DNA of 64,000 bases, taken from positions 186,001 to 250,000 of the forward strand of contig JAHHGX010000065.1 in assembly GCA_019359675.1 (NCBI GenBank), written 5' to 3'. This document shows positions 1 through 64,000 of the stretch, one piece after another (position 1 is the stretch's first letter; every line of letters starts with the position of its first letter). The translations under genes were made by a program, and so were the position numbers. A model generated the notes under the pieces. That model was not told the DNA's origin. It made no database searches and was given only the letters and a program-made list of their open reading frames with translations. The stretch is from Calothrix sp. FI2-JRJ7. Lineage in GTDB: Bacteria > Cyanobacteriota > Cyanobacteriia > Cyanobacteriales > Nostocaceae.

Positions 1-1
1 C

Positions 2-1351
2 TTGACTGGTGAGACTCTATCAATCATGCTCGATTTACTCTCATTTTTTGTCTATTTGGGCGTAATGTTGTCTTATAGCTGGAAGATGACGTTATTTGTG
101 CTGTTAACGGTGCCGCCATTTTTCATACTGGCACTGGCTAGTACGAGTATTTTGCGCCGGATTTCGAGAGAGATATTTAATGCAGGCGCCGAAGAAAATA
201 GCTACCTGATAGAATCCCTAACAGGAATCCGCACTATTCGTTCGTTAGCAATTGAGCAAACAGTGCGCTGGCGTTGGGAAGAACTACTAAATAATGTAGT
301 CAAAAAATCTTTCTCGGCTGAAGTCCTTGGCATCCGATTATCTGTAATTAGTGGTGTCATCGAAACGTTTGTAAGTACGGGAATAATGTGGTTTGGCGCA
401 TGGCAGGTAATTAACGGTGAACTCACCCTTGGACAATTAGTGGCGTTCAATATGTTAATTGGTAATGTCTTAGGTCCATTGCAACGATTTTCTGGACTGT
501 GGAATCATTTTCAGGAAATTTTTATTTCCGTCGAACGTCTTAATGATGTTCTAGAAGCAGAACCAGAAGAAGACTTAGAAAATAAGCCTCGTAAATCATT
601 AGGTCGGCTAAAAGGTAAGATTGGCTTTCATAACGTTACTTTCCGCTATCACAAAGAAAGTGATACCAATGTCTTAGAAAACCTCAACTTTGAAATTAAG
701 CCTGAACAAATTGTGGCTTTGGTAGGACGCAGTGGTTCTGGCAAAACAACATTAGGTAAATTAATTTTAGGTTTATACCCTGCGACTGATGGCAAAGTTA
801 CGATTGATGGATATGATGTTAACCATATATCCTTAAAATCGCTCCGTTCTCAAATTGGAGTCGTAGACCAAGACACGTTTTTGTTTGGTGGTACGATTCG
901 CGAAAATATTGCCATAGCTCATCCAGAAGCATCTTTAGAAGAAATAGTTCAAGCTGCTTCCTTGGCAGGTGCTGATGAATTTATTCAAAAACAGCCACTC
1001 GGTTATGAAACCCAAATCGGTGAAGGTGGGGGAATGCTGTCTGGTGGACAACGTCAACGTCTAGCAATTGCGCGTGCATTACTTGGTAATCCCCGCTTAA
1101 TACTATTGGACGAAGCAACCAGTCACCTCGACGCGGAATCCGAACGAATTATTCAAAATAATTTCAAAACTATTCTTAAAGGACGCACAAGCATCATCAT
1201 TGCCCATCGTCTCTCTACCGTCCGTAACGCAGACCTAATCTTAGTATTAGACCACGGTGTACTCGTAGAAAGCGGTACTCATGATGAATTGATTGCCAAA
1301 AAAGGTCATTATTATTACCTCAACCAACAACAATTTGCCGAGGCAGGGTAG
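2..1351 (+). CDS. ABC exporter, permease-ATPase (5' end outside window)
   Basis: This is the C-terminal 449 residues of a membrane exporter with a fused ATPase. Residues 1 to about 190 are the tail of the transmembrane domain. The ATPase half shows Walker A (GRSGSGKTT, about residue 241), the Q-loop (VVDQDTFLFGGT), the signature LSGGQRQRLAIARAL (about 345), Walker B (LILLDEATSHLD) and the H-loop (IIIAHRLST), so it looks catalytically intact. An HlyD adaptor, a prolyl isomerase and double-glycine peptides follow, which points to a type I exporter of peptides. Such exporters usually carry an N-terminal C39 leader peptidase; that part would lie left of the window and is inference. The frame is open at the left edge, so no start is assigned. 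Confidence 0.93.
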   Translation: MTGETLSIMLDLLSFFVYLGVMLSYSWKMTLFVLLTVPPFFILALASTSILRRISREIFNAGAEENSYLIESLTGIRTIRSLAIEQTVRWRWEELLNNVVKKSFSAEVLGIRLSVISGVIETFVSTGIMWFGAWQVINGELTLGQLVAFNMLIGNVLGPLQRFSGLWNHFQEIFISVERLNDVLEAEPEEDLENKPRKSLGRLKGKIGFHNVTFRYHKESDTNVLENLNFEIKPEQIVALVGRSGSGKTTLGKLILGLYPATDGKVTIDGYDVNHISLKSLRSQIGVVDQDTFLFGGTIRENIAIAHPEASLEEIVQAASLAGADEFIQKQPLGYETQIGEGGGMLSGGQRQRLAIARALLGNPRLILLDEATSHLDAESERIIQNNFKTILKGRTSIIIAHRLSTVRNADLILVLDHGVLVESGTHDELIAKKGHYYYLNQQQFAEAG

Positions 1352-1413
1352 CTCAAAAAGGCGCCTTAACCCTCCGTTCTTACTAATATTTCACATACTT
1401 CACACCTCGAATT

Positions 1414-2955
1414 ATGTCTCAACCATCTCAATATCCTCTTATTCAAGAGGAACACGACCAGTATCAAAGCGATATGCACGTAGACAATTATCCAATTCGC
1501 GACCCAGTAGAAACATTTGATGATAGTAAAGATTTATTCCACGGTAGTGAAGAATTACTCGATGCTTTACCGAGAGTTTGGACGCGCAGTTTACTGTACG
1601 TCCTACTAGGCTTTGGTGTTTTATTCTTACCTTGGTCAATGTACTCCAAAGTAGATGAGACAGGAAGTGCAAGAGGACGAGTAGAACCCAAAGGTGCAAC
1701 GCAAAAATTGGATTCTGAAGTTGGTGGAACTGTCAAAGCGGTCAAAGTCAAGGAAGGTGAAAACGTACTAGCTGGGCAGGTGCTGTTGGAATTAGATTCA
1801 GAAATCCTGCGAACCCAAATTGAAGAGACAGAGGCAAAGCTGTCTGGACTGCAAAATCAGCGAGCGCAACTCCATATTCTATTGAACCAAGTACAATTGA
1901 CAATTAACGTCACCCAACAGCAGAATAAATCCCAAGAATCAGAAAAACTTTCCCAAATCAATCAAGCAAAGCAAAATCTAGATGCAAAGCAGAGTACTTA
2001 TAACCTGCAAAAGCTAGAGAAACAGGCATTAGTCAGTCAAGTCCAGCAGCAGATTGAGATTGCTCTTAATGACCAAGAAGCATCTAAGAACCGCTTGAGT
2101 ATTGATTCAAAACAAGTTGGACGCTTTGGCAATCTGGTCAAAGAGGGCGCCGTTTCCGCGATGCAGATTGACCAACTCAAAAAAGAAGAACAAGAAAGTA
2201 AGCGCGTTTATCAAAAAACTTTATCTGATTTCAAACAAGCACAATTACGTTTAGCTGAAGAGAAAAGTCGCTATCAAACAACAGTCAACCAGCTTGAGTC
2301 TGACATCAAACAGGCTTTCCTTCGATTGCAAGAGGTGCAGGACAGCTATACTAGTTTGCAAAAAAATGGCAAGCTTGCTGTTTTGAAAAATGAACAACAA
2401 CTCAAAGACTTACAAGCGCAAATTACAGCGAATCAATCAGCTATTGCTCAAACTGCTAGCCAAATGACATCGTTGAAGCTTCAGTTACAGCAAAGAATAG
2501 TCAGGTCTCCCATTAACGGAATCATTTTTGAATTGCCATTTAGCAAACCCGGAACAGTCGTACAACCCGGTCAAAGAGTTGCTCAAATTGCACCGAAAAA
2601 TGTAGCTTACATACTTAAAGCGAGTATGCCCAGTCAAGATAGCGGCTTTTTGAAAGTCGGAATGCCAGTCAAAATCAAGTTTGATGCTTACCCATTCCAG
2701 GATCATGGAATAGTACCTGGCAAAGTCGCACGAATTTCTCCCGACTCAAAAGTGATTCAGGCGCCTGGAGGAACTATTGAAACCTATGACTTAGAAATTG
2801 CCCTAGAACAGCAGTATGTCCAAAACGGTAACAAACGCATTCCATTAACCGCAGGTCAGACTGCAACTGCTGAAGTCATCATTCGTCAGCGTCGCGTGAT
2901 TGATTTTGTTTTAGACCCATTCAAGAAGCTACAAAAAGGAGGTTTGGAAATGTAA
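1414..2955 (+). CDS. HlyD-family periplasmic adaptor of type I secretion
   Basis: A 513-residue membrane-fusion protein that would link the preceding inner-membrane ABC exporter to the outer membrane. A cytoplasmic tail of about 65 residues precedes one transmembrane segment (LLYVLLGFGVLFLPW). Next come a first lipoyl half (GGTVKAVKVKEGENVLAGQV), a long Gln/Lys-rich coiled-coil hairpin (about 130-350), the second lipoyl half (RIVRSPINGIIF) and a beta-barrel end. The length fits the HlyD family. The gene starts 62 bp after the exporter stop and is presumably in its operon. The long acidic cytoplasmic N-terminus is common in cyanobacterial members. Confidence 0.93.
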   Translation: MSQPSQYPLIQEEHDQYQSDMHVDNYPIRDPVETFDDSKDLFHGSEELLDALPRVWTRSLLYVLLGFGVLFLPWSMYSKVDETGSARGRVEPKGATQKLDSEVGGTVKAVKVKEGENVLAGQVLLELDSEILRTQIEETEAKLSGLQNQRAQLHILLNQVQLTINVTQQQNKSQESEKLSQINQAKQNLDAKQSTYNLQKLEKQALVSQVQQQIEIALNDQEASKNRLSIDSKQVGRFGNLVKEGAVSAMQIDQLKKEEQESKRVYQKTLSDFKQAQLRLAEEKSRYQTTVNQLESDIKQAFLRLQEVQDSYTSLQKNGKLAVLKNEQQLKDLQAQITANQSAIAQTASQMTSLKLQLQQRIVRSPINGIIFELPFSKPGTVVQPGQRVAQIAPKNVAYILKASMPSQDSGFLKVGMPVKIKFDAYPFQDHGIVPGKVARISPDSKVIQAPGGTIETYDLEIALEQQYVQNGNKRIPLTAGQTATAEVIIRQRRVIDFVLDPFKKLQKGGLEM

Positions 2956-2998
2956 CATTGCTAAGAATGAATCACAAACTTATTAGAGGAATTACGTT

Positions 2999-3781
2999 AT
3001 GCCAGAAATTCTTACCATTTCTATTTCAGACATCATTAATAATATAAAATTATCCTGTCAAATTCCTGATGTTTTAGAAGCTATAGCATCTAAAACAATT
3101 ATTACTGAAGCCGCGCGGGAATCTAGTGTTGAAGTTACTCCAGATGAAATACAACAAGAGGGTGACAAACTGCGGTTAGAAAAAAAACTCGTAAAAGCTA
3201 AAGATACCTGGTCGTGGCTAGAAAAGCATCATCTTTCTGTAAAAGAGTTTGAAGAGTTAGTTCACTATAAGGCTCTTTCTCGGAAGTTAGCAAATCACAT
3301 GTTTTCGCCTTATGTAGAAAAGTACTTTTATGAACGCCGACTCGATTACGATAAAGCAGCTACCTATGAAGTCGTTTTTGAGGATAGAGACTTAGCCCTA
3401 GAATTTTTTTATGCCATAGAAGAAGGCGAAATTACTTTTGCTGAAATTGCTCGCCAATTCATTCAAGAACCAGAAAGAAGGCGCGCAGGTGGATATCAAG
3501 GACTTCGGTATCGTAAAGAATTTCGTCCAGAGATTGCGGCGCCTGTATTTGCTGCTTCTGCACCGTCCATTATTAAACCGATTACGACTTCAAAAGGAGT
3601 GTATTTGATTTGGGTGGAAGAAATCATTCAACCAGAGTTGAATGAGGAGTTACGTGAAAAAATTATTTCAGAATTATTTTCAGATTGGTTAAAGCAACAA
3701 AGACAGACTTTAGAAATGCTCATTCAACCCGGTTTAGATACAATATTGCAGCCTAACAAAGAACTACTTCAGCAGGCTTAG
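2999..3781 (+). CDS. parvulin-type peptidylprolyl isomerase (PpiC/SurA-like)
   Basis: A 260-residue protein. An alpha-helical N-terminal half (about 1-125, SurA-N-like) is followed by a parvulin domain (about 126-225) with the family pattern GEITFAEIAR, ERRRAGGYQGLRY, FRPEIAAPVF and TTSKGVYLIWVEEI. No signal peptide is visible, so it may act in the cytoplasm or travel with the exporter. It starts 43 bp after the HlyD gene with a good AGAGGA ribosome site, so it probably belongs to the same operon. Its place between exporter and precursor peptides suggests that it holds or folds the exported substrates; that role is inference. Confidence 0.85.
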   Translation: MPEILTISISDIINNIKLSCQIPDVLEAIASKTIITEAARESSVEVTPDEIQQEGDKLRLEKKLVKAKDTWSWLEKHHLSVKEFEELVHYKALSRKLANHMFSPYVEKYFYERRLDYDKAATYEVVFEDRDLALEFFYAIEEGEITFAEIARQFIQEPERRRAGGYQGLRYRKEFRPEIAAPVFAASAPSIIKPITTSKGVYLIWVEEIIQPELNEELREKIISELFSDWLKQQRQTLEMLIQPGLDTILQPNKELLQQA

Positions 3782-3864
3782 TCAAATATTTGACTTTATT
3801 TAATTTTGTCTTGCACTTAGTTCTTGTTCAAAATGCTTATGGATACAAAGTTTCAACGAAATTC

Positions 3865-3934
3865 CGAGGGTTTGAATCCCCGTCCCTTGGGACGAAAGTG
3901 CGTAAAGCGGTGCTTAAATCCCCGTTTTACGCAC
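3865..3934. repeat. pair of intergenic stem-loops
   Basis: The gap 3782-4290 holds no gene I can support. It contains CGTCCC/GGGACG (3881-3894) and GTGCGTAAA/TTTACGCAC (3898-3906 with 3926-3934), both near the phrase AATCCCCGT. Downstream is a short GAATTGC tandem. These look like cyanobacterial intergenic palindromes and could also end transcription of the export operon. Confidence 0.55.
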
Positions 3935-4155
3935 GTAATTGCGAATTGCGAATTGTTAACGTTAATTTACAAGTTAAATTACGGTTTTTGTATGAAGCAA
4001 TAATTAAATAAAAAATAGAAGTCAAAATTGGGTAAAAACAGAGAGTTAATTACCCAATTTTATCATGCATTTATTGCTGAATAATTAATAGTATAAAACT
4101 GATTATTTTACTTAAATTCACTGGTTAAATCTATGCCTTTTCTCCTAAAAAAGTA

Positions 4156-4183
4156 TTGACATTTGGAATATATCAGCTATATT
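4156..4183 (+). promoter_or_regulatory. sigma-70-type promoter of the precursor-peptide genes
   Basis: TTGACA (4156-4161), a 16-base spacer and TATATT (4178-4183) lie about 108 bases upstream of the first precursor start. This is the best match to a housekeeping promoter in the gap. It implies that the precursors can be transcribed separately from the export genes. Confidence 0.6.
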
Positions 4184-4290
4184 GAAAACAAGAGTAAAAA
4201 AAATATTTGCTCTGACGAAAATGTAAGCAATGAAAGTTGTTTACAGAAAAGATTCCCAATTTAAAACTAGTAATTCCCAGGAGAAACTCA

Positions 4291-4629
4291 ATGATTATTT
4301 CAGATTTGAACTACTTGGAAGCTGTAAGCGCAGAAACTGAGATCGTTGGTGGTCACAGTTATCGCGATGAATTCAAGTTCAAAAAGGATTTGAACGTCAA
4401 GATTGACACTAACGTAAAAAACAAATTTGAAACGGATGTTGATATTAAATTCAATAAGAATGCAAAGCTCAAGTCCGAAGCAGATGTTAAAGGTAACTTG
4501 TCTAACCTTGTATTCGACAATGAAGCCGTAGGTAAGAACACGGATACTGAAGTCAAGATAGACCAATTGGTTTACGCAGGAGAACTTTCTAGCCAAGTTG
4601 GTTATGTTACTGCTGCTGCTAACGACTAG
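4291..4629 (+). CDS. double-glycine leader precursor peptide 1
   Basis: A 112-residue peptide whose leader begins MIISDLNYLE and ends EIVGG at residue 21, the classic cut site of C39-type ABC exporters. The remaining ~91 residues are polar and repetitive in Lys/Asp/Asn (runs such as DLNVKIDTNVKNKFETDVD), with no cysteines. The start is fixed by an AGGAG site seven bases upstream and by the leader matching precursors 2 and 5. The product is probably cleaved and exported by the upstream ABC/HlyD pair. Whether it is a bacteriocin, a matrix peptide or a signal cannot be told. I do not recognise the core. Confidence 0.8.
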   Translation: MIISDLNYLEAVSAETEIVGGHSYRDEFKFKKDLNVKIDTNVKNKFETDVDIKFNKNAKLKSEADVKGNLSNLVFDNEAVGKNTDTEVKIDQLVYAGELSSQVGYVTAAAND

Positions 4630-4661
4630 CACCCCTAGTCTAGCTAGCTTCTGTTAAGCTC

Positions 4662-4718
4662 AAATAGTTGCTCCCAAGGGAGCAACTATTTCAAAGTCTC
4701 TTTCCTAAAAGGGACTTT
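4662..4718 (+). terminator. double stem-loop between precursor genes 1 and 2
   Basis: A perfect 14-bp inverted repeat (4662-4675 with 4678-4691, core GTTGCTCCC) is followed at once by an 11-bp stem AAAGTCTCTTT/AAAGGGACTTT with one G-T pair, ending in TTTT. It lies 32 bases past the first precursor stop. It could terminate or attenuate transcription, or protect the 3' end of the precursor 1 mRNA so that it accumulates above the others. Confidence 0.7.
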
Positions 4719-4784
4719 TGGGTGAGGGTATTTACAAGTACACTTTTAGTTAGATGTGAAGAACGCGCGTACAAAGGTTTTTAG

Positions 4785-5054
4785 ATGATAATTTCTGATA
4801 TCGATTATTTGGACTCCATCTCTGATACATCCGCCATGCATGTAAGTGGTGGTAGCGCTCTAGCCTTTTCTGGATTTTCGGCACAAGCTTATGGTGATTC
4901 AACCAGTGTAATTTCTTATATAAGAAATAGAGCAGTCAGCACTCCTCGTAAATCTAGTGCTAGCAGTTCCGCTAGTGTTGGAGCAGCAGCATCTGGTAGC
5001 GATACCTTGGTTACGGTTTCTGCTTCTTCTGCTTCTTTTGTTTCTTCTGATTAG
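4785..5054 (+). CDS. double-glycine leader precursor peptide 2, Ser/Ala-rich
   Basis: An 89-residue peptide. The leader starts MIISDIDYLD and ends HVSGG at residue 23, clearly homologous to precursor 1. The core (about 66 residues) is unrelated: small, Ser/Ala/Val-rich (KSSASSSASVGAAASGSD) and without cysteine. An AAAGG site precedes the ATG. A near-identical export signal on an unrelated passenger is the pattern expected of a family diversified around one exporter. Confidence 0.78.
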   Translation: MIISDIDYLDSISDTSAMHVSGGSALAFSGFSAQAYGDSTSVISYIRNRAVSTPRKSSASSSASVGAAASGSDTLVTVSASSASFVSSD

Positions 5055-5147
5055 CAATATATAGGCGCCTTGCAAATACTATTTTAAGTAAGTAATTCTC
5101 CTTTTTATTGATGTGTCAACTCAACTCATTATCAAGCGAGGCTTACT

Positions 5148-5495
5148 ATGTACAGACTAAAGATATCAGATTTAAGTTTTTGTGAACTGGCAACAGAGGA
5201 ATCTGAGGTCAAAGGCGGACTTAATTTAGGATTGAGTAATATTAAAGAACTAAACTTAAGTTCGTTACTTACAAAACTTCTTTCTACAACATCAAAACTA
5301 TCATTAGAAGAATATTCTCCTAAAGAAGTCTATTCGGACTCAGAGTCTTCTGTCTCTACACTAGAGAATAAAGCTACTGAAGAATATAGGTATATAGTCT
5401 CAAGTAAAGACGGCAAATCTCAAACGGCTGTAGTAGTTAATCCAAAATTTACAACAAGTACTGCGGTATCATTAATTACATCATATTCTTCTTAA
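5148..5495 (+). CDS. double-glycine leader precursor peptide 3
   Basis: A 115-residue peptide. The leader reads MYRLKISDLSFCELATEE and then SEVKGG (residue 24); the ISDL…E…GG spacing matches precursors 1 and 2 after a three-residue N-terminal extension. The core has a Leu/Ser-rich stretch (LSSLLTKLLSTTSKLS) and ends YSS. A GCGAGG site lies upstream. It probably shares the exporter. The core matches nothing I know. Confidence 0.72.
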   Translation: MYRLKISDLSFCELATEESEVKGGLNLGLSNIKELNLSSLLTKLLSTTSKLSLEEYSPKEVYSDSESSVSTLENKATEEYRYIVSSKDGKSQTAVVVNPKFTTSTAVSLITSYSS

Positions 5496-5575
5496 CATCC
5501 ACATTAATCTTGTCAAGAATCCCGGTTTCTTTAACAAAGACGAGTTTACTTCACGAGTGTTATAGCTGTAAAATT

Positions 5576-5773
5576 ATGGAACGTCATGAAGTTGTAGTTA
5601 AAAGAATAGTCTCATCTGATGGTAAGGTTGTTGCCGAAGTTAAAAGTGTTGCCAAGACATCTGGTAATGGTCAAACTGAGATTAGTCAGGACATATCGGT
5701 CAATGTTTCATCTAATGGTAATTCGAGTCGCTCTTCTCAATCTGGTTATATTTCGGTTTCTTCTAGCAATTAA
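5576..5773 (+). CDS. small Ser/Val-rich peptide without a leader
   Basis: A 65-residue peptide (MERHEVVVKRIVSSDGKVVA at its start) with a Ser/Asn/Gly-rich end. The IVSSDGK phrase resembles IVSSKDGK in precursor 3, so it may be a duplicated core. No double-glycine leader is found in frame upstream, and the ribosome site is weak. It may be a leaderless relic, or a partner or immunity peptide. The frame could be read from TTG at 5510, but that adds nothing leader-like. Confidence 0.45.
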   Translation: MERHEVVVKRIVSSDGKVVAEVKSVAKTSGNGQTEISQDISVNVSSNGNSSRSSQSGYISVSSSN

Positions 5774-5787
5774 GGCGAATTAATTTT

Positions 5788-5815
5788 GTAGAGACGTTAC
5801 ATGTAACGTCTCTAC
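5788..5815. repeat. 28-bp GTAGAGACG…CGTCTCTAC palindrome, copy 1
   Basis: A perfect 28-bp palindrome with arms GTAGAGACG and CGTCTCTAC around TTACATGTAA. Other copies are at 6944, 11438, 38723 and 59309. The arms are fixed while the centre changes symmetrically. Confidence 0.9.
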
Positions 5816-5957
5816 TCGCTCGCAATTGTGTTCATGAAAATCAAAATTGAAGGAAACACAAAATACAGCAGCTTGACCTAACTTGTCAAGCATCACATAC
5901 GTAAACTTGGTTGATTAATTTTAGTTAGTTTTAGTTAAAAAGTTGTGTTGCTTAACT

Positions 5958-6311
5958 ATGCAGATTGTAGATTTGTCTTATCTCGATAATATCTCAGAAA
6001 GCGATTTGACTTTAGGTTCTGCTGGAGCTATTGTCGCAGCTAACGCATCAGCCACAGGGTCTTCACCCAAAACCTATGTATTTACAGACACTTTTGCCAA
6101 AAAACTACGAAATGGTGGTGCCATTGCAGTAGGTACAGGAGTAGCTATAGCGAATGGTAATAATTCTACAGCTAGCGTAGCAGTCGCAGGTGAGGGTGAT
6201 TTTGTAATTAGTATAGATAATTCTAAATACTTGGTTTCTAAAAACACTGCTATTGCTTTTGGTATTGTAGTTGCAATAGATTTGCCTTCCGAAAAGGCGC
6301 AACAATTGTAG
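5958..6311 (+). CDS. precursor-like peptide 5 with G-S leader end
   Basis: A 117-residue peptide beginning MQIVDLSYLDNISESD. This matches the leaders at 4291 and 4785, but the expected Gly-Gly is Gly-Ser (LTLGSAG, residues 18-23). The core is Ala/Val/Gly-rich with hydrophobic stretches (GGAIAVGTGVAIANG). The leader may still be cut, since G-S and G-A sites are tolerated in some families, or it may be losing function. It is followed within 3 bp by a fragment of a peptide-modifying ligase. Confidence 0.65.
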   Translation: MQIVDLSYLDNISESDLTLGSAGAIVAANASATGSSPKTYVFTDTFAKKLRNGGAIAVGTGVAIANGNNSTASVAVAGEGDFVISIDNSKYLVSKNTAIAFGIVVAIDLPSEKAQQL

Positions 6312-6313
6312 GT

Positions 6314-6442
6314 ATGATTGCTTCGATTCGAGGTTTTCATCTTGATGCTTTACCCAATATTCGTTTAGCTGATAACAAACAGCTACAGTTACAAGTCGCG
6401 CGTTCTGTAGGTTTAGATACACCACGTACTAATAACATTTAA
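6314..6442 (+). pseudogene. fragment of an ATP-grasp RiPP maturase
   Basis: A 42-codon frame containing FHLDALPNIRLADNKQLQLQ and then VARSVGLDTPRT, followed by an abrupt TNNI stop. This wording (N…ADNKQLQL…ARSVGL…PRT) is the central segment of MvdC/MvdD-type ATP-grasp ligases that cross-link ribosomal peptides; a whole enzyme is about 320 residues. Everything before and after is missing, and the final residues look like a deletion join. It is a scar, not a functional gene. Recognition is from memory of the family. Confidence 0.65.
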
Positions 6443-6453
6443 AAGCAAAACTG

Positions 6454-6864
6454 CTAATTTTTCATCAAACGATTACGAATGCTAAAAAGTTTTTCCTGGC
6501 TGTTAACTGGTCCTCGTGGTGCAGGTATTTCCATATTCGGCCAAGTTTCTAAATCAAAGCAAGGACATGCTGTAGATGGCATTCCCACATGTCGCATTGG
6601 AACTGGCATACTGCACCGCGCACAGGACTGAATTCCCCATTCGGGTTGCAAAAGTTGGGCAATCGTTTCATGCGTACCTTCAAGATGACAAATATTCGGC
6701 GCCTCTACTATCTTTTGCCAACATTCTTCAAACTCTGCACTATATTCATCACCCGCTAAAACTTTTCGGGGCAGCAAGGTCGCTGTTCCGTTATTAATAA
6801 CAACACTTTTACCTAGCTGAAACCAATAAGCTAGATATTTCTTTACTTCAGCTGTTTTTGCCAT
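6454..6864 (-). CDS. conserved hypothetical protein with Cys motifs
   Basis: A 136-residue soluble protein I do not recognise by function. The N-terminal half is helical (KKYLAYWFQLGKSV). The C-terminal half has a possible metal site, C-x2-C (SCARCSMPVP), and later ACPCF, plus several prolines. It sits convergent to the precursor genes and upstream of cobU on the same strand, without obvious coupling. Confidence 0.65.
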   Translation of the reverse strand: MAKTAEVKKYLAYWFQLGKSVVINNGTATLLPRKVLAGDEYSAEFEECWQKIVEAPNICHLEGTHETIAQLLQPEWGIQSCARCSMPVPMRHVGMPSTACPCFDLETWPNMEIPAPRGPVNSQEKLFSIRNRLMKN

Positions 6865-6943
6865 GCCTTTATTATAAATTTGAAATACTGAACCTTATAC
6901 CCGCAATCATAAATAAACAATTAAGAATATCCATCTCGCTTTG

Positions 6944-6971
6944 GTAGAGACGTGATTAATCACGTCTCTAC
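6944..6971. repeat. GTAGAGACG…CGTCTCTAC palindrome, copy 2
   Basis: A 28-bp perfect palindrome with centre TGATTAATCA. An extra half-arm ACGTCTCTAC follows at 6972-6981 and supplies the stop codon of cobU on the opposite strand. Confidence 0.9.
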
Positions 6972-6977
6972 ACGTCT

Positions 6978-7511
6978 CTACTCTAATGGTGTACCTAGCG
7001 TAGTCAGATTAAGAGCATATCCACCTGTAACTAGGTATACCGTATCAGAAATTTTGGAGAGGCGCCGTACTAACGAACCCAAACGGTCACGAAACGTTCT
7101 CCCTATCGGATACGCTGGCACAACTCCCCACCCTGTTTCTTCAGCAACAAATATAATATTACTTGCAACTAGTTCCACTGTATTCAAAAAATCCTGTACA
7201 GTGTTATTCCATTCGAGTTCTTCCTGTTCGAGCAGATTTGCCACCCAGGTTCCCAAAGAATCAACTAAAATACAAGTTTGCGGCTTGACATTAGCTAATG
7301 CCTGTGATAATAAAATTGGCACTTCTAACGTTGACCAGTTTTGCGGGCGCCTAATAATATGTCGCTGAATCCGAGAAAGCCACTCAACATCGTTAGTATC
7401 TCTGTTTGCCGTAGCTATATATACAACGTTATTTGAATTTGAAGCAAGTTTTTCAGCCCACTCGCTTTTACCAGAACGTGCTGGCCCTGTGACTAATATA
7501 ACTTTACCCAA
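6978..7511 (-). CDS. cobU: adenosylcobinamide kinase / guanylyltransferase
   Basis: A 177-residue CobU-type enzyme that phosphorylates adenosylcobinamide and then transfers GMP, late in cobalamin synthesis. It shows the P-loop near the N-terminus (LVTGPARSGKSEWAE), ILVDSLGTWVANLL, FVAEETGWGVVPAYPIGRTF and the final YLVTGGYALNL. The length is normal. No cobalamin riboswitch is recognisable in the 326 bases upstream. The last codons and TAG stop come from an intergenic palindrome, so the tail has been reshaped by a repeat. Confidence 0.95.
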   Translation of the reverse strand: MGKVILVTGPARSGKSEWAEKLASNSNNVVYIATANRDTNDVEWLSRIQRHIIRRPQNWSTLEVPILLSQALANVKPQTCILVDSLGTWVANLLEQEELEWNNTVQDFLNTVELVASNIIFVAEETGWGVVPAYPIGRTFRDRLGSLVRRLSKISDTVYLVTGGYALNLTTLGTPLE

Positions 7512-7837
7512 AGTTCTTCCTTAGTATATGCGCGCAGAGTAACCATATTAAGTTTATCTAAAAACATTTAACTGTTTTTGTGTATAAATACTATTTTCGT
7601 GCTGAAATAATTTTTAATGGATAAAAATACTATCAGTGTTTTCGTCTATAAAATGTAAGTTATACAGGTTGAAGCGATTATCAGGGTTATTCGGCAATGG
7701 TTAAGAGTGGAAGATTGGTAATATTTAAAATACGGTGCCCCTATAAATTCTTCTTTGTGCCTTCCACTAATATTTAGGTACTTTTGCACTACTAATTTTT
7801 ATTTCCTCTTCTCAGTTTATTAACACAGGAATTACTT
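7512..7837. other. divergent intergenic region
   Basis: 326 AT-rich bases between divergently read cobU and the next gene. I see no RNA gene, repeat or strong promoter match; presumably both promoters lie here. Confidence 0.5.
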
Positions 7838-8647
7838 ATGAAAGCAGGCATCAAGCGTATTGAGACGACTCTACAAAATTTAGTACCACAAAGCACTACA
7901 CAAGAGATACATCAAGGGACACCATCACCGACATTATCTTTTGAAATCAATGTTAGCAAACAGACAATGCAGACACAACTTTCACAAGAAGTAATCAGTA
8001 AAGTTACTGAAATCTCTAACCAAAATATCTCAAATTCAAATATATTTAATCCACATACGCATGAATCAGTGCAAGCTTTTTCTGTAGAATCTGCACAAGA
8101 TGATGAATGGAAGGCGCCGGATTTACCAAAATTTAAAACACCTGCTTTCACTAGTCATCGTAATGGCGCCAATCCAGCACTCGCAAGTAACCTTCTTTCC
8201 GAAATTCAGCAAATTGTCACAGGTTGGCAAGTTGAATTACAAACAGTAATTAGACAAATTCAAGATGTTTATATCGAAGGTCCCATCGTTAACGGTTGGC
8301 TAGAGTCGCAATCAGTACAAGCTACCGATGCCACAATTGGAACCGCAGCACTACGTCACGCTGAAGTTGACCGCTTAATGGACTATGTTGAAGAAATTTG
8401 TGCCACACAGGGACAAACAAAGTCAAAAGAATCACTACGCACTGGCTATCGTTTGTGTGGGTTAGATGCAGCGGGTAAAGTATGGAGTCGTCCTTGTCCA
8501 CCCGAACAAGTCGCTAATGTCAGTATGGCTATTGCGCGCTATCAAAAGTTGCGCCACCTATTAGAACGTAAACAGTATTTAGAAAATCGCCTTTCCCAAT
8601 TGTCAGAAACCCTTGTAATGTTACATGGACATCTTCAGTCTCCGTAG
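7838..8647 (+). CDS. conserved cyanobacterial hypothetical protein
   Basis: A 269-residue soluble protein of unknown function. The first ~105 residues are polar and low in complexity. From about 115 on it is helical: SNLLSEIQQIVTGWQ, ending in a coiled coil (KLRHLLERKQYLENRLSQLS). A conserved-looking patch reads YRLCGLDAAGKVWSRPCP. AGGA precedes the ATG at a good distance. No membrane segment is seen. Confidence 0.65.
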   Translation: MKAGIKRIETTLQNLVPQSTTQEIHQGTPSPTLSFEINVSKQTMQTQLSQEVISKVTEISNQNISNSNIFNPHTHESVQAFSVESAQDDEWKAPDLPKFKTPAFTSHRNGANPALASNLLSEIQQIVTGWQVELQTVIRQIQDVYIEGPIVNGWLESQSVQATDATIGTAALRHAEVDRLMDYVEEICATQGQTKSKESLRTGYRLCGLDAAGKVWSRPCPPEQVANVSMAIARYQKLRHLLERKQYLENRLSQLSETLVMLHGHLQSP

Positions 8648-8838
8648 TATCTAGGGACAGAAATAAAGAATTATAAGTTTTTCCGAAAAAACTCGGTTGG
8701 TAAGCTTCTGAATTTTGGTATAGATTAGCATCATCAGCACAAATCGTAAGACGTAATTAACGACGCCCTACGATGTAAATATGGAGATGTGTATCGCATC
8801 TTCGCGTTCGTTGGCTGTGCCACACACCTTACATTTTT

Positions 8839-9762
8839 ATGCCTGAAACGCTTATCTCAGCCATCATCTGTACCCACAACCGAGACACCTACTTGGGCGC
8901 CGCGATTGATAGCCTCCTCGCACAACAAACTGCCGTTGGTTTTGAAGTTGTAGTCGTCGATAACGGTTCAACCGACCGTACTCGCGGAGTCGTCGAACAG
9001 CGACTTGCAGATGCGCGCCTGCGTTACGTTTTTGAACCAGTTCTTGGTTTATCAGTCGCACGTAATACAGGCGCGTCGTCATCTAGAGGCAAAATCCTAG
9101 CTTATCTAGATGACGATGCCGAAGCTAGCGTTTCATGGTTAGACACTTTGCACTCAGCGTTTGAAGCTAACTCTAAACTAGCAATAGCCGGTGGTAAAGT
9201 TACGCTTATTTATCCGCCAGGACAGGAGGCGCCTGCATGGCTGTCCCCTGGTTTGGCGGCTAACTTGGGTGCATACGATTTAGGCGATAAAGTAATATAT
9301 ATAGATAATCCTGGCTTAACTCCAAGAGGATTAAATTATGCGATTCGTCGCAGTTTTCTAGAGGAAGTTGGAGGTTTTGACGCTAATCTTGGTCGAGTCG
9401 GCAAAAAATTATTGTCGAACGAAGAACTACAAATGACCGAACTTGCCATTGGTCGAGGTTGGCAAGTTGCTTACCTTCCTGATGCACTAGCTGCACACAA
9501 CGTGCAAAGTGAACGACTCCAACGCAGTTGGTTTTTTAGTCGCGGTTGGTGGCAAGGAATTAGCGAGTGTTATCGTGAACAACTAGCAGGAAAAGCAGGC
9601 ATTGGACAGTTACAGCGTGGCAGCGAGAGATTTTTACGCGGTTTATATAAATCAGTGCAGTATATATCTGACCCAGCAGAACGCTTTGACAAACTCGTAT
9701 ACGCTTATGGTCAGATAGGATATTTGAACGCCGCCCTTCAAGGTCTTCTATCAAAAAAATAA
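8839..9762 (+). CDS. family 2 glycosyltransferase
   Basis: A 307-residue GT-A enzyme transferring a sugar from a nucleotide donor. It shows ISAIICTHNRDTYLGAAI, VVVDNGSTDRT, the donor/metal motif YLDDDAEA (DxD) and GGFDANLGR. There is no membrane segment. It heads a three-gene run with another glycosyltransferase and an acetyltransferase on the same strand, which suggests exopolysaccharide or hormogonium-polysaccharide assembly. The exact sugar is unknown. Confidence 0.88.
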   Translation: MPETLISAIICTHNRDTYLGAAIDSLLAQQTAVGFEVVVVDNGSTDRTRGVVEQRLADARLRYVFEPVLGLSVARNTGASSSRGKILAYLDDDAEASVSWLDTLHSAFEANSKLAIAGGKVTLIYPPGQEAPAWLSPGLAANLGAYDLGDKVIYIDNPGLTPRGLNYAIRRSFLEEVGGFDANLGRVGKKLLSNEELQMTELAIGRGWQVAYLPDALAAHNVQSERLQRSWFFSRGWWQGISECYREQLAGKAGIGQLQRGSERFLRGLYKSVQYISDPAERFDKLVYAYGQIGYLNAALQGLLSKK

Positions 9763-9792
9763 TTAGTAATTAAATAAATAACTATAGATATT

Positions 9793-10755
9793 ATGTCCAA
9801 TAAAATACCAGTTTCCGTCATCATCCCAGCTAAAAACGAAGAAGCAAATCTCCCCGCTTGTTTAGCTAGCTTACAACGAGCTTCGGAAATTTTCGTCGTA
9901 GACTCCCAAAGCACAGATAAAAGTGCAGAAATAGCTACTAGTTACGGCGCCAACGTCGTCCAGTTCCACTTCAACGGACGCTGGCCCAAAAAGAAAAACT
10001 GGTCATTAGATAATTTACCATTCCGCAACGAGTGGATATTAATAGTCGATTGTGATGAGCGCATTACCCCAGAATTATGGGATGAAATTGCTGTATCCAT
10101 CCAAAATGACCAACAATCTGACCAACAATCTCAATTTGATGGTTTCTACCTTAACCGTCGCGTATTCTTCATGGGTAAATGGATTCGCCACGGTGGTAAA
10201 TATCCTGACTGGAATTTACGTTTATTCAAGCATAAACTCGGACGTTACGAAAACCTCAACACCGAAGAAATCCGCAACACAGGCGATAACGAAGTTCACG
10301 AACACGTCATCCTCAAAGGGGAAGTAGGCTACCTCAAAAACGACATGCTTCACGAAGATTTTCGTGACTTATTCCACTGGCTAGAAAGACACAACCGTTA
10401 TTCCAATTGGGAAGCGCGCGTATACTATAACATCCTCACAGGAAAAGATGACGACGGCACAATCGGCGCCTCACTATTTGGTGACGCAGTTCAACGCAAA
10501 CGCTTTTTAAAGAAAATCTGGGTAAGACTACCATTCAAACCCTTACTACGCTTCATTTTGTTTTACATCATTCAACGTGGTTTTCTCGATGGCAAAGCCG
10601 GTTACATATATGGTCGCTTACTAAGTCAATACGAATACCAAATTGGGGTCAAACTATACGAATTACGTAGCTGTAACGGTCAACTAAACATCGCCAAAAA
10701 ACCAACCAAAACAGCCCCAAAATTCCAACAAAAAGAAGCAGAAACAGCTGTCTAA
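9793..10755 (+). CDS. family 2 glycosyltransferase, WaaE/KdtX-like
   Basis: A 320-residue enzyme with VSVIIPAKNEEANLPACL, VDSQSTDKS, ILIVDCDERITPELW (DxD) and the RWPKKKNWSLD segment typical of the LgtF/WaaE branch. The C-terminus (LRFILFYIIQRGFLDGKAG) is hydrophobic and probably membrane-associated. It starts 30 bp after the previous glycosyltransferase. The pair probably adds successive sugars to one glycan. Confidence 0.88.
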   Translation: MSNKIPVSVIIPAKNEEANLPACLASLQRASEIFVVDSQSTDKSAEIATSYGANVVQFHFNGRWPKKKNWSLDNLPFRNEWILIVDCDERITPELWDEIAVSIQNDQQSDQQSQFDGFYLNRRVFFMGKWIRHGGKYPDWNLRLFKHKLGRYENLNTEEIRNTGDNEVHEHVILKGEVGYLKNDMLHEDFRDLFHWLERHNRYSNWEARVYYNILTGKDDDGTIGASLFGDAVQRKRFLKKIWVRLPFKPLLRFILFYIIQRGFLDGKAGYIYGRLLSQYEYQIGVKLYELRSCNGQLNIAKKPTKTAPKFQQKEAETAV

Positions 10756-10852
10756 CACCATCTTGTGGAGCGGGCATCCCTGCTTGCCTACTTATAATCA
10801 ACAAGCAAAGATACCTGTTTCACAACATAGATAATATATAGCTACTATATTC

Positions 10853-11449
10853 ATGATTAGTGACATAAAAAACCCAGAACAAATAAAATCATTCACCGAT
10901 TTAAGCAAATATGACCAATCTTGGTTTGACCGAGGGCGCCCAACTTGGTACATATTACTGTGGTGGTTCGTGCAAGCTGTAACTTTTCCCTTAACTCTCC
11001 ATCCATTCAATGCGTTACGTTGTGGCATCCTACGATTATTCGGCGCCCGTATCGGTAAAAATGTTCTAATTAGACCAACTGCACGTTTTACATATCCTTG
11101 GAAAGTAACAATCGGAGATTATAGTTGGGTTGGTGATGACGTTGTTTTTTACAGTTTAGACCATATAAATATCGGTAGTAACTGCGTCATCTCTCAAAAA
11201 AGCTATCTATGCACAGGTAGTCACGACGTGAAAGACCCAGCATTTGGACTCAAAACTGCTGCCATTACAATTCATGATGGCGCCTGGGTTGCCGCAGACT
11301 GCTTTGTCGCACCAGGTGTAAATATTGGTGCAAACGCAGTTATTGGCGCCCGTAGTAGTGTTTTTGCTAACATGCCCGCCGGACAAGTTTGTGTAGGTAG
11401 CCCATGTCGTCCCAGACACCCACGAATCAAAACTCCTGTACAGACGTGA
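10853..11449 (+). CDS. WcaF/HpsU-like acetyltransferase
   Basis: A 198-residue left-handed beta-helix acetyltransferase with hexapeptide turns (IGKNVLIRPTARF, IGDYSWVGDDVVF, VNIGANAVIGARSSV) and the catalytic-type His in GSHDV. It resembles WcaF and the hormogonium-polysaccharide enzyme HpsU. It is third in the run after two glycosyltransferases, so it probably O-acetylates their glycan. Its last residues and TGA stop lie inside an intergenic palindrome (11438-11465), so the native tail may have been trimmed. Confidence 0.85.
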   Translation: MISDIKNPEQIKSFTDLSKYDQSWFDRGRPTWYILLWWFVQAVTFPLTLHPFNALRCGILRLFGARIGKNVLIRPTARFTYPWKVTIGDYSWVGDDVVFYSLDHINIGSNCVISQKSYLCTGSHDVKDPAFGLKTAAITIHDGAWVAADCFVAPGVNIGANAVIGARSSVFANMPAGQVCVGSPCRPRHPRIKTPVQT

Positions 11450-11465
11450 CATGTCACGTCTCTAC
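11438..11465. repeat. GTAGAGACG-family palindrome, copy 3
   Basis: Arms GTACAGACG/CGTCTCTAC (one mismatch) around TGACATGTCA. It overlaps the 3' end of the acetyltransferase and provides its stop codon. Confidence 0.85.
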
Positions 11466-11467
11466 AT

Positions 11468-13825
11468 TTATTCCCTTTTGCCGATTAATAAATAAGTCGT
11501 CATCTTGCCTTTACCCTTAACTTCTATTTGACCGCGTTCTTCAAAGATAAATTTATCACGCAAAAGTTTATATGTAGTTTCCGATACTTGTATCTTGCCA
11601 ATCAAACCGTGTGATTCCATGCGGCTGGCTATATTAACAGTATCCCCCCAAAGGTCGTAGGCAAACTTTTTAATCCCAATTACACCCGCAACCACAGCAC
11701 CACTGTGAATGCCAATACGAATATTAAAGTTTTGATGATTATCATTATTAAAAATTTTGATTGCGTTTTGCATGTCAAGTGCCATACAAGCTATGCAAAC
11801 GGCATGATCGAGGTGCCGTTTTGGTAAACCACCGACTACCATATAAGCATCACCAATAGTTTTGATTTTTTCTAACCCATAATGCTCGCTCAGTCGGTCA
11901 AAGGCTGAAAAAATTTGGTTGAGTAAGTTCACAAGTTGAATAGCACTCAACTGTGATGATATTTGTGTAAAGCCAACTATATCAGCAAACAAAACCGATA
12001 CATCGGTAAAATTCTCGGCGATGTTGCCTGGTTTATTTTTAAGCCGATTCGCTATCGTTTCCGGTAAAATATTCAGTAACAAACGTTCGGTTTGTTCTTG
12101 CTGCTGACGTAGCGCTGTTTCTGTAGCGACCCGTTGCGTAATATTACGAAAAATACCGCGTGTTGCCACTGGCTTATTATCAACAAATTTACAACTAATA
12201 TTACCTTCTACAATAATTTTCTGACCCTGCTTAGTTAAAAACGCTGTTTGTACAGTATCAATTTTTTCACCTGCCAAAACTTTGCAAAAAAGCCGACGAC
12301 TATGTTGTTGATACTCAGGGTGAATAATTTCAAACATATTTAAATCGACAATATCAGCTTCGCTATATCCTAACGTTTCACACCAAGCACGATTTACATA
12401 TATAAACTGTCCATAAGAAGTTACTGACTGTATCAAATCATTTGCGTTTTCAAATAAATCTCGGTAGCGTTCTTCACTTTCTAACAAAGCTTCTTCTGCG
12501 TGTTTACGCTTAATAAATTCCGCAATTTGATTACCTGTAGATATGAGTATTTGTAATAAATCAACATCAGCAATTTGCACATCGCGGCTAAAAAAAGTCA
12601 TTACCCCAAAGACTTGATTATCGTCCAGGATAGGAAAACCAAACGCACCTCGTAATCCTGCCATTTTAGCAGCAGTCGCGCGCGTATCAATTTCAGACTG
12701 TATATCTCGTATCCATAATGGAGAGCGCGTTTCCCAAATTTGACCTGGTAAACCAACACCACTTGTATATGTCGTTTGCCAACTTACTGACTTAAAACTA
12801 CGTGCAGCAATAGTACGTGCAGACCACACTTCTACACATCTAAGAGTTGGATTTACATATGAAGAAGCTACACGTTTAGAAGGCGCCGTGATATGCTGGT
12901 TTGGTGTCCATAGTTCTCCTAAATCCCATCCTAAATTTTCGCAAATTGCCTGGATAATTTTTGGTATCGTCACAGCAATACTCAAAGACTCTGATAATAC
13001 ACGAGTCACCGCAAATTGGACGGCATGATGCTGCTGTCTACGTCTACGAGTTGTAACATCTCGACCGACATACACAATATCTTCTAAACCTTTGATTTTT
13101 TTCTCAACTACCGAACACGAAAAAGCAACTAATATTTTTTCTTGACTTTTAGTACGACAAATAACTTCTATATTTTGAAAATATTTTTGAAACAAATTAG
13201 GCTGTTGAATCCCTTTCTGTAATAAACTATTATCGTCGATTAAAATTGAAATCGGTTCCTCTATCAGTTCAGCTTCGCTATATCCAAATAATTCAGTTGC
13301 CGCCCGATTCACCTTTTTAATATTACCAAACTTGTTTGTAACTATAAAAGCATCCGCCATCGAAGTGATAATTTTGTCCATATAATTTTTATATGACATC
13401 AAAACACTCGATAGTAAATTTGCCTCTTTCAGATGTTGCGAAAATCCATGCTCTATTAGCATCTGACTTGTGACATCTTCAATTAAAATAATCAACCAGG
13501 AAGCAAAATTATCATCTTTTTCAGCCAGAATATAAACATCAATATATAAATCACCTTGATTTTCATTGCATCGGTGAACTCCTTCAATCTCAAATAATTC
13601 TTCTTCACCATGCAATATAGATAGTAAAACATCTTCCAAACCAATAAGTTCTGGAAAACCTTGTCGAACATCTTGACCGATAGTTACCTGTTCAGGGTTT
13701 TGAGCAAATTGCTCAACTCCTTCAGATGTACTAATAATATTAAAATTGGCATCCACTTCTAAACGCTCAAATTTACGTGGTACCTGATATTTGTTAAAAA
13801 TTCGGTTGAGTACCTGGTATTTCAT
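11468..13825 (-). CDS. PAS-GAF class III adenylate cyclase
   Basis: A 785-residue multidomain cyclase making cAMP. In order it has an N-terminal PAS-like region, a PAS (about 150-260), a GAF (about 275-425), another PAS (about 435-570), a coupling helix (LLLNILPETIANRLK) and the cyclase (about 605-785). Metal aspartates are in VLFADIVGFT and TIGDAYMVVGG. The purine-selecting Lys (KIKTIGD) and Asp (YDLWGDTVNIASRM) favour ATP over GTP, and the transition-state Asn and Arg are in NIASRM. No membrane segment is seen. It lies 74 bp downstream of the GGDEF gene on the same strand, so the two signalling enzymes may be co-transcribed. Confidence 0.93.
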   Translation of the reverse strand: MKYQVLNRIFNKYQVPRKFERLEVDANFNIISTSEGVEQFAQNPEQVTIGQDVRQGFPELIGLEDVLLSILHGEEELFEIEGVHRCNENQGDLYIDVYILAEKDDNFASWLIILIEDVTSQMLIEHGFSQHLKEANLLSSVLMSYKNYMDKIITSMADAFIVTNKFGNIKKVNRAATELFGYSEAELIEEPISILIDDNSLLQKGIQQPNLFQKYFQNIEVICRTKSQEKILVAFSCSVVEKKIKGLEDIVYVGRDVTTRRRRQQHHAVQFAVTRVLSESLSIAVTIPKIIQAICENLGWDLGELWTPNQHITAPSKRVASSYVNPTLRCVEVWSARTIAARSFKSVSWQTTYTSGVGLPGQIWETRSPLWIRDIQSEIDTRATAAKMAGLRGAFGFPILDDNQVFGVMTFFSRDVQIADVDLLQILISTGNQIAEFIKRKHAEEALLESEERYRDLFENANDLIQSVTSYGQFIYVNRAWCETLGYSEADIVDLNMFEIIHPEYQQHSRRLFCKVLAGEKIDTVQTAFLTKQGQKIIVEGNISCKFVDNKPVATRGIFRNITQRVATETALRQQQEQTERLLLNILPETIANRLKNKPGNIAENFTDVSVLFADIVGFTQISSQLSAIQLVNLLNQIFSAFDRLSEHYGLEKIKTIGDAYMVVGGLPKRHLDHAVCIACMALDMQNAIKIFNNDNHQNFNIRIGIHSGAVVAGVIGIKKFAYDLWGDTVNIASRMESHGLIGKIQVSETTYKLLRDKFIFEERGQIEVKGKGKMTTYLLIGKRE

Positions 13826-13899
13826 TATGGTACAAAATAACTATAATTATTGATCTACTTCTGTGGCGCCAGTAAGTAAAGCTTCAAAGTCTTTTTCCT

Positions 13900-15891
13900 T
13901 TAGCCAAGAACGACTTTATCGCGTCCTCGGCGTTTTGCAAGATTTAGTGCTTTTTCAGCAGCTGTAACAATACTGTCAGGTTCTGTTTGTGCTGTTGGTA
14001 CAATACTAGCAACTCCAATACTGACAGTAAGAACATTGGCAGGAAGTCCTCCTATTCCAGGATAATCACAAAGTATTGCTAGTTCTTTAATTAAAGCGCG
14101 AATTTTCTCAGCAATACTAACTGCTGTAACAGCATCTATACGAGTAAGAACAGCAAACTCCTCGCCACTATAGCGCGCAACTAATACCGACTTGAGTAAC
14201 TCCCGCATATTTACAGTAGTAGATGCATTCAAATTATACCTATTGCCATCATCAACTAAATCGTTAACTACATTCTGAATTACCCTAGCAATTTGACGCA
14301 AGCAGTTGTCACCAGCGCTTTCTCCGTAGGTTTTATTATAGATTTTGAAGTAGTCGATATCGCATATTATCAATGATAGCGGTGTTGTTTCATTCAGTGT
14401 ACCTTTTTCGCTTTCGCCAACATAACGCTGCCATTCAATTTGTAGGTAAGTATTAAAGTAACGACGAGTGGCAAGCTGTGTTAGTTCGTCAATACTCGAA
14501 CGATATCGCAACTGCTGGTTCTCTCGTTCTAACGCTTCAACGCGAGTAATCGTTGTTTTTTGGCTAAAATCAAGTTGAGGCAAAAAGTAAAGCCGAAATA
14601 ATTCACACGCGCTCACCGCACGCTCACCTTCCAAATTTACTAATCCTAAACTTTCTAAACGTTGTGCTGCCATTGTTTCTAACTTTACCGGAGCAGAAGC
14701 CGTAATTACCTCATAAAAAGCTGCTGCAATTTCAGGTTGTTGACGTAACAATAATAAATATTGACGCAAATATGCATCATAAATCCCTGTATCTGTCGGC
14801 GCCTGTTGTAGCAATTTCTGTAAATTTCCAGCTAGTCCTCCTTGTCCAACCAAATAGTATAAAGCCAACCTAATTAAGTAAGGATGTCCTCCTACCATCG
14901 CCATCAAACTTTCAACTTCTGCTCCGCTATGCCAATCTAAACCATGTAGCTTTGCTAAAACCTGAACTTGTTCAAAGGTAAACGGCTTTAGCTTGATTGG
15001 TAAACCAATATTAAACGGTGAATCAGTCAAACGCAACGGGATAATGATTTCCTCTGAATGCACAAGCACCAAGCGTAGTTTCTGCCAGACATCATGAGAT
15101 TTTGCCTGCTCGTACCACGAACGTAACAACGGTAAAAAATCTCTGGCGATTTCTGGATACTCTAGCACTGTATCTACTTCATTCAGCACCAACACCACAG
15201 GATGTTTTAACGGAGCTAGCAAATAATCCTGAAAATAAATCGAGCAGCTAATTTTGCTACCCATGTCTTTATCCCAATAATTATCTAACTCTAAAGAAAT
15301 TCCTAACTCTCGACTGACGTTAGCGCAAAACCAACGTAAAAACTTGTCAATATTGGTACATACTGCTGTGTCCGCTTGCTGAAAATCCAAACTTACAGTC
15401 TGATAACCAAGATCATTCGCATGTGCCAAAATTCTCAGTACTAGCGAACTTTTACCCATTTTTTTGGCTGCTTTTATACATATCGCTCCTCCTGATTCGG
15501 TAATTTGAGTGCGAGCAACTTCCTCAATCGGCGGACGATTAATATAAAATGGTGAATCAAGTGATACCGGACCATTCGGGAATTCTAACGTTATAGGTGT
15601 TACCGCACGACTAAACAAAGCAATTGTTTGCTGTTGCTTCTTATTCAATGCACGGGTTTCTAATAAGGAGCGAAAGTTGGATTTCTGAATTGGCTCTTCC
15701 CACAAATCGCTCAAAGATTGCCATAAAGAGGAAGCAACTTTTCTAACTCGTTCTTCACCGTAGTGCGCTTCTAATGCGATACTTGTATAAGTTTTACCTT
15801 CCCATGAAGAGCGCAACACAAGTTCTTGAAGTGGAGTTAAACCATTGGAAAAGCTTGCTTTGACTAGCTGTAAAACTTCTTCAATTGTCAT
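13900..15891 (-). CDS. AAA-like ATPase fused to a GGDEF domain
   Basis: A 663-residue protein. An N-terminal helical DNA-binding-like region (about 1-75, vMAP-type) precedes an AAA-like domain (about 110-430) with an unusual P-loop (KAAKKMGKSSLV) and VVLVLNEVDTVLEY as Walker B. A coiled linker leads to a GGDEF domain (about 470-663). The GGDEF signature is SGEEF (about 575) with ICDIDYFKIYN upstream, so c-di-GMP synthesis is plausible. The AAA part is of the type shared with cyanobacterial WD40/GUN4/CHAT fusions, probably a switch domain. Adjacent to the adenylate cyclase. Confidence 0.88.
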   Translation of the reverse strand: MTIEEVLQLVKASFSNGLTPLQELVLRSSWEGKTYTSIALEAHYGEERVRKVASSLWQSLSDLWEEPIQKSNFRSLLETRALNKKQQQTIALFSRAVTPITLEFPNGPVSLDSPFYINRPPIEEVARTQITESGGAICIKAAKKMGKSSLVLRILAHANDLGYQTVSLDFQQADTAVCTNIDKFLRWFCANVSRELGISLELDNYWDKDMGSKISCSIYFQDYLLAPLKHPVVLVLNEVDTVLEYPEIARDFLPLLRSWYEQAKSHDVWQKLRLVLVHSEEIIIPLRLTDSPFNIGLPIKLKPFTFEQVQVLAKLHGLDWHSGAEVESLMAMVGGHPYLIRLALYYLVGQGGLAGNLQKLLQQAPTDTGIYDAYLRQYLLLLRQQPEIAAAFYEVITASAPVKLETMAAQRLESLGLVNLEGERAVSACELFRLYFLPQLDFSQKTTITRVEALERENQQLRYRSSIDELTQLATRRYFNTYLQIEWQRYVGESEKGTLNETTPLSLIICDIDYFKIYNKTYGESAGDNCLRQIARVIQNVVNDLVDDGNRYNLNASTTVNMRELLKSVLVARYSGEEFAVLTRIDAVTAVSIAEKIRALIKELAILCDYPGIGGLPANVLTVSIGVASIVPTAQTEPDSIVTAAEKALNLAKRRGRDKVVLG

Positions 15892-16497
15892 CAGTCATTT
15901 GGTTGAGAACAGGTGATTGTAAATGGATTTGATAATTTTTATCTATAAACTTAAAAATGCTACTAAGTATTTATGTAGCCTCAGCTTCGAGAACCGACAA
16001 GCGCTTTTGTTCAAGAAACTACAGTATGGTATTGACTTTTTTACTAATTTATGAAACATTTGTCCTGGTTAGATTACAGACACTTACAAAACTAGCCAGA
16101 CGAGTCTATCAATAGGTTTAATCTTATTTTCGTGTAAACACGTATACCTCATTTTGCCATTACTTGGAACATATGGCGAATTAAATGTAGTCTTTTTTTT
16201 GATTTTCTTTTTGAAGCGTCTGTGAAAGGTAACAAGGTTGATTACATTTTTCCGTTTACGTCCAAACAACTTAAGTTCAGGATTGGTAATAGTGATTAAC
16301 CACCAACACCGCACAGAAATTAGTGTAAGTTTACAGTCAGGGTGAATTGACCGCGTAGAGCTACAAGATACTCGAACCATCCTACAGCAGCTATGCACAT
16401 TGAAGAACCAGCCACCCATAATTTTATTGAGGTTGATTTTCAACCGCTCGAAAAAGTATATCCATATCTACCCACAAGTGGATAAATCTAGACAACC
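15892..16497. other. gene-poor region left of the TnpB relic
   Basis: No convincing gene. A minus-strand frame at 16084-16443 contains a Lys/Arg-rich stretch (FHRRFKKKIKKK) but its remainder looks random and Cys/Trp-biased. It could be a broken piece of the adjacent transposon. No RNA gene is seen. Confidence 0.4.
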
Positions 16498-16577
16498 GGA
16501 AAGATAGCGGTCAATCTTTCCTGCCTTGAAGGAGTCGCACCTTCACTGCAGTCAGGGAGAGGATTGAACTCTCTTGC
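16498..16577 (-). ncRNA. structured 3' flank of tnpB, possible omega/reRNA remnant
   Basis: Directly after the tnpB stop codon on the minus strand come three clustered hairpins. One is a GAGAG/CTCTC pair. The second is TGAAGG/CCTTCA with a 7-base loop (16527-16532 with 16540-16545). The third is GGAAAGAT/ATCTTTCC with an 8-base loop (16498-16505 with 16514-16521). In IS605-type elements the guide RNA lies exactly here. As the protein is broken, it is probably inactive. Recognition is by position and folding only. Confidence 0.4.
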
Positions 16578-17067
16578 TCATGCTGAAGCGGGGTTCGTCC
16601 TTTTAACCATCTTGTTGATGGTACGAACGGTGTTCACTGAGCCGTCACCAGTAGAACCTGTTAGATTAGGTGAGCCAAACCAAGCATTACGAGAACCTAC
16701 CTTCAAGTAATACTTATTAAAGCGTTGCCAATGTGCAAAGACGTGAGGCGCGAGCTTCAGGGCGTACTGAAGTCTGAAAGGCGTATCTCGCCAGCAACCG
16801 CTCATGATAAATTCCCATTCCACGACGTGCTATAACTAACGCAGCAGAGCTATCGCTTCCCATGCCATAACGACGCATGTATTTTACAACACCAATCTGA
16901 CTGGAATATTTGGGACTTACTTCTATAACTCGAATGCCTAATTTCAAGCATCGAGCTTTTAACAATTCAAAAAACTTGGCATAAGCAAACCCAGATAACA
17001 TCCGATTATATTTACGACCACGTAAAAAAAGCTTCTTCTTCGAGGAGAAATCTAATTTCTCAATCAC
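16578..17067 (-). pseudogene. tnpB (IS200/IS605 family) C-terminal relic, frameshifted
   Basis: The minus strand encodes the C-terminal part of a TnpB nuclease. MIEKLDFSSKKK (second RuvC acid, Glu), VSPKYSSQIGVVKYMRRYG and GSDSSAALVIARRGMG (third RuvC acid, Asp) are in one frame from 17067. The frame then shifts near 16800, and HVFAHWQRFNKYY…KRTNPASA continues in another frame to the stop at 16578. The N-terminal half with the first RuvC Asp is absent, cut off by the unrelated divergent gene at 17170. It is a truncated and frameshifted insertion-sequence remnant. Confidence 0.8.
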
Positions 17068-17169
17068 AATTGGTTTTTTGATATCTTATCATATCCATAC
17101 TCATTGATTTTGTGAAGTGGTAAAGTCAGATATTCCCCAAACATTTCTTCTAAAAAATAAGGAACACGA

Positions 17170-17763
17170 ATGACGACCCTACCGAAACCACAGAAAATTC
17201 CCAAAATTGCTATTGCGGCAAAAGTATTCCACTGGATAAACATCGTTAGCTTATTAACCATGCTTACCAGTGGACTACAAATTTATAACGCCAACCCAGT
17301 ATTTGGAGGACGTGCAGGTTTACATATTCCTCCAATTTTTGCCTTGGGAGGTTGGTTAGCTGGTGGTAGACATTGGCACTTTGCGGCAATGTGGGTCTTT
17401 TCTCTGAATTTACTCTGGTATGGTATTTTTGTTTTAGTAACTCGACGCTGGCGCCATCGTTATGTAGGATTACTAGACATCAAAGCATTGCAAAAAAGTC
17501 AAAACCCCAAACGTTTAACATTTGCTTGGCATCGAATCGCCTACACTAGTATCATTCCTATCTTGTTATTTGCGATATTTACTGGAATAGGAATGTACAA
17601 ACCTGCTCAATTTCCTTGGATAGTAGACTTTTTTGGAAGTTGGCAAGCTTTGCGTATAGTTCATTTTGCTACAGTACCACTCGTAATAATTTTCGCGCTT
17701 GTCCACTCGTACTTAGCGCGTAAAGTTGGTGGCACAGAATTTACAGAATCAATGTTTTGGTAA
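17170..17763 (+). CDS. membrane b-type cytochrome (cytochrome b561/DHC-like)
   Basis: A 197-residue integral membrane protein with about four helices (VFHWINIVSLLTMLTSGL, HFAAMWVFSLNLLWYGI, IIPILLFAIFTGIGMY, FATVPLVIIFALVHSYLA). Histidines in the helices (HW, HF, HRIAY, VHF, LVHSY) are placed to bind heme. It belongs to the bacterial cytochrome b group that serves as membrane anchor and electron donor/acceptor for molybdoenzymes. It is 6 bp from the molybdopterin oxidoreductase gene, so they form a pair. AAGGA precedes the start. Confidence 0.88.
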   Translation: MTTLPKPQKIPKIAIAAKVFHWINIVSLLTMLTSGLQIYNANPVFGGRAGLHIPPIFALGGWLAGGRHWHFAAMWVFSLNLLWYGIFVLVTRRWRHRYVGLLDIKALQKSQNPKRLTFAWHRIAYTSIIPILLFAIFTGIGMYKPAQFPWIVDFFGSWQALRIVHFATVPLVIIFALVHSYLARKVGGTEFTESMFW

Positions 17764-17769
17764 TTCACT

Positions 17770-18498
17770 ATGGGTCTAATTCATACACCGAGTCTCAAAT
17801 TAACACGGCGCCAGTTTTTAACGATATCAGGAATATCAGGCGCCAGCCTACTACTTTCGGGTTGTGGTTCACCATTATTTGAAGATGTTGCTGGTGCAAT
17901 CTCAGAACCGTTGAATCAAAAAGTCGAATCATTTATTTTTGGGCTAAAACCGCAAAAACTCGTACCCGAATTCTCGCTCTCACAAATCGAACCAAAAGCA
18001 CTAATCGTCAATACCTTTCGTAACACACCAATTATCGACGTCGAAAACTACCGTTTGGTAGTGGATGGAGATGTAAATAATCCTTTAAGCTTGAGCATGG
18101 CAGAAATACAAAAGCTGCCGCTAACTTCAATGATTATCCGTCATGTTTGTGTAGAGGGGTGGGCGGCAATCGTGCAATGGGCAGGTGTGCGTCTGCGTGA
18201 TATCATAGCCTTAGCACAACCAAAAGAAACTGTCAAATACGCATATTTTATATCGGCAGACAAATATTATTCAAGTTGGGATATCGCTTCCTCTGTACAT
18301 CCACAAACACTACTAGCATATCAAAAAAATGGTGAACCATTACCAATCGATAACGGGGCGCCTCTAAGGTTAGCGTCACCAGTTAAACTTGGCTATAAGC
18401 AAAGCAAATGGGTAACTCAAATAAGTTTAGTCAGTAATTTATCCCGCTACAAAGGATACTGGGAAGACCAAGGTTACGAATGGTTTGCAGGACTATAA
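17770..18498 (+). CDS. Tat-exported molybdopterin oxidoreductase, sulfite-oxidase fold
   Basis: A 242-residue protein. The N-terminus has the twin-arginine signal TRRQFLTISG followed by a lipobox-like LLLSGCGS, so it may be a Tat lipoprotein. The SUOX-type molybdopterin domain follows, with the Mo-ligand Cys in IIRHVCVEGWAAIVQW and GAPLRLASPVKLGYKQSKWV. It probably receives or gives electrons through the cytochrome encoded just upstream; the substrate is unknown (sulfite- or sulfoxide-type chemistry by family). It is shorter than true sulfite oxidases and close to the YedY/MsrP size class. Confidence 0.88.
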   Translation: MGLIHTPSLKLTRRQFLTISGISGASLLLSGCGSPLFEDVAGAISEPLNQKVESFIFGLKPQKLVPEFSLSQIEPKALIVNTFRNTPIIDVENYRLVVDGDVNNPLSLSMAEIQKLPLTSMIIRHVCVEGWAAIVQWAGVRLRDIIALAQPKETVKYAYFISADKYYSSWDIASSVHPQTLLAYQKNGEPLPIDNGAPLRLASPVKLGYKQSKWVTQISLVSNLSRYKGYWEDQGYEWFAGL

Positions 18499-18501
18499 AA
18501 T

Positions 18502-19584
18502 ATGAATTCGCTGAATCGACTAGTACAAATATTAATAATAACACTGCTATTCCCATTAATTTTTTTAAATGGCTGGTTAGCTTTTCGCGTTTTTGATTAC
18601 TTTAAACCGATAATTACAACAATTGTACTAGCTTCGTTGCTGGCGTTTATATTAAACTTTCCGGTATCAATACTTCATGCTCGTGGTCTCAAACGTGGGT
18701 ATGCTGTTGGAATCGTATTTATTTCAGCTTTATTACTCATATTTACCCTAGGTGTGACTATACTACCGCTGGGTTATGAACAGTTTAACGAAATGACAAA
18801 AGTCATTCCAGAATGGATAGACTCTGGACAGCAAAAGTTACTAGCTGCAAATAGTTGGGCAGCAAATCGTGGGTTCGACGTAGATTTTAGTAGAATTGCC
18901 ACAGAATTAACCGATAAATTACCTTCGGAAGTAGAATTTTTTGGCAACCGACTTTTTACTTTTGCAGTTGAAGCTATTGATAGTGTTTCTGAAGCTTTAG
19001 TGACCGTCGTGTTTACATTTTACCTTTTGAGTGACGGCGCCCGTATTTGGGATGGGATATTTAAGAAATTGCCAACTAGCTTTGCCGTCAAATTACAGGA
19101 ATCATTCCAGCAAAATTTCCGAAACTATTTAATCGGGCAAGTTGCTTTAGCTATGTTGATGGGAGTATCGCTAACAGTGGTATTTCTTGTTCTACAAGTT
19201 CCCTTCGGTTTAGTGTTCGGTTTAGGAATAGGTGTTTTAAGCTTAATCCCGTTTGGTGATGTTGTTAGCCTTGCGGTTATCACCTTAATTATTGCATCCC
19301 ATGATATTTGGTTGGCAGCAAGAGTATTAGCTGTTTCTGTTGTCATCGACCAATTAATCGACCAAGCTGTGGCGCCTCGTCTTTTAGGTAGTTTTACTGG
19401 GTTACGCCCTATTTGGGTATTAACTTCGCTACTTGTAGGTACTTACATTGGTGGATTATTAGGACTACTAATTGCCGTACCAGTTGCGGGTGTAATTAAT
19501 GATGCTCTAAGAGGATGGGTCGATAAAACTAATGCAGTTGAAGGAGATACACCCTCAATGTTAACAACAGAATCTGCACCATAA
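18502..19584 (+). CDS. AI-2E family (PerM/UPF0118) permease
   Basis: A 360-residue protein with about eight membrane helices. N-terminal hairpins (LLFPLIFLNGWLAFRVFDYF, IVLASLLAFILNFPVSIL) precede a soluble loop (about 95-165) and C-terminal helices containing the family signature GLVFGLGIGVLSLIPFGDVV and LRPIWVLTSLLVGTYIGGLLG. The family has been linked to small-molecule or ion export; the substrate here is unknown. It starts 3 bp after the molybdoenzyme stop, so it is probably in that operon. Confidence 0.88.
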   Translation: MNSLNRLVQILIITLLFPLIFLNGWLAFRVFDYFKPIITTIVLASLLAFILNFPVSILHARGLKRGYAVGIVFISALLLIFTLGVTILPLGYEQFNEMTKVIPEWIDSGQQKLLAANSWAANRGFDVDFSRIATELTDKLPSEVEFFGNRLFTFAVEAIDSVSEALVTVVFTFYLLSDGARIWDGIFKKLPTSFAVKLQESFQQNFRNYLIGQVALAMLMGVSLTVVFLVLQVPFGLVFGLGIGVLSLIPFGDVVSLAVITLIIASHDIWLAARVLAVSVVIDQLIDQAVAPRLLGSFTGLRPIWVLTSLLVGTYIGGLLGLLIAVPVAGVINDALRGWVDKTNAVEGDTPSMLTTESAP

Positions 19585-19630
19585 TAAGTAAATAAAATAA
19601 TCAGACTAAAAGATTACAATCCCATTGACA

Positions 19631-19650
19631 AATCCACCAAAAGGTGGATT
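19631..19650. terminator. stem-loop between convergent permease and hetR
   Basis: AATCCACC/GGTGGATT with an AAAA loop lies in the 134-bp gap between the convergent gene ends. It is a probable bidirectional terminator, though it lacks a clean T-run on the plus strand. Confidence 0.55.
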
Positions 19651-19718
19651 CGACATGGATTATTATTAATTAGTATTTTTATTTGAAAAACCAATACCAA
19701 CCTTGTTGGGATTAAATA

Positions 19719-20642
<924 letters not shown>

Positions 20643-20727
20643 TTACAGGTTATAAGTTAGACCGAAAGTAAGTAGTATACACCCCACAATGAAGCAATGT
20701 GTTCAATGAACGATAATCTATTATGCT

Positions 20728-21045
20728 TCAAATCTCGGTATTATTGGTAGTCTTAATTAACTTTTCATCCGTATTTTCTGGTAAATATATAAAACTCCTC
20801 TCCTCAGTTTTGATTTCCTTCAAGACTTTATGAGCAAAGCTTTTGGCTAAAATCACTTTGTCTTCAAGAGTATTTATGGGTGAAACTATTATAACTACAT
20901 CCACAAATACTCTTTTACACCAGTTTTCGTCTAACGAGCGAAAATTGGTAACAGTACCAGATGATATTTTTTTTACAAAACATCTTCTGGCATCTAGAGT
21001 ACTCCTTAGTGGCACGCTCGATATAATAATTTTTACTTTATTCAA
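20728..21045 (-). CDS. uncertain small hypothetical protein upstream of hetR
   Basis: A 105-codon frame with only a TTG start. It has a plausible hydrophobic strand (VDVVIIVSPINTLED) and helix (KVILAKSFAHKVLKEIKTEE) but no recognised family and no clear ribosome site. A comparably long frame runs on the opposite strand (20843-21049), which weakens both. The 583 bases between hetR and the transporter otherwise hold only AT-rich DNA, presumably the hetR promoter region. Confidence 0.3.
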   Translation of the reverse strand: MNKVKIIISSVPLRSTLDARRCFVKKISSGTVTNFRSLDENWCKRVFVDVVIIVSPINTLEDKVILAKSFAHKVLKEIKTEERSFIYLPENTDEKLIKTTNNTEI

Positions 21046-21201
21046 ATAAAAATCGTTTGTGTAAAGTTAAGGTGTACAGTACATGTCACCAATGACACAA
21101 ATAACGGTTTTATTTAAAGTTTGCATGAATACTACCACTATCAACACTAAAAATATGTCCCAATAGATACATACTCATCCTGATAAGGATATTCATTGGT
21201 T

Positions 21202-23313
21202 TTAAGCGGTTGTTCTGGAGCTTCTAGAGCGATTACGTATTTTCTCTAAGTTGAAAGCAGCGGCGCCGACTGTAACAACTAGAACGCCTATAACTTGAAT
21301 TAGTTCCAAGTTTTCTTGAATTATCAACCCAGCGAAAAGCACCGTCAAAGCTGGGACACAGGCGCCAATGAGCGCAGAGCGGATGGCGCCAAATTTACGG
21401 ATACCAAGGTTGTTAAGCACGTATCCCGCTAAGGTTAACACACCTAAAATAAAAGCGCTGAGAATAAGTTCAAGAAAATTGGTGTTATTAACTTGCACAC
21501 CGATATTAGCGGGTAGCGGAATAATTAAAGCCACAAAGCACAGCAGCAACATCGTAGTAAAGTTAAGCAAAGTAAACGAAACAGGATGTAAGCGTGCAGC
21601 ACAAATACGAGTTAGGACAATATAAATAGCAAAAGTCACACCCGACACAATCGCAGCAGTACTTCCGAACGATATATTTGGGTTCTCTGTATTTGAACCT
21701 AAAACAAGTAACTGACCAAAGCAAATACAAGCAATAGCGCTAACTCGTGACAAAGTAGGACGTTCACGGTCATTCCTAAATATTAACCAGCCAAAGAAAC
21801 CACTAATGACAGGGTAAATAAAGAAAAGCGAAATTGCCACACCCGTGGCAACTTGACCAATAGCCAAGTAAATTAGCACCTGGGACAAAAACAAGAAAAA
21901 CCCACTAATCAGCGATAGCACCAACACTTGCTTAGTAATAGCCCGTGGCATTGGTGTAGCATTAGGTGCAGAGCCCTTATTATTACGTAATGAATCTACC
22001 AAACCTCTAATATCATTCCAAATACCTTGATGCATAATAGGCGCCATTACCAACATTAGCGGTACAACCACCAACATTCGCAGCATCAAAATTAAAAAAC
22101 AATTACCAAGGGTTGGAACAATAAGCTGCTGGACATCAAAAACTCCAAAAATTTGCGATTTCTGGAAGAACATCGCTTTCACAGAAACGTTATACAGCGC
22201 AGAAGCAACAACCGATAGCATAATCAGTATAAACCCAGCCCGAAGCGAAGTAGGAAGTTCTCGACTGTTCACTTCCACTTCAGGTGGGGTCTGTGGTCTT
22301 CTAGCTTCAACACGTCTTCGACGTATACTTGGAGTTGGAATTGGCGTAGGTACAATTGTTTCAACAACAGGAGTTTCAGGTAGTGAAGATTCTTGAGGTC
22401 TCAATAATTTGACTCTTTCTACAGATTCTTGGGGTTGTGATTCTACAAATTCTGTATTTTCAACAGGTTCTAGGGAAGCTTCAACTTGAGTGCGTGTTAC
22501 AGGGTTAGGAATAACAGTATTAGGAAACTGATTACGAGGTGGTTCATCTGCACCTTGAGTTTCTGATTGGCTCGATGGTGCATTTATATCTATATTATTA
22601 AGGGTGTAAAATTCGGCAGTTTCGGGATTTTCAAGCGCTTCTTCAAATTCAACCGAGGCAAACTCCTCGACTCTATTATCGAGATTTTGAGGCGCCGCAT
22701 CAAGTTCGTTACGGAGACGGTATACTAACTCAGCTAAAATAGCTTCACCTTGTTCCTGTTCGCTATACATCCGAGAAAGCTGCACAGAAAAACTGCTTTG
22801 GTAATTTTTTAACTCACTTTGTAGTTCTTCAAAAGTACTTGTTACAGCAGCTTTGAGCGAAGCTATTAAATCATCAACATCAGAATCCGGATTCGCGGTA
22901 ATTTCTTTTTCAGTATAAGGTTGTATAGCATTATTCTTTGACACACGCACTATAGCCGACTCAAACAACTGCTCTAACGACGACTGCAATTGTATAGAGA
23001 CGTGGTTGGCAAGAACTTGTACTAATTGTCGAATTAATACCTGTTGCTGCTGTTCAATTTGCGAGGACTGTAAATTATTCTTTTGTACAGAGAGCTTTTG
23101 GACATCATCAGTTAGCTGACGCTTTTCCTCAACTAGACGCTTCACATCTTCCTGCAAAGAGTTGAGAACGTTTGATTGAAGAAGCTCAAGCTCACCAGTT
23201 AATTTTTGCACAGTCTTCTGTGCGTTTATCGTTGCTTCGAGCGAAGCATCTAATTGTGGCGCCGAGTTATTTTCTCGGTGATTTATATTTATATTGTTCT
23301 CAGACTGACCCAT
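21202..23313 (-). CDS. DMT/EamA-type transporter with long coiled-coil N-terminus
   Basis: A 703-residue protein. Residues 1 to about 355 are soluble: Gln-rich coiled coil (EEKRQLTDDVQKLSVQKNNL), a second helical block, and a Pro/Glu-rich linker. Residues about 358-700 hold roughly ten membrane helices with the two-fold EamA layout (LFFIYPVISGFFGWLIFRND, LILSAFILGVLTLAGYVLNN, ALIGACVPALTVLFAGLII). Ordinary EamA transporters are about 300 residues, so the N-terminal half is an extra cytoplasmic module, perhaps for oligomerisation or tethering. Substrate unknown. It is encoded upstream of hetR on the same strand, 583 bases apart. Confidence 0.85.
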   Translation of the reverse strand: MGQSENNININHRENNSAPQLDASLEATINAQKTVQKLTGELELLQSNVLNSLQEDVKRLVEEKRQLTDDVQKLSVQKNNLQSSQIEQQQQVLIRQLVQVLANHVSIQLQSSLEQLFESAIVRVSKNNAIQPYTEKEITANPDSDVDDLIASLKAAVTSTFEELQSELKNYQSSFSVQLSRMYSEQEQGEAILAELVYRLRNELDAAPQNLDNRVEEFASVEFEEALENPETAEFYTLNNIDINAPSSQSETQGADEPPRNQFPNTVIPNPVTRTQVEASLEPVENTEFVESQPQESVERVKLLRPQESSLPETPVVETIVPTPIPTPSIRRRRVEARRPQTPPEVEVNSRELPTSLRAGFILIMLSVVASALYNVSVKAMFFQKSQIFGVFDVQQLIVPTLGNCFLILMLRMLVVVPLMLVMAPIMHQGIWNDIRGLVDSLRNNKGSAPNATPMPRAITKQVLVLSLISGFFLFLSQVLIYLAIGQVATGVAISLFFIYPVISGFFGWLIFRNDRERPTLSRVSAIACICFGQLLVLGSNTENPNISFGSTAAIVSGVTFAIYIVLTRICAARLHPVSFTLLNFTTMLLLCFVALIIPLPANIGVQVNNTNFLELILSAFILGVLTLAGYVLNNLGIRKFGAIRSALIGACVPALTVLFAGLIIQENLELIQVIGVLVVTVGAAAFNLEKIRNRSRSSRTTA

Positions 23314-23731
23314 TAGTTCTACACCTCTGGTCTGTTGTGGAAGAGTAAGCAGTTATTCATTCGTAGTTTTATGGAACTATTGTGTCAGATAAAGCCCAAA
23401 CAATAAATCCAATTTTGGCAAGATACCATATTTTTTCTGATAAAAAAAAATCATTAAATATTCATTAATTTCTTTACGTATAAATAATTAATACCAGTAT
23501 TTAAAATTAACCATAGTCGTAAAAAGCCCTGTAAAGCTGATTAAATATAGGTTTTATAACCAAAAAGTGATATTGTAAAAACTTACTGAATATAAAATAA
23601 TGTTTGCTAGCCTACAAACCCTCTCAGGCTTTACCCCTATAAATAAGTTTACAATTTTATCAACAAAGGGATGAACGTAGGCGCCTGTAGGGCAAGTTAT
23701 ATTTATTAAGTCTCAACACAAACTTTAAACG
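23314..23731. other. intergenic region, nothing recognised
   Basis: 418 very AT-rich bases between divergent genes. No RNA gene, repeat family or clear promoter could be supported. Confidence 0.4.
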
Positions 23732-23992
23732 ATGCGGCAACCAGACGACCACTTTCGAGACATCGAAGCCATCATGCAAAAACACAGCAACGCACTCGAA
23801 GCAGAAATACGTGCGCTTCAAGCAGCAGATGAAACAGGGCAATGGTCAAGTGCTTGGAAACGAGTATACAATTGGCGCTTTGCCAATGCTTTCGCCAGAC
23901 AAAAAATATTTCGCAACTGGGCAGCAGACGCAGAAGCATGGGGACTACTACCAGTGCGCGAGTACCCCAACCAAGGTAATCAAAAATTATAG
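23732..23992 (+). CDS. small conserved hypothetical protein
   Basis: An 86-residue polar, Trp-rich protein: coiled-coil-like start (DIEAIMQKHSNALEAEIRAL), then AWKRVYNWRFANAFARQK and WAADAEAWGLLP. No known domain. It starts 3 bp before the GUN4-domain gene (stop and next start separated by two bases), so the two are translationally coupled and probably functional partners. Confidence 0.65.
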   Translation: MRQPDDHFRDIEAIMQKHSNALEAEIRALQAADETGQWSSAWKRVYNWRFANAFARQKIFRNWAADAEAWGLLPVREYPNQGNQKL

Positions 23993-23994
23993 AT

Positions 23995-24471
23995 ATGGGC
24001 ATTACTCATCAATTAATTAGCGAGGTAGGTGTAAATTACGATAGCCTAGCCAAATTACTAGCATCGAAAATGTGGCGCCAAGCAGACGAAGAAACAAGAG
24101 CGCTAATGTTAAAAATATCCCGACGTGTAGATGCCGGATGGCTTAGAGAAGAAGATTTTACCAGTTTTCCCTGTACTGACCTGGAAACAATAAATTACTT
24201 ATGGGCTTGCTATAGTGGTGAACGCTTTGGCTTTACCGCACAAAGCCGAATTTGGGATAATACACAACAAGACTACATTAAATTTAGTAATGCGGTAGGA
24301 TGGCGCCTTAATAACAACAGGCAACGATACCCCCAACTTCAATTTAACCTAGAAGCTCCGACTGGACACCTACCTGCTGCACCATTCTATAAAGCAGGAG
24401 ATGATATAGCTATCGGTTGGGCTGCAACACTGGCGCCGAAGCTCTTACAATGTTTAGAAGAAAGTTTTTAG
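23995..24471 (+). CDS. GUN4-domain protein
   Basis: A 158-residue single GUN4 domain: YDSLAKLLASKMWRQADEET, FPCTDLETINYLWACYSGER, FGFTAQSRIWD. The canonical GUN4 binds porphyrins and activates Mg-chelatase. This copy lacks the extra N-terminal helical domain and has a variable C-terminus (APTGHLPAAPFYKAGD), so it is more likely a stand-alone sensor-type paralog than the chlorophyll factor. A copy of its 3' end is found as a relic at 25312-25400. Confidence 0.88.
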   Translation: MGITHQLISEVGVNYDSLAKLLASKMWRQADEETRALMLKISRRVDAGWLREEDFTSFPCTDLETINYLWACYSGERFGFTAQSRIWDNTQQDYIKFSNAVGWRLNNNRQRYPQLQFNLEAPTGHLPAAPFYKAGDDIAIGWAATLAPKLLQCLEESF

Positions 24472-24522
24472 AATTTAGACACTTAGTATTCAAAAAAGTC
24501 CTTCTAGCTAGTCAAGTAAACA

Positions 24523-24942
24523 TCAATCAACCCAATTTTCCACTCGTAGACCAGGTACTTGTTTGAAATGACGAGTGTTCCGTGTTACTAAGGTAGCTCT
24601 ATTAGCCAGAGTCACACTAGCAATTAACAAATCAGCTCTTCCAATTTTGCGTAGATTGGACACTGCACGTAATCGCTCAAATTCTAATCATGCTGCTTGA
24701 TTAATTGGAATAATTAAAAGTTCGCGCAAAAACTCTTCAGTACGAAATAGAAGCTCTTGCGCTTTAAGTAAATCTCCCCCTGTCTCAGCTTTAAGAAGAT
24801 AATCAATGCGTCTACGTAAAACTTCGGCTTTTGTAATAATAGTTATTCCGACTTCAGAATCTTCTACAGCCTTTAATCGTGCAACTACATTTATATTTCC
24901 AGCATGGAGACGTGATAGCGTATCAGTATCAAGTAAATACAT
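24523..24942 (-). pseudogene. VapC-type PIN toxin with an in-frame stop
   Basis: The minus-strand frame from 24942 encodes a PIN nuclease (MYLLDTDTLSRL, first acid; TIITKAEVLRR, second) to a TGA at 24688-24690. The same frame then continues without shift through IGRADLLIASVTLANRATLV and TRNTRHFKQVPGLRVENWVD to a stop at 24523-24525. Full length would be about 139 residues, normal for VapC. The nonsense codon removes the Asp of RADLLIA, so the truncated product (84 residues) should lack RNase activity. A sequencing error is the alternative. It overlaps the antitoxin gene by one base. Confidence 0.8.
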
Positions 24943-25241
24943 TAATTATCTGGCTTTTCATCAACTTCAGAACGTCCCCTTGCCTCATAAATTGTCGTCG
25001 TCAAATCTACAAGAGAATCATCATCTGCAAAGGCACCTGCTTGACTTAAAAGAATAGAACGGCTGCTCTTAGGACTCAACCAATTGTCAATAGCGGTCTT
25101 TAAAAATCTCCACTCGTCTCCAATTTTGCGACCTGGAATATTGCCTATTTGAGCTTGATGTAATACCAATTCAATCGGTAGACGTAAATACTGGGATGTT
25201 TCTTCAAGTGTTAAAACGGATGGTAAGGTAACTTGTTCCAT
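24942..25241 (-). CDS. antitoxin with excisionase/MerR-like HTH
   Basis: A 99-residue protein with an N-terminal helix-turn-helix (LTLEETSQYLRLP…IPGRKIGDEWRFLKTAIDNW) of the excisionase type and an acidic C-terminal tail that would bind the toxin. Its TAA overlaps the ATG of the PIN toxin by one base, the usual type II arrangement. It probably represses its own promoter. As the toxin is truncated, the pair may be decaying. Confidence 0.8.
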   Translation of the reverse strand: MEQVTLPSVLTLEETSQYLRLPIELVLHQAQIGNIPGRKIGDEWRFLKTAIDNWLSPKSSRSILLSQAGAFADDDSLVDLTTTIYEARGRSEVDEKPDN

Positions 25242-25311
25242 AATTTAGAACCAGATAATTATACAATATATTTTATAATACGCAACAAAAAGCAGTAGGC
25301 TGATGCCACTC

Positions 25312-25599
25312 AGGTAACTGGCAACGATACCCCCCAACTTCAATTTAACTTAGAAGCTCCCACTGGGCATTTACCTGCCGCACCTTTTTACAAAGCAGGA
25401 AAAAGCTGAGGGAAATTATTCTGCTTACGTTCCTGATTTACCAGGTTGTGTAGCAACAGGTGAAACTGTGGAAGAGGTAAAGCTTCAAATTCAGGAAGCT
25501 ATCGAATTTCATATAGAAGGAATGCTGGAAGATGGATTACCAATTCCTCAACCTACCAGTATTAGCCATGATGTTGAGGTATTACTAAAAAGCGCATAA
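25312..25599 (+). pseudogene. chimeric relic: GUN4 gene 3' fragment joined to a HicB fragment
   Basis: Bases 25312-25400 repeat, with few changes, the 3' part of the GUN4 gene (about 24310-24400; GHLPAAPFYKAG is readable). From 25399 a different frame gives EKAEGNYSAYVPDLPGCVAT, GETVEEVKLQIQEAIEFHIE and IPQPTSI to a stop at 25599. This is a HicB antitoxin lacking its N-terminus. The two pieces are out of frame, so no fusion protein is made. It looks like the join of a duplication/deletion event. Confidence 0.75.
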
Positions 25600-25679
25600 T
25601 TAAGGATGCACACGTGGTCTATCCATACAAAATGCAAAAATTGTGTTGTAATGTCTCAACAAATAATTCCAAATACCAA

Positions 25680-26957
25680 TCAAAATATGAATTTCAACAA
25701 ATAAAAAATCAGCGCACTCAATAATGCACTAATCGGAACAGTAACCACCCAAGCAGCAGCAATATTTTGCAGCGTTGAAAACTTAATTGACTTCAAATCT
25801 TGCACCAACCCGATACCTACAACACCACCAACAAGTGCGTGAGAAGTTGAAACAGGCAAACCGAAGCGAGAAGCAAGCAAAATTGTAATTGCGGTAGCGA
25901 GTTCAGCACAGAAACCACTGCTAGGTTGTAAAGTAATAATACTTTCACCAATAGTCGCAATCACATTTTTACCGAATATCGCCAAACCAGTAACAATACC
26001 AGCGGCGCCAAGTACTAAAATCCATAAAGGTACATCTATCTGTGTTATTGGCACTTTAGTGCTATTAACTGTATAAACAATAGCTGCCAATGGTGCTATA
26101 GCATTTCCCACATCATTAGAACCATGTGCAAACGCAACAAAGCAAGCACTCAATAATTGATAGCGTGCAAATATTTTTTCGATTAATGAATTATTACCCC
26201 CCTTCTCTACCAGGCGCCAGCTATAAACAGTTAAACTGACAACAGCAACGGCGCCTGTTAGCAGCGAGTAATCATAAAAAGGTATATTTATACCGAACTT
26301 ATTTATAAAAAATTCAGCGATAGGATGAGTTAAAGTTGGTAATACAATAACACCAAAAGCACCAACTAAAGCAGCACTTAACCAAGGAATCCACTCATTT
26401 AATTGTATTATTTGATTCGGCTGATTTAAAATCCAACGTTGAATTTGACTGTAAAATAAAGCCGCAATTATACCGCTAATAATAGGTGTTAATACCCAAC
26501 CAATAGTAATTAACTTAATCGAAGACCAATCAATGGCGCCAACTCCCAACGCTACCCAACTAAACCCAGCAATGGCGCCGACCACAGCATGAGAACTCGA
26601 CACAGGTAAACCGCGCGAAGTTGCCAGTTGTAACCATAACCCACATGCTATTAGTACAGAAAACATCCCAGTCACAAATAACTGAGGAGTATTTACAAAT
26701 AACACAGGGTTTGCCACACCTGTTGCTAAGGTCTGTGTTACCTCACCTCCAAACAACACGGCACCCGCAAACTCTAATACACCTGCAATAATTAAAGCTT
26801 GCCTCAAAGTAACCGCTTTAGAACCTACCGAAGTGCCCATTGCATTAGCAACATCATTGGCGCCAAGGTTAAAAGCAAGGTAAAAAGCTAAAATAGCAAC
26901 AACAATCAATATACCAATAGAGTAGTCAGTAAAGCGGAGCAATCCGACGTAAATCAT
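25680..26957 (-). CDS. PiT-family inorganic phosphate transporter
   Basis: A 425-residue membrane protein with about ten helices and the two inverted PiT signatures, LGANDVANAMGTSVGSKA near the N-terminus and FAHGSNDVGNAIAPLAAIVY in the second half. SRGLPVSSSHAVVGAIAG and RFGLPVSTSHALVGGVVG are the paired ion-binding repeats. It is a low-affinity, cation-coupled phosphate uptake system. The start is at ATG 26957, and the HEARO-like RNA begins just beyond it on the other strand. Confidence 0.95.
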   Translation of the reverse strand: MIYVGLLRFTDYSIGILIVVAILAFYLAFNLGANDVANAMGTSVGSKAVTLRQALIIAGVLEFAGAVLFGGEVTQTLATGVANPVLFVNTPQLFVTGMFSVLIACGLWLQLATSRGLPVSSSHAVVGAIAGFSWVALGVGAIDWSSIKLITIGWVLTPIISGIIAALFYSQIQRWILNQPNQIIQLNEWIPWLSAALVGAFGVIVLPTLTHPIAEFFINKFGINIPFYDYSLLTGAVAVVSLTVYSWRLVEKGGNNSLIEKIFARYQLLSACFVAFAHGSNDVGNAIAPLAAIVYTVNSTKVPITQIDVPLWILVLGAAGIVTGLAIFGKNVIATIGESIITLQPSSGFCAELATAITILLASRFGLPVSTSHALVGGVVGIGLVQDLKSIKFSTLQNIAAAWVVTVPISALLSALIFYLLKFIF

Positions 26958-26989
26958 GGTTAATCTGTGGTTTATGAAAGGTGGAAATT

Positions 26990-27212
26990 GGTCTACCCGG
27001 CTACACCAGAGTCGCCCTTTGGCAAGGCGTAAGCGCTACTAGAGTCACGACCTTAATAGGATTTTACCAGCCTTAAGGTATAGCTAGTCCTAAGCGGTCA
27101 GGAAAGGAACATCACGTAGTTTGCTCTCGTGGAAAACCAATCCGATTAACAAGCAACGTAGCATTCTCAAAGCAAACTTTACCCCATAAAAGAGCGGCGT
27201 AACTGCCAACAA
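26990..27212 (+). ncRNA. HEARO-like omega RNA of an IscB element
   Basis: A 220-base stretch directly upstream of an iscB start has the position, length and wording I associate with HEARO (omega) RNAs: an opening near GTCTACCCGGCTAC, then AGAGTCACGACCTTAATAGG. Stems include ACCTTAA/TTAAGGT (27050-27056 with 27073-27079), CACG/CGTG (27113-27131) and a long-range GTTTGCT/AGCAAAC (27119-27125 with 27171-27177). In intact IscB loci this RNA guides the nuclease, with the guide at its 5' side (here near 26974-26989). The nuclease gene is reduced to its first ~40 codons, so this is an orphan RNA. Confidence 0.7.
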
Positions 27213-27216
27213 AAAA

Positions 27217-27570
27217 ATGTCGAAATTAACAAATCACGTTTTTGTATTGAACAAAGACAAAAGTTTTCTAAGTATGGTGCATCCAGCACGAGCAAGAAAA
27301 CTTTTAACGCAAAACAAAGCGGCTGTATTTAGGAAGATGAAAAGAATGAATTATCATTATAAAATAATTATCCAATGGTCAGAAGAAGATAAATGCTACG
27401 TCGTTAGTCTTCCAGAGTGGGGAGAATTTTGCCATACCCACGGGGATACTTATGAAGAGGCGTTAAAAAATTCTCAAGAAGTTTTAGAGATGCTTATAGA
27501 GTCATATATAGAAGATGGTCAACCTCTTCCAGAACCTCAAATTATTGGAAAGTTAGTTCAAGCCGCCTAA
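27217..27570 (+). CDS. IscB N-terminal remnant fused in frame to HicB-like protein
   Basis: A 117-residue frame. Residues 1-40 are an IscB PLMP/RRXRR start: HVFVLNKDKSFLSMVHPARA, then KLLTQNKAAVFRK. Residues 44-117 are a HicB-like antitoxin (YKIIIQWSEEDKCYVVSLPE, THGDTYEEALKNSQEV, IEDGQPLPEPQ). The join is clean and in frame. HicB could also start alone at ATG 27337 or 27346, since AGGAAG lies just upstream of 27337. IscB's RuvC and HNH domains are entirely missing. No hicA toxin gene is adjacent, and a HicB paralog follows 7 bp on. Either a deletion scar with an independently translated HicB, or a real fusion. Confidence 0.78.
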   Translation: MSKLTNHVFVLNKDKSFLSMVHPARARKLLTQNKAAVFRKMKRMNYHYKIIIQWSEEDKCYVVSLPEWGEFCHTHGDTYEEALKNSQEVLEMLIESYIEDGQPLPEPQIIGKLVQAA

Positions 27571-27577
27571 AAGCTAA

Positions 27578-27805
27578 ATGATGAAATATACTATTGTGAT
27601 TCAGTGGTCAGATGAAGATAAATGCTATGTTGTTTCGCTACCTGAATTTACTGACGTGTATCAACCCTGTACTCATGGCGATACTTATGAAGAAGCGTTA
27701 AAAAATGCTCAAGAAGTTATAGAGATGCTTGTAGAGTCATACATAGAGGACGGTCAACCTCTACCAGAACCTAAAATTTTAGGACAGTTAATTCCAGCAG
27801 CTTAA
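27578..27805 (+). CDS. HicB-family antitoxin-like protein
   Basis: A 75-residue HicB fold (YTIVIQWSDEDKCYVVSLPE, CTHGDTYEEALKNAQEV, IEDGQPLPEPKI), highly similar to the preceding protein's C-terminal part, so it is a tandem duplicate. It lacks a C-terminal DNA-binding domain. No HicA partner lies on either side. Such short stand-alone HicB proteins are common in cyanobacteria, and their role is unclear. The start is ATG 27578 or the next codon. Confidence 0.8.
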   Translation: MMKYTIVIQWSDEDKCYVVSLPEFTDVYQPCTHGDTYEEALKNAQEVIEMLVESYIEDGQPLPEPKILGQLIPAA

Positions 27806-27846
27806 CATTGGCAATAGATGAATAACAGATTTTATTGATGGTTGAT

Positions 27847-27907
27847 GGTGCGTGAAAGCAGTTTGACTTTGCGTTTGATTTATGTATAGTAAAGGCTTTC
27901 ACGCACC
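27847..27907. repeat. 61-bp inverted-repeat element, copy 1
   Basis: Arms GGTGCGTGAAAGC and GCTTTCACGCACC flank a conserved centre containing TTTGCGTTTGATTT. A second copy of equal length is at 33577-33637, and an arm fragment GGTGCGTGAAAGC recurs near 52325. Confidence 0.8.
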
Positions 27908-27942
27908 CTACTTTGTTTATAATAAATAGGACAATAACTAAA

Positions 27943-29310
27943 ATGACTGATATATTTGCCACAGCAGAACAAGCACTTATTACTCGACAGGAGTTACCCG
28001 CAGTCTTTGGCGCCAACAAGGTGCGACCAAGTTACGATGGACTGGGTTTGGCAAATATTGCTGCACTTCCAATACATTGGCTGTGTCCACAGGCGCCAAC
28101 TTTAAGTGAACAGCCTGCATTACCTCCATTCAATCCAAGTTTATTAGAAATAGACGTAGTAACTCAAGCTTGGGAAAACTGGCAAACTATAGCGCCTATT
28201 AACCATGTAGTGTTATTAGTGCTGGATGCTTTTGGTTATGACCAGTTACAAAGTTTAATCACAAACAATGTTGTACCTGGGTTTGCAAATGCTTGTAGCA
28301 GTGACAAAGCTTTTTTCATGCCAGCTACTACAGTATTTCCTAGCACAACTGTTACTGCTTTAACTTCTGCGGCAACAGCTTACGCAACTGCCCAACATGG
28401 TGTTACTTCTACAACTGCCTATTGCTGTGAAATTGGCGCTTTAGTTAGTTTACTGCGTTGGCGCCCCTATACTGCTCCAACTTCGGCAAGTTATACAGAC
28501 GAGCAACTTAACCCAGATACATTTGTTACAGTTCCCAATATCTACCTACGCATGGAGAAAGCTGGAATAGATGTAGGAATAGTTAATTACAATGGTTTTA
28601 AAAATACTAGTATTAGCCGCTATACAACAGTAGGTAGCGAAGCTGGCAAAGAAAAATATACTGGATATTTAACTTACGCCGATGGCTTTGCTCAGTTACG
28701 TGACCGCATATTAACCAGTTACGATAACGGTAAAAGCTTTACATATATGTATGTGCCAAATATTGACAGTGCAGCACATCGTTATGCACCGTTAAGCCCT
28801 TACTATCAAGCACAAGTTGCTACTATTGATTTTGCGCTCAAACGAGAACTATTAGACCCTTTAATTGGTCGAGGTGATGTTGTTTTATTAGTAACTGCCG
28901 ACCACGGTCAATGTCCTACAGACCCAGAAAAAGTTCTTTGGTTACATGAACACCCAGAACTAATTAAATTATTATGGACTCCAGCAGTTACTGGTGAAGG
29001 ACGCGCGCGCTTTTTGCATGTTAAAAACGGCGCCGAAGATGCAGTGAAAGCTTATATTAACTCGCATTTTGACGATAATTTCTTGCTTGTATCTAAAGCC
29101 GAAGCTATCGCAATAGGATTATTTGGCTTACCAAATGAAGCTTTGAGTCCAGAATCTAATGACCGGATAGGAGATTTTATATTAGTACCGCGTCACGACT
29201 GGGTTTGTTATCAATCTTCAACTGGAGAAAAATGGGCGCCAAACGCTGGAGTTCACGGTGGGTTAAGTTGCGCGGAGATGCTCATTCCATTCTTAGCATA
29301 TCGATTTTAA
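27943..29310 (+). CDS. alkaline-phosphatase-superfamily phosphodiesterase/pyrophosphatase
   Basis: A 455-residue enzyme of the type I phosphodiesterase/nucleotide pyrophosphatase group. Metal and catalytic positions can be read: VVLLVLDAFGYD (metal Asp), TTVFPSTTVTALTS (nucleophile Thr), YVPNIDSAAHRYAP (Asp/His), LLVTADHGQC (Asp-His) and a final His in AGVHGGLS. No signal peptide, so cytoplasmic. ATG 27943 is chosen because an upstream TTG extension runs into a repeat. Its neighbour PiT suggests phosphate metabolism, but this is only context. Confidence 0.85.
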   Translation: MTDIFATAEQALITRQELPAVFGANKVRPSYDGLGLANIAALPIHWLCPQAPTLSEQPALPPFNPSLLEIDVVTQAWENWQTIAPINHVVLLVLDAFGYDQLQSLITNNVVPGFANACSSDKAFFMPATTVFPSTTVTALTSAATAYATAQHGVTSTTAYCCEIGALVSLLRWRPYTAPTSASYTDEQLNPDTFVTVPNIYLRMEKAGIDVGIVNYNGFKNTSISRYTTVGSEAGKEKYTGYLTYADGFAQLRDRILTSYDNGKSFTYMYVPNIDSAAHRYAPLSPYYQAQVATIDFALKRELLDPLIGRGDVVLLVTADHGQCPTDPEKVLWLHEHPELIKLLWTPAVTGEGRARFLHVKNGAEDAVKAYINSHFDDNFLLVSKAEAIAIGLFGLPNEALSPESNDRIGDFILVPRHDWVCYQSSTGEKWAPNAGVHGGLSCAEMLIPFLAYRF

Positions 29311-29378
29311 GCATATGTAAATCAAATCGTACAACTTCAGATTTAACAATCCTGGTTTGGCTGCTAAATTTGAATAAT

Positions 29379-31376
29379 ATGCCGCAGCCCAAATTATGGA
29401 GTAAAATTGGCATGATGCTCTTTAATCAAATCATCGGCGCCTTCGCATTCAAAAGTACTACAGTCTTTTCCGCTGTTTTACTGTCTATTAGTGGCGCCTG
29501 CATTCAAAGCACTGCATTAGCTACTAAAACGCAAGACTCACATTTGGCACAATTGGCGCCAGCAACAGAGCGCAACAACAGTACAAACACTCTAATAAAT
29601 ATTGGTATAATTATTTGGGTATTGTTTCCAGTAGCAGCGCTCGCATCATTTTGGCTGCTGCGACGTGCAGCACTCCGAGAAATTGTCAATAGGGCTACAG
29701 ATAAGGTTCAAGGGGTGACAGAATTGCAAAAACAGCTAGCCATTGTTGAACAGCAAGCCGAAAAAGCGATTCAAAGAAATCAGGCAATAGTACACGAATT
29801 AGAACAGGAAGCAGAAAAGCTACGCAACAGCATTAAATTAGAAAAACAAAATTTACCGTTAGTTACCTCTGAGCTTTCTCAATCAAAAGACCAGTTATTA
29901 TCACAGCTAGAAACAGTAATTAAATCTGCTCAAGAAAAAATAAATAATTTAGAAACTGAATTCGAGACTCAACTTAATAACGAAAATTTAGGCGCCAAGC
30001 AAAAAACTGATGAGACTTTAAAAAATATTCTAAAATTAGAGTCACAAATAGCATCTCATTTTTCTAGTTTGCAATTAGATGCTCAAGAACAAAAGGACGT
30101 AGCAGTTACCGATATAGCTAAATATAAAGATGAAGTCAAAAATATAATTACGATATTGCAATCTGATATACAGCAACAAAAGAACTTAGCTACATCAGAT
30201 ATTGCTAAATCTAAAGATGAAATTAAATCTTTAATTTCCGGGTTACAATCTCAAGCTCAACAGCAACTTTTCCAAATTTTAGGAGAGTTACAATTACAAT
30301 TTTCTTCTCAACTACAAGCTTTACAAACAGATACTCAACAAGAACGCGACAAAATAATTCAGCATTTAGAAAAAATGCCGTTAGAATTTGCTTCTTTACT
30401 TTCAGAATTGCAAGCAGACACTCAACGTCGCAAAGACTTAATACTGGAAAACATAGAAAAATCAGGTTCTGAATTTGCTGCTCAATTTTTAGAACTCCAG
30501 TTAAATACTCAGCAGCAACAATCTTTAATCTTAGAAAAAATGGAAAAATTAGAGTTAGAGTTTGTCTCTCAACTCTCAGACTTGCAAAATGATGCTCAAC
30601 AAAAAAAAGAACTTGTTTTAGAAAAATTAGCAAATGTTACCCCTATTGAAGAAACATTACACGATAAACCACAACAATTAAAAGCAGATGAATATATAAA
30701 AGAAGGTGAAGAACTTTTTGCTCAAAAACGTTATCAAGATGCAATTGCCTGCTACGATGACGCACTGGAGATTGAACCAGAAAACCCTGACGCTTGGTTT
30801 AACAGAGGTTTAGCTTTAGCAAAAATAAAACGATTTCCAGGGGCAATAAGTTGCTATGATAAAGCTATAGAATATAAACCAAACTACTATAAAGCTTGGT
30901 CAAATCGTGGTGTAGCTTTGGGTTATATTAACCAATACCAAGAAGCTTTTGATTCGTTTGTTCAAGCTGTACAAATTAAACCAGATGATGCTTCTGCTTG
31001 GTTAAATCGAGGATTGACATTACAAGAATTAGAAGAATATGAAGAAGCTATATCATCCTTTGATAAAGCCATTGAATTAAAACCAGAATCTGCCAAAGCT
31101 TGGAATAAAAGAGGTTACTCTCTTATGAAACTGGAGTTTAGTGAAGACGCTATTGATAGTTTCGACAAAGCACTCGAAATAAAACCTAATTATGCCGATG
31201 CATATTATAATAAAGCAGTTTGTTATGCGTTGGAGAAAGAAGTAGAATTAGCTTTAGAAAATTTAGAACAAGCAATAAATCTTGACCCTAGTTATAAAGA
31301 AGAAGCTGAAAACGATATAAATTTTGATGATATTGCCCAAGATATAGAGTTTCAGAAATTGATTCAACTCTTGTAG
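29379..31376 (+). CDS. TPR protein with membrane anchor and repeated coiled coil
   Basis: A 665-residue protein. An N-terminal hydrophobic segment (STTVFSAVLLSISGACIQST) and a second one (INIGIIIWVLFPVAALASFW) precede a ~320-residue coiled coil. It contains five to six diverged units of about 35 residues of the form LQ-D-QQ-KDL—I-K—E. Five or six TPRs follow (AWFNRGLALAKIKRFPGAIS, AWLNRGLTLQELEEYEEAIS, AWNKRGYSLMKLEFSEDAID). The TPRs suggest a scaffold at the membrane. A longer start (29205) overlaps the upstream gene and is less likely. A GCACAGGC hairpin follows the stop. Confidence 0.82.
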   Translation: MPQPKLWSKIGMMLFNQIIGAFAFKSTTVFSAVLLSISGACIQSTALATKTQDSHLAQLAPATERNNSTNTLINIGIIIWVLFPVAALASFWLLRRAALREIVNRATDKVQGVTELQKQLAIVEQQAEKAIQRNQAIVHELEQEAEKLRNSIKLEKQNLPLVTSELSQSKDQLLSQLETVIKSAQEKINNLETEFETQLNNENLGAKQKTDETLKNILKLESQIASHFSSLQLDAQEQKDVAVTDIAKYKDEVKNIITILQSDIQQQKNLATSDIAKSKDEIKSLISGLQSQAQQQLFQILGELQLQFSSQLQALQTDTQQERDKIIQHLEKMPLEFASLLSELQADTQRRKDLILENIEKSGSEFAAQFLELQLNTQQQQSLILEKMEKLELEFVSQLSDLQNDAQQKKELVLEKLANVTPIEETLHDKPQQLKADEYIKEGEELFAQKRYQDAIACYDDALEIEPENPDAWFNRGLALAKIKRFPGAISCYDKAIEYKPNYYKAWSNRGVALGYINQYQEAFDSFVQAVQIKPDDASAWLNRGLTLQELEEYEEAISSFDKAIELKPESAKAWNKRGYSLMKLEFSEDAIDSFDKALEIKPNYADAYYNKAVCYALEKEVELALENLEQAINLDPSYKEEAENDINFDDIAQDIEFQKLIQLL

Positions 31377-31398
31377 CACAGGCATTCGGCGCCTGTGC
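31376..31398 (+). terminator. terminator after the TPR gene
   Basis: GCACAGGC/GCCTGTGC with a 7-base loop overlaps the stop codon region. A second palindrome (GGTGGGC-AAT-GCCCACC, 31414-31430) follows and would act for the convergent dehydrogenase gene. Confidence 0.65.
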
Positions 31399-31434
31399 AA
31401 TGTACATTTGTATGGTGGGCAATGCCCACCCTAC

Positions 31435-32481
31435 TTATGGATAAATCAAGATTTTGTAGGTTTCTGGGGTAGGTTTAACTGCTTGTTCGACGGCTTGTGA
31501 TAATTCTTGGAGTGGGAAACGGTCGCTAATTAGCGCTTTTACATCAATGCGACGCTTGAATACAATATCTGCTGCTAAACTTTGGACTTTAAATGATGAA
31601 CTGTAGCTGCCCATCAAGTCTATTTCTCGACGATAAAGAATATTTGGGTTGATAGGAATTTCTACTTCATCGGGGAATTCGGCGAAAAATAGTATTTTGC
31701 CTCCTTTGCGTGTACAGTCTAATGCTTGGAAAAATGCTTTGTCACTAGGTACTGCAAGCAAAGTCACATCTACACCCATACCGTTAGTTAGCGTGCGGAT
31801 TTTTTCAGGTAAATCAGCATCACGCGCGTCAAAAGCAGCTTCGGCGCCTACTTGTTTTGCTTTTTCTATCCGCGAGGGAATTAAATCTGTAGTAATAGCT
31901 TTGGCACCAAAGTATTTGACTAACATTACAAACATTAACCCAATTGGTCCCGCACCTGTTACTAATACAGTTTGTCCAGGTTGAATATTTGCCTTTTTTA
32001 CAGCTTTGAGACAACAGTTTGTCGGTTCAACAAAACTTGCTTCTTCAAAACTAATATCATCTGGGATAGGTATCAACCCCCCATTCTCAACAATATGTCC
32101 AGGTACTTTTACATACTCAGCAAAACCTCCACCACTCGGCGCAAACCCTGCTGTTGTCACAATATTCTTATATGTGTCGCACATTGAATAGTTTTCATTG
32201 AGACAATAATCGCAGCGCATACACGGTATATGGTGCATTACTGCAACTCGTTGTCCAACCTGCCATTTTTTAACATCGCTTCCCACTGCTGCAATAACAC
32301 CCGCTGTCTCATGTCCAAAAACGCGCGGGGGTTCATATAAAGGATAAAGAATTTTCTTAATATCTGACTGACATAACCCAACAACCCTTACCTGTACCAA
32401 CACCTCATCTGGTTCTAGAGATGGAACTGGTATTTCCTCGTATGAGAGATTTTTGACACCACGGAATACTTGTGCTTTCAC
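31435..32481 (-). CDS. zinc-dependent medium-chain alcohol dehydrogenase
   Basis: A 348-residue MDR enzyme of the sorbitol/threonine-dehydrogenase branch. Catalytic-zinc ligands are in VVGLCQSD and VFGHETAG. The structural zinc Cys group is CMRCDYCLNENYSMC. The NAD(P) Rossmann motif is VLVTGAGPIGLMFVML. It oxidises a secondary alcohol or polyol of unknown identity. The start is GTG at 32481. It is convergent with the TPR gene, separated by a hairpin. Confidence 0.92.
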   Translation of the reverse strand: MKAQVFRGVKNLSYEEIPVPSLEPDEVLVQVRVVGLCQSDIKKILYPLYEPPRVFGHETAGVIAAVGSDVKKWQVGQRVAVMHHIPCMRCDYCLNENYSMCDTYKNIVTTAGFAPSGGGFAEYVKVPGHIVENGGLIPIPDDISFEEASFVEPTNCCLKAVKKANIQPGQTVLVTGAGPIGLMFVMLVKYFGAKAITTDLIPSRIEKAKQVGAEAAFDARDADLPEKIRTLTNGMGVDVTLLAVPSDKAFFQALDCTRKGGKILFFAEFPDEVEIPINPNILYRREIDLMGSYSSSFKVQSLAADIVFKRRIDVKALISDRFPLQELSQAVEQAVKPTPETYKILIYP

Positions 32482-32508
32482 GTTACTTTCTCACCGTTTA
32501 TATTGTAT

Positions 32509-32560
32509 GGTGGGCAGTGCCCACCTTACATTTACCACAGAGACACGGAGAACACAGAGG
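32509..32560. repeat. intergenic repeats: GGTGGGC palindrome plus CACAGAGACAC unit
   Basis: GGTGGGC-AGT-GCCCACC (32509-32525), nearly the same as at 31414-31430, is followed by TTTACCACAGAGACACGG. That unit returns in inverted orientation at about 34622-34669. Confidence 0.75.
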
Positions 32561-32694
32561 ATGAGTCGAATTGTTGTTACTACATTAGGAACCCCAGGAG
32601 ACCAGAAAAAGCAAAAGAAATCGCGCGTATACTGCAAGCAGAAAATGGTGTTAGTGTTGCATGTGATGCGATTGAAAAACAGCTTGTAGATTAA
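32561..32694 (+). pseudogene. glycosyltransferase relic: both ends kept, middle deleted
   Basis: Starts MSRIVVTTLGTPGD, the typical opening of UGT/sterol-glucosyltransferase-like enzymes. In another frame it ends EKAKEIARILQAENGVSVAC and DAIEKQLVD, the usual C-terminus of the same family. About 400 intervening residues are missing. An internal deletion of one gene explains both pieces. Its stop overlaps the ParE stop on the other strand. Confidence 0.55.
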
Positions 32695-32969
32695 TCTAAA
32701 TCCCGATATTCCTTACCATGCCAAATTCGTAGCACAAAAATTTCTTCGTCGCTACGTAGATACCTGACGACGTAATTTCCTGCGACCAATTCGCGTACAC
32801 CTTCAACTTGTTCTACCAGGTGTCCGATATCTGGATATAGCGCAAGTTTTCCAATCGCTTGTTGTAACCGAAGCGATATTCGCTCTGCGGCTTTAGGATT
32901 ATTAACAGCAATAAATTTTCGTAAGCGAATCAAATCTTGTACAGCACTTGCTGAAAATTTAATCTCCAT
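32691..32969 (-). CDS. ParE/RelE-family toxin
   Basis: A 92-residue protein with the RelE/ParE fold: FSASAVQDLIRLRKFIAVNN, KLALYPDIGHLVEQVEGVRE, YVVRYLRSDEEIFVLRIWHG. Members either poison gyrase or cut ribosome-bound mRNA. It overlaps the upstream antitoxin gene by 11 bases, so they are co-translated. It looks intact. Confidence 0.88.
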   Translation of the reverse strand: MEIKFSASAVQDLIRLRKFIAVNNPKAAERISLRLQQAIGKLALYPDIGHLVEQVEGVRELVAGNYVVRYLRSDEEIFVLRIWHGKEYRDLD

Positions 32970-33231
32970 ATTCAGGCGCCTTAGTTTCAGCTTCGGTTCC
33001 CCAAGTCTTTAACCAGTTCAACACCTCTTCTCCAGAAACAATACGCCCAGCTTCAATATCAGCGACAGCTTCTAGAGTTTCGGACAACATCCTAGCTCTA
33101 AGTTCTTCGCGCTCGATATACTGGCGTACTGCTTCATTAATTAACCAACCTTTGGTTCGCTTGAGCCGCGTAGCAGTGCTATCCAACTTCTCCTGTAAAT
33201 CTTCATCCAACCTAAAGCTTGTAGTAGTCAT
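32959..33231 (-). CDS. ribbon-helix-helix antitoxin (ParD-type)
   Basis: A 90-residue protein. The N-terminal ribbon-helix-helix (TTTSFRLDEDLQEKLDSTAT, then RTKGWLINEAVRQYIER) binds DNA as a dimer. The C-terminal segment (IVSGEEVLNWLKTWG) is the usual toxin-binding tail. It overlaps and precedes the ParE gene and should repress its own promoter. Confidence 0.88.
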   Translation of the reverse strand: MTTTSFRLDEDLQEKLDSTATRLKRTKGWLINEAVRQYIEREELRARMLSETLEAVADIEAGRIVSGEEVLNWLKTWGTEAETKAPEYGD

Positions 33232-33323
33232 GGTTTTACATTAATAATGCAAGTTAATACAATGCATTATTTAAGATAACTCATTTTCATCCAGTAAGGC
33301 AAGCCGAGCGTTGGGCAATTATT

Positions 33324-33503
33324 TTAACTTTGTGAGACTGTTTGTTTTGTTCTTTTGGGTTGGGCTGCAATTTGTGCATCTATATGTGCTAATAATTTAT
33401 CAAGTGATTTTCCTATTTTCTTCATCTCTTCCTCTGTTTTTTTGAGATTTGCGCTTAATCTTTCTCTAACTTCTAATGGCGGGACGTATGGCTGATTATT
33501 CAT
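33324..33503 (-). CDS. small helical hypothetical protein
   Basis: A 59-residue charged protein (MNNQPYVPPLEVRERLSANL, KKTEEEMKKIGKSLDKLLAH) likely to form one long helix. Unknown function. ATG 33503 is preferred to an upstream start because MNNQPYVPP is a natural beginning and TACAGATG gives no earlier signal. It is upstream of ParDE on the same strand but not coupled. Confidence 0.5.
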   Translation of the reverse strand: MNNQPYVPPLEVRERLSANLKKTEEEMKKIGKSLDKLLAHIDAQIAAQPKRTKQTVSQS

Positions 33504-33540
33504 CTGTAAGTCTCTATTCAATAGCAGCATTATACAACTC

Positions 33541-33637
33541 TTGTGGGGTGGGCATCCTTGCCCGCCATATCATACTGGTGCGTAACAGCACTTGATTTTT
33601 GCGTTTGATTTTAGGTTGATTCATGCTGTTACGCACC
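33541..33637. repeat. GTGGGGTGGGCATCC palindrome and 61-bp element copy 2
   Basis: TTGTGGGGTGGGCATCCTTG followed by CCCGCC is a palindromic intergenic unit also seen in variant form near 10764, 43258 and 55395. It is followed at 33577-33637 by a 61-bp element with arms GGTGCGTAACAGC/GCTGTTACGCACC. The arm changes relative to 27847 are compensated on both sides. Confidence 0.75.
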
Positions 33638-33674
33638 CTACCAGATAATAAAATAATGTTAGATTTGTATTTTG

Positions 33675-34412
33675 ATGGTTTTATTTGGATTTGTGGGGCT
33701 TTTTATGACACTACCTGAAAGCTGGCGCCAAAACTTTCAGAGTACCAAGCAGTTAGTTAACGACAGGGTTAACTTGCTAAGTAATACTGCACAGCAATCT
33801 AGAGACCAAGCGGTAAATACAGTGACAAGCGGTATTGATAATCTCAAAGATTCACTGCATAAAACTTTGCAGTCTGCTGAAAATATCCAGCAGTCAACAT
33901 CAACGGCAATTCAAAATTCGATGAATTCTTCTGTCAATGATTGGTTGGTGCAACATCCTGCTATTTACAAGTTAGTGCAATTATTTGGGTGGGCAGCAAA
34001 TCATCCAATTTGGAGTCTTATTCTTGGTTTATTATTTATCGCTTTTGCTTCGAGCATAATCCGCGCGGTTGTTCGCTTGATTGAAACCGCTAGTTTATCA
34101 ATATTAAAAACACCGCTACGATTAATTTGGTTGTTAATTAGTTATAGTGGGCAAAAATTAGGCAAGTATACAGCTTTTGGGTGGAATAAATTAACGATTA
34201 GCAATGCTGTTAAAGAGGCGCCTATTATTTATGTGAACGATACAACTACAGTAGATACAAAACCGGAAAGATTAGCAGAAATATCTGTACGGTTAGCCGA
34301 AATACAAAGCGAGCAAAACGCACTGTTAGCAGAGGCTGCGGAATTATTAAAATTAGATAAGAATCATGTTGAATTATATCAGCGTGTCGATGGAAATCAC
34401 AATATCGTGTGA
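33675..34412 (+). CDS. membrane-anchored helical hypothetical protein
   Basis: A 245-residue protein (or about 235 from ATG 33705). It has a hydrophobic start (VLFGFVGLFMTLP) and an apolipoprotein-like amphipathic coiled region (about 20-75). One clear transmembrane segment (SLILGLLFIAFASSIIRAVV) is followed by a second hydrophobic stretch (LRLIWLLISYSG) and a C-terminal coiled coil (RLAEIQSEQNALLAEAAELL). It could be an envelope or stress structural protein; no family recognised. Its stop lies in a repeat unit. Confidence 0.65.
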   Translation: MVLFGFVGLFMTLPESWRQNFQSTKQLVNDRVNLLSNTAQQSRDQAVNTVTSGIDNLKDSLHKTLQSAENIQQSTSTAIQNSMNSSVNDWLVQHPAIYKLVQLFGWAANHPIWSLILGLLFIAFASSIIRAVVRLIETASLSILKTPLRLIWLLISYSGQKLGKYTAFGWNKLTISNAVKEAPIIYVNDTTTVDTKPERLAEISVRLAEIQSEQNALLAEAAELLKLDKNHVELYQRVDGNHNIV

Positions 34413-34617
34413 TTCGCTGGGTGCATATTAACCCAATAAACCGGGTTTCTTTTCGTTGATGTTGATGATTTTAATGCTTAGTGACAAAGAAACCCGGTTT
34501 CTGTATACTCTGTGATTCGCTGGGTGCATATTAACTAAGTTTTTGGGAGAAACCTGGTTTCTTCTTGTTGATGTTGATGATTTTAATGCTTAGTGATGAA
34601 GAAACCGGGTTTCTTTT
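34409..34617. repeat. two tandem 103-bp units with GAAACCCGGTTTC palindromes
   Basis: Two direct copies (starting at 34409 and 34512) of a unit that begins GTGATTCGCTGGGTGCATAT, contains TTGATGTTGATGATTTTAAT and holds opposed AAACCGGGTTTCTT/AAGAAACCCGGTTT arms. Related palindromes occur at 42663-42735 and 62957. The 417-base gap 34413-34829 contains nothing else but the next repeat. Confidence 0.8.
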
Positions 34618-34621
34618 GAGT

Positions 34622-34669
34622 CCTCTTCTCTCTTTCTCTGTGTACTCTGTGTCTCTGTGGTAAATAGAA
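34622..34669. repeat. CTCTGTGTCTCTGTGGTAAA unit, inverted relative to 32531
   Basis: The reverse complement of the CACAGAGACAC unit at about 32531-32560. Together they form a distant inverted pair around ParDE and the hypothetical genes. Confidence 0.7.
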
Positions 34670-34829
34670 ACTAAGTCTTTACTGCTACGCGCGGATTTTA
34701 CAGCAATATCCAACGATATCGCCTCAACAACCCGAAAACCTTACCTTAAAGGTAGATATCAAATATAGGAATCTCAGTATACTCTAGAGCCGGAGTAACA
34801 ATATTAAAAAACTAAACCCAAAAATTACT

Positions 34830-36191
34830 ATGAGTATAGAGCATAAAATATCACCAGCATTTGACCCGTTTCTAGCTGGACTCGACGAAGATGACAAACG
34901 TGATGCGATTGTCATCTACGAGGCGCCACAATGTGAAGGACTACCAAAACGCGGGCGCCTGCGTGAGGTTCACAGTAGATTAGAAAAGTCCCAACAGCGA
35001 GCTAGTATTCAAAAAGCGCTACAAGAAGAAATATTCGACCATTATCAAGAAGCAAGTCGCGACTTAGGATATAGTGATGACCCATTGGAAATTTCGCTAA
35101 TCGGTTCAGGCACATTACCAGTCGCAACAGTTGAAGTTACCCACAAAACCTTAGAAGCACTTGCCGAACAACCTCATGTAGTAGCAGTTTTACCAAATCA
35201 AAGTATTCATCTTATTCAACCACGTCGGATAGAATACGCTGACTCGGTAACTCAAGAATCTACTGAAAGCACAACATGGGGACTTGATAGTCTAGACATT
35301 CCCAAGCTATGGGAAACCACCAAGGGTGAAAACGTAAATGTCGCTGTCTTAGATACCGGAGTATACGCTGCACATCCAGCACTGAACAACCGTGTTAAAG
35401 AGTTTGTTGTTATCGACCCTCTCGGACGTCGCATTACCGCTTCACCTCCATTTGATAGCGGTCAGCATGGTACTCATGTGTGTGGAACTATTGCTGGTGG
35501 GAAAACCGATAAAGGTGTCTCCATCGGTGTGGCACCTCATGCTAACCTATTAGTAGCAGGTGTATTAATTGGTAACACTAGTTTACGAACTTTGCTCGAA
35601 GGTATTTCTTGGGCTATTGAAACAGGCGCCGATATTATTAATATGTCGCTTGGCATGAGCTACTACGAACCTTTATTTACCGAAGTTCTCGATATATTAA
35701 TTAACCAATACGGTATTTTACCTGTTGTCGCAGTTGGGAATGAGAATCACGGCAATACTAGTTCACCAGGTAACTCATATAATGCCTTCTCAGTAGGCGC
35801 CGCTGAAAAGTTATCTAATAATAAACATGACGTAGCGTTTTTTAGTAGTGGAGCAAGTTTAGTATTTCCCGACCAAGAAGATGCTGGTAGATTGGTTACA
35901 AAACCGGATGTTGTTGCACCAGGGACTCAGATATACTCATGTATACCACCTACTAGAACTCCCGAAGGAACTTACGCTTACAACTACATGGATGGAACAT
36001 CAATGGCTACTCCTCACGTCGCTGGAGTTGCAGCTTTATTGATGGCAGCAAATCCAAGAGCATCTGTAATCGATATTATAAGGGTACTAAAGGAAACAGC
36101 TAAACATCCAGCAGGTGGTACTCGTCGTCCAGATAATCGCTGGGGATGGGGATTAATACAACCTCTGGAAGCATTACAAGCTCTAAAGTAA
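34830..36191 (+). CDS. subtilisin-like S8 serine protease
   Basis: A 453-residue protease. An N-terminal prodomain-like region (about 1-140, ending EQPHVVAVLPNQSI) precedes the catalytic domain. The triad is Asp175 (VAVLDTGVYA), His213/216 region (QHGTHVCGT) and Ser391 (DGTSMATPHVAG), with the oxyanion Asn in VAVGNENHGN. No signal peptide is visible, so it is cytoplasmic or released by another route. A small gene whose product resembles a stand-alone prodomain follows at 30 bp. Confidence 0.93.
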   Translation: MSIEHKISPAFDPFLAGLDEDDKRDAIVIYEAPQCEGLPKRGRLREVHSRLEKSQQRASIQKALQEEIFDHYQEASRDLGYSDDPLEISLIGSGTLPVATVEVTHKTLEALAEQPHVVAVLPNQSIHLIQPRRIEYADSVTQESTESTTWGLDSLDIPKLWETTKGENVNVAVLDTGVYAAHPALNNRVKEFVVIDPLGRRITASPPFDSGQHGTHVCGTIAGGKTDKGVSIGVAPHANLLVAGVLIGNTSLRTLLEGISWAIETGADIINMSLGMSYYEPLFTEVLDILINQYGILPVVAVGNENHGNTSSPGNSYNAFSVGAAEKLSNNKHDVAFFSSGASLVFPDQEDAGRLVTKPDVVAPGTQIYSCIPPTRTPEGTYAYNYMDGTSMATPHVAGVAALLMAANPRASVIDIIRVLKETAKHPAGGTRRPDNRWGWGLIQPLEALQALK

Positions 36192-36221
36192 GAGCCGCCA
36201 GGGGATTGCATCATCTATTAT

Positions 36222-36605
36222 ATGTATCAGCGTAACCCTTTTAATCACAAAATTAGCGTCGATTTCGCAAATCGCTTAAGCAATTTGCAACCGCAGCAGA
36301 AAGTTCGCGTCATTGTTCTTCTCCATATAGATAAGGGGAAAAACTGTGGCGTCCGTCAATCTCCTGCGGAGCGCAAAGCTGCGATTGAATCAGTACGCAA
36401 CTCGGCTAGACTCGCGCTTGAATATATTCTTAATATTATTAAAGACTTCGGCGGACAGCCCTTAACCGAAAACCCAGGACCATTAGGTCAAATACCAATT
36501 GAAATTTGTGCTGCTGGTGTCAACGCACTAGCAGAGTCTGACATGGTAAAAGCCGTCCTAGAAGAAGACCAAACCATAGTATCAAGTGATGGAACCGAAA
36601 GTTAA
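36222..36605 (+). CDS. small protein resembling a subtilisin prodomain/inhibitor
   Basis: A 127-residue protein with helix (SARLALEYILNIIKDFGG), strand-like IPIEICAAGVNALAESDMVK and the ending AVLEEDQTI. This recalls the last strand of I9-type propeptides (compare PHVVAVLPNQSI in the protease). It follows the protease gene by 30 bp on the same strand. I infer an intramolecular-chaperone-like inhibitor acting in trans. No other family is recognised. Confidence 0.55.
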   Translation: MYQRNPFNHKISVDFANRLSNLQPQQKVRVIVLLHIDKGKNCGVRQSPAERKAAIESVRNSARLALEYILNIIKDFGGQPLTENPGPLGQIPIEICAAGVNALAESDMVKAVLEEDQTIVSSDGTES

Positions 36606-36624
36606 AATTGTATACGTCGTAGCC

Positions 36625-36660
36625 GTAGGTTGGGTGTAGCGACAGCGCAACCCAACACTA
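36625..36660. repeat. GTTGGGT…ACCCAAC intergenic palindrome
   Basis: GTAGGTTGGGTGTAGCGACA, then GCGCAACCCAACA. This stem-loop type is widespread between cyanobacterial genes and is here downstream of the prodomain-like gene. Confidence 0.75.
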
Positions 36661-36835
36661 TTAACCACAGCTATATATCACTATAACGTTATAAAACGAT
36701 TTAGATATATTTTGTCAAGAAGTTTATCATAAATTCTTGACATGACCAGCGCGCTAATCGAAAACAAACTATTTTTACTGAAAGACAGTATTAGGAGCCG
36801 CCAAGTTCCTCAAGTCTTATCAGCGCGCAATTCAC

Positions 36836-37969
36836 TTAAAAATTTATAAAACGATTTGGCGATAACTGGTTAATAACTTCATCTTCTTGTCCTGACGCCC
36901 AATTAGCAAACCGTGCAGCAAGTGGAGGTATATATACAAGTGGATTACTAAAACCTGAGAATATATATATATTGTCGTGTTCAGGAACGGCGCCAACCAA
37001 AGGCAAACTATCTTTACTAAAAGCTACTAAACAATGGCGCCAAGTTGCGGGCAAAGAAGACAAACACGGTAAAATACGACCGATACTATCACGTAACCAG
37101 TTTTCACTAACGAAAGCATCAACTTTTGCTTCTGGGTCAGTTAGCGTTCGACTAATTTGACCAATACGCAAACTGCCATCTAAAAACTGCACTACACCAG
37201 TATCTAATATTGCAGCCTCCGGTTCATTACCAGGTTGGCGCCAAATTTCATCATCTTTACCAGCTTTCGCTTCAAAACCAAAGCGTTGTAACACTGCGGG
37301 CATTACTAATGTGCTAAGTTTGACATCGACTGGCGGCGTTTCCAGAATTTCTGCATGAGTAAAATATTGCTGCACGAAAATACCAGACTTATTAAGCAAC
37401 TGCCTAGTAATACCTCCAGCACAAATAGCAAGGTTTTTATACTCTACTTCTAAAGATGGAATATCAAGAACTTTAGTAATTTGAATTTTTCCACCCAAGT
37501 TTAGAAAAGCTTGAATGTATGCTTGTGCTGTGTTCTCTGGTTGAATATGACCGTGTTTGACTGTTAAGGCGCCGCTCAGAGCATTTTTATTTAATAATGG
37601 TTCTAATTCACATGCAGCTTCCACAGAAAGCAACTGTGGTGGAGTTTGAAAGCGAGAATAAAATTCAGCAATTACGTTGGGGTCTGAGTCAGCGTCAATA
37701 GTTAAGACTAAATCTATTTCGCGATACTCTATATCATTGCCAAGCTCATGCAACAACTCAGAATAGCGTTGTTTGCCTTCGTCGCATAATTGACGTGTTA
37801 ATAAATTAGTACCAGACCAAAACGCTAAACCACCATAACTGTAACGGGTAGCATTGTCAGGTACTGGATTTTGTTCCAATAAAAGAACCGAAAAGCCTTT
37901 TTTGACAAGTTCATATGCAAGTGCTGCACCCGTAAATCCGGCGCCAATTACTACCCAATCATAAGTCAT
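36836..37969 (-). CDS. FAD-dependent amino-acid-oxidase-type oxidoreductase
   Basis: A 377-residue DAO-family flavoenzyme. The FAD-binding dinucleotide motif is VVIGAGFTGAALAYEL at residues 6-21. The C-terminal FAD contact is IYIFSGFSNPLVYIPPLAAR, a slightly unusual version of the GHGG-type end. SGALTVKHGHIQPENT is the substrate-loop region. It probably oxidises an amine or amino acid; the substrate is unknown. No membrane segments. Confidence 0.88.
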   Translation of the reverse strand: MTYDWVVIGAGFTGAALAYELVKKGFSVLLLEQNPVPDNATRYSYGGLAFWSGTNLLTRQLCDEGKQRYSELLHELGNDIEYREIDLVLTIDADSDPNVIAEFYSRFQTPPQLLSVEAACELEPLLNKNALSGALTVKHGHIQPENTAQAYIQAFLNLGGKIQITKVLDIPSLEVEYKNLAICAGGITRQLLNKSGIFVQQYFTHAEILETPPVDVKLSTLVMPAVLQRFGFEAKAGKDDEIWRQPGNEPEAAILDTGVVQFLDGSLRIGQISRTLTDPEAKVDAFVSENWLRDSIGRILPCLSSLPATWRHCLVAFSKDSLPLVGAVPEHDNIYIFSGFSNPLVYIPPLAARFANWASGQEDEVINQLSPNRFINF

Positions 37970-38041
37970 GCTTGTAGAGGCAGGTAAAGCTAAAATGTAA
38001 TAGAGTAATTATAATAACATTCCTCTGTAATAAAAATTATA

Positions 38042-38719
38042 ATGTCAGAATCGAATCAGCCTAAAAAATATGATGTTGTTTTAGGGAATCAAAGTCAAGC
38101 TCCTGTATCTGCTGTTGTTTTAGGAGGATTAGAAGGAGTTCAACGACGATTATCAACCAAGGTTGTTGAGCATAAAATTGCAGCCTTACCATCTGCTTTA
38201 AATTATGGAGAAGAAGGTTTAACGCTTGTAATCGAAGCATTAAATGACCCAGAAGACCAAGTAAAAGAATTCGCTCATAACTTATTAAAGAATAGAAATG
38301 AATTAAGAGTTAAAGTAGCATTGCGTGAGTATATTAAACGTTGGTATTCAATTCGTTACGATGGATTATATAAAACGAATAGTATTTATGATGAGAGAAG
38401 AAAATTAGAGTACTGTAAATATTTAAGGTTTTATCCAGATGGAACACTCCTGACTAAATCTACAAATGCTAATATTGAGGAAGTAGTAAAGTTGTTGTGT
38501 AAAGACAACTTTATTCAAATTGACACTTACAAAATTTTCAACAAAGATATAAAAATATCAACTGAGAAGTTTTATTGTTCAATAGACTGTTGGGGAAGAA
38601 TTCATATGCACGGCAATACAATTTCCCTTAATCGCTATGACCATTATATTAGTAATCGCCGTAGTAGTAAGGATGATTTTGCTGACGCATACGAGGAATA
38701 TCATTTTATTAAATTATGA
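38042..38719 (+). CDS. YDxVLG-family protein with HEAT-like segment, paralog A
   Basis: A 225-residue protein. The N-terminal signature is KKYDVVLGNQSQAPVSAVVL, followed by a HEAT-like helical pair (YGEEGLTLVIEALNDPEDQV, then KEFAHNLLKNR) and a beta-rich C-terminus (LRFYPDGTLLTKS, HMHGNTISLNRY). A paralog with the same plan is at 56577. Function unknown. The beta part may be a WD/GUN4-style small-molecule sensor, but this is a guess. Confidence 0.7.
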   Translation: MSESNQPKKYDVVLGNQSQAPVSAVVLGGLEGVQRRLSTKVVEHKIAALPSALNYGEEGLTLVIEALNDPEDQVKEFAHNLLKNRNELRVKVALREYIKRWYSIRYDGLYKTNSIYDERRKLEYCKYLRFYPDGTLLTKSTNANIEEVVKLLCKDNFIQIDTYKIFNKDIKISTEKFYCSIDCWGRIHMHGNTISLNRYDHYISNRRSSKDDFADAYEEYHFIKL

Positions 38720-38722
38720 GGT

Positions 38723-38750
38723 GTAGAGACGTTACATGTAACGTCTCTAC
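38723..38750. repeat. GTAGAGACG…CGTCTCTAC palindrome, copy 4
   Basis: Identical over all 28 bases to copy 1 at 5788. It is four bases past the stop of the gene at 38042 and may serve as its terminator. Confidence 0.9.
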
Positions 38751-38761
38751 AATGGTTTTAT

Positions 38762-39595
38762 TTATTTATTTCGTAAAACACCAACAGTAATAGTCGCAAC
38801 AAGAAAAATTAAAGGAACCAGCATTGAATGTTCTGGAACTTTGACTTGTGATTTGGTTTGTCGAAGTGCAATTAAGGTTACATTTGTTTTATTTGTAAAC
38901 GAACGTTGCAGCTTTCCTTGAATTATTGCACTCGCTGTCTCTTGATTGGCGCCAAACATTGTTTGTTTATTCTCGTTTGTAAATGAGACACCTTGACTAC
39001 GCTGATAATTAAGAAAATCGTATCCAAAGGTATTTAAACTGGCGTTGAGTGTAAAATAATCAAGAGGTTGATATTTGAAATAATCTTGAACATTAACTTG
39101 TGGAATATTTACCGTATCAAATAAATAGAATGATATATCGCTTCTAGCGTTAGCTTGTTCACTCAATGGGTCATCGATTTCTGTTTCAAGATTGAGAGCT
39201 GCACTAAAGTCAAACGAGAATAACTGACCTGCATCAACGTCAAAGTTTCCAAGTACGCGCGCTTGTGCTTCTGCGGTTCCTTCATAATCTCGATTTTCAC
39301 CAAAAGCAAGGCTAAATGCTGAAGAATTAATTTGTAATGGCGATGCTGTAGAGTTATTGAATGCTTTATTTTCGGCGCCAAATATGCCTCCATTTGTCTG
39401 ACCTGATATATTGGCTTGGTTCACAAGTTCGATTGTTCCGAAATTGCTAAAATTATTTAGTTCAATTTTAGCTTCCGAAAATGCGAAGGTTGCTGCATAT
39501 GTTGGTATACCTGTTAATACTGAGGTGAATATAAATGATGGTACGCTCAATAACCACTGGCGCCTTCTTTGTAAAGTTAATTTAAAATTTAACAT
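38762..39595 (-). CDS. exported protein with a PEP-CTERM-like tail
   Basis: A 277-residue protein. A signal peptide (LLSVPSFIFTSVLTGIPTYA, then AT) is followed by a beta-rich, Asn-rich body. The C-terminus (VKVPEHSMLVPLIFLVATIT, ending VGVLRNK) has Pro-Glu, a hydrophobic helix and a basic end, as in PEP-CTERM sorting signals, but with His in place of the second Pro. It would be handled by an exosortase, which is not encoded in this window. Confidence 0.75.
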   Translation of the reverse strand: MLNFKLTLQRRRQWLLSVPSFIFTSVLTGIPTYAATFAFSEAKIELNNFSNFGTIELVNQANISGQTNGGIFGAENKAFNNSTASPLQINSSAFSLAFGENRDYEGTAEAQARVLGNFDVDAGQLFSFDFSAALNLETEIDDPLSEQANARSDISFYLFDTVNIPQVNVQDYFKYQPLDYFTLNASLNTFGYDFLNYQRSQGVSFTNENKQTMFGANQETASAIIQGKLQRSFTNKTNVTLIALRQTKSQVKVPEHSMLVPLIFLVATITVGVLRNK

Positions 39596-39662
39596 TGCTT
39601 ATATAACCAGCTACTTATTAAGCAATACTTCTAATTGAAATAGCTTGATTTCGGAAAAGCTT

Positions 39663-40529
39663 TTAGTACGTAGCTTGTAAACGTTCTAAAAGATACTCTT
39701 TTGCTGAAATTGCCGGGTATATTGGCGATTCATTTATACAACTTGGTAAGCAGGTTATTTGAGTGTCATCATTAGGATGACAGAAAAACGCTATCGAGTA
39801 GCGCGACTGGTTAGCATTATCTGGAATTACTACACGGTGTTTGGTTGAGCAAAATTTATTATTCGTCCAGCGTTGCATTAAGTCACCTGTGTTGACTACT
39901 ACTGTACCAGGTATTGCTGGCGCCTTTATCCAATCACCAGATGCGGTTTGAATTTCTAAACCACTTATTTCATTATGTTGAAACAATAGTGTAATGGTAC
40001 CGTAGTCTGAGTGTTCCCCAGCGCGTGTTTGTTCTGGTAATAATGGAGTTTGTATTGGTGGATAGTGTAGTAGTCTTAAAGTATGATGGTTTTGGTTGTG
40101 GTTGTTGGCAAAAAAGTCTACTGGTAATTCTAGCGCGCAGGCAAATGCTTCTAAAATTTGGTTTGCTAAGTTAGCACATGCTTGGAAAAATTCTATTATA
40201 CAAGGTTCTTGAGTTTGGGTGTTGGTTAACCTGCTAATATTAAATGCTTCTTTTAAGTCACCTGGCTTATTTGGGTTGAGTCGTTCGCGTTCTATACCGA
40301 CATAACCTTGATTACTAAGTTCGTCACTCCAAGCTGATTTTTCCTTAATTTCTAAGGGTTGGTTAAAGAAGTGTTTACTGGTGTTGAATACTTGTTCGAT
40401 TAAGTTTTGAGATATATCAAAATTTTTTATATACATAAATCCGACTTCGGTGCAAGCTTGGTAAATTTGTTTTATTGTCTCGTCATCGCTTGCAAAGTTG
40501 GAAAAATCTATAATTGGGATTTGTAACAT
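39663..40529 (-). CDS. isopenicillin-N-synthase-type 2OG-Fe(II) oxygenase
   Basis: A 288-residue oxygenase. The iron ligands are His and Asp in AGEHSDYGTITLL and the distal His in CSTKHRVV. The 2-oxoglutarate-binding Arg-x-Ser is in SRYSIAFF. The DIOX-N domain is at the N-terminus (IPIIDFSNFASDDETIKQIY). The substrate is unknown; this family covers hydroxylation and ring closure in secondary metabolism and, in bacteria, many undefined members. Confidence 0.92.
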   Translation of the reverse strand: MLQIPIIDFSNFASDDETIKQIYQACTEVGFMYIKNFDISQNLIEQVFNTSKHFFNQPLEIKEKSAWSDELSNQGYVGIERERLNPNKPGDLKEAFNISRLTNTQTQEPCIIEFFQACANLANQILEAFACALELPVDFFANNHNQNHHTLRLLHYPPIQTPLLPEQTRAGEHSDYGTITLLFQHNEISGLEIQTASGDWIKAPAIPGTVVVNTGDLMQRWTNNKFCSTKHRVVIPDNANQSRYSIAFFCHPNDDTQITCLPSCINESPIYPAISAKEYLLERLQATY

Positions 40530-40594
40530 GTTTTAATGAATGAACCACAATAGCCTAGGGTTTTAACCCTACGAAAGCAAAGGAAGAGTTAGAG

Positions 40595-41098
40595 ATGTTA
40601 AAGATTATTTTAGCGGATGTAGAGGAAGATATAGATGATATTCGTGAGTTGTTTTATGGTAATTTGTGTGAAGTTGAGCCGATTTTTGAACGTGAGTTAA
40701 ATGTTAGTTTTGATGTGGACGAGTATTTAGAGAATGATATTGCAAAGCTTTCTCAGTTTACGGTGCCTTCATGTGGTTTATTTCTTGCTAAAGTTAATGG
40801 TCAGAATGCAGGTTGTGCAGGGTTTAGACGAAATAATCAAAGTACTGCCGAAGTTAAAAGAATGTACGTTAAGCCAGAATATCGTAGACAAGGTATTGGA
40901 CGCGCGTTACTGCAAGCAGTAATTACTGAAGCAACCAAACTAGGTTATGCAAAAATTCGTTTAGACACAGTTTTCTTCGCTAAAGAAGCGCAAAAACTAT
41001 ATCGTTCGTTTGGGTTTCAAGAAATTCTACCATATTCAGAAAGCGACATTCCCCAAGAATTACACCCCAAATGGATTTTTATGGAACTGTCATGCTGA
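40595..41098 (+). CDS. GNAT-family N-acetyltransferase
   Basis: A 167-residue acetyl-CoA-dependent acetyltransferase. The acetyl-CoA motif is VKRMYVKPEYRRQGIGRALL, followed by LGYAKIRLDTVFFAKEAQKL and YRSFGF. The substrate is unknown. AGGAAGAG precedes the ATG. Its last five codons (MELSC) are the first bases of the 56-bp repeat array that follows, so the array starts inside the gene. Confidence 0.9.
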   Translation: MLKIILADVEEDIDDIRELFYGNLCEVEPIFERELNVSFDVDEYLENDIAKLSQFTVPSCGLFLAKVNGQNAGCAGFRRNNQSTAEVKRMYVKPEYRRQGIGRALLQAVITEATKLGYAKIRLDTVFFAKEAQKLYRSFGFQEILPYSESDIPQELHPKWIFMELSC

Positions 41099-41416
41099 AC
41101 GCAGTAAAGCATCTAATAATCTTGGGTACTATTTTTATAGAACTGTCATGCTGAACGTAGTGAAGCATCTAATAGTCTTGGGTACTATTTTTATGGAACT
41201 GTCATGCTGAACGTAGTGAAGCATCTAATAGTCTTGGGTACTATTTTTATGGAACTGTCATGCTGAACGTAGTGAAGCATCTGATAGTCTTGGGTACTAT
41301 TTTTATGGAACTGTCATGCTGAACGCAGTAAAGCATCTAATAATCTTGGGTACTATTTTTATAGAACTGTCATGCTGAACGTAGTGAAGCATCTGATAGT
41401 CTTGGGTATTATTGAG
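41081..41416. repeat. six-copy tandem repeat, 56-bp unit
   Basis: Unit starts at 41081, 41137, 41193, 41249, 41305 and 41361, all exactly 56 apart. Each begins ATGGAACTGTCATGCTGAAC (or ATAGAAC…) and contains AAGCATCTAATAGTCTTGGG. There are no unique spacers, so it is not CRISPR. The next bases, AGATTCTTCGCTTCGCTCAG then AATGACAT, form the other half of a common TCATGCTGA…GAATGACA palindrome. Confidence 0.93.
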
Positions 41417-41493
41417 ACTTTTGAGATTCTTCGCTTCGCTCAGAATGACATTTTTGACAATGACATTTTTAACTTATAATGACATTACCAAAG

Positions 41494-42585
41494 TTAAGCG
41501 CTGGTCAGGAACTCCATAACATCCCCTTCTTGAACGACATATTCCTTTCCTTCTTTACGTAACAAACCCTTCTCTCTGGCGCCACTTATTGAACCAGTAC
41601 TTACTAAATCATTGTAAGCAACCGTTTCCGCGCGGATAAAACAGCGCTCAAAATCTGAGTGTATAACACCTGCTGCTTGCGGCGCCTTCATTCCAGCTTT
41701 AATAGTCCAAGCACGCGATTCTTTTTCGCCCGTGGTAAAATATGTTCGCAAACCTAACAGCGCGTAGGTAGCACGAATCAAAGATTTTAATCCACCTTCT
41801 TCAACACCTAGAGAAGCTAAAAAATCGGCTCTTTCTTCGGGTGGTAACTCAATTAACTCTGACTCTACCTGTGCAGAAACAACAACAACTTGCGCTTTTT
41901 CTTGTCCAGCGATTGCGCGCACTTGCTTTACATACTTGTTACCACTTGCCAAGTCATCTTCCGATACATTTGCAGCAAAAATAATCGGTTTGGCAGTTAG
42001 TAACCCTAAAAACTTGATTGTTTCGTGTTCTTCGTCGGTTAAATCAATTTGACGAACAGATTTACCTTCGTTTAACTGTGCTGCTACTTTCTCTAATACT
42101 ACTAACTCCGCTTGAGCTTCTTTAGAAGCACGTGCTTGTTTCTTTGTACGTTCGATACGCTTGTCAACTTGCCCTAAATCAGCTAAGGCAAGTTCTAAAT
42201 TAATAGTTTCTATATCCCGTACTGGGTCAACTGAACCAGAAACGTGAATAATATCATCATCATCGAAGCAGCGCACCATGTGAACGATAGCATCTACCTC
42301 GCGGATGTTCGACAAGAAAGCATTACCCATTCCCTCACCCTTACTCGCACCCTTAATTAAACCAGCAATATCGACAAACTCAACCTGTGCTGGAACAATT
42401 TGCTTCGATGAGGAAAGTTTTGACAGAACGTTTAACCGTTCGTCAGGAACCGAAACAATACCGACGTTTGGGTCTTTGGTACAAAAAGGGAAGTTAGCAG
42501 CTTCAGCTTTGGCATTTTCGACCAAAGCGTTGAATAAAGTTGATTTTCCTACGTTGGGCAGTCCAACAATCCCAGCTCTGAGCAT
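41494..42585 (-). CDS. ychF: ribosome-associated ATPase YchF
   Basis: A 363-residue Obg-family P-loop NTPase. G1 is GIVGLPNVGKSTLFNAL near residue 5, G3 is VDIAGLIKGASKGEGMGNAF, and the G4-position NxxE type (FAANVSEDDL) explains ATP preference. A TGS domain is at the C-terminus (FTTGEKESRAWTIKAGMKAP, VVQEGDVMEF). The length is typical. Confidence 0.97.
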   Translation of the reverse strand: MLRAGIVGLPNVGKSTLFNALVENAKAEAANFPFCTKDPNVGIVSVPDERLNVLSKLSSSKQIVPAQVEFVDIAGLIKGASKGEGMGNAFLSNIREVDAIVHMVRCFDDDDIIHVSGSVDPVRDIETINLELALADLGQVDKRIERTKKQARASKEAQAELVVLEKVAAQLNEGKSVRQIDLTDEEHETIKFLGLLTAKPIIFAANVSEDDLASGNKYVKQVRAIAGQEKAQVVVVSAQVESELIELPPEERADFLASLGVEEGGLKSLIRATYALLGLRTYFTTGEKESRAWTIKAGMKAPQAAGVIHSDFERCFIRAETVAYNDLVSTGSISGAREKGLLRKEGKEYVVQEGDVMEFLTSA

Positions 42586-42662
42586 AATAAATAGTTTTAC
42601 AAGCGTCTCTTACTGTTGCAAGGATATCAAATGTAACGCACTAGTGGAGAACGAAGAAGCGT

Positions 42663-42735
42663 AAAGAAACCGGGTTTCTACGCAAAATCTTTGTTTCTAT
42701 TACAATAATTCGAGAAAGAAACCCGGTTTCTAATA
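42663..42735. repeat. opposed GAAACCGGGTTTC palindromes
   Basis: AAAGAAACCGGGTTTCTACG and AGAAAGAAACCCGGTTTCTA are about 50 bases apart in inverted arrangement. Same family as at 34409. Confidence 0.75.
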
Positions 42736-42868
42736 TTTTTTCTGTATCTATTATATCAATAATGCGCGTTAATTATTTTCATGAAAAATTAATTTCATGT
42801 TTATACAAATTTTAGGTAAAGTAGATTTATCCCAAGACGTAATGGTCTTACTAACACTTCAGGTAATT

Positions 42869-43234
42869 ATGGGGAAACCAATCCTTTATAAATCTGTTCG
42901 CATTTTGTTTTCAATAGTCACACTGCCAGTTATAGCACTCTCTTCACAAGCTGCACTAGCAGAGGAATGTAATATCCAGCTTCACAACAGTAGCAGCTTT
43001 AAAATTCGTGAAGTAAAGATGTCACATGTTGATAAAGATGATTGGGGAGAAAATCTTGTTGATAATCTTGAAGATAAAGTTGTCTGGCAAAATCAATCAG
43101 TTAACATGCACTTTGACCGCGATAGCGATAAGTGTTTATATGATATGAAAATTATCAACGAACACAACCAAGAAGAAAAACTTCACGGTGTCAATTTATG
43201 TGAAAACTCTGATTTTGAAATCTCAGATGAGTAA
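42869..43234 (+). CDS. small exported hypothetical protein
   Basis: A 121-residue protein. Choosing ATG 42869 (MGKPILYKSVRILFSIVTLP) gives a textbook signal peptide ending SQAALA before EECN; an earlier in-frame start would bury it. The mature ~90 residues are acidic with three cysteines, and one disulfide is plausible. Unknown function. Confidence 0.65.
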   Translation: MGKPILYKSVRILFSIVTLPVIALSSQAALAEECNIQLHNSSSFKIREVKMSHVDKDDWGENLVDNLEDKVVWQNQSVNMHFDRDSDKCLYDMKIINEHNQEEKLHGVNLCENSDFEISDE

Positions 43235-43305
43235 TTAAACTAAAACTCTTATACAATTCTTGTGGAACGGCTGTCCCCAGCCGTCTATCTTATATTCATC
43301 TTACA

Positions 43306-43530
43306 TTAAGGCACAGTCTGCGGAATCGGCGCCGGAACAATTTCAGGTACCCGTTCAGGTAACGGTTGCGGTGCAGGGTCGGGAACAGTACGAGGACTTG
43401 GGTTGGGTAATGGGTTTGGGTTAGTTGTAGGAATTTGTGGTTCAGGTATAGATATTAAGCTAGGAATCATATTAAATAGGTAAACGTGTTGTAACTTTAC
43501 TACTTTCATCTTTCCATTACTTGTTGCCAT
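43306..43530 (-). CDS. proline-rich small protein
   Basis: A 74-residue frame whose second half is a Pro-x repeat (NPNPLPNPSPRTVPDPAPQP, then LPERVPEIVPAPIP). There is no signal peptide in the strict sense. It starts nine bases from, and divergent to, the decarboxylase gene. It could be a small wall-linked or disordered protein, or a chance frame. Moderate doubt. Confidence 0.4.
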   Translation of the reverse strand: MATSNGKMKVVKLQHVYLFNMIPSLISIPEPQIPTTNPNPLPNPSPRTVPDPAPQPLPERVPEIVPAPIPQTVP

Positions 43531-43538
43531 CTATCCAA

Positions 43539-45056
43539 ATGACGAATCATGTCTCGCAAGCGCAAACACCCTTACTAACTGCAATAAAGGAATGTATCAA
43601 ATCATCGCACGCGCCTTTTTATACTCCTGGACATAAGCGAGGTGTAGGAATTTCAGCTTCTCTTATAGACATATTTGGTTCTGCGGTGTTTGCTGCTGAC
43701 TTAGCAGAATTAACTGAGTTAGACAATTTATTTGCACCCCTTGGTGTAATTGACCAAGCACAGCAGTTAGCAGCACAAGCATTCGGCGCCACACGTACTT
43801 GGTTTTTAGTAAATGGTTCAACATGCGGCATCGAAGCGGCAATTATGGCAACTTGTGGTGCCGGAGATAAAATTATTCTGCCGCGCAATGTTCATTCATC
43901 GGTAATTGCTGGCTTAATTCTATCTGGCGCCATCCCAATTTTTATCAATCCTGAATACGATGCAGTTTCAGATATTGCCCATAGTATTACACCCGAAAGT
44001 ATTGCACTAGCACTGCATCAGCATCCCGATGCCAAAACAGTATTAATGGTGTATCCAACTTACTACGGAGTTTGTGGTGATGTAGTTTCTATCGCAAATA
44101 TTGTACATCAATATAACATCCCATTAATTTTAGACGAAGCACACGGCGCCCATTTTGCCTTTCATCCAGACCTACCCATATCAGGGTTAGCAGCAGGTGC
44201 AGATATTTGTGTCCAATCTATACATAAAACATTAGGCGCCATGACACAAGCATCAATGCTGCACGCTCAAGGAAACATAGTAAACTATGAGCGCATCAGT
44301 AAAGCATTACAACTAGTCCAATCAACAAGCCCAAGTTACATACTAATGGCTTCTTTGGATGCAGCACGCGCACAAATAGCATTACACGGTCGCTCATTAA
44401 TCACTCAAACTCTACAACTAGCCAACACCGCACGCGAAAACCTAAAAAAAATCCCACATCTATCAGTATATCAAAGCCCCCCTTATCAAGATATATCAAC
44501 CAATCAAAGCCCCCCTTATCAAGCTCTGTTGGGGGGATTCAACTTAGACCCAACCCGTTTAACAATAAACGTCTCCAACCTAGGAATCACAGGATTTGAA
44601 GCAGACGAAATATTAGAAACTCAACTCGAAGTCAGAAGCGAACTAGCATCACTGCAAAATCTCACATTCATTATCAGCATCGGCAACACCCAACAAGACA
44701 TCGATAAATTAATATATGCTTTTAACACCCTAGCTGCAATGGCGCCTGTAAATAAAAACAACACAAAACTAAATAGTACAAATCTATTGAATAATCTTAC
44801 AACACTAAACAATACATTACACATATCTCCGCGCGAAGCTTACTTTGCAGCTACCGAAACTCTACCACTTGACCAAACTTATTCGCGCATCAGTGCCGAA
44901 ACAATATGTCCCTACCCTCCTGGTATCCCCATCCTAATGACTGGAGAAATAATAACCAAAGAAGCTTTAGAATACCTTCAACAAGTCAAAACATTAGGAG
45001 GATTTTTAACTGGTTGTAGCGACACTACGTTAAAAACCCTAAAAGTCATATCTTGA
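43539..45056 (+). CDS. Orn/Lys/Arg decarboxylase-type PLP enzyme
   Basis: A 505-residue fold-type I PLP enzyme of the lysine/arginine/ornithine decarboxylase branch (the short, bacterial SpeA/Cad-like form). APFYTPGHKRG opens the domain, LVNGSTCGIEAAIMA binds phosphate, LDEAHGAHFAFHPDLP holds the PLP Asp, and SIHKTLGAMTQAS has the Schiff-base Lys230. YFAATETLPL and CPYPPGIPILMTGE mark the C-terminal domain. ATG 43539 is preferred to an upstream TTG. Residues about 312-331 are a repeat-derived insertion (see 44471). Confidence 0.92.
   Translation: MTNHVSQAQTPLLTAIKECIKSSHAPFYTPGHKRGVGISASLIDIFGSAVFAADLAELTELDNLFAPLGVIDQAQQLAAQAFGATRTWFLVNGSTCGIEAAIMATCGAGDKIILPRNVHSSVIAGLILSGAIPIFINPEYDAVSDIAHSITPESIALALHQHPDAKTVLMVYPTYYGVCGDVVSIANIVHQYNIPLILDEAHGAHFAFHPDLPISGLAAGADICVQSIHKTLGAMTQASMLHAQGNIVNYERISKALQLVQSTSPSYILMASLDAARAQIALHGRSLITQTLQLANTARENLKKIPHLSVYQSPPYQDISTNQSPPYQALLGGFNLDPTRLTINVSNLGITGFEADEILETQLEVRSELASLQNLTFIISIGNTQQDIDKLIYAFNTLAAMAPVNKNNTKLNSTNLLNNLTTLNNTLHISPREAYFAATETLPLDQTYSRISAETICPYPPGIPILMTGEIITKEALEYLQQVKTLGGFLTGCSDTTLKTLKVIS
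44471..44535. repeat. in-frame repeat inside the decarboxylase gene
   Basis: A 20-bp word (TCAAAGCCCCCCTTATCAAG) occurs twice, 33 bases apart, and is followed by TTGGGGGGATT, the opposite arm. The period is 11 codons, so the frame is kept and the protein gains two SPPYQ units. Confidence 0.85.
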
Positions 45057-45426
45057 AAATCTTTAACTTCTAAAACTAACCATACTGCTCTTGAGGAAGT
45101 AGTAGTTAATACTTTTTTAGTAATATGTTGGCACCATTCGAGATTTTCCTAGAGGATATATTCAGAGGTGTCATAAGTATAAAAATATACAAAAATTTTC
45201 GTCTAAAGTTCCCCTTTCCTTGTAAGGAAGGGGTTAGGGGTTAGGTTTTTGGTTAATATTGATACTTTTAAAACATCCTCTTACAGAGGACTTATCCTCT
45301 AGGAACTTGGCGCCGTCTAAGATTTTCCTAGAGGATATATTTACACGTAACTTATCCTAAGCGGAATTTTGGCAGTTTTTTCATTATTATGCTTTTGTAA
45401 GTTTAATTACAATCATCTCAAGAGCA
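45057..45426. other. intergenic repeats upstream of the P450 gene
   Basis: 370 bases without a gene. ATTTTCCTAGAGGATATATT occurs twice (near 45147 and 45324). CCCCTTTCCTTGTAAGGAAG followed by GGGTTAGGGG is a hairpin repeat. The P450 promoter presumably lies in the last ~60 bases. Confidence 0.6.
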
Positions 45427-46686
45427 ATGCTTAATAATACCAGCGTGGCACAAACTGACTACTCTCCTCTATTACCAGAACATCAGTCAAATCCTTATCA
45501 GTTCTATGCAAGAGCAAGGCAGGAATACCCTGTATTTTACAGTCCTATGCTCAAACTTTGGATTGTAACTCGTTACGCGGAGATTACTCAAGTTTTAAAA
45601 GATACAAAGCACTTTTCTTCTGCTAACTCGAATCTTGTTGATTTAGAAATCAGTCCAGAGGTAGAGGCTATTTTGAAAGAAGGCTATCCAAATATGCCAC
45701 GTCCTAGCCTTGTCGATAACGACCCACCCGGACATACACGCATTCGCAGTTTGGTAAGTAGTGTATTGACGCCAGCGCGAATTGCTGCATTAGAACCTCA
45801 TATTTACGCAACAGCAAATGCATTAGTGGACGATTGGATTAATTCCGGATGTGTTGATATTATCTCCGGTTTTGCCTCCCCATTACCTCTATTTATTATT
45901 GGTGATTTTTTGGGGATTCCCCGTCAAGATATTCAAACGGTTAAAAAATGGTGTGACGATTGGTTGATAATACTTTCTGGGGGGGCGCCTGTGGAGCAAC
46001 ATGTTGGATGCGCTCGCAGTTTTGTGTCTTTGCAGCACTATGTTGCGGATATTTTAAAACAGCGCTCTATAAATCCCCAAGATGACTTACTGACAGGGTT
46101 GCTTAACGCTAGTTTGGAAGGAGAAGCAAATCTTTCAACACCAGAAATTATCAGCCTAGTTATGCAATTGTTATTTGCAGGGCATGAAACTACTGCTAAT
46201 TTGATAGGTAACGCCGTCGCTTTATTAGTGCAACACCCGGAACAATTAGAAGCTTTGCGCCAAAATCCGAGTTTGGCAGTTAATGCGGTGGAAGAGGTAA
46301 TGCGTTTTGAGTCTCCTGTACCGGGATTAATTCGTACAACTACCGAAGCAGTGGAATTAGGTGGAGTGCAGTTACCTAAAGGCGCGCGCTTGCAGCTACT
46401 ATACGCATCGGGTAATCGCGATAACATCCAGTTTCCAGAGCCAGAACGTTTTGACATTCACCGCATTCCTAACGGCAAGCATTTAGGTTTCGGTGGGGGT
46501 ATCCACTACTGCGTTGGTGTAGCACTTGCACGTTTGGAAGGAAGAATTGCGCTAGAAGTGCTAACTCAACGCTTGTCAAATTTGCGGATGGTTCCCAACC
46601 AAGAAATCGCTTATGTATCAAGTATCATCATTCGTGGGTTATTAAAGTTTTTAGTGGAGTGGGATGTTTTAAGGGATAATTACTAA
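45427..46686 (+). CDS. cytochrome P450
   Basis: A 419-residue soluble class I-type P450. The I-helix oxygen-activation motif is AGHETT (about residue 252), the K-helix ExxR is EVMR (about 289-292), and the heme loop is FGGGIHYCVG with Cys362 as the thiolate ligand. No redox partner gene is adjacent. The wording is nearest to bacterial macrolide/PksS-like P450s, but the substrate is unknown. It is separated by 121 bases from the hybrid kinase gene. Confidence 0.95.
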   Translation: MLNNTSVAQTDYSPLLPEHQSNPYQFYARARQEYPVFYSPMLKLWIVTRYAEITQVLKDTKHFSSANSNLVDLEISPEVEAILKEGYPNMPRPSLVDNDPPGHTRIRSLVSSVLTPARIAALEPHIYATANALVDDWINSGCVDIISGFASPLPLFIIGDFLGIPRQDIQTVKKWCDDWLIILSGGAPVEQHVGCARSFVSLQHYVADILKQRSINPQDDLLTGLLNASLEGEANLSTPEIISLVMQLLFAGHETTANLIGNAVALLVQHPEQLEALRQNPSLAVNAVEEVMRFESPVPGLIRTTTEAVELGGVQLPKGARLQLLYASGNRDNIQFPEPERFDIHRIPNGKHLGFGGGIHYCVGVALARLEGRIALEVLTQRLSNLRMVPNQEIAYVSSIIIRGLLKFLVEWDVLRDNY

Positions 46687-46807
46687 CCCATTCACAATGC
46701 AGAGCGGGAATGTTAAGTTTTTTAAGATGAAGTCATAAACATGTTAAATTTCACCCGCTCGCTGGGAACTCTAATAAAAGAGTTTCAAAAATAAAGAGTG
46801 TGAGATA

Positions 46808-49800
46808 ATGCTGTCCGCTATTAATCTTCCAGGTTACGAAATTACCGAATTGATTGACGAGGGACCAAATACGATTATTTATCGAGGTGTGTCGCAATTA
46901 CACAAGCAAAACGTTATCCTCAAGGTTTTAGCGGCAGAGTATCCTACCTTAGAGCAGATAGCTCGCCTCAAACATGAATATATTCTCACAGAAAACCTCG
47001 AATTAGAGGGAATCGTCAAAGTTTTGCAGTTAGAAAATCACCAGAAGCGCTTAATCTTGGTATTACAGGACTTTGGCGGTATCAGTCTCACAAAATTCCT
47101 CTGTACTAAGAAACTATCTATTGAATATTTTGTCAGCATTGCCGTCCAATTAGTAAAAGCTCTAGTGTCGCTGCATAGTCACCACATTATTCACAAAGAC
47201 ATTAAGCCCAGCAATATCATTATTAATCCCCAATCAGGACAAGTCAAAATCACAGATTTCAGTATCGCTTCGCGTTTAGACAGAGAAACTACACAATTAA
47301 CTAATCCCAATCAAATCGAAGGGACGTTAGCGTATATGTCTCCAGAACAAACCGGAAGAATGAACCGGATTGTTGACTACCGCAGTGATTTTTACTCTTT
47401 AGGGGTGACTTTTTATGAAATACTCTCAGGTCAGCTACCGTTTACTAGCTTAGACCCCTTAGAAATAATTTACTGTCATCTTGCTCGGCAACCAAAGCCA
47501 ATTCAAGAATTAAACGCAGAAGTTCCCGCACCCATTGCTGCAATTGTTACCAAGTTGATGGCGAAAAATGCGGAAGACAGGTATCAAACCGCAGTTGGAC
47601 TATTAGCCGATTTAGAATTTTGCCTCGACAATATCCAAAATCTGGACCAAAATCTGGGAGAACTAACTCAATTTATACCAGGAAAAAAAGACCGTGCAGC
47701 CCAACTTTTGATTCCTCAAAAACTCTACGGACGAGAACAAGAAATATCAACTCTCTTAGCTGCATTTGACCGCGTTAGTCAAAGTCACAGTGATACCGAA
47801 GGTTATGCCCGAAGGGCTGAAATTATACTAGTATCTGGGTACTCTGGTATTGGTAAGTCATCTTTAGTTGCTGAGGTGCATAAGCCAATAGTACAACGAA
47901 AAGGCTATTTTATCAGTGGCAAATTTGACCAATTAGGACGTAACATTCCTTATGCTTCTTTGATTCAAGCTTTTCAATCATTAATGCGACAATTACTTAC
48001 CGAAGGTGCTGATAAACTACAGAATTGGCAAGAAAAATTATTAGCGGCTTTAGGCGCCAACGGGCAAGTTATAATTGATGTTATTCCAGAAGTTGAATTA
48101 ATTATTGGTAAGCAACCTGAAGTACCTCTATTAGGCGCCACAGAATCACAAAAGCGTTTTCATAGAGTATTTCAACAATTTATTCAAGTTTTTACCCAAC
48201 CAGAACATCCTCTAGTGCTATTTTTAGATGACTTGCAATGGGCTGATTCTGCTTCTTTGAAGCTGATACAAGTTTTAATGACTAATTCTAGTAGTAAATA
48301 TTTGCTGCTGATTGGAGCATATCGAGATAACGAAGTAAGTTCTGCTCATCCGTTAATTAATGCATTGTCAGAAATAGAACAAGCTGGAACGGTAATTAAT
48401 AATATTGTCCTGCATTCGTTGAAACTGGCTCACATTCAACAAATGGTTATAGATACATTAAGCAACACAGAAAAAACAAGCAATTTGGCAGAGCTACTTT
48501 TTTATAAAACTCAGGGTAATCCATTTTTTGTAACTCAATTATTAAAGACATTATATCAAGAAAAACTGTTACAGTTTGATTTTGACCAAGAACAATGGGT
48601 ATGGGATATGCAAGACATACTCAGTAAAGGAATAGCTGATAAAAGTGTTGTGGAGTTAATAGCATCCAATATTCAAAAACTGCCAGAAGAAACGCAGATG
48701 GTATTAAAGTTAGCTGCTTGTGTTGGTTCACGTTTTAGCTTGGATGTTTTGGCAACCGTTAGTGAACAAAGTTTATTAGCTGTCGCATCAGCTTTACACT
48801 CAGCTTTACAACAGGGTTTAATATTACCTCTTAATAATAATTATAAAGTACCACTGCTATTCACCTCGGAAGAGTTAGAGATACTTGACTTTGATGAAAG
48901 GCGCGTTAAATATAGATTTTTACACGACCGCGTACAACAAGCGGCTTATGCTTTGATTCCAGAAAGATTAAAAAAAGAAACTCATCAAAGAATTGGAGAA
49001 TTACTTTTAAAGAATACCCCTCAAGAAAAACTAGAATCAAACATATTTGATATTGTCAATCAATTAAATGTGGCAATTGATAGGCTAACACAACCAGAGA
49101 AATATGAATTAGCAAGGCTAAATTTAATTGCAGGTAGAAAAGCTAAAGCATCAGCAGCATATGAAGCCGCATTTAAATATTTGCCTGTTGGGTTAGAGTT
49201 ATTATCACCTTCTAGTTGGGATTCTGAATATAATTTAACTTTATTAATGCATGAAGAAGCGGCGGAAGCGGCTTATCTGACTGGAAATTTTTTAGACACA
49301 GAACAATGGGCTGATATTGTTCTGCAACAGGCAAAAAATATTTTGGATAAAGTTAAAGTTTATGAAGTCAAAATCCAAACAAAAATAGCGCAAAATAAAT
49401 TAATAGAAGCCGTTAAGCTTGGACTACAAGTTCTAGATTTATTAGGTGTTAAACTACTAGAATCACCTACACCTGCTGATGTTCAGTTAGCTTTACAAGA
49501 AACAGCAAGCTACTTACAAGGAAAATGCATCGCTGATTTAATAAACCTACCTCTAATGACGGATGCTTACCAACTAGCAGCTATGCGAATGCTATCAATT
49601 ACCTGTTTTCCAACCATTACTGCGGCGCCTGCATTATTTCCCCTAACTGTATTTTCTCAAGTCAATCTATCAATTAAATATGGGAATGCTCCTTTTTCAA
49701 GCTTTGCTTATGCTACTTATGGACTAATTTTGCAAGGATTTTGTCAAGAGATTGAAGCTTGTTATCAATTTGGTAAATTGGCTTTAAGTCTTGTAGAGCA

Positions 49801-52300
49801 GCTAGATGCTTTAGAGTTAAAAGCTAAGACGTTTTTTATGGTAGCTGTATCTACAAAACATGGGAAAGAACATATTAGGGATACTTTACATCTTTTTCAA
49901 AAAGCATACGAGAGTGGATTAGAAAATGGAGATTTAGAATATGCAAGCCATGCTACTATTAACCGATTCCAACATGCATATTTTGCGGCTCTGGAACTCA
50001 CTTCATTGTCACGGGAAATAGCAGATGTTGGTGATGTTTTAATTAAATTCAAGCAAGTAACTACTTTAAATCATCGTGCTATCTTACAACAGGTAGTTTT
50101 AAATTTGACAAGTCAAGTTGAGCAACCCTGTTATTTAGTTGGTGAAGTTTACAACGAAGAAGCTACGCTACCTCTTCAAGTTGTGGCAAATGACCGAATT
50201 GGACTCCATTTCTTTTATCTCCATAAACTTATCCTCTGTTATCTATTTGAGGAATATGATCAAGCTGTCGCTAATGCAGAACAAGCTGGAGTTTATTTAG
50301 ATGCGGTCGCGGGATGTCTATACGGGCCTATCTTACATTTTTACGATTCTCTAGCAAGACTTGCGGTATATTTTGATTCCCAAAGTACACAGCCACAGCA
50401 AATACTGGCTGCATTAAAAGCAAATCAAGATAAATTAAAGCTTTGGGCGTATCATGCTCCCATGAATTTTCAGAATAAATATGATTTGGTTGAAGCAGAA
50501 AAATATCGTCTGCTTGGTCAAAACTATCAAGCGATGGAATATTACGATAAAGCAATTGCTAATGCGGCAGAAAATGGTTATATTCAAGAAGAAGCCCTTG
50601 CAAACGAACTAGCAGCTAAATTTTATTTGTCGTTAGGTAAACATAAAATCGCTAAAACCTACATGACAGATGCATACTACGGCTATAATCGTTGGGGTGC
50701 GGTGGCAAAAGTTAGAGACTTAGAAAAACGCTACCCAGGCTTTATTATTGGTTACACCAATTCTATTAATATACAAGAAGGCAAATATCAAATTATTGCT
50801 AAGACGATTAACAAGACAACGGCTAGTACTAGCAGCACCAGTCAAATTCTTGATTTAGCTACAGTTATTAAGGCATCATCAGCGATACAGAGCGAAATCA
50901 ATTTAGAAAATTTGCCTAGCAAGTTGCTGCATATTATTATTGAAAATACTGGCGCCCAGAAAGGTTGTTTGATATTAGAAAAAGATAATGATTTGTTTAT
51001 TGAAGCAATTTATACAGACGAGCAACTTAATCATATAGTTGTGCAATCAATGCTAGTTGAAGAGAGCGATGATATTCCGAAATCTATCATTAACTATGTT
51101 GCCAAAAGCCAGGAAATAGTAGTTCTCAGTAATGCCACAGAACAAATTTATAGTCAAGACTCTTACATTCAGCAACATCAAACTAAATCCATACTTTGTG
51201 TCCCTATTTTATATCAAACAAAGTTTATTGGTATAATTTATTTAGAAAACAACCTGACATTCAGTGCATTTACTCCTGAAAGATTATCACTAATTAAAAT
51301 ACTTGCTCCCCAAGCAGCAATTGCCATTAAAAACGCGCGTTTGCTATCTCATGAGCAAGAAAAATCCGACCTCTTACAAAAATCAGAGGCTGAATTAAGA
51401 CAAAAATCAACAGACTTAGAACAAACATTAATTAAACTACAAAATACACAATCTCAACTCATTCAAACAGAAAAAATTTCTGCCCTTGGTCAAATGGTTG
51501 CAGGTATTGCTCACGAAGTCAATAATCCTGTGAGCTTTATTTCCGGTAATTTATCTCACGCTCAACAATATGTAAAAGATTTAATTCATTTGGTCAATTT
51601 ATATCAAGATGTACTTCCCAACCCAGGAAAAGAAATAGCATCGGAAATTGAAAATATCGAATTGGAATTTTTAATTGAAGATTTACCCAAAATGCTCAAT
51701 TCTATGAAATTAGGTACAGACCGCATTAAAGATATTATGCTGTCGTTACGGAATTATTCTCGTATCGATGGTAATGATAAAAAAGCCGTTAATATCCATG
51801 AGGGAATTGATTCTACTTTAATTATTTTATCTCATCGTTTAAAAGCTAAACCCCAACGTCCCGCAATCGAAATTATCAAATCATATGGAGATTTACCTCC
51901 AGTTGAATGCTTTCCTGGACAGTTAAATCAAGTATTTACTAACTTAATTGCCAATGCAATTGATGCAATAGATGAGTCGAATTTTGGTAAAAGTTACATA
52001 GAAATTGAAAAAAATCCTAATAAAATTGTAATTAGTACCTGTCTAGAGAATCAGCAGGTAAAAATTAGTATTGCTGATAATGGTCCTGGTATGCCAGAAT
52101 CGATTATAAATCAAATTTTTCATGCTTTCTTTACAACTAAATCTGAAGGTAAGGGAACTGGATTAGGGCTTTCAATTAGCTATGAAATTATTACAGAAAA
52201 ACACGGTGGAACAATTGAGTGTATTTCCTCTTTGGGACAAGGGACAGAGTTTATCATTCAAATTCCCCTTTGCAACGAATACAACGGATGCAACGGATAA
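46808..52300 (+). CDS. trifunctional Ser/Thr kinase - ATPase - GAF - histidine kinase
   Basis: An 1830-residue signalling protein of the cyanobacterial HstK type. A Ser/Thr kinase (about 10-270) has HKDIKPSN (about 129) and DFS in place of DFG (about 148). An AAA/NACHT-like ATPase (about 310-560) has SGYSGIGKSS (about 343) and LFLDDLQWADSA. A long TPR-like helical region (about 700-1350) follows, then GAF (about 1370-1525). The histidine kinase has H-box AHEVNNP (His about 1569), N-box NLIANAIDAID (about 1711) and G-boxes DNGPGMP and GKGTGLGLS. No response regulator is adjacent. The last residues (NEYNGCNG) come from a short ACGGATG repeat. Confidence 0.95.
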   Translation: MLSAINLPGYEITELIDEGPNTIIYRGVSQLHKQNVILKVLAAEYPTLEQIARLKHEYILTENLELEGIVKVLQLENHQKRLILVLQDFGGISLTKFLCTKKLSIEYFVSIAVQLVKALVSLHSHHIIHKDIKPSNIIINPQSGQVKITDFSIASRLDRETTQLTNPNQIEGTLAYMSPEQTGRMNRIVDYRSDFYSLGVTFYEILSGQLPFTSLDPLEIIYCHLARQPKPIQELNAEVPAPIAAIVTKLMAKNAEDRYQTAVGLLADLEFCLDNIQNLDQNLGELTQFIPGKKDRAAQLLIPQKLYGREQEISTLLAAFDRVSQSHSDTEGYARRAEIILVSGYSGIGKSSLVAEVHKPIVQRKGYFISGKFDQLGRNIPYASLIQAFQSLMRQLLTEGADKLQNWQEKLLAALGANGQVIIDVIPEVELIIGKQPEVPLLGATESQKRFHRVFQQFIQVFTQPEHPLVLFLDDLQWADSASLKLIQVLMTNSSSKYLLLIGAYRDNEVSSAHPLINALSEIEQAGTVINNIVLHSLKLAHIQQMVIDTLSNTEKTSNLAELLFYKTQGNPFFVTQLLKTLYQEKLLQFDFDQEQWVWDMQDILSKGIADKSVVELIASNIQKLPEETQMVLKLAACVGSRFSLDVLATVSEQSLLAVASALHSALQQGLILPLNNNYKVPLLFTSEELEILDFDERRVKYRFLHDRVQQAAYALIPERLKKETHQRIGELLLKNTPQEKLESNIFDIVNQLNVAIDRLTQPEKYELARLNLIAGRKAKASAAYEAAFKYLPVGLELLSPSSWDSEYNLTLLMHEEAAEAAYLTGNFLDTEQWADIVLQQAKNILDKVKVYEVKIQTKIAQNKLIEAVKLGLQVLDLLGVKLLESPTPADVQLALQETASYLQGKCIADLINLPLMTDAYQLAAMRMLSITCFPTITAAPALFPLTVFSQVNLSIKYGNAPFSSFAYATYGLILQGFCQEIEACYQFGKLALSLVEQLDALELKAKTFFMVAVSTKHGKEHIRDTLHLFQKAYESGLENGDLEYASHATINRFQHAYFAALELTSLSREIADVGDVLIKFKQVTTLNHRAILQQVVLNLTSQVEQPCYLVGEVYNEEATLPLQVVANDRIGLHFFYLHKLILCYLFEEYDQAVANAEQAGVYLDAVAGCLYGPILHFYDSLARLAVYFDSQSTQPQQILAALKANQDKLKLWAYHAPMNFQNKYDLVEAEKYRLLGQNYQAMEYYDKAIANAAENGYIQEEALANELAAKFYLSLGKHKIAKTYMTDAYYGYNRWGAVAKVRDLEKRYPGFIIGYTNSINIQEGKYQIIAKTINKTTASTSSTSQILDLATVIKASSAIQSEINLENLPSKLLHIIIENTGAQKGCLILEKDNDLFIEAIYTDEQLNHIVVQSMLVEESDDIPKSIINYVAKSQEIVVLSNATEQIYSQDSYIQQHQTKSILCVPILYQTKFIGIIYLENNLTFSAFTPERLSLIKILAPQAAIAIKNARLLSHEQEKSDLLQKSEAELRQKSTDLEQTLIKLQNTQSQLIQTEKISALGQMVAGIAHEVNNPVSFISGNLSHAQQYVKDLIHLVNLYQDVLPNPGKEIASEIENIELEFLIEDLPKMLNSMKLGTDRIKDIMLSLRNYSRIDGNDKKAVNIHEGIDSTLIILSHRLKAKPQRPAIEIIKSYGDLPPVECFPGQLNQVFTNLIANAIDAIDESNFGKSYIEIEKNPNKIVISTCLENQQVKISIADNGPGMPESIINQIFHAFFTTKSEGKGTGLGLSISYEIITEKHGGTIECISSLGQGTEFIIQIPLCNEYNGCNG

Positions 52301-52395
52301 TTTAGTGGTTGCAAGTAAAGATAGGGTGCGTGAAAGCTTTTACTAGTTATTTAAAATCAACCATCCGTTACATCCGTTCATCATCCGTTGCCAAA
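52281..52395. repeat. ACGGAT / ATCCGT inverted short repeats
   Basis: AACGGATGCAACGGAT at the kinase 3' end faces ATCCGTTACATCCGTTCATC further on. The region includes an arm fragment of the 61-bp element (GGTGCGTGAAAGC). The convergent gene ends can form a long hairpin that may terminate both genes. Confidence 0.55.
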
Positions 52396-52399
52396 TTTA

Positions 52400-53140
52400 T
52401 CAGGTTACTAATGTGACTTTTCCGCTCGCTAGGTCATAGATACCACCAACTATTTTAAGTTTACCTTCTTTAACCAAGCCACCTAATATTGTTGAAGTCT
52501 CTGGTAATTTTTTGACTTGGTATTGAATATTGGCAATAATTGAATTCTTTTCTAAGTCACCTGTTTTTTGTCTTACAGATTCTACAGCAGGTTTTATTTC
52601 CTCGACGAATACACCTATTCTTCCAGGTAATGGGTCTCCTTTTACTGCTGCAATTACGGCGCCGCATTTAGCATGTCCGAGTACTACAATCAGTTGTGAC
52701 CCTAACACTGCACTCGAAAATTCTAAACTACCAATAGCTGTCTGACTGGCAACGTTACCTGCAACTCGAACTACAAACAAGTCCCCCAAACCTTGGTCAA
52801 AAACGATTTCTGCTGGGACACGTGAATCTGCACATCCTAAAATCGATGCATATGGATACTGTGCAACAGATGTTTCGAGTAAACGTAATTTTGACTGATT
52901 CGGATTATCGCGTTTACCTGCTATGAAGCGTTCATTTCCTCGCAGTAATTTTTTTAAAGCTTCTTCTGGAGAAACTGGTCTTGGTTTATTTTGAGTTGTT
53001 GTTGGAGTAGTCTGTGCTTCTGCTTCTTCACTATTCAACATCAATCCACCTGCAACTGCACTTGCTGCTATACCCGCACCTCCTATTCCTGCGAGTTTCA
53101 ACAAATTACGGCGCCCTACAAAACCATTAATTCGAGTCAT
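52400..53140 (-). CDS. Tat-exported beta-carbonic anhydrase
   Basis: A 246-residue enzyme interconverting CO2 and bicarbonate. A twin-arginine signal (GRRNLLKLAGIGGAG) and a hydrophobic stretch end near EAEA. The beta-CA core has the zinc and catalytic residues in LGCADSRVPAE (Cys, Asp/Arg) and VLGHAKCGAV (His, Cys). It should act in the periplasm, like the EcaB-type enzymes of cyanobacteria, within the carbon-concentrating mechanism. Length is normal. Confidence 0.93.
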   Translation of the reverse strand: MTRINGFVGRRNLLKLAGIGGAGIAASAVAGGLMLNSEEAEAQTTPTTTQNKPRPVSPEEALKKLLRGNERFIAGKRDNPNQSKLRLLETSVAQYPYASILGCADSRVPAEIVFDQGLGDLFVVRVAGNVASQTAIGSLEFSSAVLGSQLIVVLGHAKCGAVIAAVKGDPLPGRIGVFVEEIKPAVESVRQKTGDLEKNSIIANIQYQVKKLPETSTILGGLVKEGKLKIVGGIYDLASGKVTLVT

Positions 53141-53457
53141 GAAGTTATCCTAAAGTATGATTAAACAAATTAAACAGATTCATCTACATATGTATGCAAA
53201 ATCATACGCAGAAATTGCACTTTTAACCAATAAAAATGACCAGAGCTGACTTATCGAAATGTAAAACATTCGATATCAATACGTAACTTAAGATAGAAGA
53301 ATTATCTTGTTGTATGTATAAATATACCAGAATATTGCAACGCTATGACAGTATATTTCAATTCTTTATATTTGTTAAAATTCATTGCCTGGTTCTTTAA
53401 CGCGCAATTCACAACTCACTATTTATCAGCCATAGAAGCAATATTTTTATTAATTAA

Positions 53458-53470
53458 GATAATCATTATC
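53458..53470. promoter_or_regulatory. Fur-box-like palindrome
   Basis: GATAATCATTATC, the core of a Fur box, lies in the 406-base gap (53141-53546) between tenA and the carbonic anhydrase gene. It is about 320 bases from the latter's start, so the target is unclear. Nothing else is recognised in the gap. Confidence 0.4.
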
Positions 53471-53546
53471 AAAATTGACAGGTTATTATTAAAACTTAAT
53501 TAGTATTATAAGTTCTTGATTATGGTAATCATAGATAAAAATAATT

Positions 53547-54167
53547 CTAAATTGTCCAAGCTGCTTGAAAGAAGTCTAATTCGCATTGCATAGCGTAGCG
53601 ATAAGTTGAATGAACTGTATCAATTTCAGTAGTGTAAGTATCAACTAAGTCATCTAATTCTTGAGCTATTTGATGAAAATCGGCGCCGCTATACACACGA
53701 ATCCATTCACTATAATCATGTTCCGGAATCCCATCGTGGGCTAGTTCTTTACCTAAAAACTCGTATAAACGCATACATGGTGACATAGCAGTGGCAGTTA
53801 AGCCGATATTCTCACCCCAAGCGGTTGCAACTAAAAAATCAGTATAACGACGAGTGGCGGCGCCTGGAGAAACCGACTTTATATCGATTCCCCAAGTTTT
53901 AGCGTAACTTTGGTGTAATTGTAATTCTTCTAACACACCCCCAGCTAAAGCATGAAATGTTCTAAATCCTTTAAAATCAGGCGCCTTTGCTGCTGCAATA
54001 CTATAAGCGCGTGCAAAAGCTTCTAAAAAAAACGCATCTTGACCAACATAATAAGCAAATTTGTGTCGCGGTAAACTACCATCACCAATACCACGAACAA
54101 AAGGATTATCTAAACAAGCTTGTGCTAAATCTTGATTGCGGCGCCAAAGCGTAGATGATATGGACAT
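53547..54167 (-). CDS. tenA: TenA-family thiaminase II / salvage enzyme
   Basis: A 206-residue all-helical TenA protein that hydrolyses aminomethylpyrimidine (thiamin salvage). Motifs are FAYYVGQDAFFLEAFARAYS, LHQSYAKTWGID and the catalytic Cys in TATAMSPCMRLYEFLG. The C-terminal Glu position is in AMQCELDFFQAAW. No TPP riboswitch is recognisable in the 64 bases upstream. It follows the pentapeptide gene on the same strand. Confidence 0.93.
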   Translation of the reverse strand: MSISSTLWRRNQDLAQACLDNPFVRGIGDGSLPRHKFAYYVGQDAFFLEAFARAYSIAAAKAPDFKGFRTFHALAGGVLEELQLHQSYAKTWGIDIKSVSPGAATRRYTDFLVATAWGENIGLTATAMSPCMRLYEFLGKELAHDGIPEHDYSEWIRVYSGADFHQIAQELDDLVDTYTTEIDTVHSTYRYAMQCELDFFQAAWTI

Positions 54168-54231
54168 CAGGATTTTAGATAAAGGTCAGAGAAGTACTAT
54201 ATATAATTTACTTCTCTTAACCCTTTTTCTT

Positions 54232-55002
54232 TTAAAACGGTAAAAACTGAAGTAACACAGATGCTACTCCGCTTACAAAGTCCATAAAGTTGGGTTTGCC
54301 TGCACTGACTTTAGTATCCTGGGGTGTTTTTAGCTCCACGATAAAAGCTTGTGCGGTTTGAGTACCGTTAAGATTATTTTGAGCTTTGAACATTTTCTCT
54401 GCGATTTGCGCGTCTTGGAAGGCGCCAGTACGGTCGAATAGCTGGTAACGAGCAATACCACGTGCTAAAAATGCTCCCGCATAATCGGGTTTAATAGCAA
54501 TTGCCTGATTAAAATAATCTATAGCTTGCTGCTGATTACCTTTTTCACCAGCTGCTACACCCAAAGCATAAAACTCATCGGGTGTGGCTATTTGTGAAGG
54601 AATACCCGCTGCACCCTGTAAGTTGGCGCCGTTAAATGTTACGTTCGTCAATTCAATGTTGTACAAATAGGCATTTCTTAAATCTGTACCTGCTATTGTG
54701 GCGCCACTTAATTTTGCCCCATTTAGATTGGCGCCGAACAAACTCGCACTCGTCAAATTTGCACCTCGCAAATCTGCTCCTGTCAAATTAGCACGGCTAA
54801 GGTTGGCAAGCGCAAGATTGGCGCCCGATAAATCAGCACCCGATAAATCCGCCATGACTAATCCGGCGCCGCTGAGGTCGCAGTTTTGACATTGTTTGGT
54901 AGCAAGTAACTGTCTAACGTGTTCAGGGTTTGCCGCCTGAACTGCGGTTGTAAGGGTAACGGTTGTAAAAAATGCAACTGTTGCTATAATCTGGTTTTTC
55001 AT
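54232..55002 (-). CDS. exported pentapeptide-repeat protein with TPR
   Basis: A 256-residue protein. A signal peptide (IIATVAFFTTVTLTTAVQA) precedes pentapeptide repeats of the A(D/N)LSxx type (about 40-130: ADLSGADLSGANLALANLSR). A TPR unit (AIDYFNQAIAIKPDYAGAFL) and a hydrophobic C-terminus follow. The pentapeptide part should form a right-handed quadrilateral beta-helix. Probably periplasmic; function unknown. Its frame region is rich in GGCGCC because the site fits GAN/GAD repeat codons. Confidence 0.88.
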   Translation of the reverse strand: MKNQIIATVAFFTTVTLTTAVQAANPEHVRQLLATKQCQNCDLSGAGLVMADLSGADLSGANLALANLSRANLTGADLRGANLTSASLFGANLNGAKLSGATIAGTDLRNAYLYNIELTNVTFNGANLQGAAGIPSQIATPDEFYALGVAAGEKGNQQQAIDYFNQAIAIKPDYAGAFLARGIARYQLFDRTGAFQDAQIAEKMFKAQNNLNGTQTAQAFIVELKTPQDTKVSAGKPNFMDFVSGVASVLLQFLPF

Positions 55003-55078
55003 AGAGCCTACGGCAATATGTGTTGGTTAATACCCAACATTAACCTATGAAAATTGAGAATGGTAAGACGTTGTGCGA

Positions 55079-55237
55079 TTAATCTAACAACCCTTGGACA
55101 ATTTCCACAGACAGTATCCAATGAGGGTTTACCGATTCTAATTGCTGGTTTGTATGCTTTTGAGACGGTGCGTTGATTTTTGTGAATACACTCAAGCTAA
55201 AGGTTAAACCGATAGCGAGCAAAAGTTTTTCTAACAT
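55079..55237 (-). CDS. small exported-type peptide
   Basis: A 52-residue frame starting MLEKLLLAIGLTFSLSVFTK, which reads as an uncleaved or cleaved signal sequence. A polar end reads ILSVEIVQGLLD. A GGAG site lies eight bases upstream of the ATG. The twin CRP-like palindrome and a TTGACA box lie 96-142 bases upstream, which supports real transcription. It is followed 76 bases later by the pentapeptide gene on the same strand, so they may be co-transcribed. Unknown function. Confidence 0.55.
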   Translation of the reverse strand: MLEKLLLAIGLTFSLSVFTKINAPSQKHTNQQLESVNPHWILSVEIVQGLLD

Positions 55238-55341
55238 AGCTACACTCCACTATCACACGACGGTTGCTTACACTTTTATTTACTGAAATAATATTGTATT
55301 GTTGTTTGCTTTTAACCTACGTGATAGCTCTATGTCAATAT

Positions 55342-55379
55342 AGTGATTTAAATCACTTTATGTAGTGATTTAAATCACT
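55342..55379 (-). promoter_or_regulatory. twin CRP-like operator
   Basis: Two identical 16-bp palindromes AGTGATTTAAATCACT at 55342-55357 and 55364-55379, 22 bp centre to centre, or two helical turns. GTGA-N6-TCAC is the CRP/SyCRP1 half-site pattern. On the minus strand TTGACA (55338-55333) follows immediately, then TTAAAA 17 bases on. A cAMP-receptor-type activator acting on the small peptide and pentapeptide genes is the natural reading. Confidence 0.6.
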
Positions 55380-55440
55380 GGTATATTTCTCTTGTCTTGT
55401 CTTGTGGAGCGGGCATCCCGAACTGCCTAACATAAAATGC

Positions 55441-56022
55441 CTAACGCAAAGCACCATTCAAATTCGCTCCATCAGTCTTGGCGCCATCTAAATTTGCCCC
55501 TCTAAGGTTTGCACCACTAAGGTTTGCTCCTCTCAAGTCGGTATTACTTAAATTCGCGTTTGTTAGGTTCGCTCTAGCAAGGTTTGCCCCACCCATATTG
55601 GCGCCACTTAAATCGACCCCACTTAAATTTGAACTCGCTAAGTTAGCTCCACCCATTTGTGCTTGGCGGAAACTTTTTCCCCGTAAATCTTCACCCTGGA
55701 AGTTTGCACCTCCATAATTTTTACGTGTATTGCTGGTTACTATAGTGCTTCTTGCCTGTAAGGGTTGTGTTGCTGTTGTGGGTTTTTGTGCTGGAGATGG
55801 TGTGACAGGTATAGAGGTATCTACAGGCGCCTCGGATGCGTTACTGTCTGGAACAGAATTAGACGATACGCGCGTTTCTTCTAAATTAGAAGGTTCGGTT
55901 GATACTGGCTTTTCTACAGATTTTAGTAGTAAATATATACCTGCTCCTGTAACTAATACAGCTCCTGTTAGTACAGCAGTCAAGATAATAAGCAAACCTT
56001 GGCGCTGATTTTGCTTATGCAT
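55441..56022 (-). CDS. membrane-anchored pentapeptide-repeat protein
   Basis: A 193-residue protein. The short basic N-terminus and one transmembrane segment (LLIILTAVLTGAVLVTGAGI) precede a Ser/Thr/Pro-rich linker (about 40-105). C-terminal pentapeptide repeats follow (ANLSGVDLSGANMGGANLAR). The repeat domain would face the periplasm. The reverse strand carries long mirror frames that are shadows of the repeat codons. Confidence 0.85.
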   Translation of the reverse strand: MHKQNQRQGLLIILTAVLTGAVLVTGAGIYLLLKSVEKPVSTEPSNLEETRVSSNSVPDSNASEAPVDTSIPVTPSPAQKPTTATQPLQARSTIVTSNTRKNYGGANFQGEDLRGKSFRQAQMGGANLASSNLSGVDLSGANMGGANLARANLTNANLSNTDLRGANLSGANLRGANLDGAKTDGANLNGALR

Positions 56023-56077
56023 AGTAATTTTATATATATAAATATGGATAGCTCTAATTCATTTATACACGAGTCAT

Positions 56078-56530
56078 TTAATCATGCGGGATACTTTTTG
56101 AGGCGCCTTCCTTACCAGATGCGGGTTGTGTACGAATTGAGTTAGCTGTATCTCGCAGTAGAAGTAGAGGAATAGTAAAGCTGCCAAGAATACTAATGAA
56201 TATAGCCAATACCCAAACCATAATACGATTTGGCTTATAATCTTCGCGCTGGATTTGCTGATATATCTGGTCGTAACGCCACACGGCAAATGCTATCGTC
56301 GCAATACCAAGTACTACTAAACTAATACCTAAATTTTCAGAATTGAAAACAGGATGTGGTATTGGAGGGCGCTCTTGTGTCGCTGCATCTAACTGACGCA
56401 CGAATAATCCAAAGCGTGCGATTGCAAATCCAAAACCAATAAAAGCAATCGATGTTCGCACCCAAGCCAAGAATGTACGTTCGTTTGCTTGATGTTCGCG
56501 TATGCGGTCAATTTTACGTAATCTAGTCAC
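56078..56530 (-). CDS. DUF202 (YidH-type) membrane protein
   Basis: A 150-residue protein with the DUF202 signature (EHQANERTFLAWVRTSIAFI) and three membrane helices (FGFAIARFGLF, LGISLVVLGIATIAFAVW, RIMVWVLAIFISILGSFTIP). Function unknown. The start is GTG. It ends 56 bp before the pentapeptide gene start on the same strand. Confidence 0.88.
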   Translation of the reverse strand: MTRLRKIDRIREHQANERTFLAWVRTSIAFIGFGFAIARFGLFVRQLDAATQERPPIPHPVFNSENLGISLVVLGIATIAFAVWRYDQIYQQIQREDYKPNRIMVWVLAIFISILGSFTIPLLLLRDTANSIRTQPASGKEGASKSIPHD

Positions 56531-56576
56531 ACCTGGTCAAAACCTAATAAAAGCTGATAAAAAGCATCATAAGCTT

Positions 56577-57227
56577 TTATGGGATATTAGGCATATAAAT
56601 AAAGTAATATTTTAAGGCGCCTTTAAAAGGAGCATAATTCCAAATAAGTGAAATTGTATTACCATACTTTCCAACTTCTCCAAAGCAATAAGGCTTATTA
56701 GAATATTTAAAAAACTTTATAACATTACTTTCAACTTTATAAATTCCTTTCCCTATAAATCTATGCTCTTTATTAAACCATTTGGCAACTGCTTCAATAT
56801 CTGGTTTAAAATAAACAGTTATACTCAAAATTGTTCCGTCTTCATAAAACCTCAGAAACTCGTAATCTCCAGGCAAACTATAATTACAGTACAAACCATC
56901 ATAACGAAGATAACAATGCTGGATATAATGACATAATGCGGCTTGAACGTTTATTTCTTTTCTATCTTTTAACAAATCATAAGCTAATTGATAAACTTCT
57001 TCTTCTGGGTCATTTAATGCTTGTATCACGAGCAATAAACCTTCTTGATCATAATTTAAGGCTCTTGATAAAGCATGTACCCTATTTTTAACAACCTGAC
57101 TTAAGAATCTTTCTTTAAGTTGTTTAATTCCTTGTATTTCTCCCAAAACAGCAGCATTTATAGGATAAGCATTATTACCCCCTAAGACAGCATCATAACT
57201 TCTAGGATTATGTAAATCGTTTGACAT
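56577..57227 (-). CDS. YDAVLGG-family protein with HEAT-like segment, paralog B
   Basis: A 216-residue protein with the same plan as the one at 38042: RSYDAVLGGNNAYPINAAVL, then NYDQEGLLLVIQALNDPEEE and LRFYEDGTILS, VGKYGNTISLIW. The YDAVLGG opening is characteristic of a large cyanobacterial family of unknown role. Two copies 18 kb apart, in opposite orientation, differ widely in their C-terminal ~80 residues. Confidence 0.72.
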   Translation of the reverse strand: MSNDLHNPRSYDAVLGGNNAYPINAAVLGEIQGIKQLKERFLSQVVKNRVHALSRALNYDQEGLLLVIQALNDPEEEVYQLAYDLLKDRKEINVQAALCHYIQHCYLRYDGLYCNYSLPGDYEFLRFYEDGTILSITVYFKPDIEAVAKWFNKEHRFIGKGIYKVESNVIKFFKYSNKPYCFGEVGKYGNTISLIWNYAPFKGALKYYFIYMPNIP

Positions 57228-57477
57228 AAGATTACAACAACTTAGGCTTCACATATATTTATATCTAAGGCGCCTGGATTTATGCATTTTTGATCTAATT
57301 AAAGGACAACGGCGCCCAACTGTAAATAGCTCCACATTTGGTACATAAGCTCTCAACAAAAAGTATGGCTTGCAATTCAAGCTTTCTTCCGATGTACGAG
57401 AACTATTGAAATTCCTATTATTTACTCATGAAGCAAACAAAACAGCTTCAAATCTAAACAATATATTTGAGGATAAA

Positions 57478-57723
57478 ATGATGAATAACGAAATTAATGC
57501 AATTGAACTATCTAATGATGAGCTTGATACAGTAGCTGGTGGTTTAGCAATTACTTTAGGCGATGTTGGCGGTTTTGCTTCTGATGCATCGAATACCTAC
57601 TCACTCAAACAACTCCAAGTTGGACAACAAACTTTCGCTGGTCCCACTGGTAGCGGTACAGCTTCTGTAACTAACCTTACAGATATCTTTAGCAAGGCAG
57701 GTCAAGCTATTGCTGTCAAATAA
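57478..57723 (+). CDS. second double-glycine leader peptide (CTB/bacteriocin-like)
   Basis: An 81-residue peptide with the leader MMNNEINAIELSNDELDTVA, then GG (residue 22), of the ELSDEELDxVAGG type common among cyanobacterial bacteriocin-like precursors and distinct from the MIISDL leaders at 4.3-6.3 kb. The core has Gly/Ala/Thr and no cysteine. GAGG precedes ATG 57478. An upstream TTG extension (from 57370) is rejected because it would bury the leader. No exporter is adjacent, so it must use one encoded elsewhere, perhaps the one at the left edge. Confidence 0.72.
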   Translation: MMNNEINAIELSNDELDTVAGGLAITLGDVGGFASDASNTYSLKQLQVGQQTFAGPTGSGTASVTNLTDIFSKAGQAIAVK

Positions 57724-57776
57724 CCTCAATCTAAAGTCTCTCAATCCACACAATCCTCATTCTTAAATGACTTTGT

Positions 57777-57801
57777 ACGGCACCTGTATATCGGGTGCCG
57801 T
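57777..57801 (+). terminator. terminator after the second double-glycine peptide
   Basis: ACGGCACC/GGTGCCGT with a 9-base loop, then TT, about 54 bases after the stop. The remaining part of the gap (57802-58069) holds only an imperfect AGGTTGG…CCAACCC repeat. Confidence 0.75.
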
Positions 57802-58069
57802 TTACTCTGCAATTTCAAGCAGCATGGAAAATTATTTCAATATTTTCTCTATCTTGTTTTTGAGTATTTTGTATAAAATTTAACTTGAGTCTTGCTAAGT
57901 GGCGATATAGCATTACTATTTGATTTTTGAAATATACGTAGGTTGGCGCCTATCCACCAAAAACTAGATATGGTGCCTTATGCCAACCCACTTAGATTTT
58001 TTCAATAACCAAATCGGATTCCTATATTAACTATTAACTAACATGCTCTAGCCGCAGGTTATTTAATAC

Positions 58070-58234
58070 TTAAGACTTCCTTACTGGTTTATGAGCTTGC
58101 GCCTCCGCTTCTAACTGAAGCAGCGCTTGTTCAAGCTCTTCCCCCGCTTGTTTCATCTCCAAACAAGCTTTTTTTGCTTTTTCTGCAGTAAGTCTAACTT
58201 TTGCTATGTCAGGCTGTACTCTTGAACTACTCAT
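58070..58234 (-). CDS. small coiled-coil protein, intact copy A
   Basis: A 54-residue protein (MSSSRVQPDIAKVRLTAEKA and a helix LEMKQAGEELEQALLQLEAE). Its ATG overlaps the upstream stop as ATGA, so it is translationally coupled to the gene at 58231. A broken second copy is at 59224-59511. Unknown function; Glu/Lys pattern suggests a single coiled coil. Confidence 0.65.
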   Translation of the reverse strand: MSSSRVQPDIAKVRLTAEKAKKACLEMKQAGEELEQALLQLEAEAQAHKPVRKS

Positions 58235-58575
58235 GATAACCTCCAATCGTTTGTAATTTCTTCAATGCTGCGTAAAATAGCTGGAATTCTATTTTGAATG
58301 TTTACGATTCTATTACTAATTATAGTAAGTGAATCATCAGTTGCTCTAGGTTGAATCGATGCTATTCTTAACATTGCATTTGTTAACTGCGAGTATCTGT
58401 CCGAAACTTCCTGTCTAATGTCAGTGAGTGTCTCTAAAGCATCAGTCGTCATTTCTGTTTCATTGAATCGCTGCAATATTTCGTACTCAACTGACGAAGA
58501 TTCATTTGCAATTAAGAGCAATTGCGGCAATATTTCCAAGAAACTAGCTAATAACTCTTCAGGTATTTGTGCCAT
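58231..58575 (-). CDS. helical hypothetical protein upstream of the small coiled coil
   Basis: A 114-residue helical protein from ATG 58575 (MAQIPEELLASFLEILPQLL). A 12-residue longer form from TTG 58611 is possible. No recognised domain. Its TGA overlaps the next gene's ATG by four bases. The pair resembles a two-subunit helical complex, perhaps linked to the repeat protein at 59764. Confidence 0.6.
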   Translation of the reverse strand: MAQIPEELLASFLEILPQLLLIANESSSVEYEILQRFNETEMTTDALETLTDIRQEVSDRYSQLTNAMLRIASIQPRATDDSLTIISNRIVNIQNRIPAILRSIEEITNDWRLS

Positions 58576-58778
58576 AAGTTTGTCGCAAATTTTACTTGTG
58601 TTGTGTTTCAATTAGAGCTTCTTCATGCGCTTTTACTTAATTAATTTATTTTCTATTCTGCCATTGATATCAATGGATGTCAATGGATGACATGGATGTA
58701 ATTGTGACTAGGGCAACAGTCAGTAATGCTTTTATGTTGCTAAGGTAGTATTGTGGAAATTGTAAAACTGGTAGCAAT

Positions 58779-58979
58779 ATGCACGTAAGAGATAAGGCTG
58801 GACGTTTTTCAGAATCTCCTGATAGCTTGCAAGCAAAGGCAATTGGTTTGCGTTTGCCTAAAAAGTATTATCCGCATTTTGAAGCTTTAGCTAAAGCTCG
58901 TGGACTGTCGCTTGCTGAGTTGGCTCGGTTAGCTTGTCTAGATTACTTGGAACGTAATATTGAAGAAATTAATCAATAA
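58779..58979 (+). CDS. small RHH-like hypothetical protein
   Basis: A 66-residue protein: VRDKAGRFSESPDSLQAKAI, then GLRLPKKYYPHFEALAKARG and LSLAELARLACLDYLE. The strand-helix-helix pattern suggests a ribbon-helix-helix or similar small DNA-binding fold. An 11-bp hairpin terminator follows directly. Confidence 0.6.
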   Translation: MHVRDKAGRFSESPDSLQAKAIGLRLPKKYYPHFEALAKARGLSLAELARLACLDYLERNIEEINQ

Positions 58980-58982
58980 AAA

Positions 58983-59009
58983 TGCATTCAGTTATCACAA
59001 CTGAATGCA
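58983..59009 (+). terminator. terminator after the small RHH-like gene
   Basis: TGCATTCAGTT/AACTGAATGCA, 11-bp perfect stem with a 5-base loop, starting 4 bases after the stop. Confidence 0.8.
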
Positions 59010-59057
59010 AAGTTAATCATTTACGTATTTAATGCAACATGGTTCACACCTAAACGC

Positions 59058-59215
59058 TTATCCTAGGAACCAAAGACCTCTGACTGCTACGGCGCCAGCA
59101 AATGCTGAGACTGCGAGTAATGTAACAGCAGTAGCAGTACCGAGAAGCTACCAAGCTGCGTGTGCAACTGCTTTTTTAATGTCGCACGCTTGTTTTTTGA
59201 GTTTTCTTTAAGTTG
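59058..59215 (-). pseudogene. duplicate 3' end of the 1048-residue repeat protein gene
   Basis: The minus strand reads KKAVAHAAW, a TAG where the intact gene has Trp, and then LAVSAFAGAVAVRGLWFLG and stop, matching the last ~45 codons of the gene ending at 59764. The upstream part of the duplicate is gone; a broken copy of the small coiled-coil gene lies there instead. Confidence 0.85.
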
Positions 59216-59223
59216 TTTGATAC

Positions 59224-59511
59224 TTAATACTTTTTAACTGGTTTTTGAGCTTGCGCCTCTGCTTCCAATACTGCTCGGTTAAGGATTTTTTGCGATGATT
59301 ATCGGTACGTAGAGACGCGATTAATCGCGTCTCTACAGGGTTTTGGGTTTATCAAATTCTCTTAACCGAGCAGTATTGCCTCTGCTTCTAACTGAAGCTA
59401 CGCAATTTCTAGCTCCTCAACCGCTTGCTCCATTTCCAAACAAGCTTTGTTTACTTTTTCTGACGAAAGTCTAACTTTTACCATGTCAGGTGGTATTTTA
59501 TAACTACTCAT
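59224..59511 (-). pseudogene. small coiled-coil protein, copy B, stop plus MITE insertion
   Basis: From ATG 59511 the frame reads MSSYKIPPDMVKVRLSSEKV and EMEQAVEELEIA, then a TAG. Beyond it LQLEAEA is still readable before a 113-bp insertion at 59266-59378. After the insertion EAEAQAQKPVKKY and stop continue. So this paralog of 58070 carries a nonsense codon and a transposon. Confidence 0.85.
59266..59378. mobile_element. 113-bp MITE carrying a GTAGAGACG palindrome
   Basis: Terminal inverted repeats CAATACTGCTCGGTTAAG and CTTAACCGAGCAGTATTG bound the element. The host sequence CCTCTGCTTC is repeated on both sides (59256-59265 and 59379-59388), a 10-bp target duplication (11 if the shared G is counted). 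Near the centre lies GTAGAGACGCGATTAATCGC…CTAC (59309-59336), copy 5 of the palindrome family. No coding capacity; it would need a transposase in trans. Confidence 0.9.
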
Positions 59512-59588
59512 GATAAAAACTAATTATTTTTAATGCTGTGTAAAAAGTAGCAATCCTGTTTTAGATTGTTCGCAAGTCTATCATAAAA

Positions 59589-59627
59589 TAAAATTCCCAA
59601 CTTCTATTAAAGAAGTTGGGAATTTTA
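59589..59627. terminator. strong 16-bp stem-loop
   Basis: TAAAATTCCCAACTTC (59589-59604) and its exact reverse complement (59612-59627) with a 7-base loop, ending in TTTTA on both strands. It is the likely terminator of the long minus-strand gene ending at 59764. Confidence 0.85.
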
Positions 59628-59661
59628 TGTTACAACTTTACTTTCTTTACAAGCTGATAAG

Positions 59662-59764
59662 AGATGCTACCCTGCGGGAAAACTGCGTTAACGTGCCTCA
59701 GCATGACATAGGGGAAAGATGCTACCCTGCGGGAAAACTGCGTTAACGTTCCTCAGCATGACAT
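59662..59764. repeat. two 48-bp direct repeats, AGATGCTACCC…CAGCATGACAT
   Basis: Copies at 59662-59709 and 59717-59764 differ at one base. Each starts AGATGCTACCCTGCGGG and ends CCTCAGCATGACAT. The TCATGCTGA/AGCATCT ends are shared with the 56-bp array at 41081, so both belong to one intergenic repeat superfamily. The second copy touches the stop of the next gene. Confidence 0.85.
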
Positions 59765-62700
59765 TATCCTAGGAACCAAAGACCTCGTACTGCTACGGCG
59801 CCTGCAAATGCTGAGACTGCGAGTGATGTAACAGCGGTACCGAAAAGCCACCATGCTGCCTCTGCGACTGCTTTTTTGGTGTCGCGCGCTTGTTTTTTGG
59901 CATTTTCTTTGACTTGGCTAAGACGTTTTTGTGTTTCCGTTTGAATTAGTTCTGCGCGTTGTAATACATTGTCGCGTGTAGATTCAATACGGTTAATAAT
60001 TTGGTTTACTTGCTCCTCAGAAATATCTTCGCGTGAGGATAGTACTGCTACAAGTGTGTTGCGGTCGAATTGACTCAAACGTGAGCGCAATGCATCAAAA
60101 CCTGCTTGTGGGTCGTCGAATAACTTGGAAAAGTCTTGTTGAATACTTTCGTAGTTAAGTTCGGGACGGTCGAGGGAGTTGAGGTAGCTGCGAATTTGTC
60201 CAAATACATTATCAAGTACTGATTGAACTCGCTGTTGAATTTGACGGTATTGTTCGACGAGTGAGTCACGTACTGATTCAATTTGACCGACAATTCGGTT
60301 TGCTTCTTCTTCGGAAATATCTTCGCGTTGTGAAAGCAGTGCTATTAATGTTGAACGGTCGATTTTTGAAATTCGGTCGCTCAAACTGCCTACTCCTGTA
60401 CGGGGGTCTTGCACCAATAATGCGAGGTCACGCTTAATTGCGTCTGGGTTGAGTTCTTCTTTGTTGGTGTTTCGTAGGTAGTTTTCTAAGTTAGCTTCAA
60501 AGTCTGCTACTCGTTTTGTTGCACGTTTTGCTAAACGCTGCGGCGCCTTAATAATATTGTTAACGTTAGCTTGGAACGAGTCGATTACTTGGTTAATTTG
60601 CTCCTCGCTTAAATCTCCACGCTGAGTTAATAATGCAACGAGTGTTTCGCGGTCGAAGTTTGAAAGTCTCTCGCGTAATGCTACTGCACCTTCAGATGGG
60701 TCATTGAGCAGTTTTTGCAAGTCGCGTTGGATACCTTCAGGGTTAAGTTCTTCTAACTTGGTACTGCGAAGATACTCGGTGATGGTATTAAGGGTTTGGT
60801 CGTACTGTTCTTTAGCTTTTGCTGCTGCTTTTTGCGGCGCCTCAAGAATACTGTCGCGTACCGATTCTAAATTGTTTAGAATTTCGTTGACTCGTTCTTC
60901 ACTCAAATCTTGACGCTGTGAGACCAATTTTACTAATGTCTCACGGTCAAACTGTGATAAACGTCCGCGCAAAGCACTGGCGCCTGCTTGCGGGTCATCG
61001 AGTAAAGTTCTAAAATCGCGTTGGATACCTTCTGGATTTAATTCTTCCAGGTTGGTATTGCGTAGATAATCTTCGACTCGTTGACGTAGCTCTTGTGCTT
61101 GGGCTGTAACTTGCGATTGTAATTCGCGTGCTTTGTTAAGAACTCGGTCGCGAACTCCTTCGAGTTGACCTACTATATTATTCGCTTCTTCTTCACTCAA
61201 ATCTTGACGTGAAGCAAGAACTTGGACTAAGGTATCACGATTCAAGTTACCAAAACGTTTACCCAACTCGTCAGCATTTGCTTGTGCGTCTTCGATTAAA
61301 TTGCTAAAGTTCTTTTCGATAGCTTCAGGGTTAAGTTCATCTTTGCCAGTCGAACGTAAATAATTTTCTACTCGACTGCTAAGTGATTGTGAATCTTCAT
61401 TAGTATCTGAATTTCGCACCGTTTCAAAGACTTCTTTACGAACGCTTTCTAACTGTTCAGAAATCTCTTTAATACGTGGTTCGCTAATGTCACCCCGTTG
61501 TTTGAGTAAGTTAGCAAAGTATTCTTGATTTAACCCTTCTAGCTGTCTTTTAATAGCTGCCGGTGCCGCATTGGGGTCAAAGATAACTTCGTGGAATTCT
61601 TCTTTAATGGTTATGCGGTTAAAGTGCCAAGGCAATGAATACAGAATGTACTCTTCAATATCATCCTTGATGGTATTGTCTTCTGTCTTCTGTACGGTTT
61701 CAGCTACTACAGGTATAGTATCTGCTACTTTTGCTGTGGCTTTATCACGTAGTTGCTTTAGCTGTTGAGTGATATTTTCAACATCCACATCTTGAACTTT
61801 ACCTTTGATTTCCTGTAATTGACTTGTTACTTTATCAAGGTCAACATTAGAGAAATCAACTTTATTAAGTACGGCGCCTGCTACTGCACCCATACCAGAT
61901 TGTAAAGCTCTTTGAGTTAAACCTTTTGAAGAACCGTTACCAACTGCCACCAACTCTTGTAAGCGGGCGCCAATATTTTCTGGTTTTAGGTCATCAGGAC
62001 TTGCTGACTTGAGTAAACTAATAACCTGTTCAGTGGGATTTTTACGATTAGTCGCAGAATTCCAAGCTGCTTCTAACTGGTCTGCAATGCGGTTAACATC
62101 ACTTTTAGAGAAGTCAGTACGACTACTGATTAAATCTACAAGTGTTTCGCGGTTGACATTTTTTAGTAAATCACTATCACCAAGAGATTCAAAATCAACG
62201 TCTTTCAGTAGTTTATCAAATTGACCGCGAATCTCGTTTAAATTTAGATTCGGCAATTGCAACGAGCTTAAAGAACTTTGCAGAGTATTTTTAATACTGT
62301 TTGCGTCAAAACCAGAAGTTAGTTCTTTACGTACAGCAGCAGCAATATCTTCAGCAGTTGATACCGCTTGGTTTTTAGTAACGTTGGCGCCAATAGCAGC
62401 AGAAGCGGTACCCATCAACCCTTTTAAACCAGAGTTAGCGGTATTGACAATTGCACCAATTAATGAACCAACTGCGTTGGAACCTAACCAGGTAATTAGC
62501 GAAAAGAATGCAGCCCAAATGACTACACCAATGATTGAGCCGAGTAATGTGCTTTCGATTAAGCTGAGTTTAACAGCCAGAAAACAAGCAGCTCCCAAAG
62601 CTAAACTAACAGTAAAAAGCGCCCAGATGCCTACTTTTGCTTCAACTGCACGAATTTGATTACCAACAGTATCAGCGTCATCATCACTAACATCTCCTCC

Positions 62701-62910
62701 TCCAGCAGAAATACCTACTGCAACAGAAAAGTTAGTTAACAGCAATTGAAATGCAACTGCCATTAGCAAACCAGCAAACAAAGCTACTAAAAATTTTGGA
62801 CCAGAAAACATGAGAGATGCTTGTTCTGGTGTAATATTCTCTGTAATAACAACAGAGAACAATCCTAACTGCAAACAGTAGGATTGAAGTAAATCTCCGA
62901 ATTGGTACAT
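59764..62910 (-). CDS. large membrane protein with about seven internal repeats
   Basis: A 1048-residue protein. N-terminal helices (about 38-60 and 95-150: LVALFAGLLMAVAFQLLLTN, WALFTVSLALGAACFLAVKL) precede ~850 residues of charged helical repeats. The best-kept five repeats begin YLRxTxxEELNPxxIxRDxx and contain RxTLVxLLxxRxDxSEE and a following NxIxxxLExVRDxxL. Two more degenerate ones lie at about 225-300 and 440-510. The C-terminus has one more hydrophobic helix (LFGTAVTSLAVSAFAGAVAV). The layout suggests a membrane-spanning tether or scaffold. I do not know the function. A duplicated 3' end lies downstream. Confidence 0.8.
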   Translation of the reverse strand: MYQFGDLLQSYCLQLGLFSVVITENITPEQASLMFSGPKFLVALFAGLLMAVAFQLLLTNFSVAVGISAGGGDVSDDDADTVGNQIRAVEAKVGIWALFTVSLALGAACFLAVKLSLIESTLLGSIIGVVIWAAFFSLITWLGSNAVGSLIGAIVNTANSGLKGLMGTASAAIGANVTKNQAVSTAEDIAAAVRKELTSGFDANSIKNTLQSSLSSLQLPNLNLNEIRGQFDKLLKDVDFESLGDSDLLKNVNRETLVDLISSRTDFSKSDVNRIADQLEAAWNSATNRKNPTEQVISLLKSASPDDLKPENIGARLQELVAVGNGSSKGLTQRALQSGMGAVAGAVLNKVDFSNVDLDKVTSQLQEIKGKVQDVDVENITQQLKQLRDKATAKVADTIPVVAETVQKTEDNTIKDDIEEYILYSLPWHFNRITIKEEFHEVIFDPNAAPAAIKRQLEGLNQEYFANLLKQRGDISEPRIKEISEQLESVRKEVFETVRNSDTNEDSQSLSSRVENYLRSTGKDELNPEAIEKNFSNLIEDAQANADELGKRFGNLNRDTLVQVLASRQDLSEEEANNIVGQLEGVRDRVLNKARELQSQVTAQAQELRQRVEDYLRNTNLEELNPEGIQRDFRTLLDDPQAGASALRGRLSQFDRETLVKLVSQRQDLSEERVNEILNNLESVRDSILEAPQKAAAKAKEQYDQTLNTITEYLRSTKLEELNPEGIQRDLQKLLNDPSEGAVALRERLSNFDRETLVALLTQRGDLSEEQINQVIDSFQANVNNIIKAPQRLAKRATKRVADFEANLENYLRNTNKEELNPDAIKRDLALLVQDPRTGVGSLSDRISKIDRSTLIALLSQREDISEEEANRIVGQIESVRDSLVEQYRQIQQRVQSVLDNVFGQIRSYLNSLDRPELNYESIQQDFSKLFDDPQAGFDALRSRLSQFDRNTLVAVLSSREDISEEQVNQIINRIESTRDNVLQRAELIQTETQKRLSQVKENAKKQARDTKKAVAEAAWWLFGTAVTSLAVSAFAGAVAVRGLWFLG

Positions 62911-63378
62911 GTTATAACCTCAATCTAGCTCAACTTGTAGATATTAGTGAAACCCTAGAAACCCGGTTTTTGTTTTTGCAACGCATTAAATTATTAACCG
63001 AGGAGACAGTCTTGCTTCGATTATATAATTCTATAGAATGATACTTACTCAACTAACCTAGCGACTGTAATTAATATTGATTACATCCTAAAGGAATAAA
63101 TTTAGGCTCGATATCAGCATCGAAAGTTAGATTTAACAATGATTATAATTAAAACTTGATAACGATTTATAAACAATATTAATTTAATAATTTAATTTGT
63201 TCAATCTACAAACAAAGAATTAACAAAACACAAAATATAACTTTAGATAGAGATAAAAACTCTAGCAATCGATTGATGAAAAAAAAACCAAAGCAAAGTA
63301 GAACTTAATTAGTAAGTCAAAAAGTTAAATAAGACTTAATTAAACCCAGTAAAACACAATTATAGTGGGGGAGCTAGC
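62911..63378. other. divergent intergenic region
   Basis: 468 AT-rich bases between divergent genes. AGAAACCCGGTTTTTG near 62957 belongs to the GAAACCCGGTTTC family. No other element could be supported. Confidence 0.5.
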
Positions 63379-64000
63379 ATGGTAGTAGGTTTACATAAAA
63401 GAGCCGTAGGTGTATTTTCTCATCGTCGGGATGCAGAAGATGCGCTACACGAGTTAAGAAATTCCGGTTTTGCGATGGATCGTGTCTCGGTTATTGCCCA
63501 AGATGTTGATGGTAAAGACAATATCGCAGGCGCCGAAGTTCACGACCGAGTAGGCAATAAAGCAGATGAAGGTGCATCACTCGGTGCTGTATCTGGTGGA
63601 ACATTAGGTGGTTTGACTGGTTTGTTAGTAGGTTTAGGAACCCTAGCAATACCAGGTGTAGGACCCATCATGCTCGCAGGCGCCGCAGCTACAACAATTG
63701 CAACTACACTAGCAGGAGCAGGTATTGGAGCAGCAGCAGGTTCTTTGCTCGGAGGTTTGGTAGGTTTAGGAATCCCCGAAGAAGAAGCACGTGGTTATAA
63801 TTCACGAGTAGAGCGCGGACACTATTTAGTAATTGTAGATGGCACTGCTTCAGAAATTGCTAAAGCTGAAGCAATTATGCGCCGTCGTGGTATTGAAGAT
63901 TTTCAAATTTACGACCAACCCGGACGTGAATATAATTCTTCAGATATTATACCACCAGCACCATCTGTAGCACCCGTAGTTACTCCCGTTTATAATACTG
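63379..64000 (+). CDS. general-stress-type Gly-rich protein (3' end outside window)
   Basis: An open frame of 207 codons running off the right edge. KRAVGVFSHRRDAEDALHEL…GFAMDRVSVIAQD is the opening of the general stress protein 17M/YflT-like domain. A Gly/Ala-rich hydrophobic core follows (LGGLTGLLVGLGTLAIPGVG, GAGIGAAAGSLLGGLVGLGI). HYLVIVDGTASEIAKAEAIM, then RRRGIEDFQIYD is a second ferredoxin-like half. GGGGGAG precedes ATG 63379. Similar proteins in cyanobacteria respond to osmotic and desiccation stress; this is family knowledge. Confidence 0.85.
   Translation, partial: MVVGLHKRAVGVFSHRRDAEDALHELRNSGFAMDRVSVIAQDVDGKDNIAGAEVHDRVGNKADEGASLGAVSGGTLGGLTGLLVGLGTLAIPGVGPIMLAGAAATTIATTLAGAGIGAAAGSLLGGLVGLGIPEEEARGYNSRVERGHYLVIVDGTASEIAKAEAIMRRRGIEDFQIYDQPGREYNSSDIIPPAPSVAPVVTPVYNT

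Follow-up and report, generated by a model that had tools for sequence, protein, structure and literature searches.

Based on comparison with related cyanobacterial genomes, the DNA in front of a tandem pair of hicB genes in Calothrix sp. FI2-JRJ7 is in all likelihood what an insertion and a deletion have left of an IscB (OMEGA, IS200/IS605-like) element, namely its left portion. The locus lies in a 64,000-nucleotide stretch (the window) on contig C65 of the 8.66-Mb assembly (G000). It consists of the omega RNA scaffold (26922–27216, + strand), delimited by a covariance model, by alignment and covariation with intact loci and by the left edge of similarity; codons 1–39 of iscB (27217–27332, +), encoding an incomplete PLMP domain; and a hicB-like antitoxin gene (27346–27570, +). 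The fused open reading frame (27217–27570, +) encodes 117 amino acids with an IscB-type N-terminus, scoring 28.6 bits (cut-off 25) with RRXRR (PF14239, the family of IscB N-termini), and a HicB body, matching HicB_lk_antitox (PF15919) at 43.2 bits against a cut-off of 27, which identifies it as a HicB-like antitoxin. An earlier sequence-only reading had proposed an omega RNA before an iscB start, a truncated nuclease and an in-frame HicB continuation, and both Pfam matches agree with this arrangement. It was also right that the RNA stems and the first part of PLMP survive: omega RNA, stub and in-frame fusion are without visible damage. The RNA is present, but its left start lies further out than the proposed 26974, similarity to intact elements beginning at 26918–26920. 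Its suggestion that the locus represents a new use of OMEGA parts rather than an ordinary pseudogene finds no support, since the fusion is a single case, the HicB start is kept and the PLMP domain is cut. We favor a recent, ordinary remnant in which the joining of iscB to hicB was probably accidental.

The comparison within the genus covered seven genomes including the strain's own, six of which gave matches, and it divides the locus at a single point. Positions 26918–27332 resemble iscB elements, and from 27333 onward the similarity is to hicB loci. We place the deletion junction at 27332/27333, inside codon 39, where the first similarity stops and the second starts (BLAST edges with L068 on the iscB side and with L067 and L069 on the hicB side). 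An intact element elsewhere in the congener G002 (L068/L109) is 92.8% identical over 26918–27332 and continues into a 465-residue IscB with RRXRR and HNH domains. Of the PLMP, bridge helix, RuvC and HNH domains of an IscB nuclease, the window retains just what codons 1–39 encode, and searches of the window for the remainder of iscB or the right end gave nothing beyond chance matches of 14–19 bases. On the other flank, the permease alignment with congeners ends at 26921. The element is absent from the orthologous site in all five congeners in which that site was found (G001, G002, G003, G004 and G006; G005 gave no match), as is the PLMP–HicB fusion. Permease and hicB lie 97 bp apart in both G006 and G003, and 110 bp apart in G004. 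The gaps to the second hicB, 366 bp in G001 and 374 bp in G002, hold hicA (PF07927 at 43.1 bits in G002, assigned by likeness in G001). The nearest relatives in our searches were Calothrix and Dulcicalothrix genomes, and all relatives were cyanobacteria.

Because the congener sites are free of the element, the breakpoints coincide and the rest of iscB is missing, we reconstruct two steps. As the comparison shows, an element about 93% identical to that of G002 inserted between codons 1 and 2 of the PHO4 permease gene, pointing at hicB. A single deletion would then have removed iscB codons 40–465, the right end and the native permease–hicB intergenic region of about 97 bp. The end points of this deletion come from the comparison, whereas its order and mechanism are inferred. 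Illegitimate recombination at a few matching bases is the probable route, the reading frame having been left open by chance, although the microhomology at the junction is not clean, with one extra G relative to the relatives. The omega RNA gene remains whole, IscB is reduced to a stub of 39 residues, and hicB is intact. Expression of hicB would now depend on any transcript that runs through the element. Translation would most likely begin at hicB's own start at 27346, with the 117-residue fusion at best a by-product.

A chimeric assembly joined at 27332/27333 could mimic such a history, given that IscB elements are generally repetitive. We consider it extremely unlikely: the flanks of the junction correspond to the neighbors expected of one site, and a second copy of 26960–27340 was not found in the assembly beyond matches of about 17–32 bases. 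Alternatively, a ready-made short element carrying the omega RNA and 39 codons may have taken the place of the intergenic DNA in a single insertion. Short nuclease-less derivatives do exist elsewhere (L162/L075 in G004 and eight loci with similar tails in G192/G193), and the stubs of L290 and L297 are cut near the same place. By eye, however, the right edge of the window's element recurs in none of the 24 other RNA loci lacking a complete IscB. Such a replacement would also require the removal of target DNA, which IS200/IS605 insertion is not known to bring about, and we regard this route as very unlikely.

The remnant also bears on the neighboring gene. The PHO4 phosphate permease frame (25680–26957, − strand; PF01384, 366.7 bits) begins within the left end of the element, its ATG and 11 further codons (26957–26922) being element-derived, while in all five congeners the permease begins MS[TI][GS]IL from a native ATG. 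Judged from sequence, the element's left end appears to supply the present start codon, the native one having been displaced. It is conceivable that the remnant now serves as a shared 5′ region of the divergent permease and hicB genes, starting the permease on one strand and carrying hicB on the other behind the omega RNA leader and iscB stub, with the PLMP stub letting HicB hold the leader RNA, but we think this very improbable. The guide of the omega RNA would be the host sequence just left of 26922.

How well has the RNA been preserved? We built a covariance model, R1, from the regions upstream of 10 intact iscB loci, with neither the window nor its closest intact relative, L109 (= L043), among them. 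R1 matched the window at 27001–27183 with 114.2 bits (E = 2e-23) and L109 with 110.0 bits. From 14 loci, an alignment of 12 sequences was assembled, namely the window and 11 regions upstream of intact iscB genes; L114, whose upstream region was not located, and L117 and L119, which carry another RNA type, were left out. Its consensus structure has 33 pairs, 15 of which show changes on both sides, compared with 8.3 in shuffled alignments and 1–4 when partners were slid, the latter control being biased in favor of the structure, which came out of this very alignment. RNAalifold's own count is 14 pairs with changes on both sides. The window RNA keeps 31 of the 33 pairs, as does L109, and its two substitutions inside pairs preserve pairing in both cases; one possible further pair in L109 appears by eye to be lost in the window near 27040. 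On its own, the window RNA folds with a minimum energy that does not stand out (z = −1.5). The R1 score and the covariation establish homology and a structure common to RNAs preceding intact iscB genes, by which we recognize an IscB omega RNA. Taken together, the R1 score and the retained pairs argue that the window RNA is, at the level of sequence, a full member of a HEARO-like subfamily with no measurable decay, and it may still be made.

The sequence-only reading had named an Infernal search with the HEARO model as a check on the RNA. Rfam HEARO gave no match in the whole window at the gathering score and none at E ≤ 10 in 26900–27300; the membership threshold of RF02033 is a covariance-model score of at least 83 bits, which the window RNA does not reach. 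This outcome is uninformative as a yes/no test, because the nearest intact relative, L109, lacks a HEARO match as well. Among the 11 intact relatives of the window's RNA type, HEARO was run on 10 (L118 left out): four match weakly (L054/L120, 33.9 bits; L049/L111, 32.8; L113, 31.3; L112, 25.4 with E = 0.22), and six give no match at E ≤ 1. L117 and L119, of the other RNA type, score 108.8 and 85.0 bits. A published survey, in the part cited here, reports RF02033 matches in 65% of HEARO 5′ regions (PMC9755519). In this cyanobacterial omega RNA subfamily, many members escape the Rfam model.

The scarcity of decay speaks against reading the locus as a remnant, as the frame is open, the RNA pairs are largely kept, and 11 of the 12 codons (among 39) that differ between the stub and the iscB of G002 are changed silently, the junction codon 39 being counted among the 12. 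A recent deletion would explain this, but selection would do so equally. The low level of amino-acid change probably dates from when iscB was still full-length and is no proof of present selection.

Orphan RNAs and nuclease loss are common in this subfamily. Across 208 family genomes, R1 (E ≤ 1e-6, with filters that lose weak matches) detected 50 RNA loci, spread over 17 of the genomes. Half of them (25) are followed by an IscB aligned over at least 457 residues, in four cases in more than one piece. The other 25 lack a complete IscB, 10 having a shorter or doubtful match, the window among them, and 15 having none, although in one of these (L205) the contig ends 266 bases downstream. When the 330 bases after the RNA were inspected by eye in the 25 incomplete loci, only the stub of the window was seen to run into an unrelated domain. 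Eight loci in G192 and G193 (L178, L181, L182, L183, L185, L187, L189 and L197) show by eye an RNA without a credible iscB and a similar tail, and look like a multicopy nuclease-less element family. Internal deletions of iscB joining its start to its own C-terminal part recur, in frame in L289, L293, L299, L301 and L198 and in another frame in L186. Matches to the left end alone occur at L079 (G000:C91:206217-206267) and L077 (G001:C23:79535-79600), neither with an R1 match at E ≤ 1, and these are possibly solo left ends.

Could a different IscB of the cell take up the orphan RNA in trans? Standalone omega RNAs that function with IscB have been reported, according to the part of PMC9581776 cited here, which refers to earlier work, and the window likewise has an omega RNA whose nuclease is not encoded in cis. 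It differs in that it keeps an iscB stub fused to a host gene, and in that no matching IscB was found in the genome. The strain carries three RNAs of this subfamily, each lacking a complete nuclease, and at C8 a single IscB whose open frame is full-length; both facts would fit use in trans. The C8 IscB has an RNA of its own, however, which scores 86.8 bits with HEARO and was not found by R1, either at E ≤ 1 on that locus (L001) or at E ≤ 10 in a genome scan that scored 150 out of 3226 first-look candidates. At E ≤ 1e-120, the assembly showed no IscB like that of G002. We therefore consider use in trans very unlikely. The two further subfamily RNAs of the genome (L124 and L125; G000:C83:121730-121919 and G000:C45:6248-6433) have no iscB, the C45 copy keeping about 10 iscB codons by eye. 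The assembly holds five other IscB/IsrB-type loci; alignment of the region upstream of the window's stub with the IscB/IsrB copies of the genome was abandoned, those copies belonging by eye to other subfamilies.

What might the fused protein do? In the cited part of PMC9581776, the PLMP domain of DtIsrB comprises residues 1–59 with four strands; that of OgeuIscB, in the cited part of PMC9640706, has three strands and a helix and contacts the omega RNA at its terminal hairpins. It is conceivable that the PLMP–HicB fusion is made and binds its omega RNA in cis, and that the pair regulates hicB or something else. That contact and the undamaged RNA and stub speak for such a domestication, which would nevertheless have to proceed with a truncated domain. 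The intact domain is predicted to contain strands at 8–11, 17–21, 35–39 and 44–47 and a helix at 23–31 (block means of pLDDT 91–95 for residues 11–50). In the model of the fusion, residues 1–40 have block means of pLDDT 43–65, the strand at 35 has just two residues and there is no last strand; with a mean pLDDT of 65 and an alignment that is partly misaligned, the first residues of most HicB rows being misplaced, this fold is weak evidence. The window PLMP thus keeps 39 residues and is predicted to lose the last strand of the intact domain.

HicB also has its own start, which stands against domestication. Its likely native start at 27346 corresponds to M44 of the fused frame, and AGGAAG at 27331–27336, nine bases upstream, resembles by eye a Shine-Dalgarno site. 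Because this start is kept with AGGAAG upstream, native HicB can probably still be made without the fusion. At the equivalent position G006 starts MNYHY, whereas G003 could also start six codons earlier. Among 45 relatives, chosen for aligning to the M44 column, 42 have Met there and three have Val. A promoter scan gave one weak sigma-70-like match inside the start region of hicB, against 1.7 in shuffles. The first hicB, moreover, is not conserved at the site, carrying an in-frame stop in G004 and being absent from G001 and G002. Together with the fact that the fusion has been seen once, this makes domestication, in our view, highly improbable. The first hicB resembles HicB_lk antitoxins (PF15919) in being a 74-residue HicB domain with the usual start, and differs from them in gaining 43 N-terminal residues if translated from the iscB ATG and in lacking an adjoining hicA. 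It is followed by a tandem paralogue (27578–27805, +; PF15919, 46.7 bits). No hicA occurs between or before the two genes (27346–27805) among frames of at least 40 residues, and apart from the fusion no + strand frame of that length lies between the permease and the second hicB, so the locus has no HicAB pair; the same site in G001 and G002 is hicA–hicB.

The sequence-only reading had regarded recurrence of the PLMP–HicB fusion as support for function, but no second one appeared. With the whole fusion as query against 217 family genomes, no other protein among the matches listed spans the junction. The 39-residue stub, searched against 208 family genomes with a cut-off below which very divergent iscB starts fall, gave 81 listed matches in 52 genomes, of which 63 lie in open frames of at least 400 amino acids and 18, including the window, in shorter ones. 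Of the other 17 short-frame loci, 16 were fetched (one of 375 residues was left out) and 15 were read on the right strand, L296 being dropped. These 15 comprise truncated or frame-shifted copies, stubs that continue in frame into the C-terminal part of iscB itself, and stubs with short tails; in the 10 examined with Pfam, RRXRR was the only domain found. A scan of GTDB genomes, which reached close relatives only, returned 79 loci with no fusion, the sole stub-bearing one being the intact iscB of G002. Two HicB matches considered as fusions, L258 (residues 3–117) and L248 (17–117), were rejected, their alignments running over upstream stop codons. Among plasmid records there were five HicB matches, all covering less than 80% of the query, and of the papers searched none names both IscB and HicB. 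As far as these searches reach, the fusion is confined to this strain, an outcome the same reading had held to count against it if combined with the lack of a transcript. An exapted OMEGA component should be kept across species or have a demonstrated function, and here the fusion is present at none of five congener sites, with no second case among the matches listed.

The locus shares with IscB/OMEGA elements (ISC transposons) an RNA directly before the iscB start, a conserved paired core, the PLMP start and a left end as in intact relatives. It differs from them in that the nuclease is gone after codon 39, the right end is gone and the RNA falls below Rfam RF02033 detection. TldR proteins, which are RNA-guided transcription factors, derive from TnpB. 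They are alike in the idea of OMEGA parts taken over by host or phage, but form a family with experimentally shown function, according to the part of PMC13418256 cited here, whereas the window is a single locus.

In the sampled genomes, half of the RNA loci of this subfamily stand without a complete nuclease. At the Calothrix locus one can follow, step by step, the decay of an OMEGA element to an orphan guide-RNA gene and a gene fusion that probably arose by accident. Activity of the RNA or of the fusion would make the locus an instance of OMEGA components being drawn into the control of host genes.
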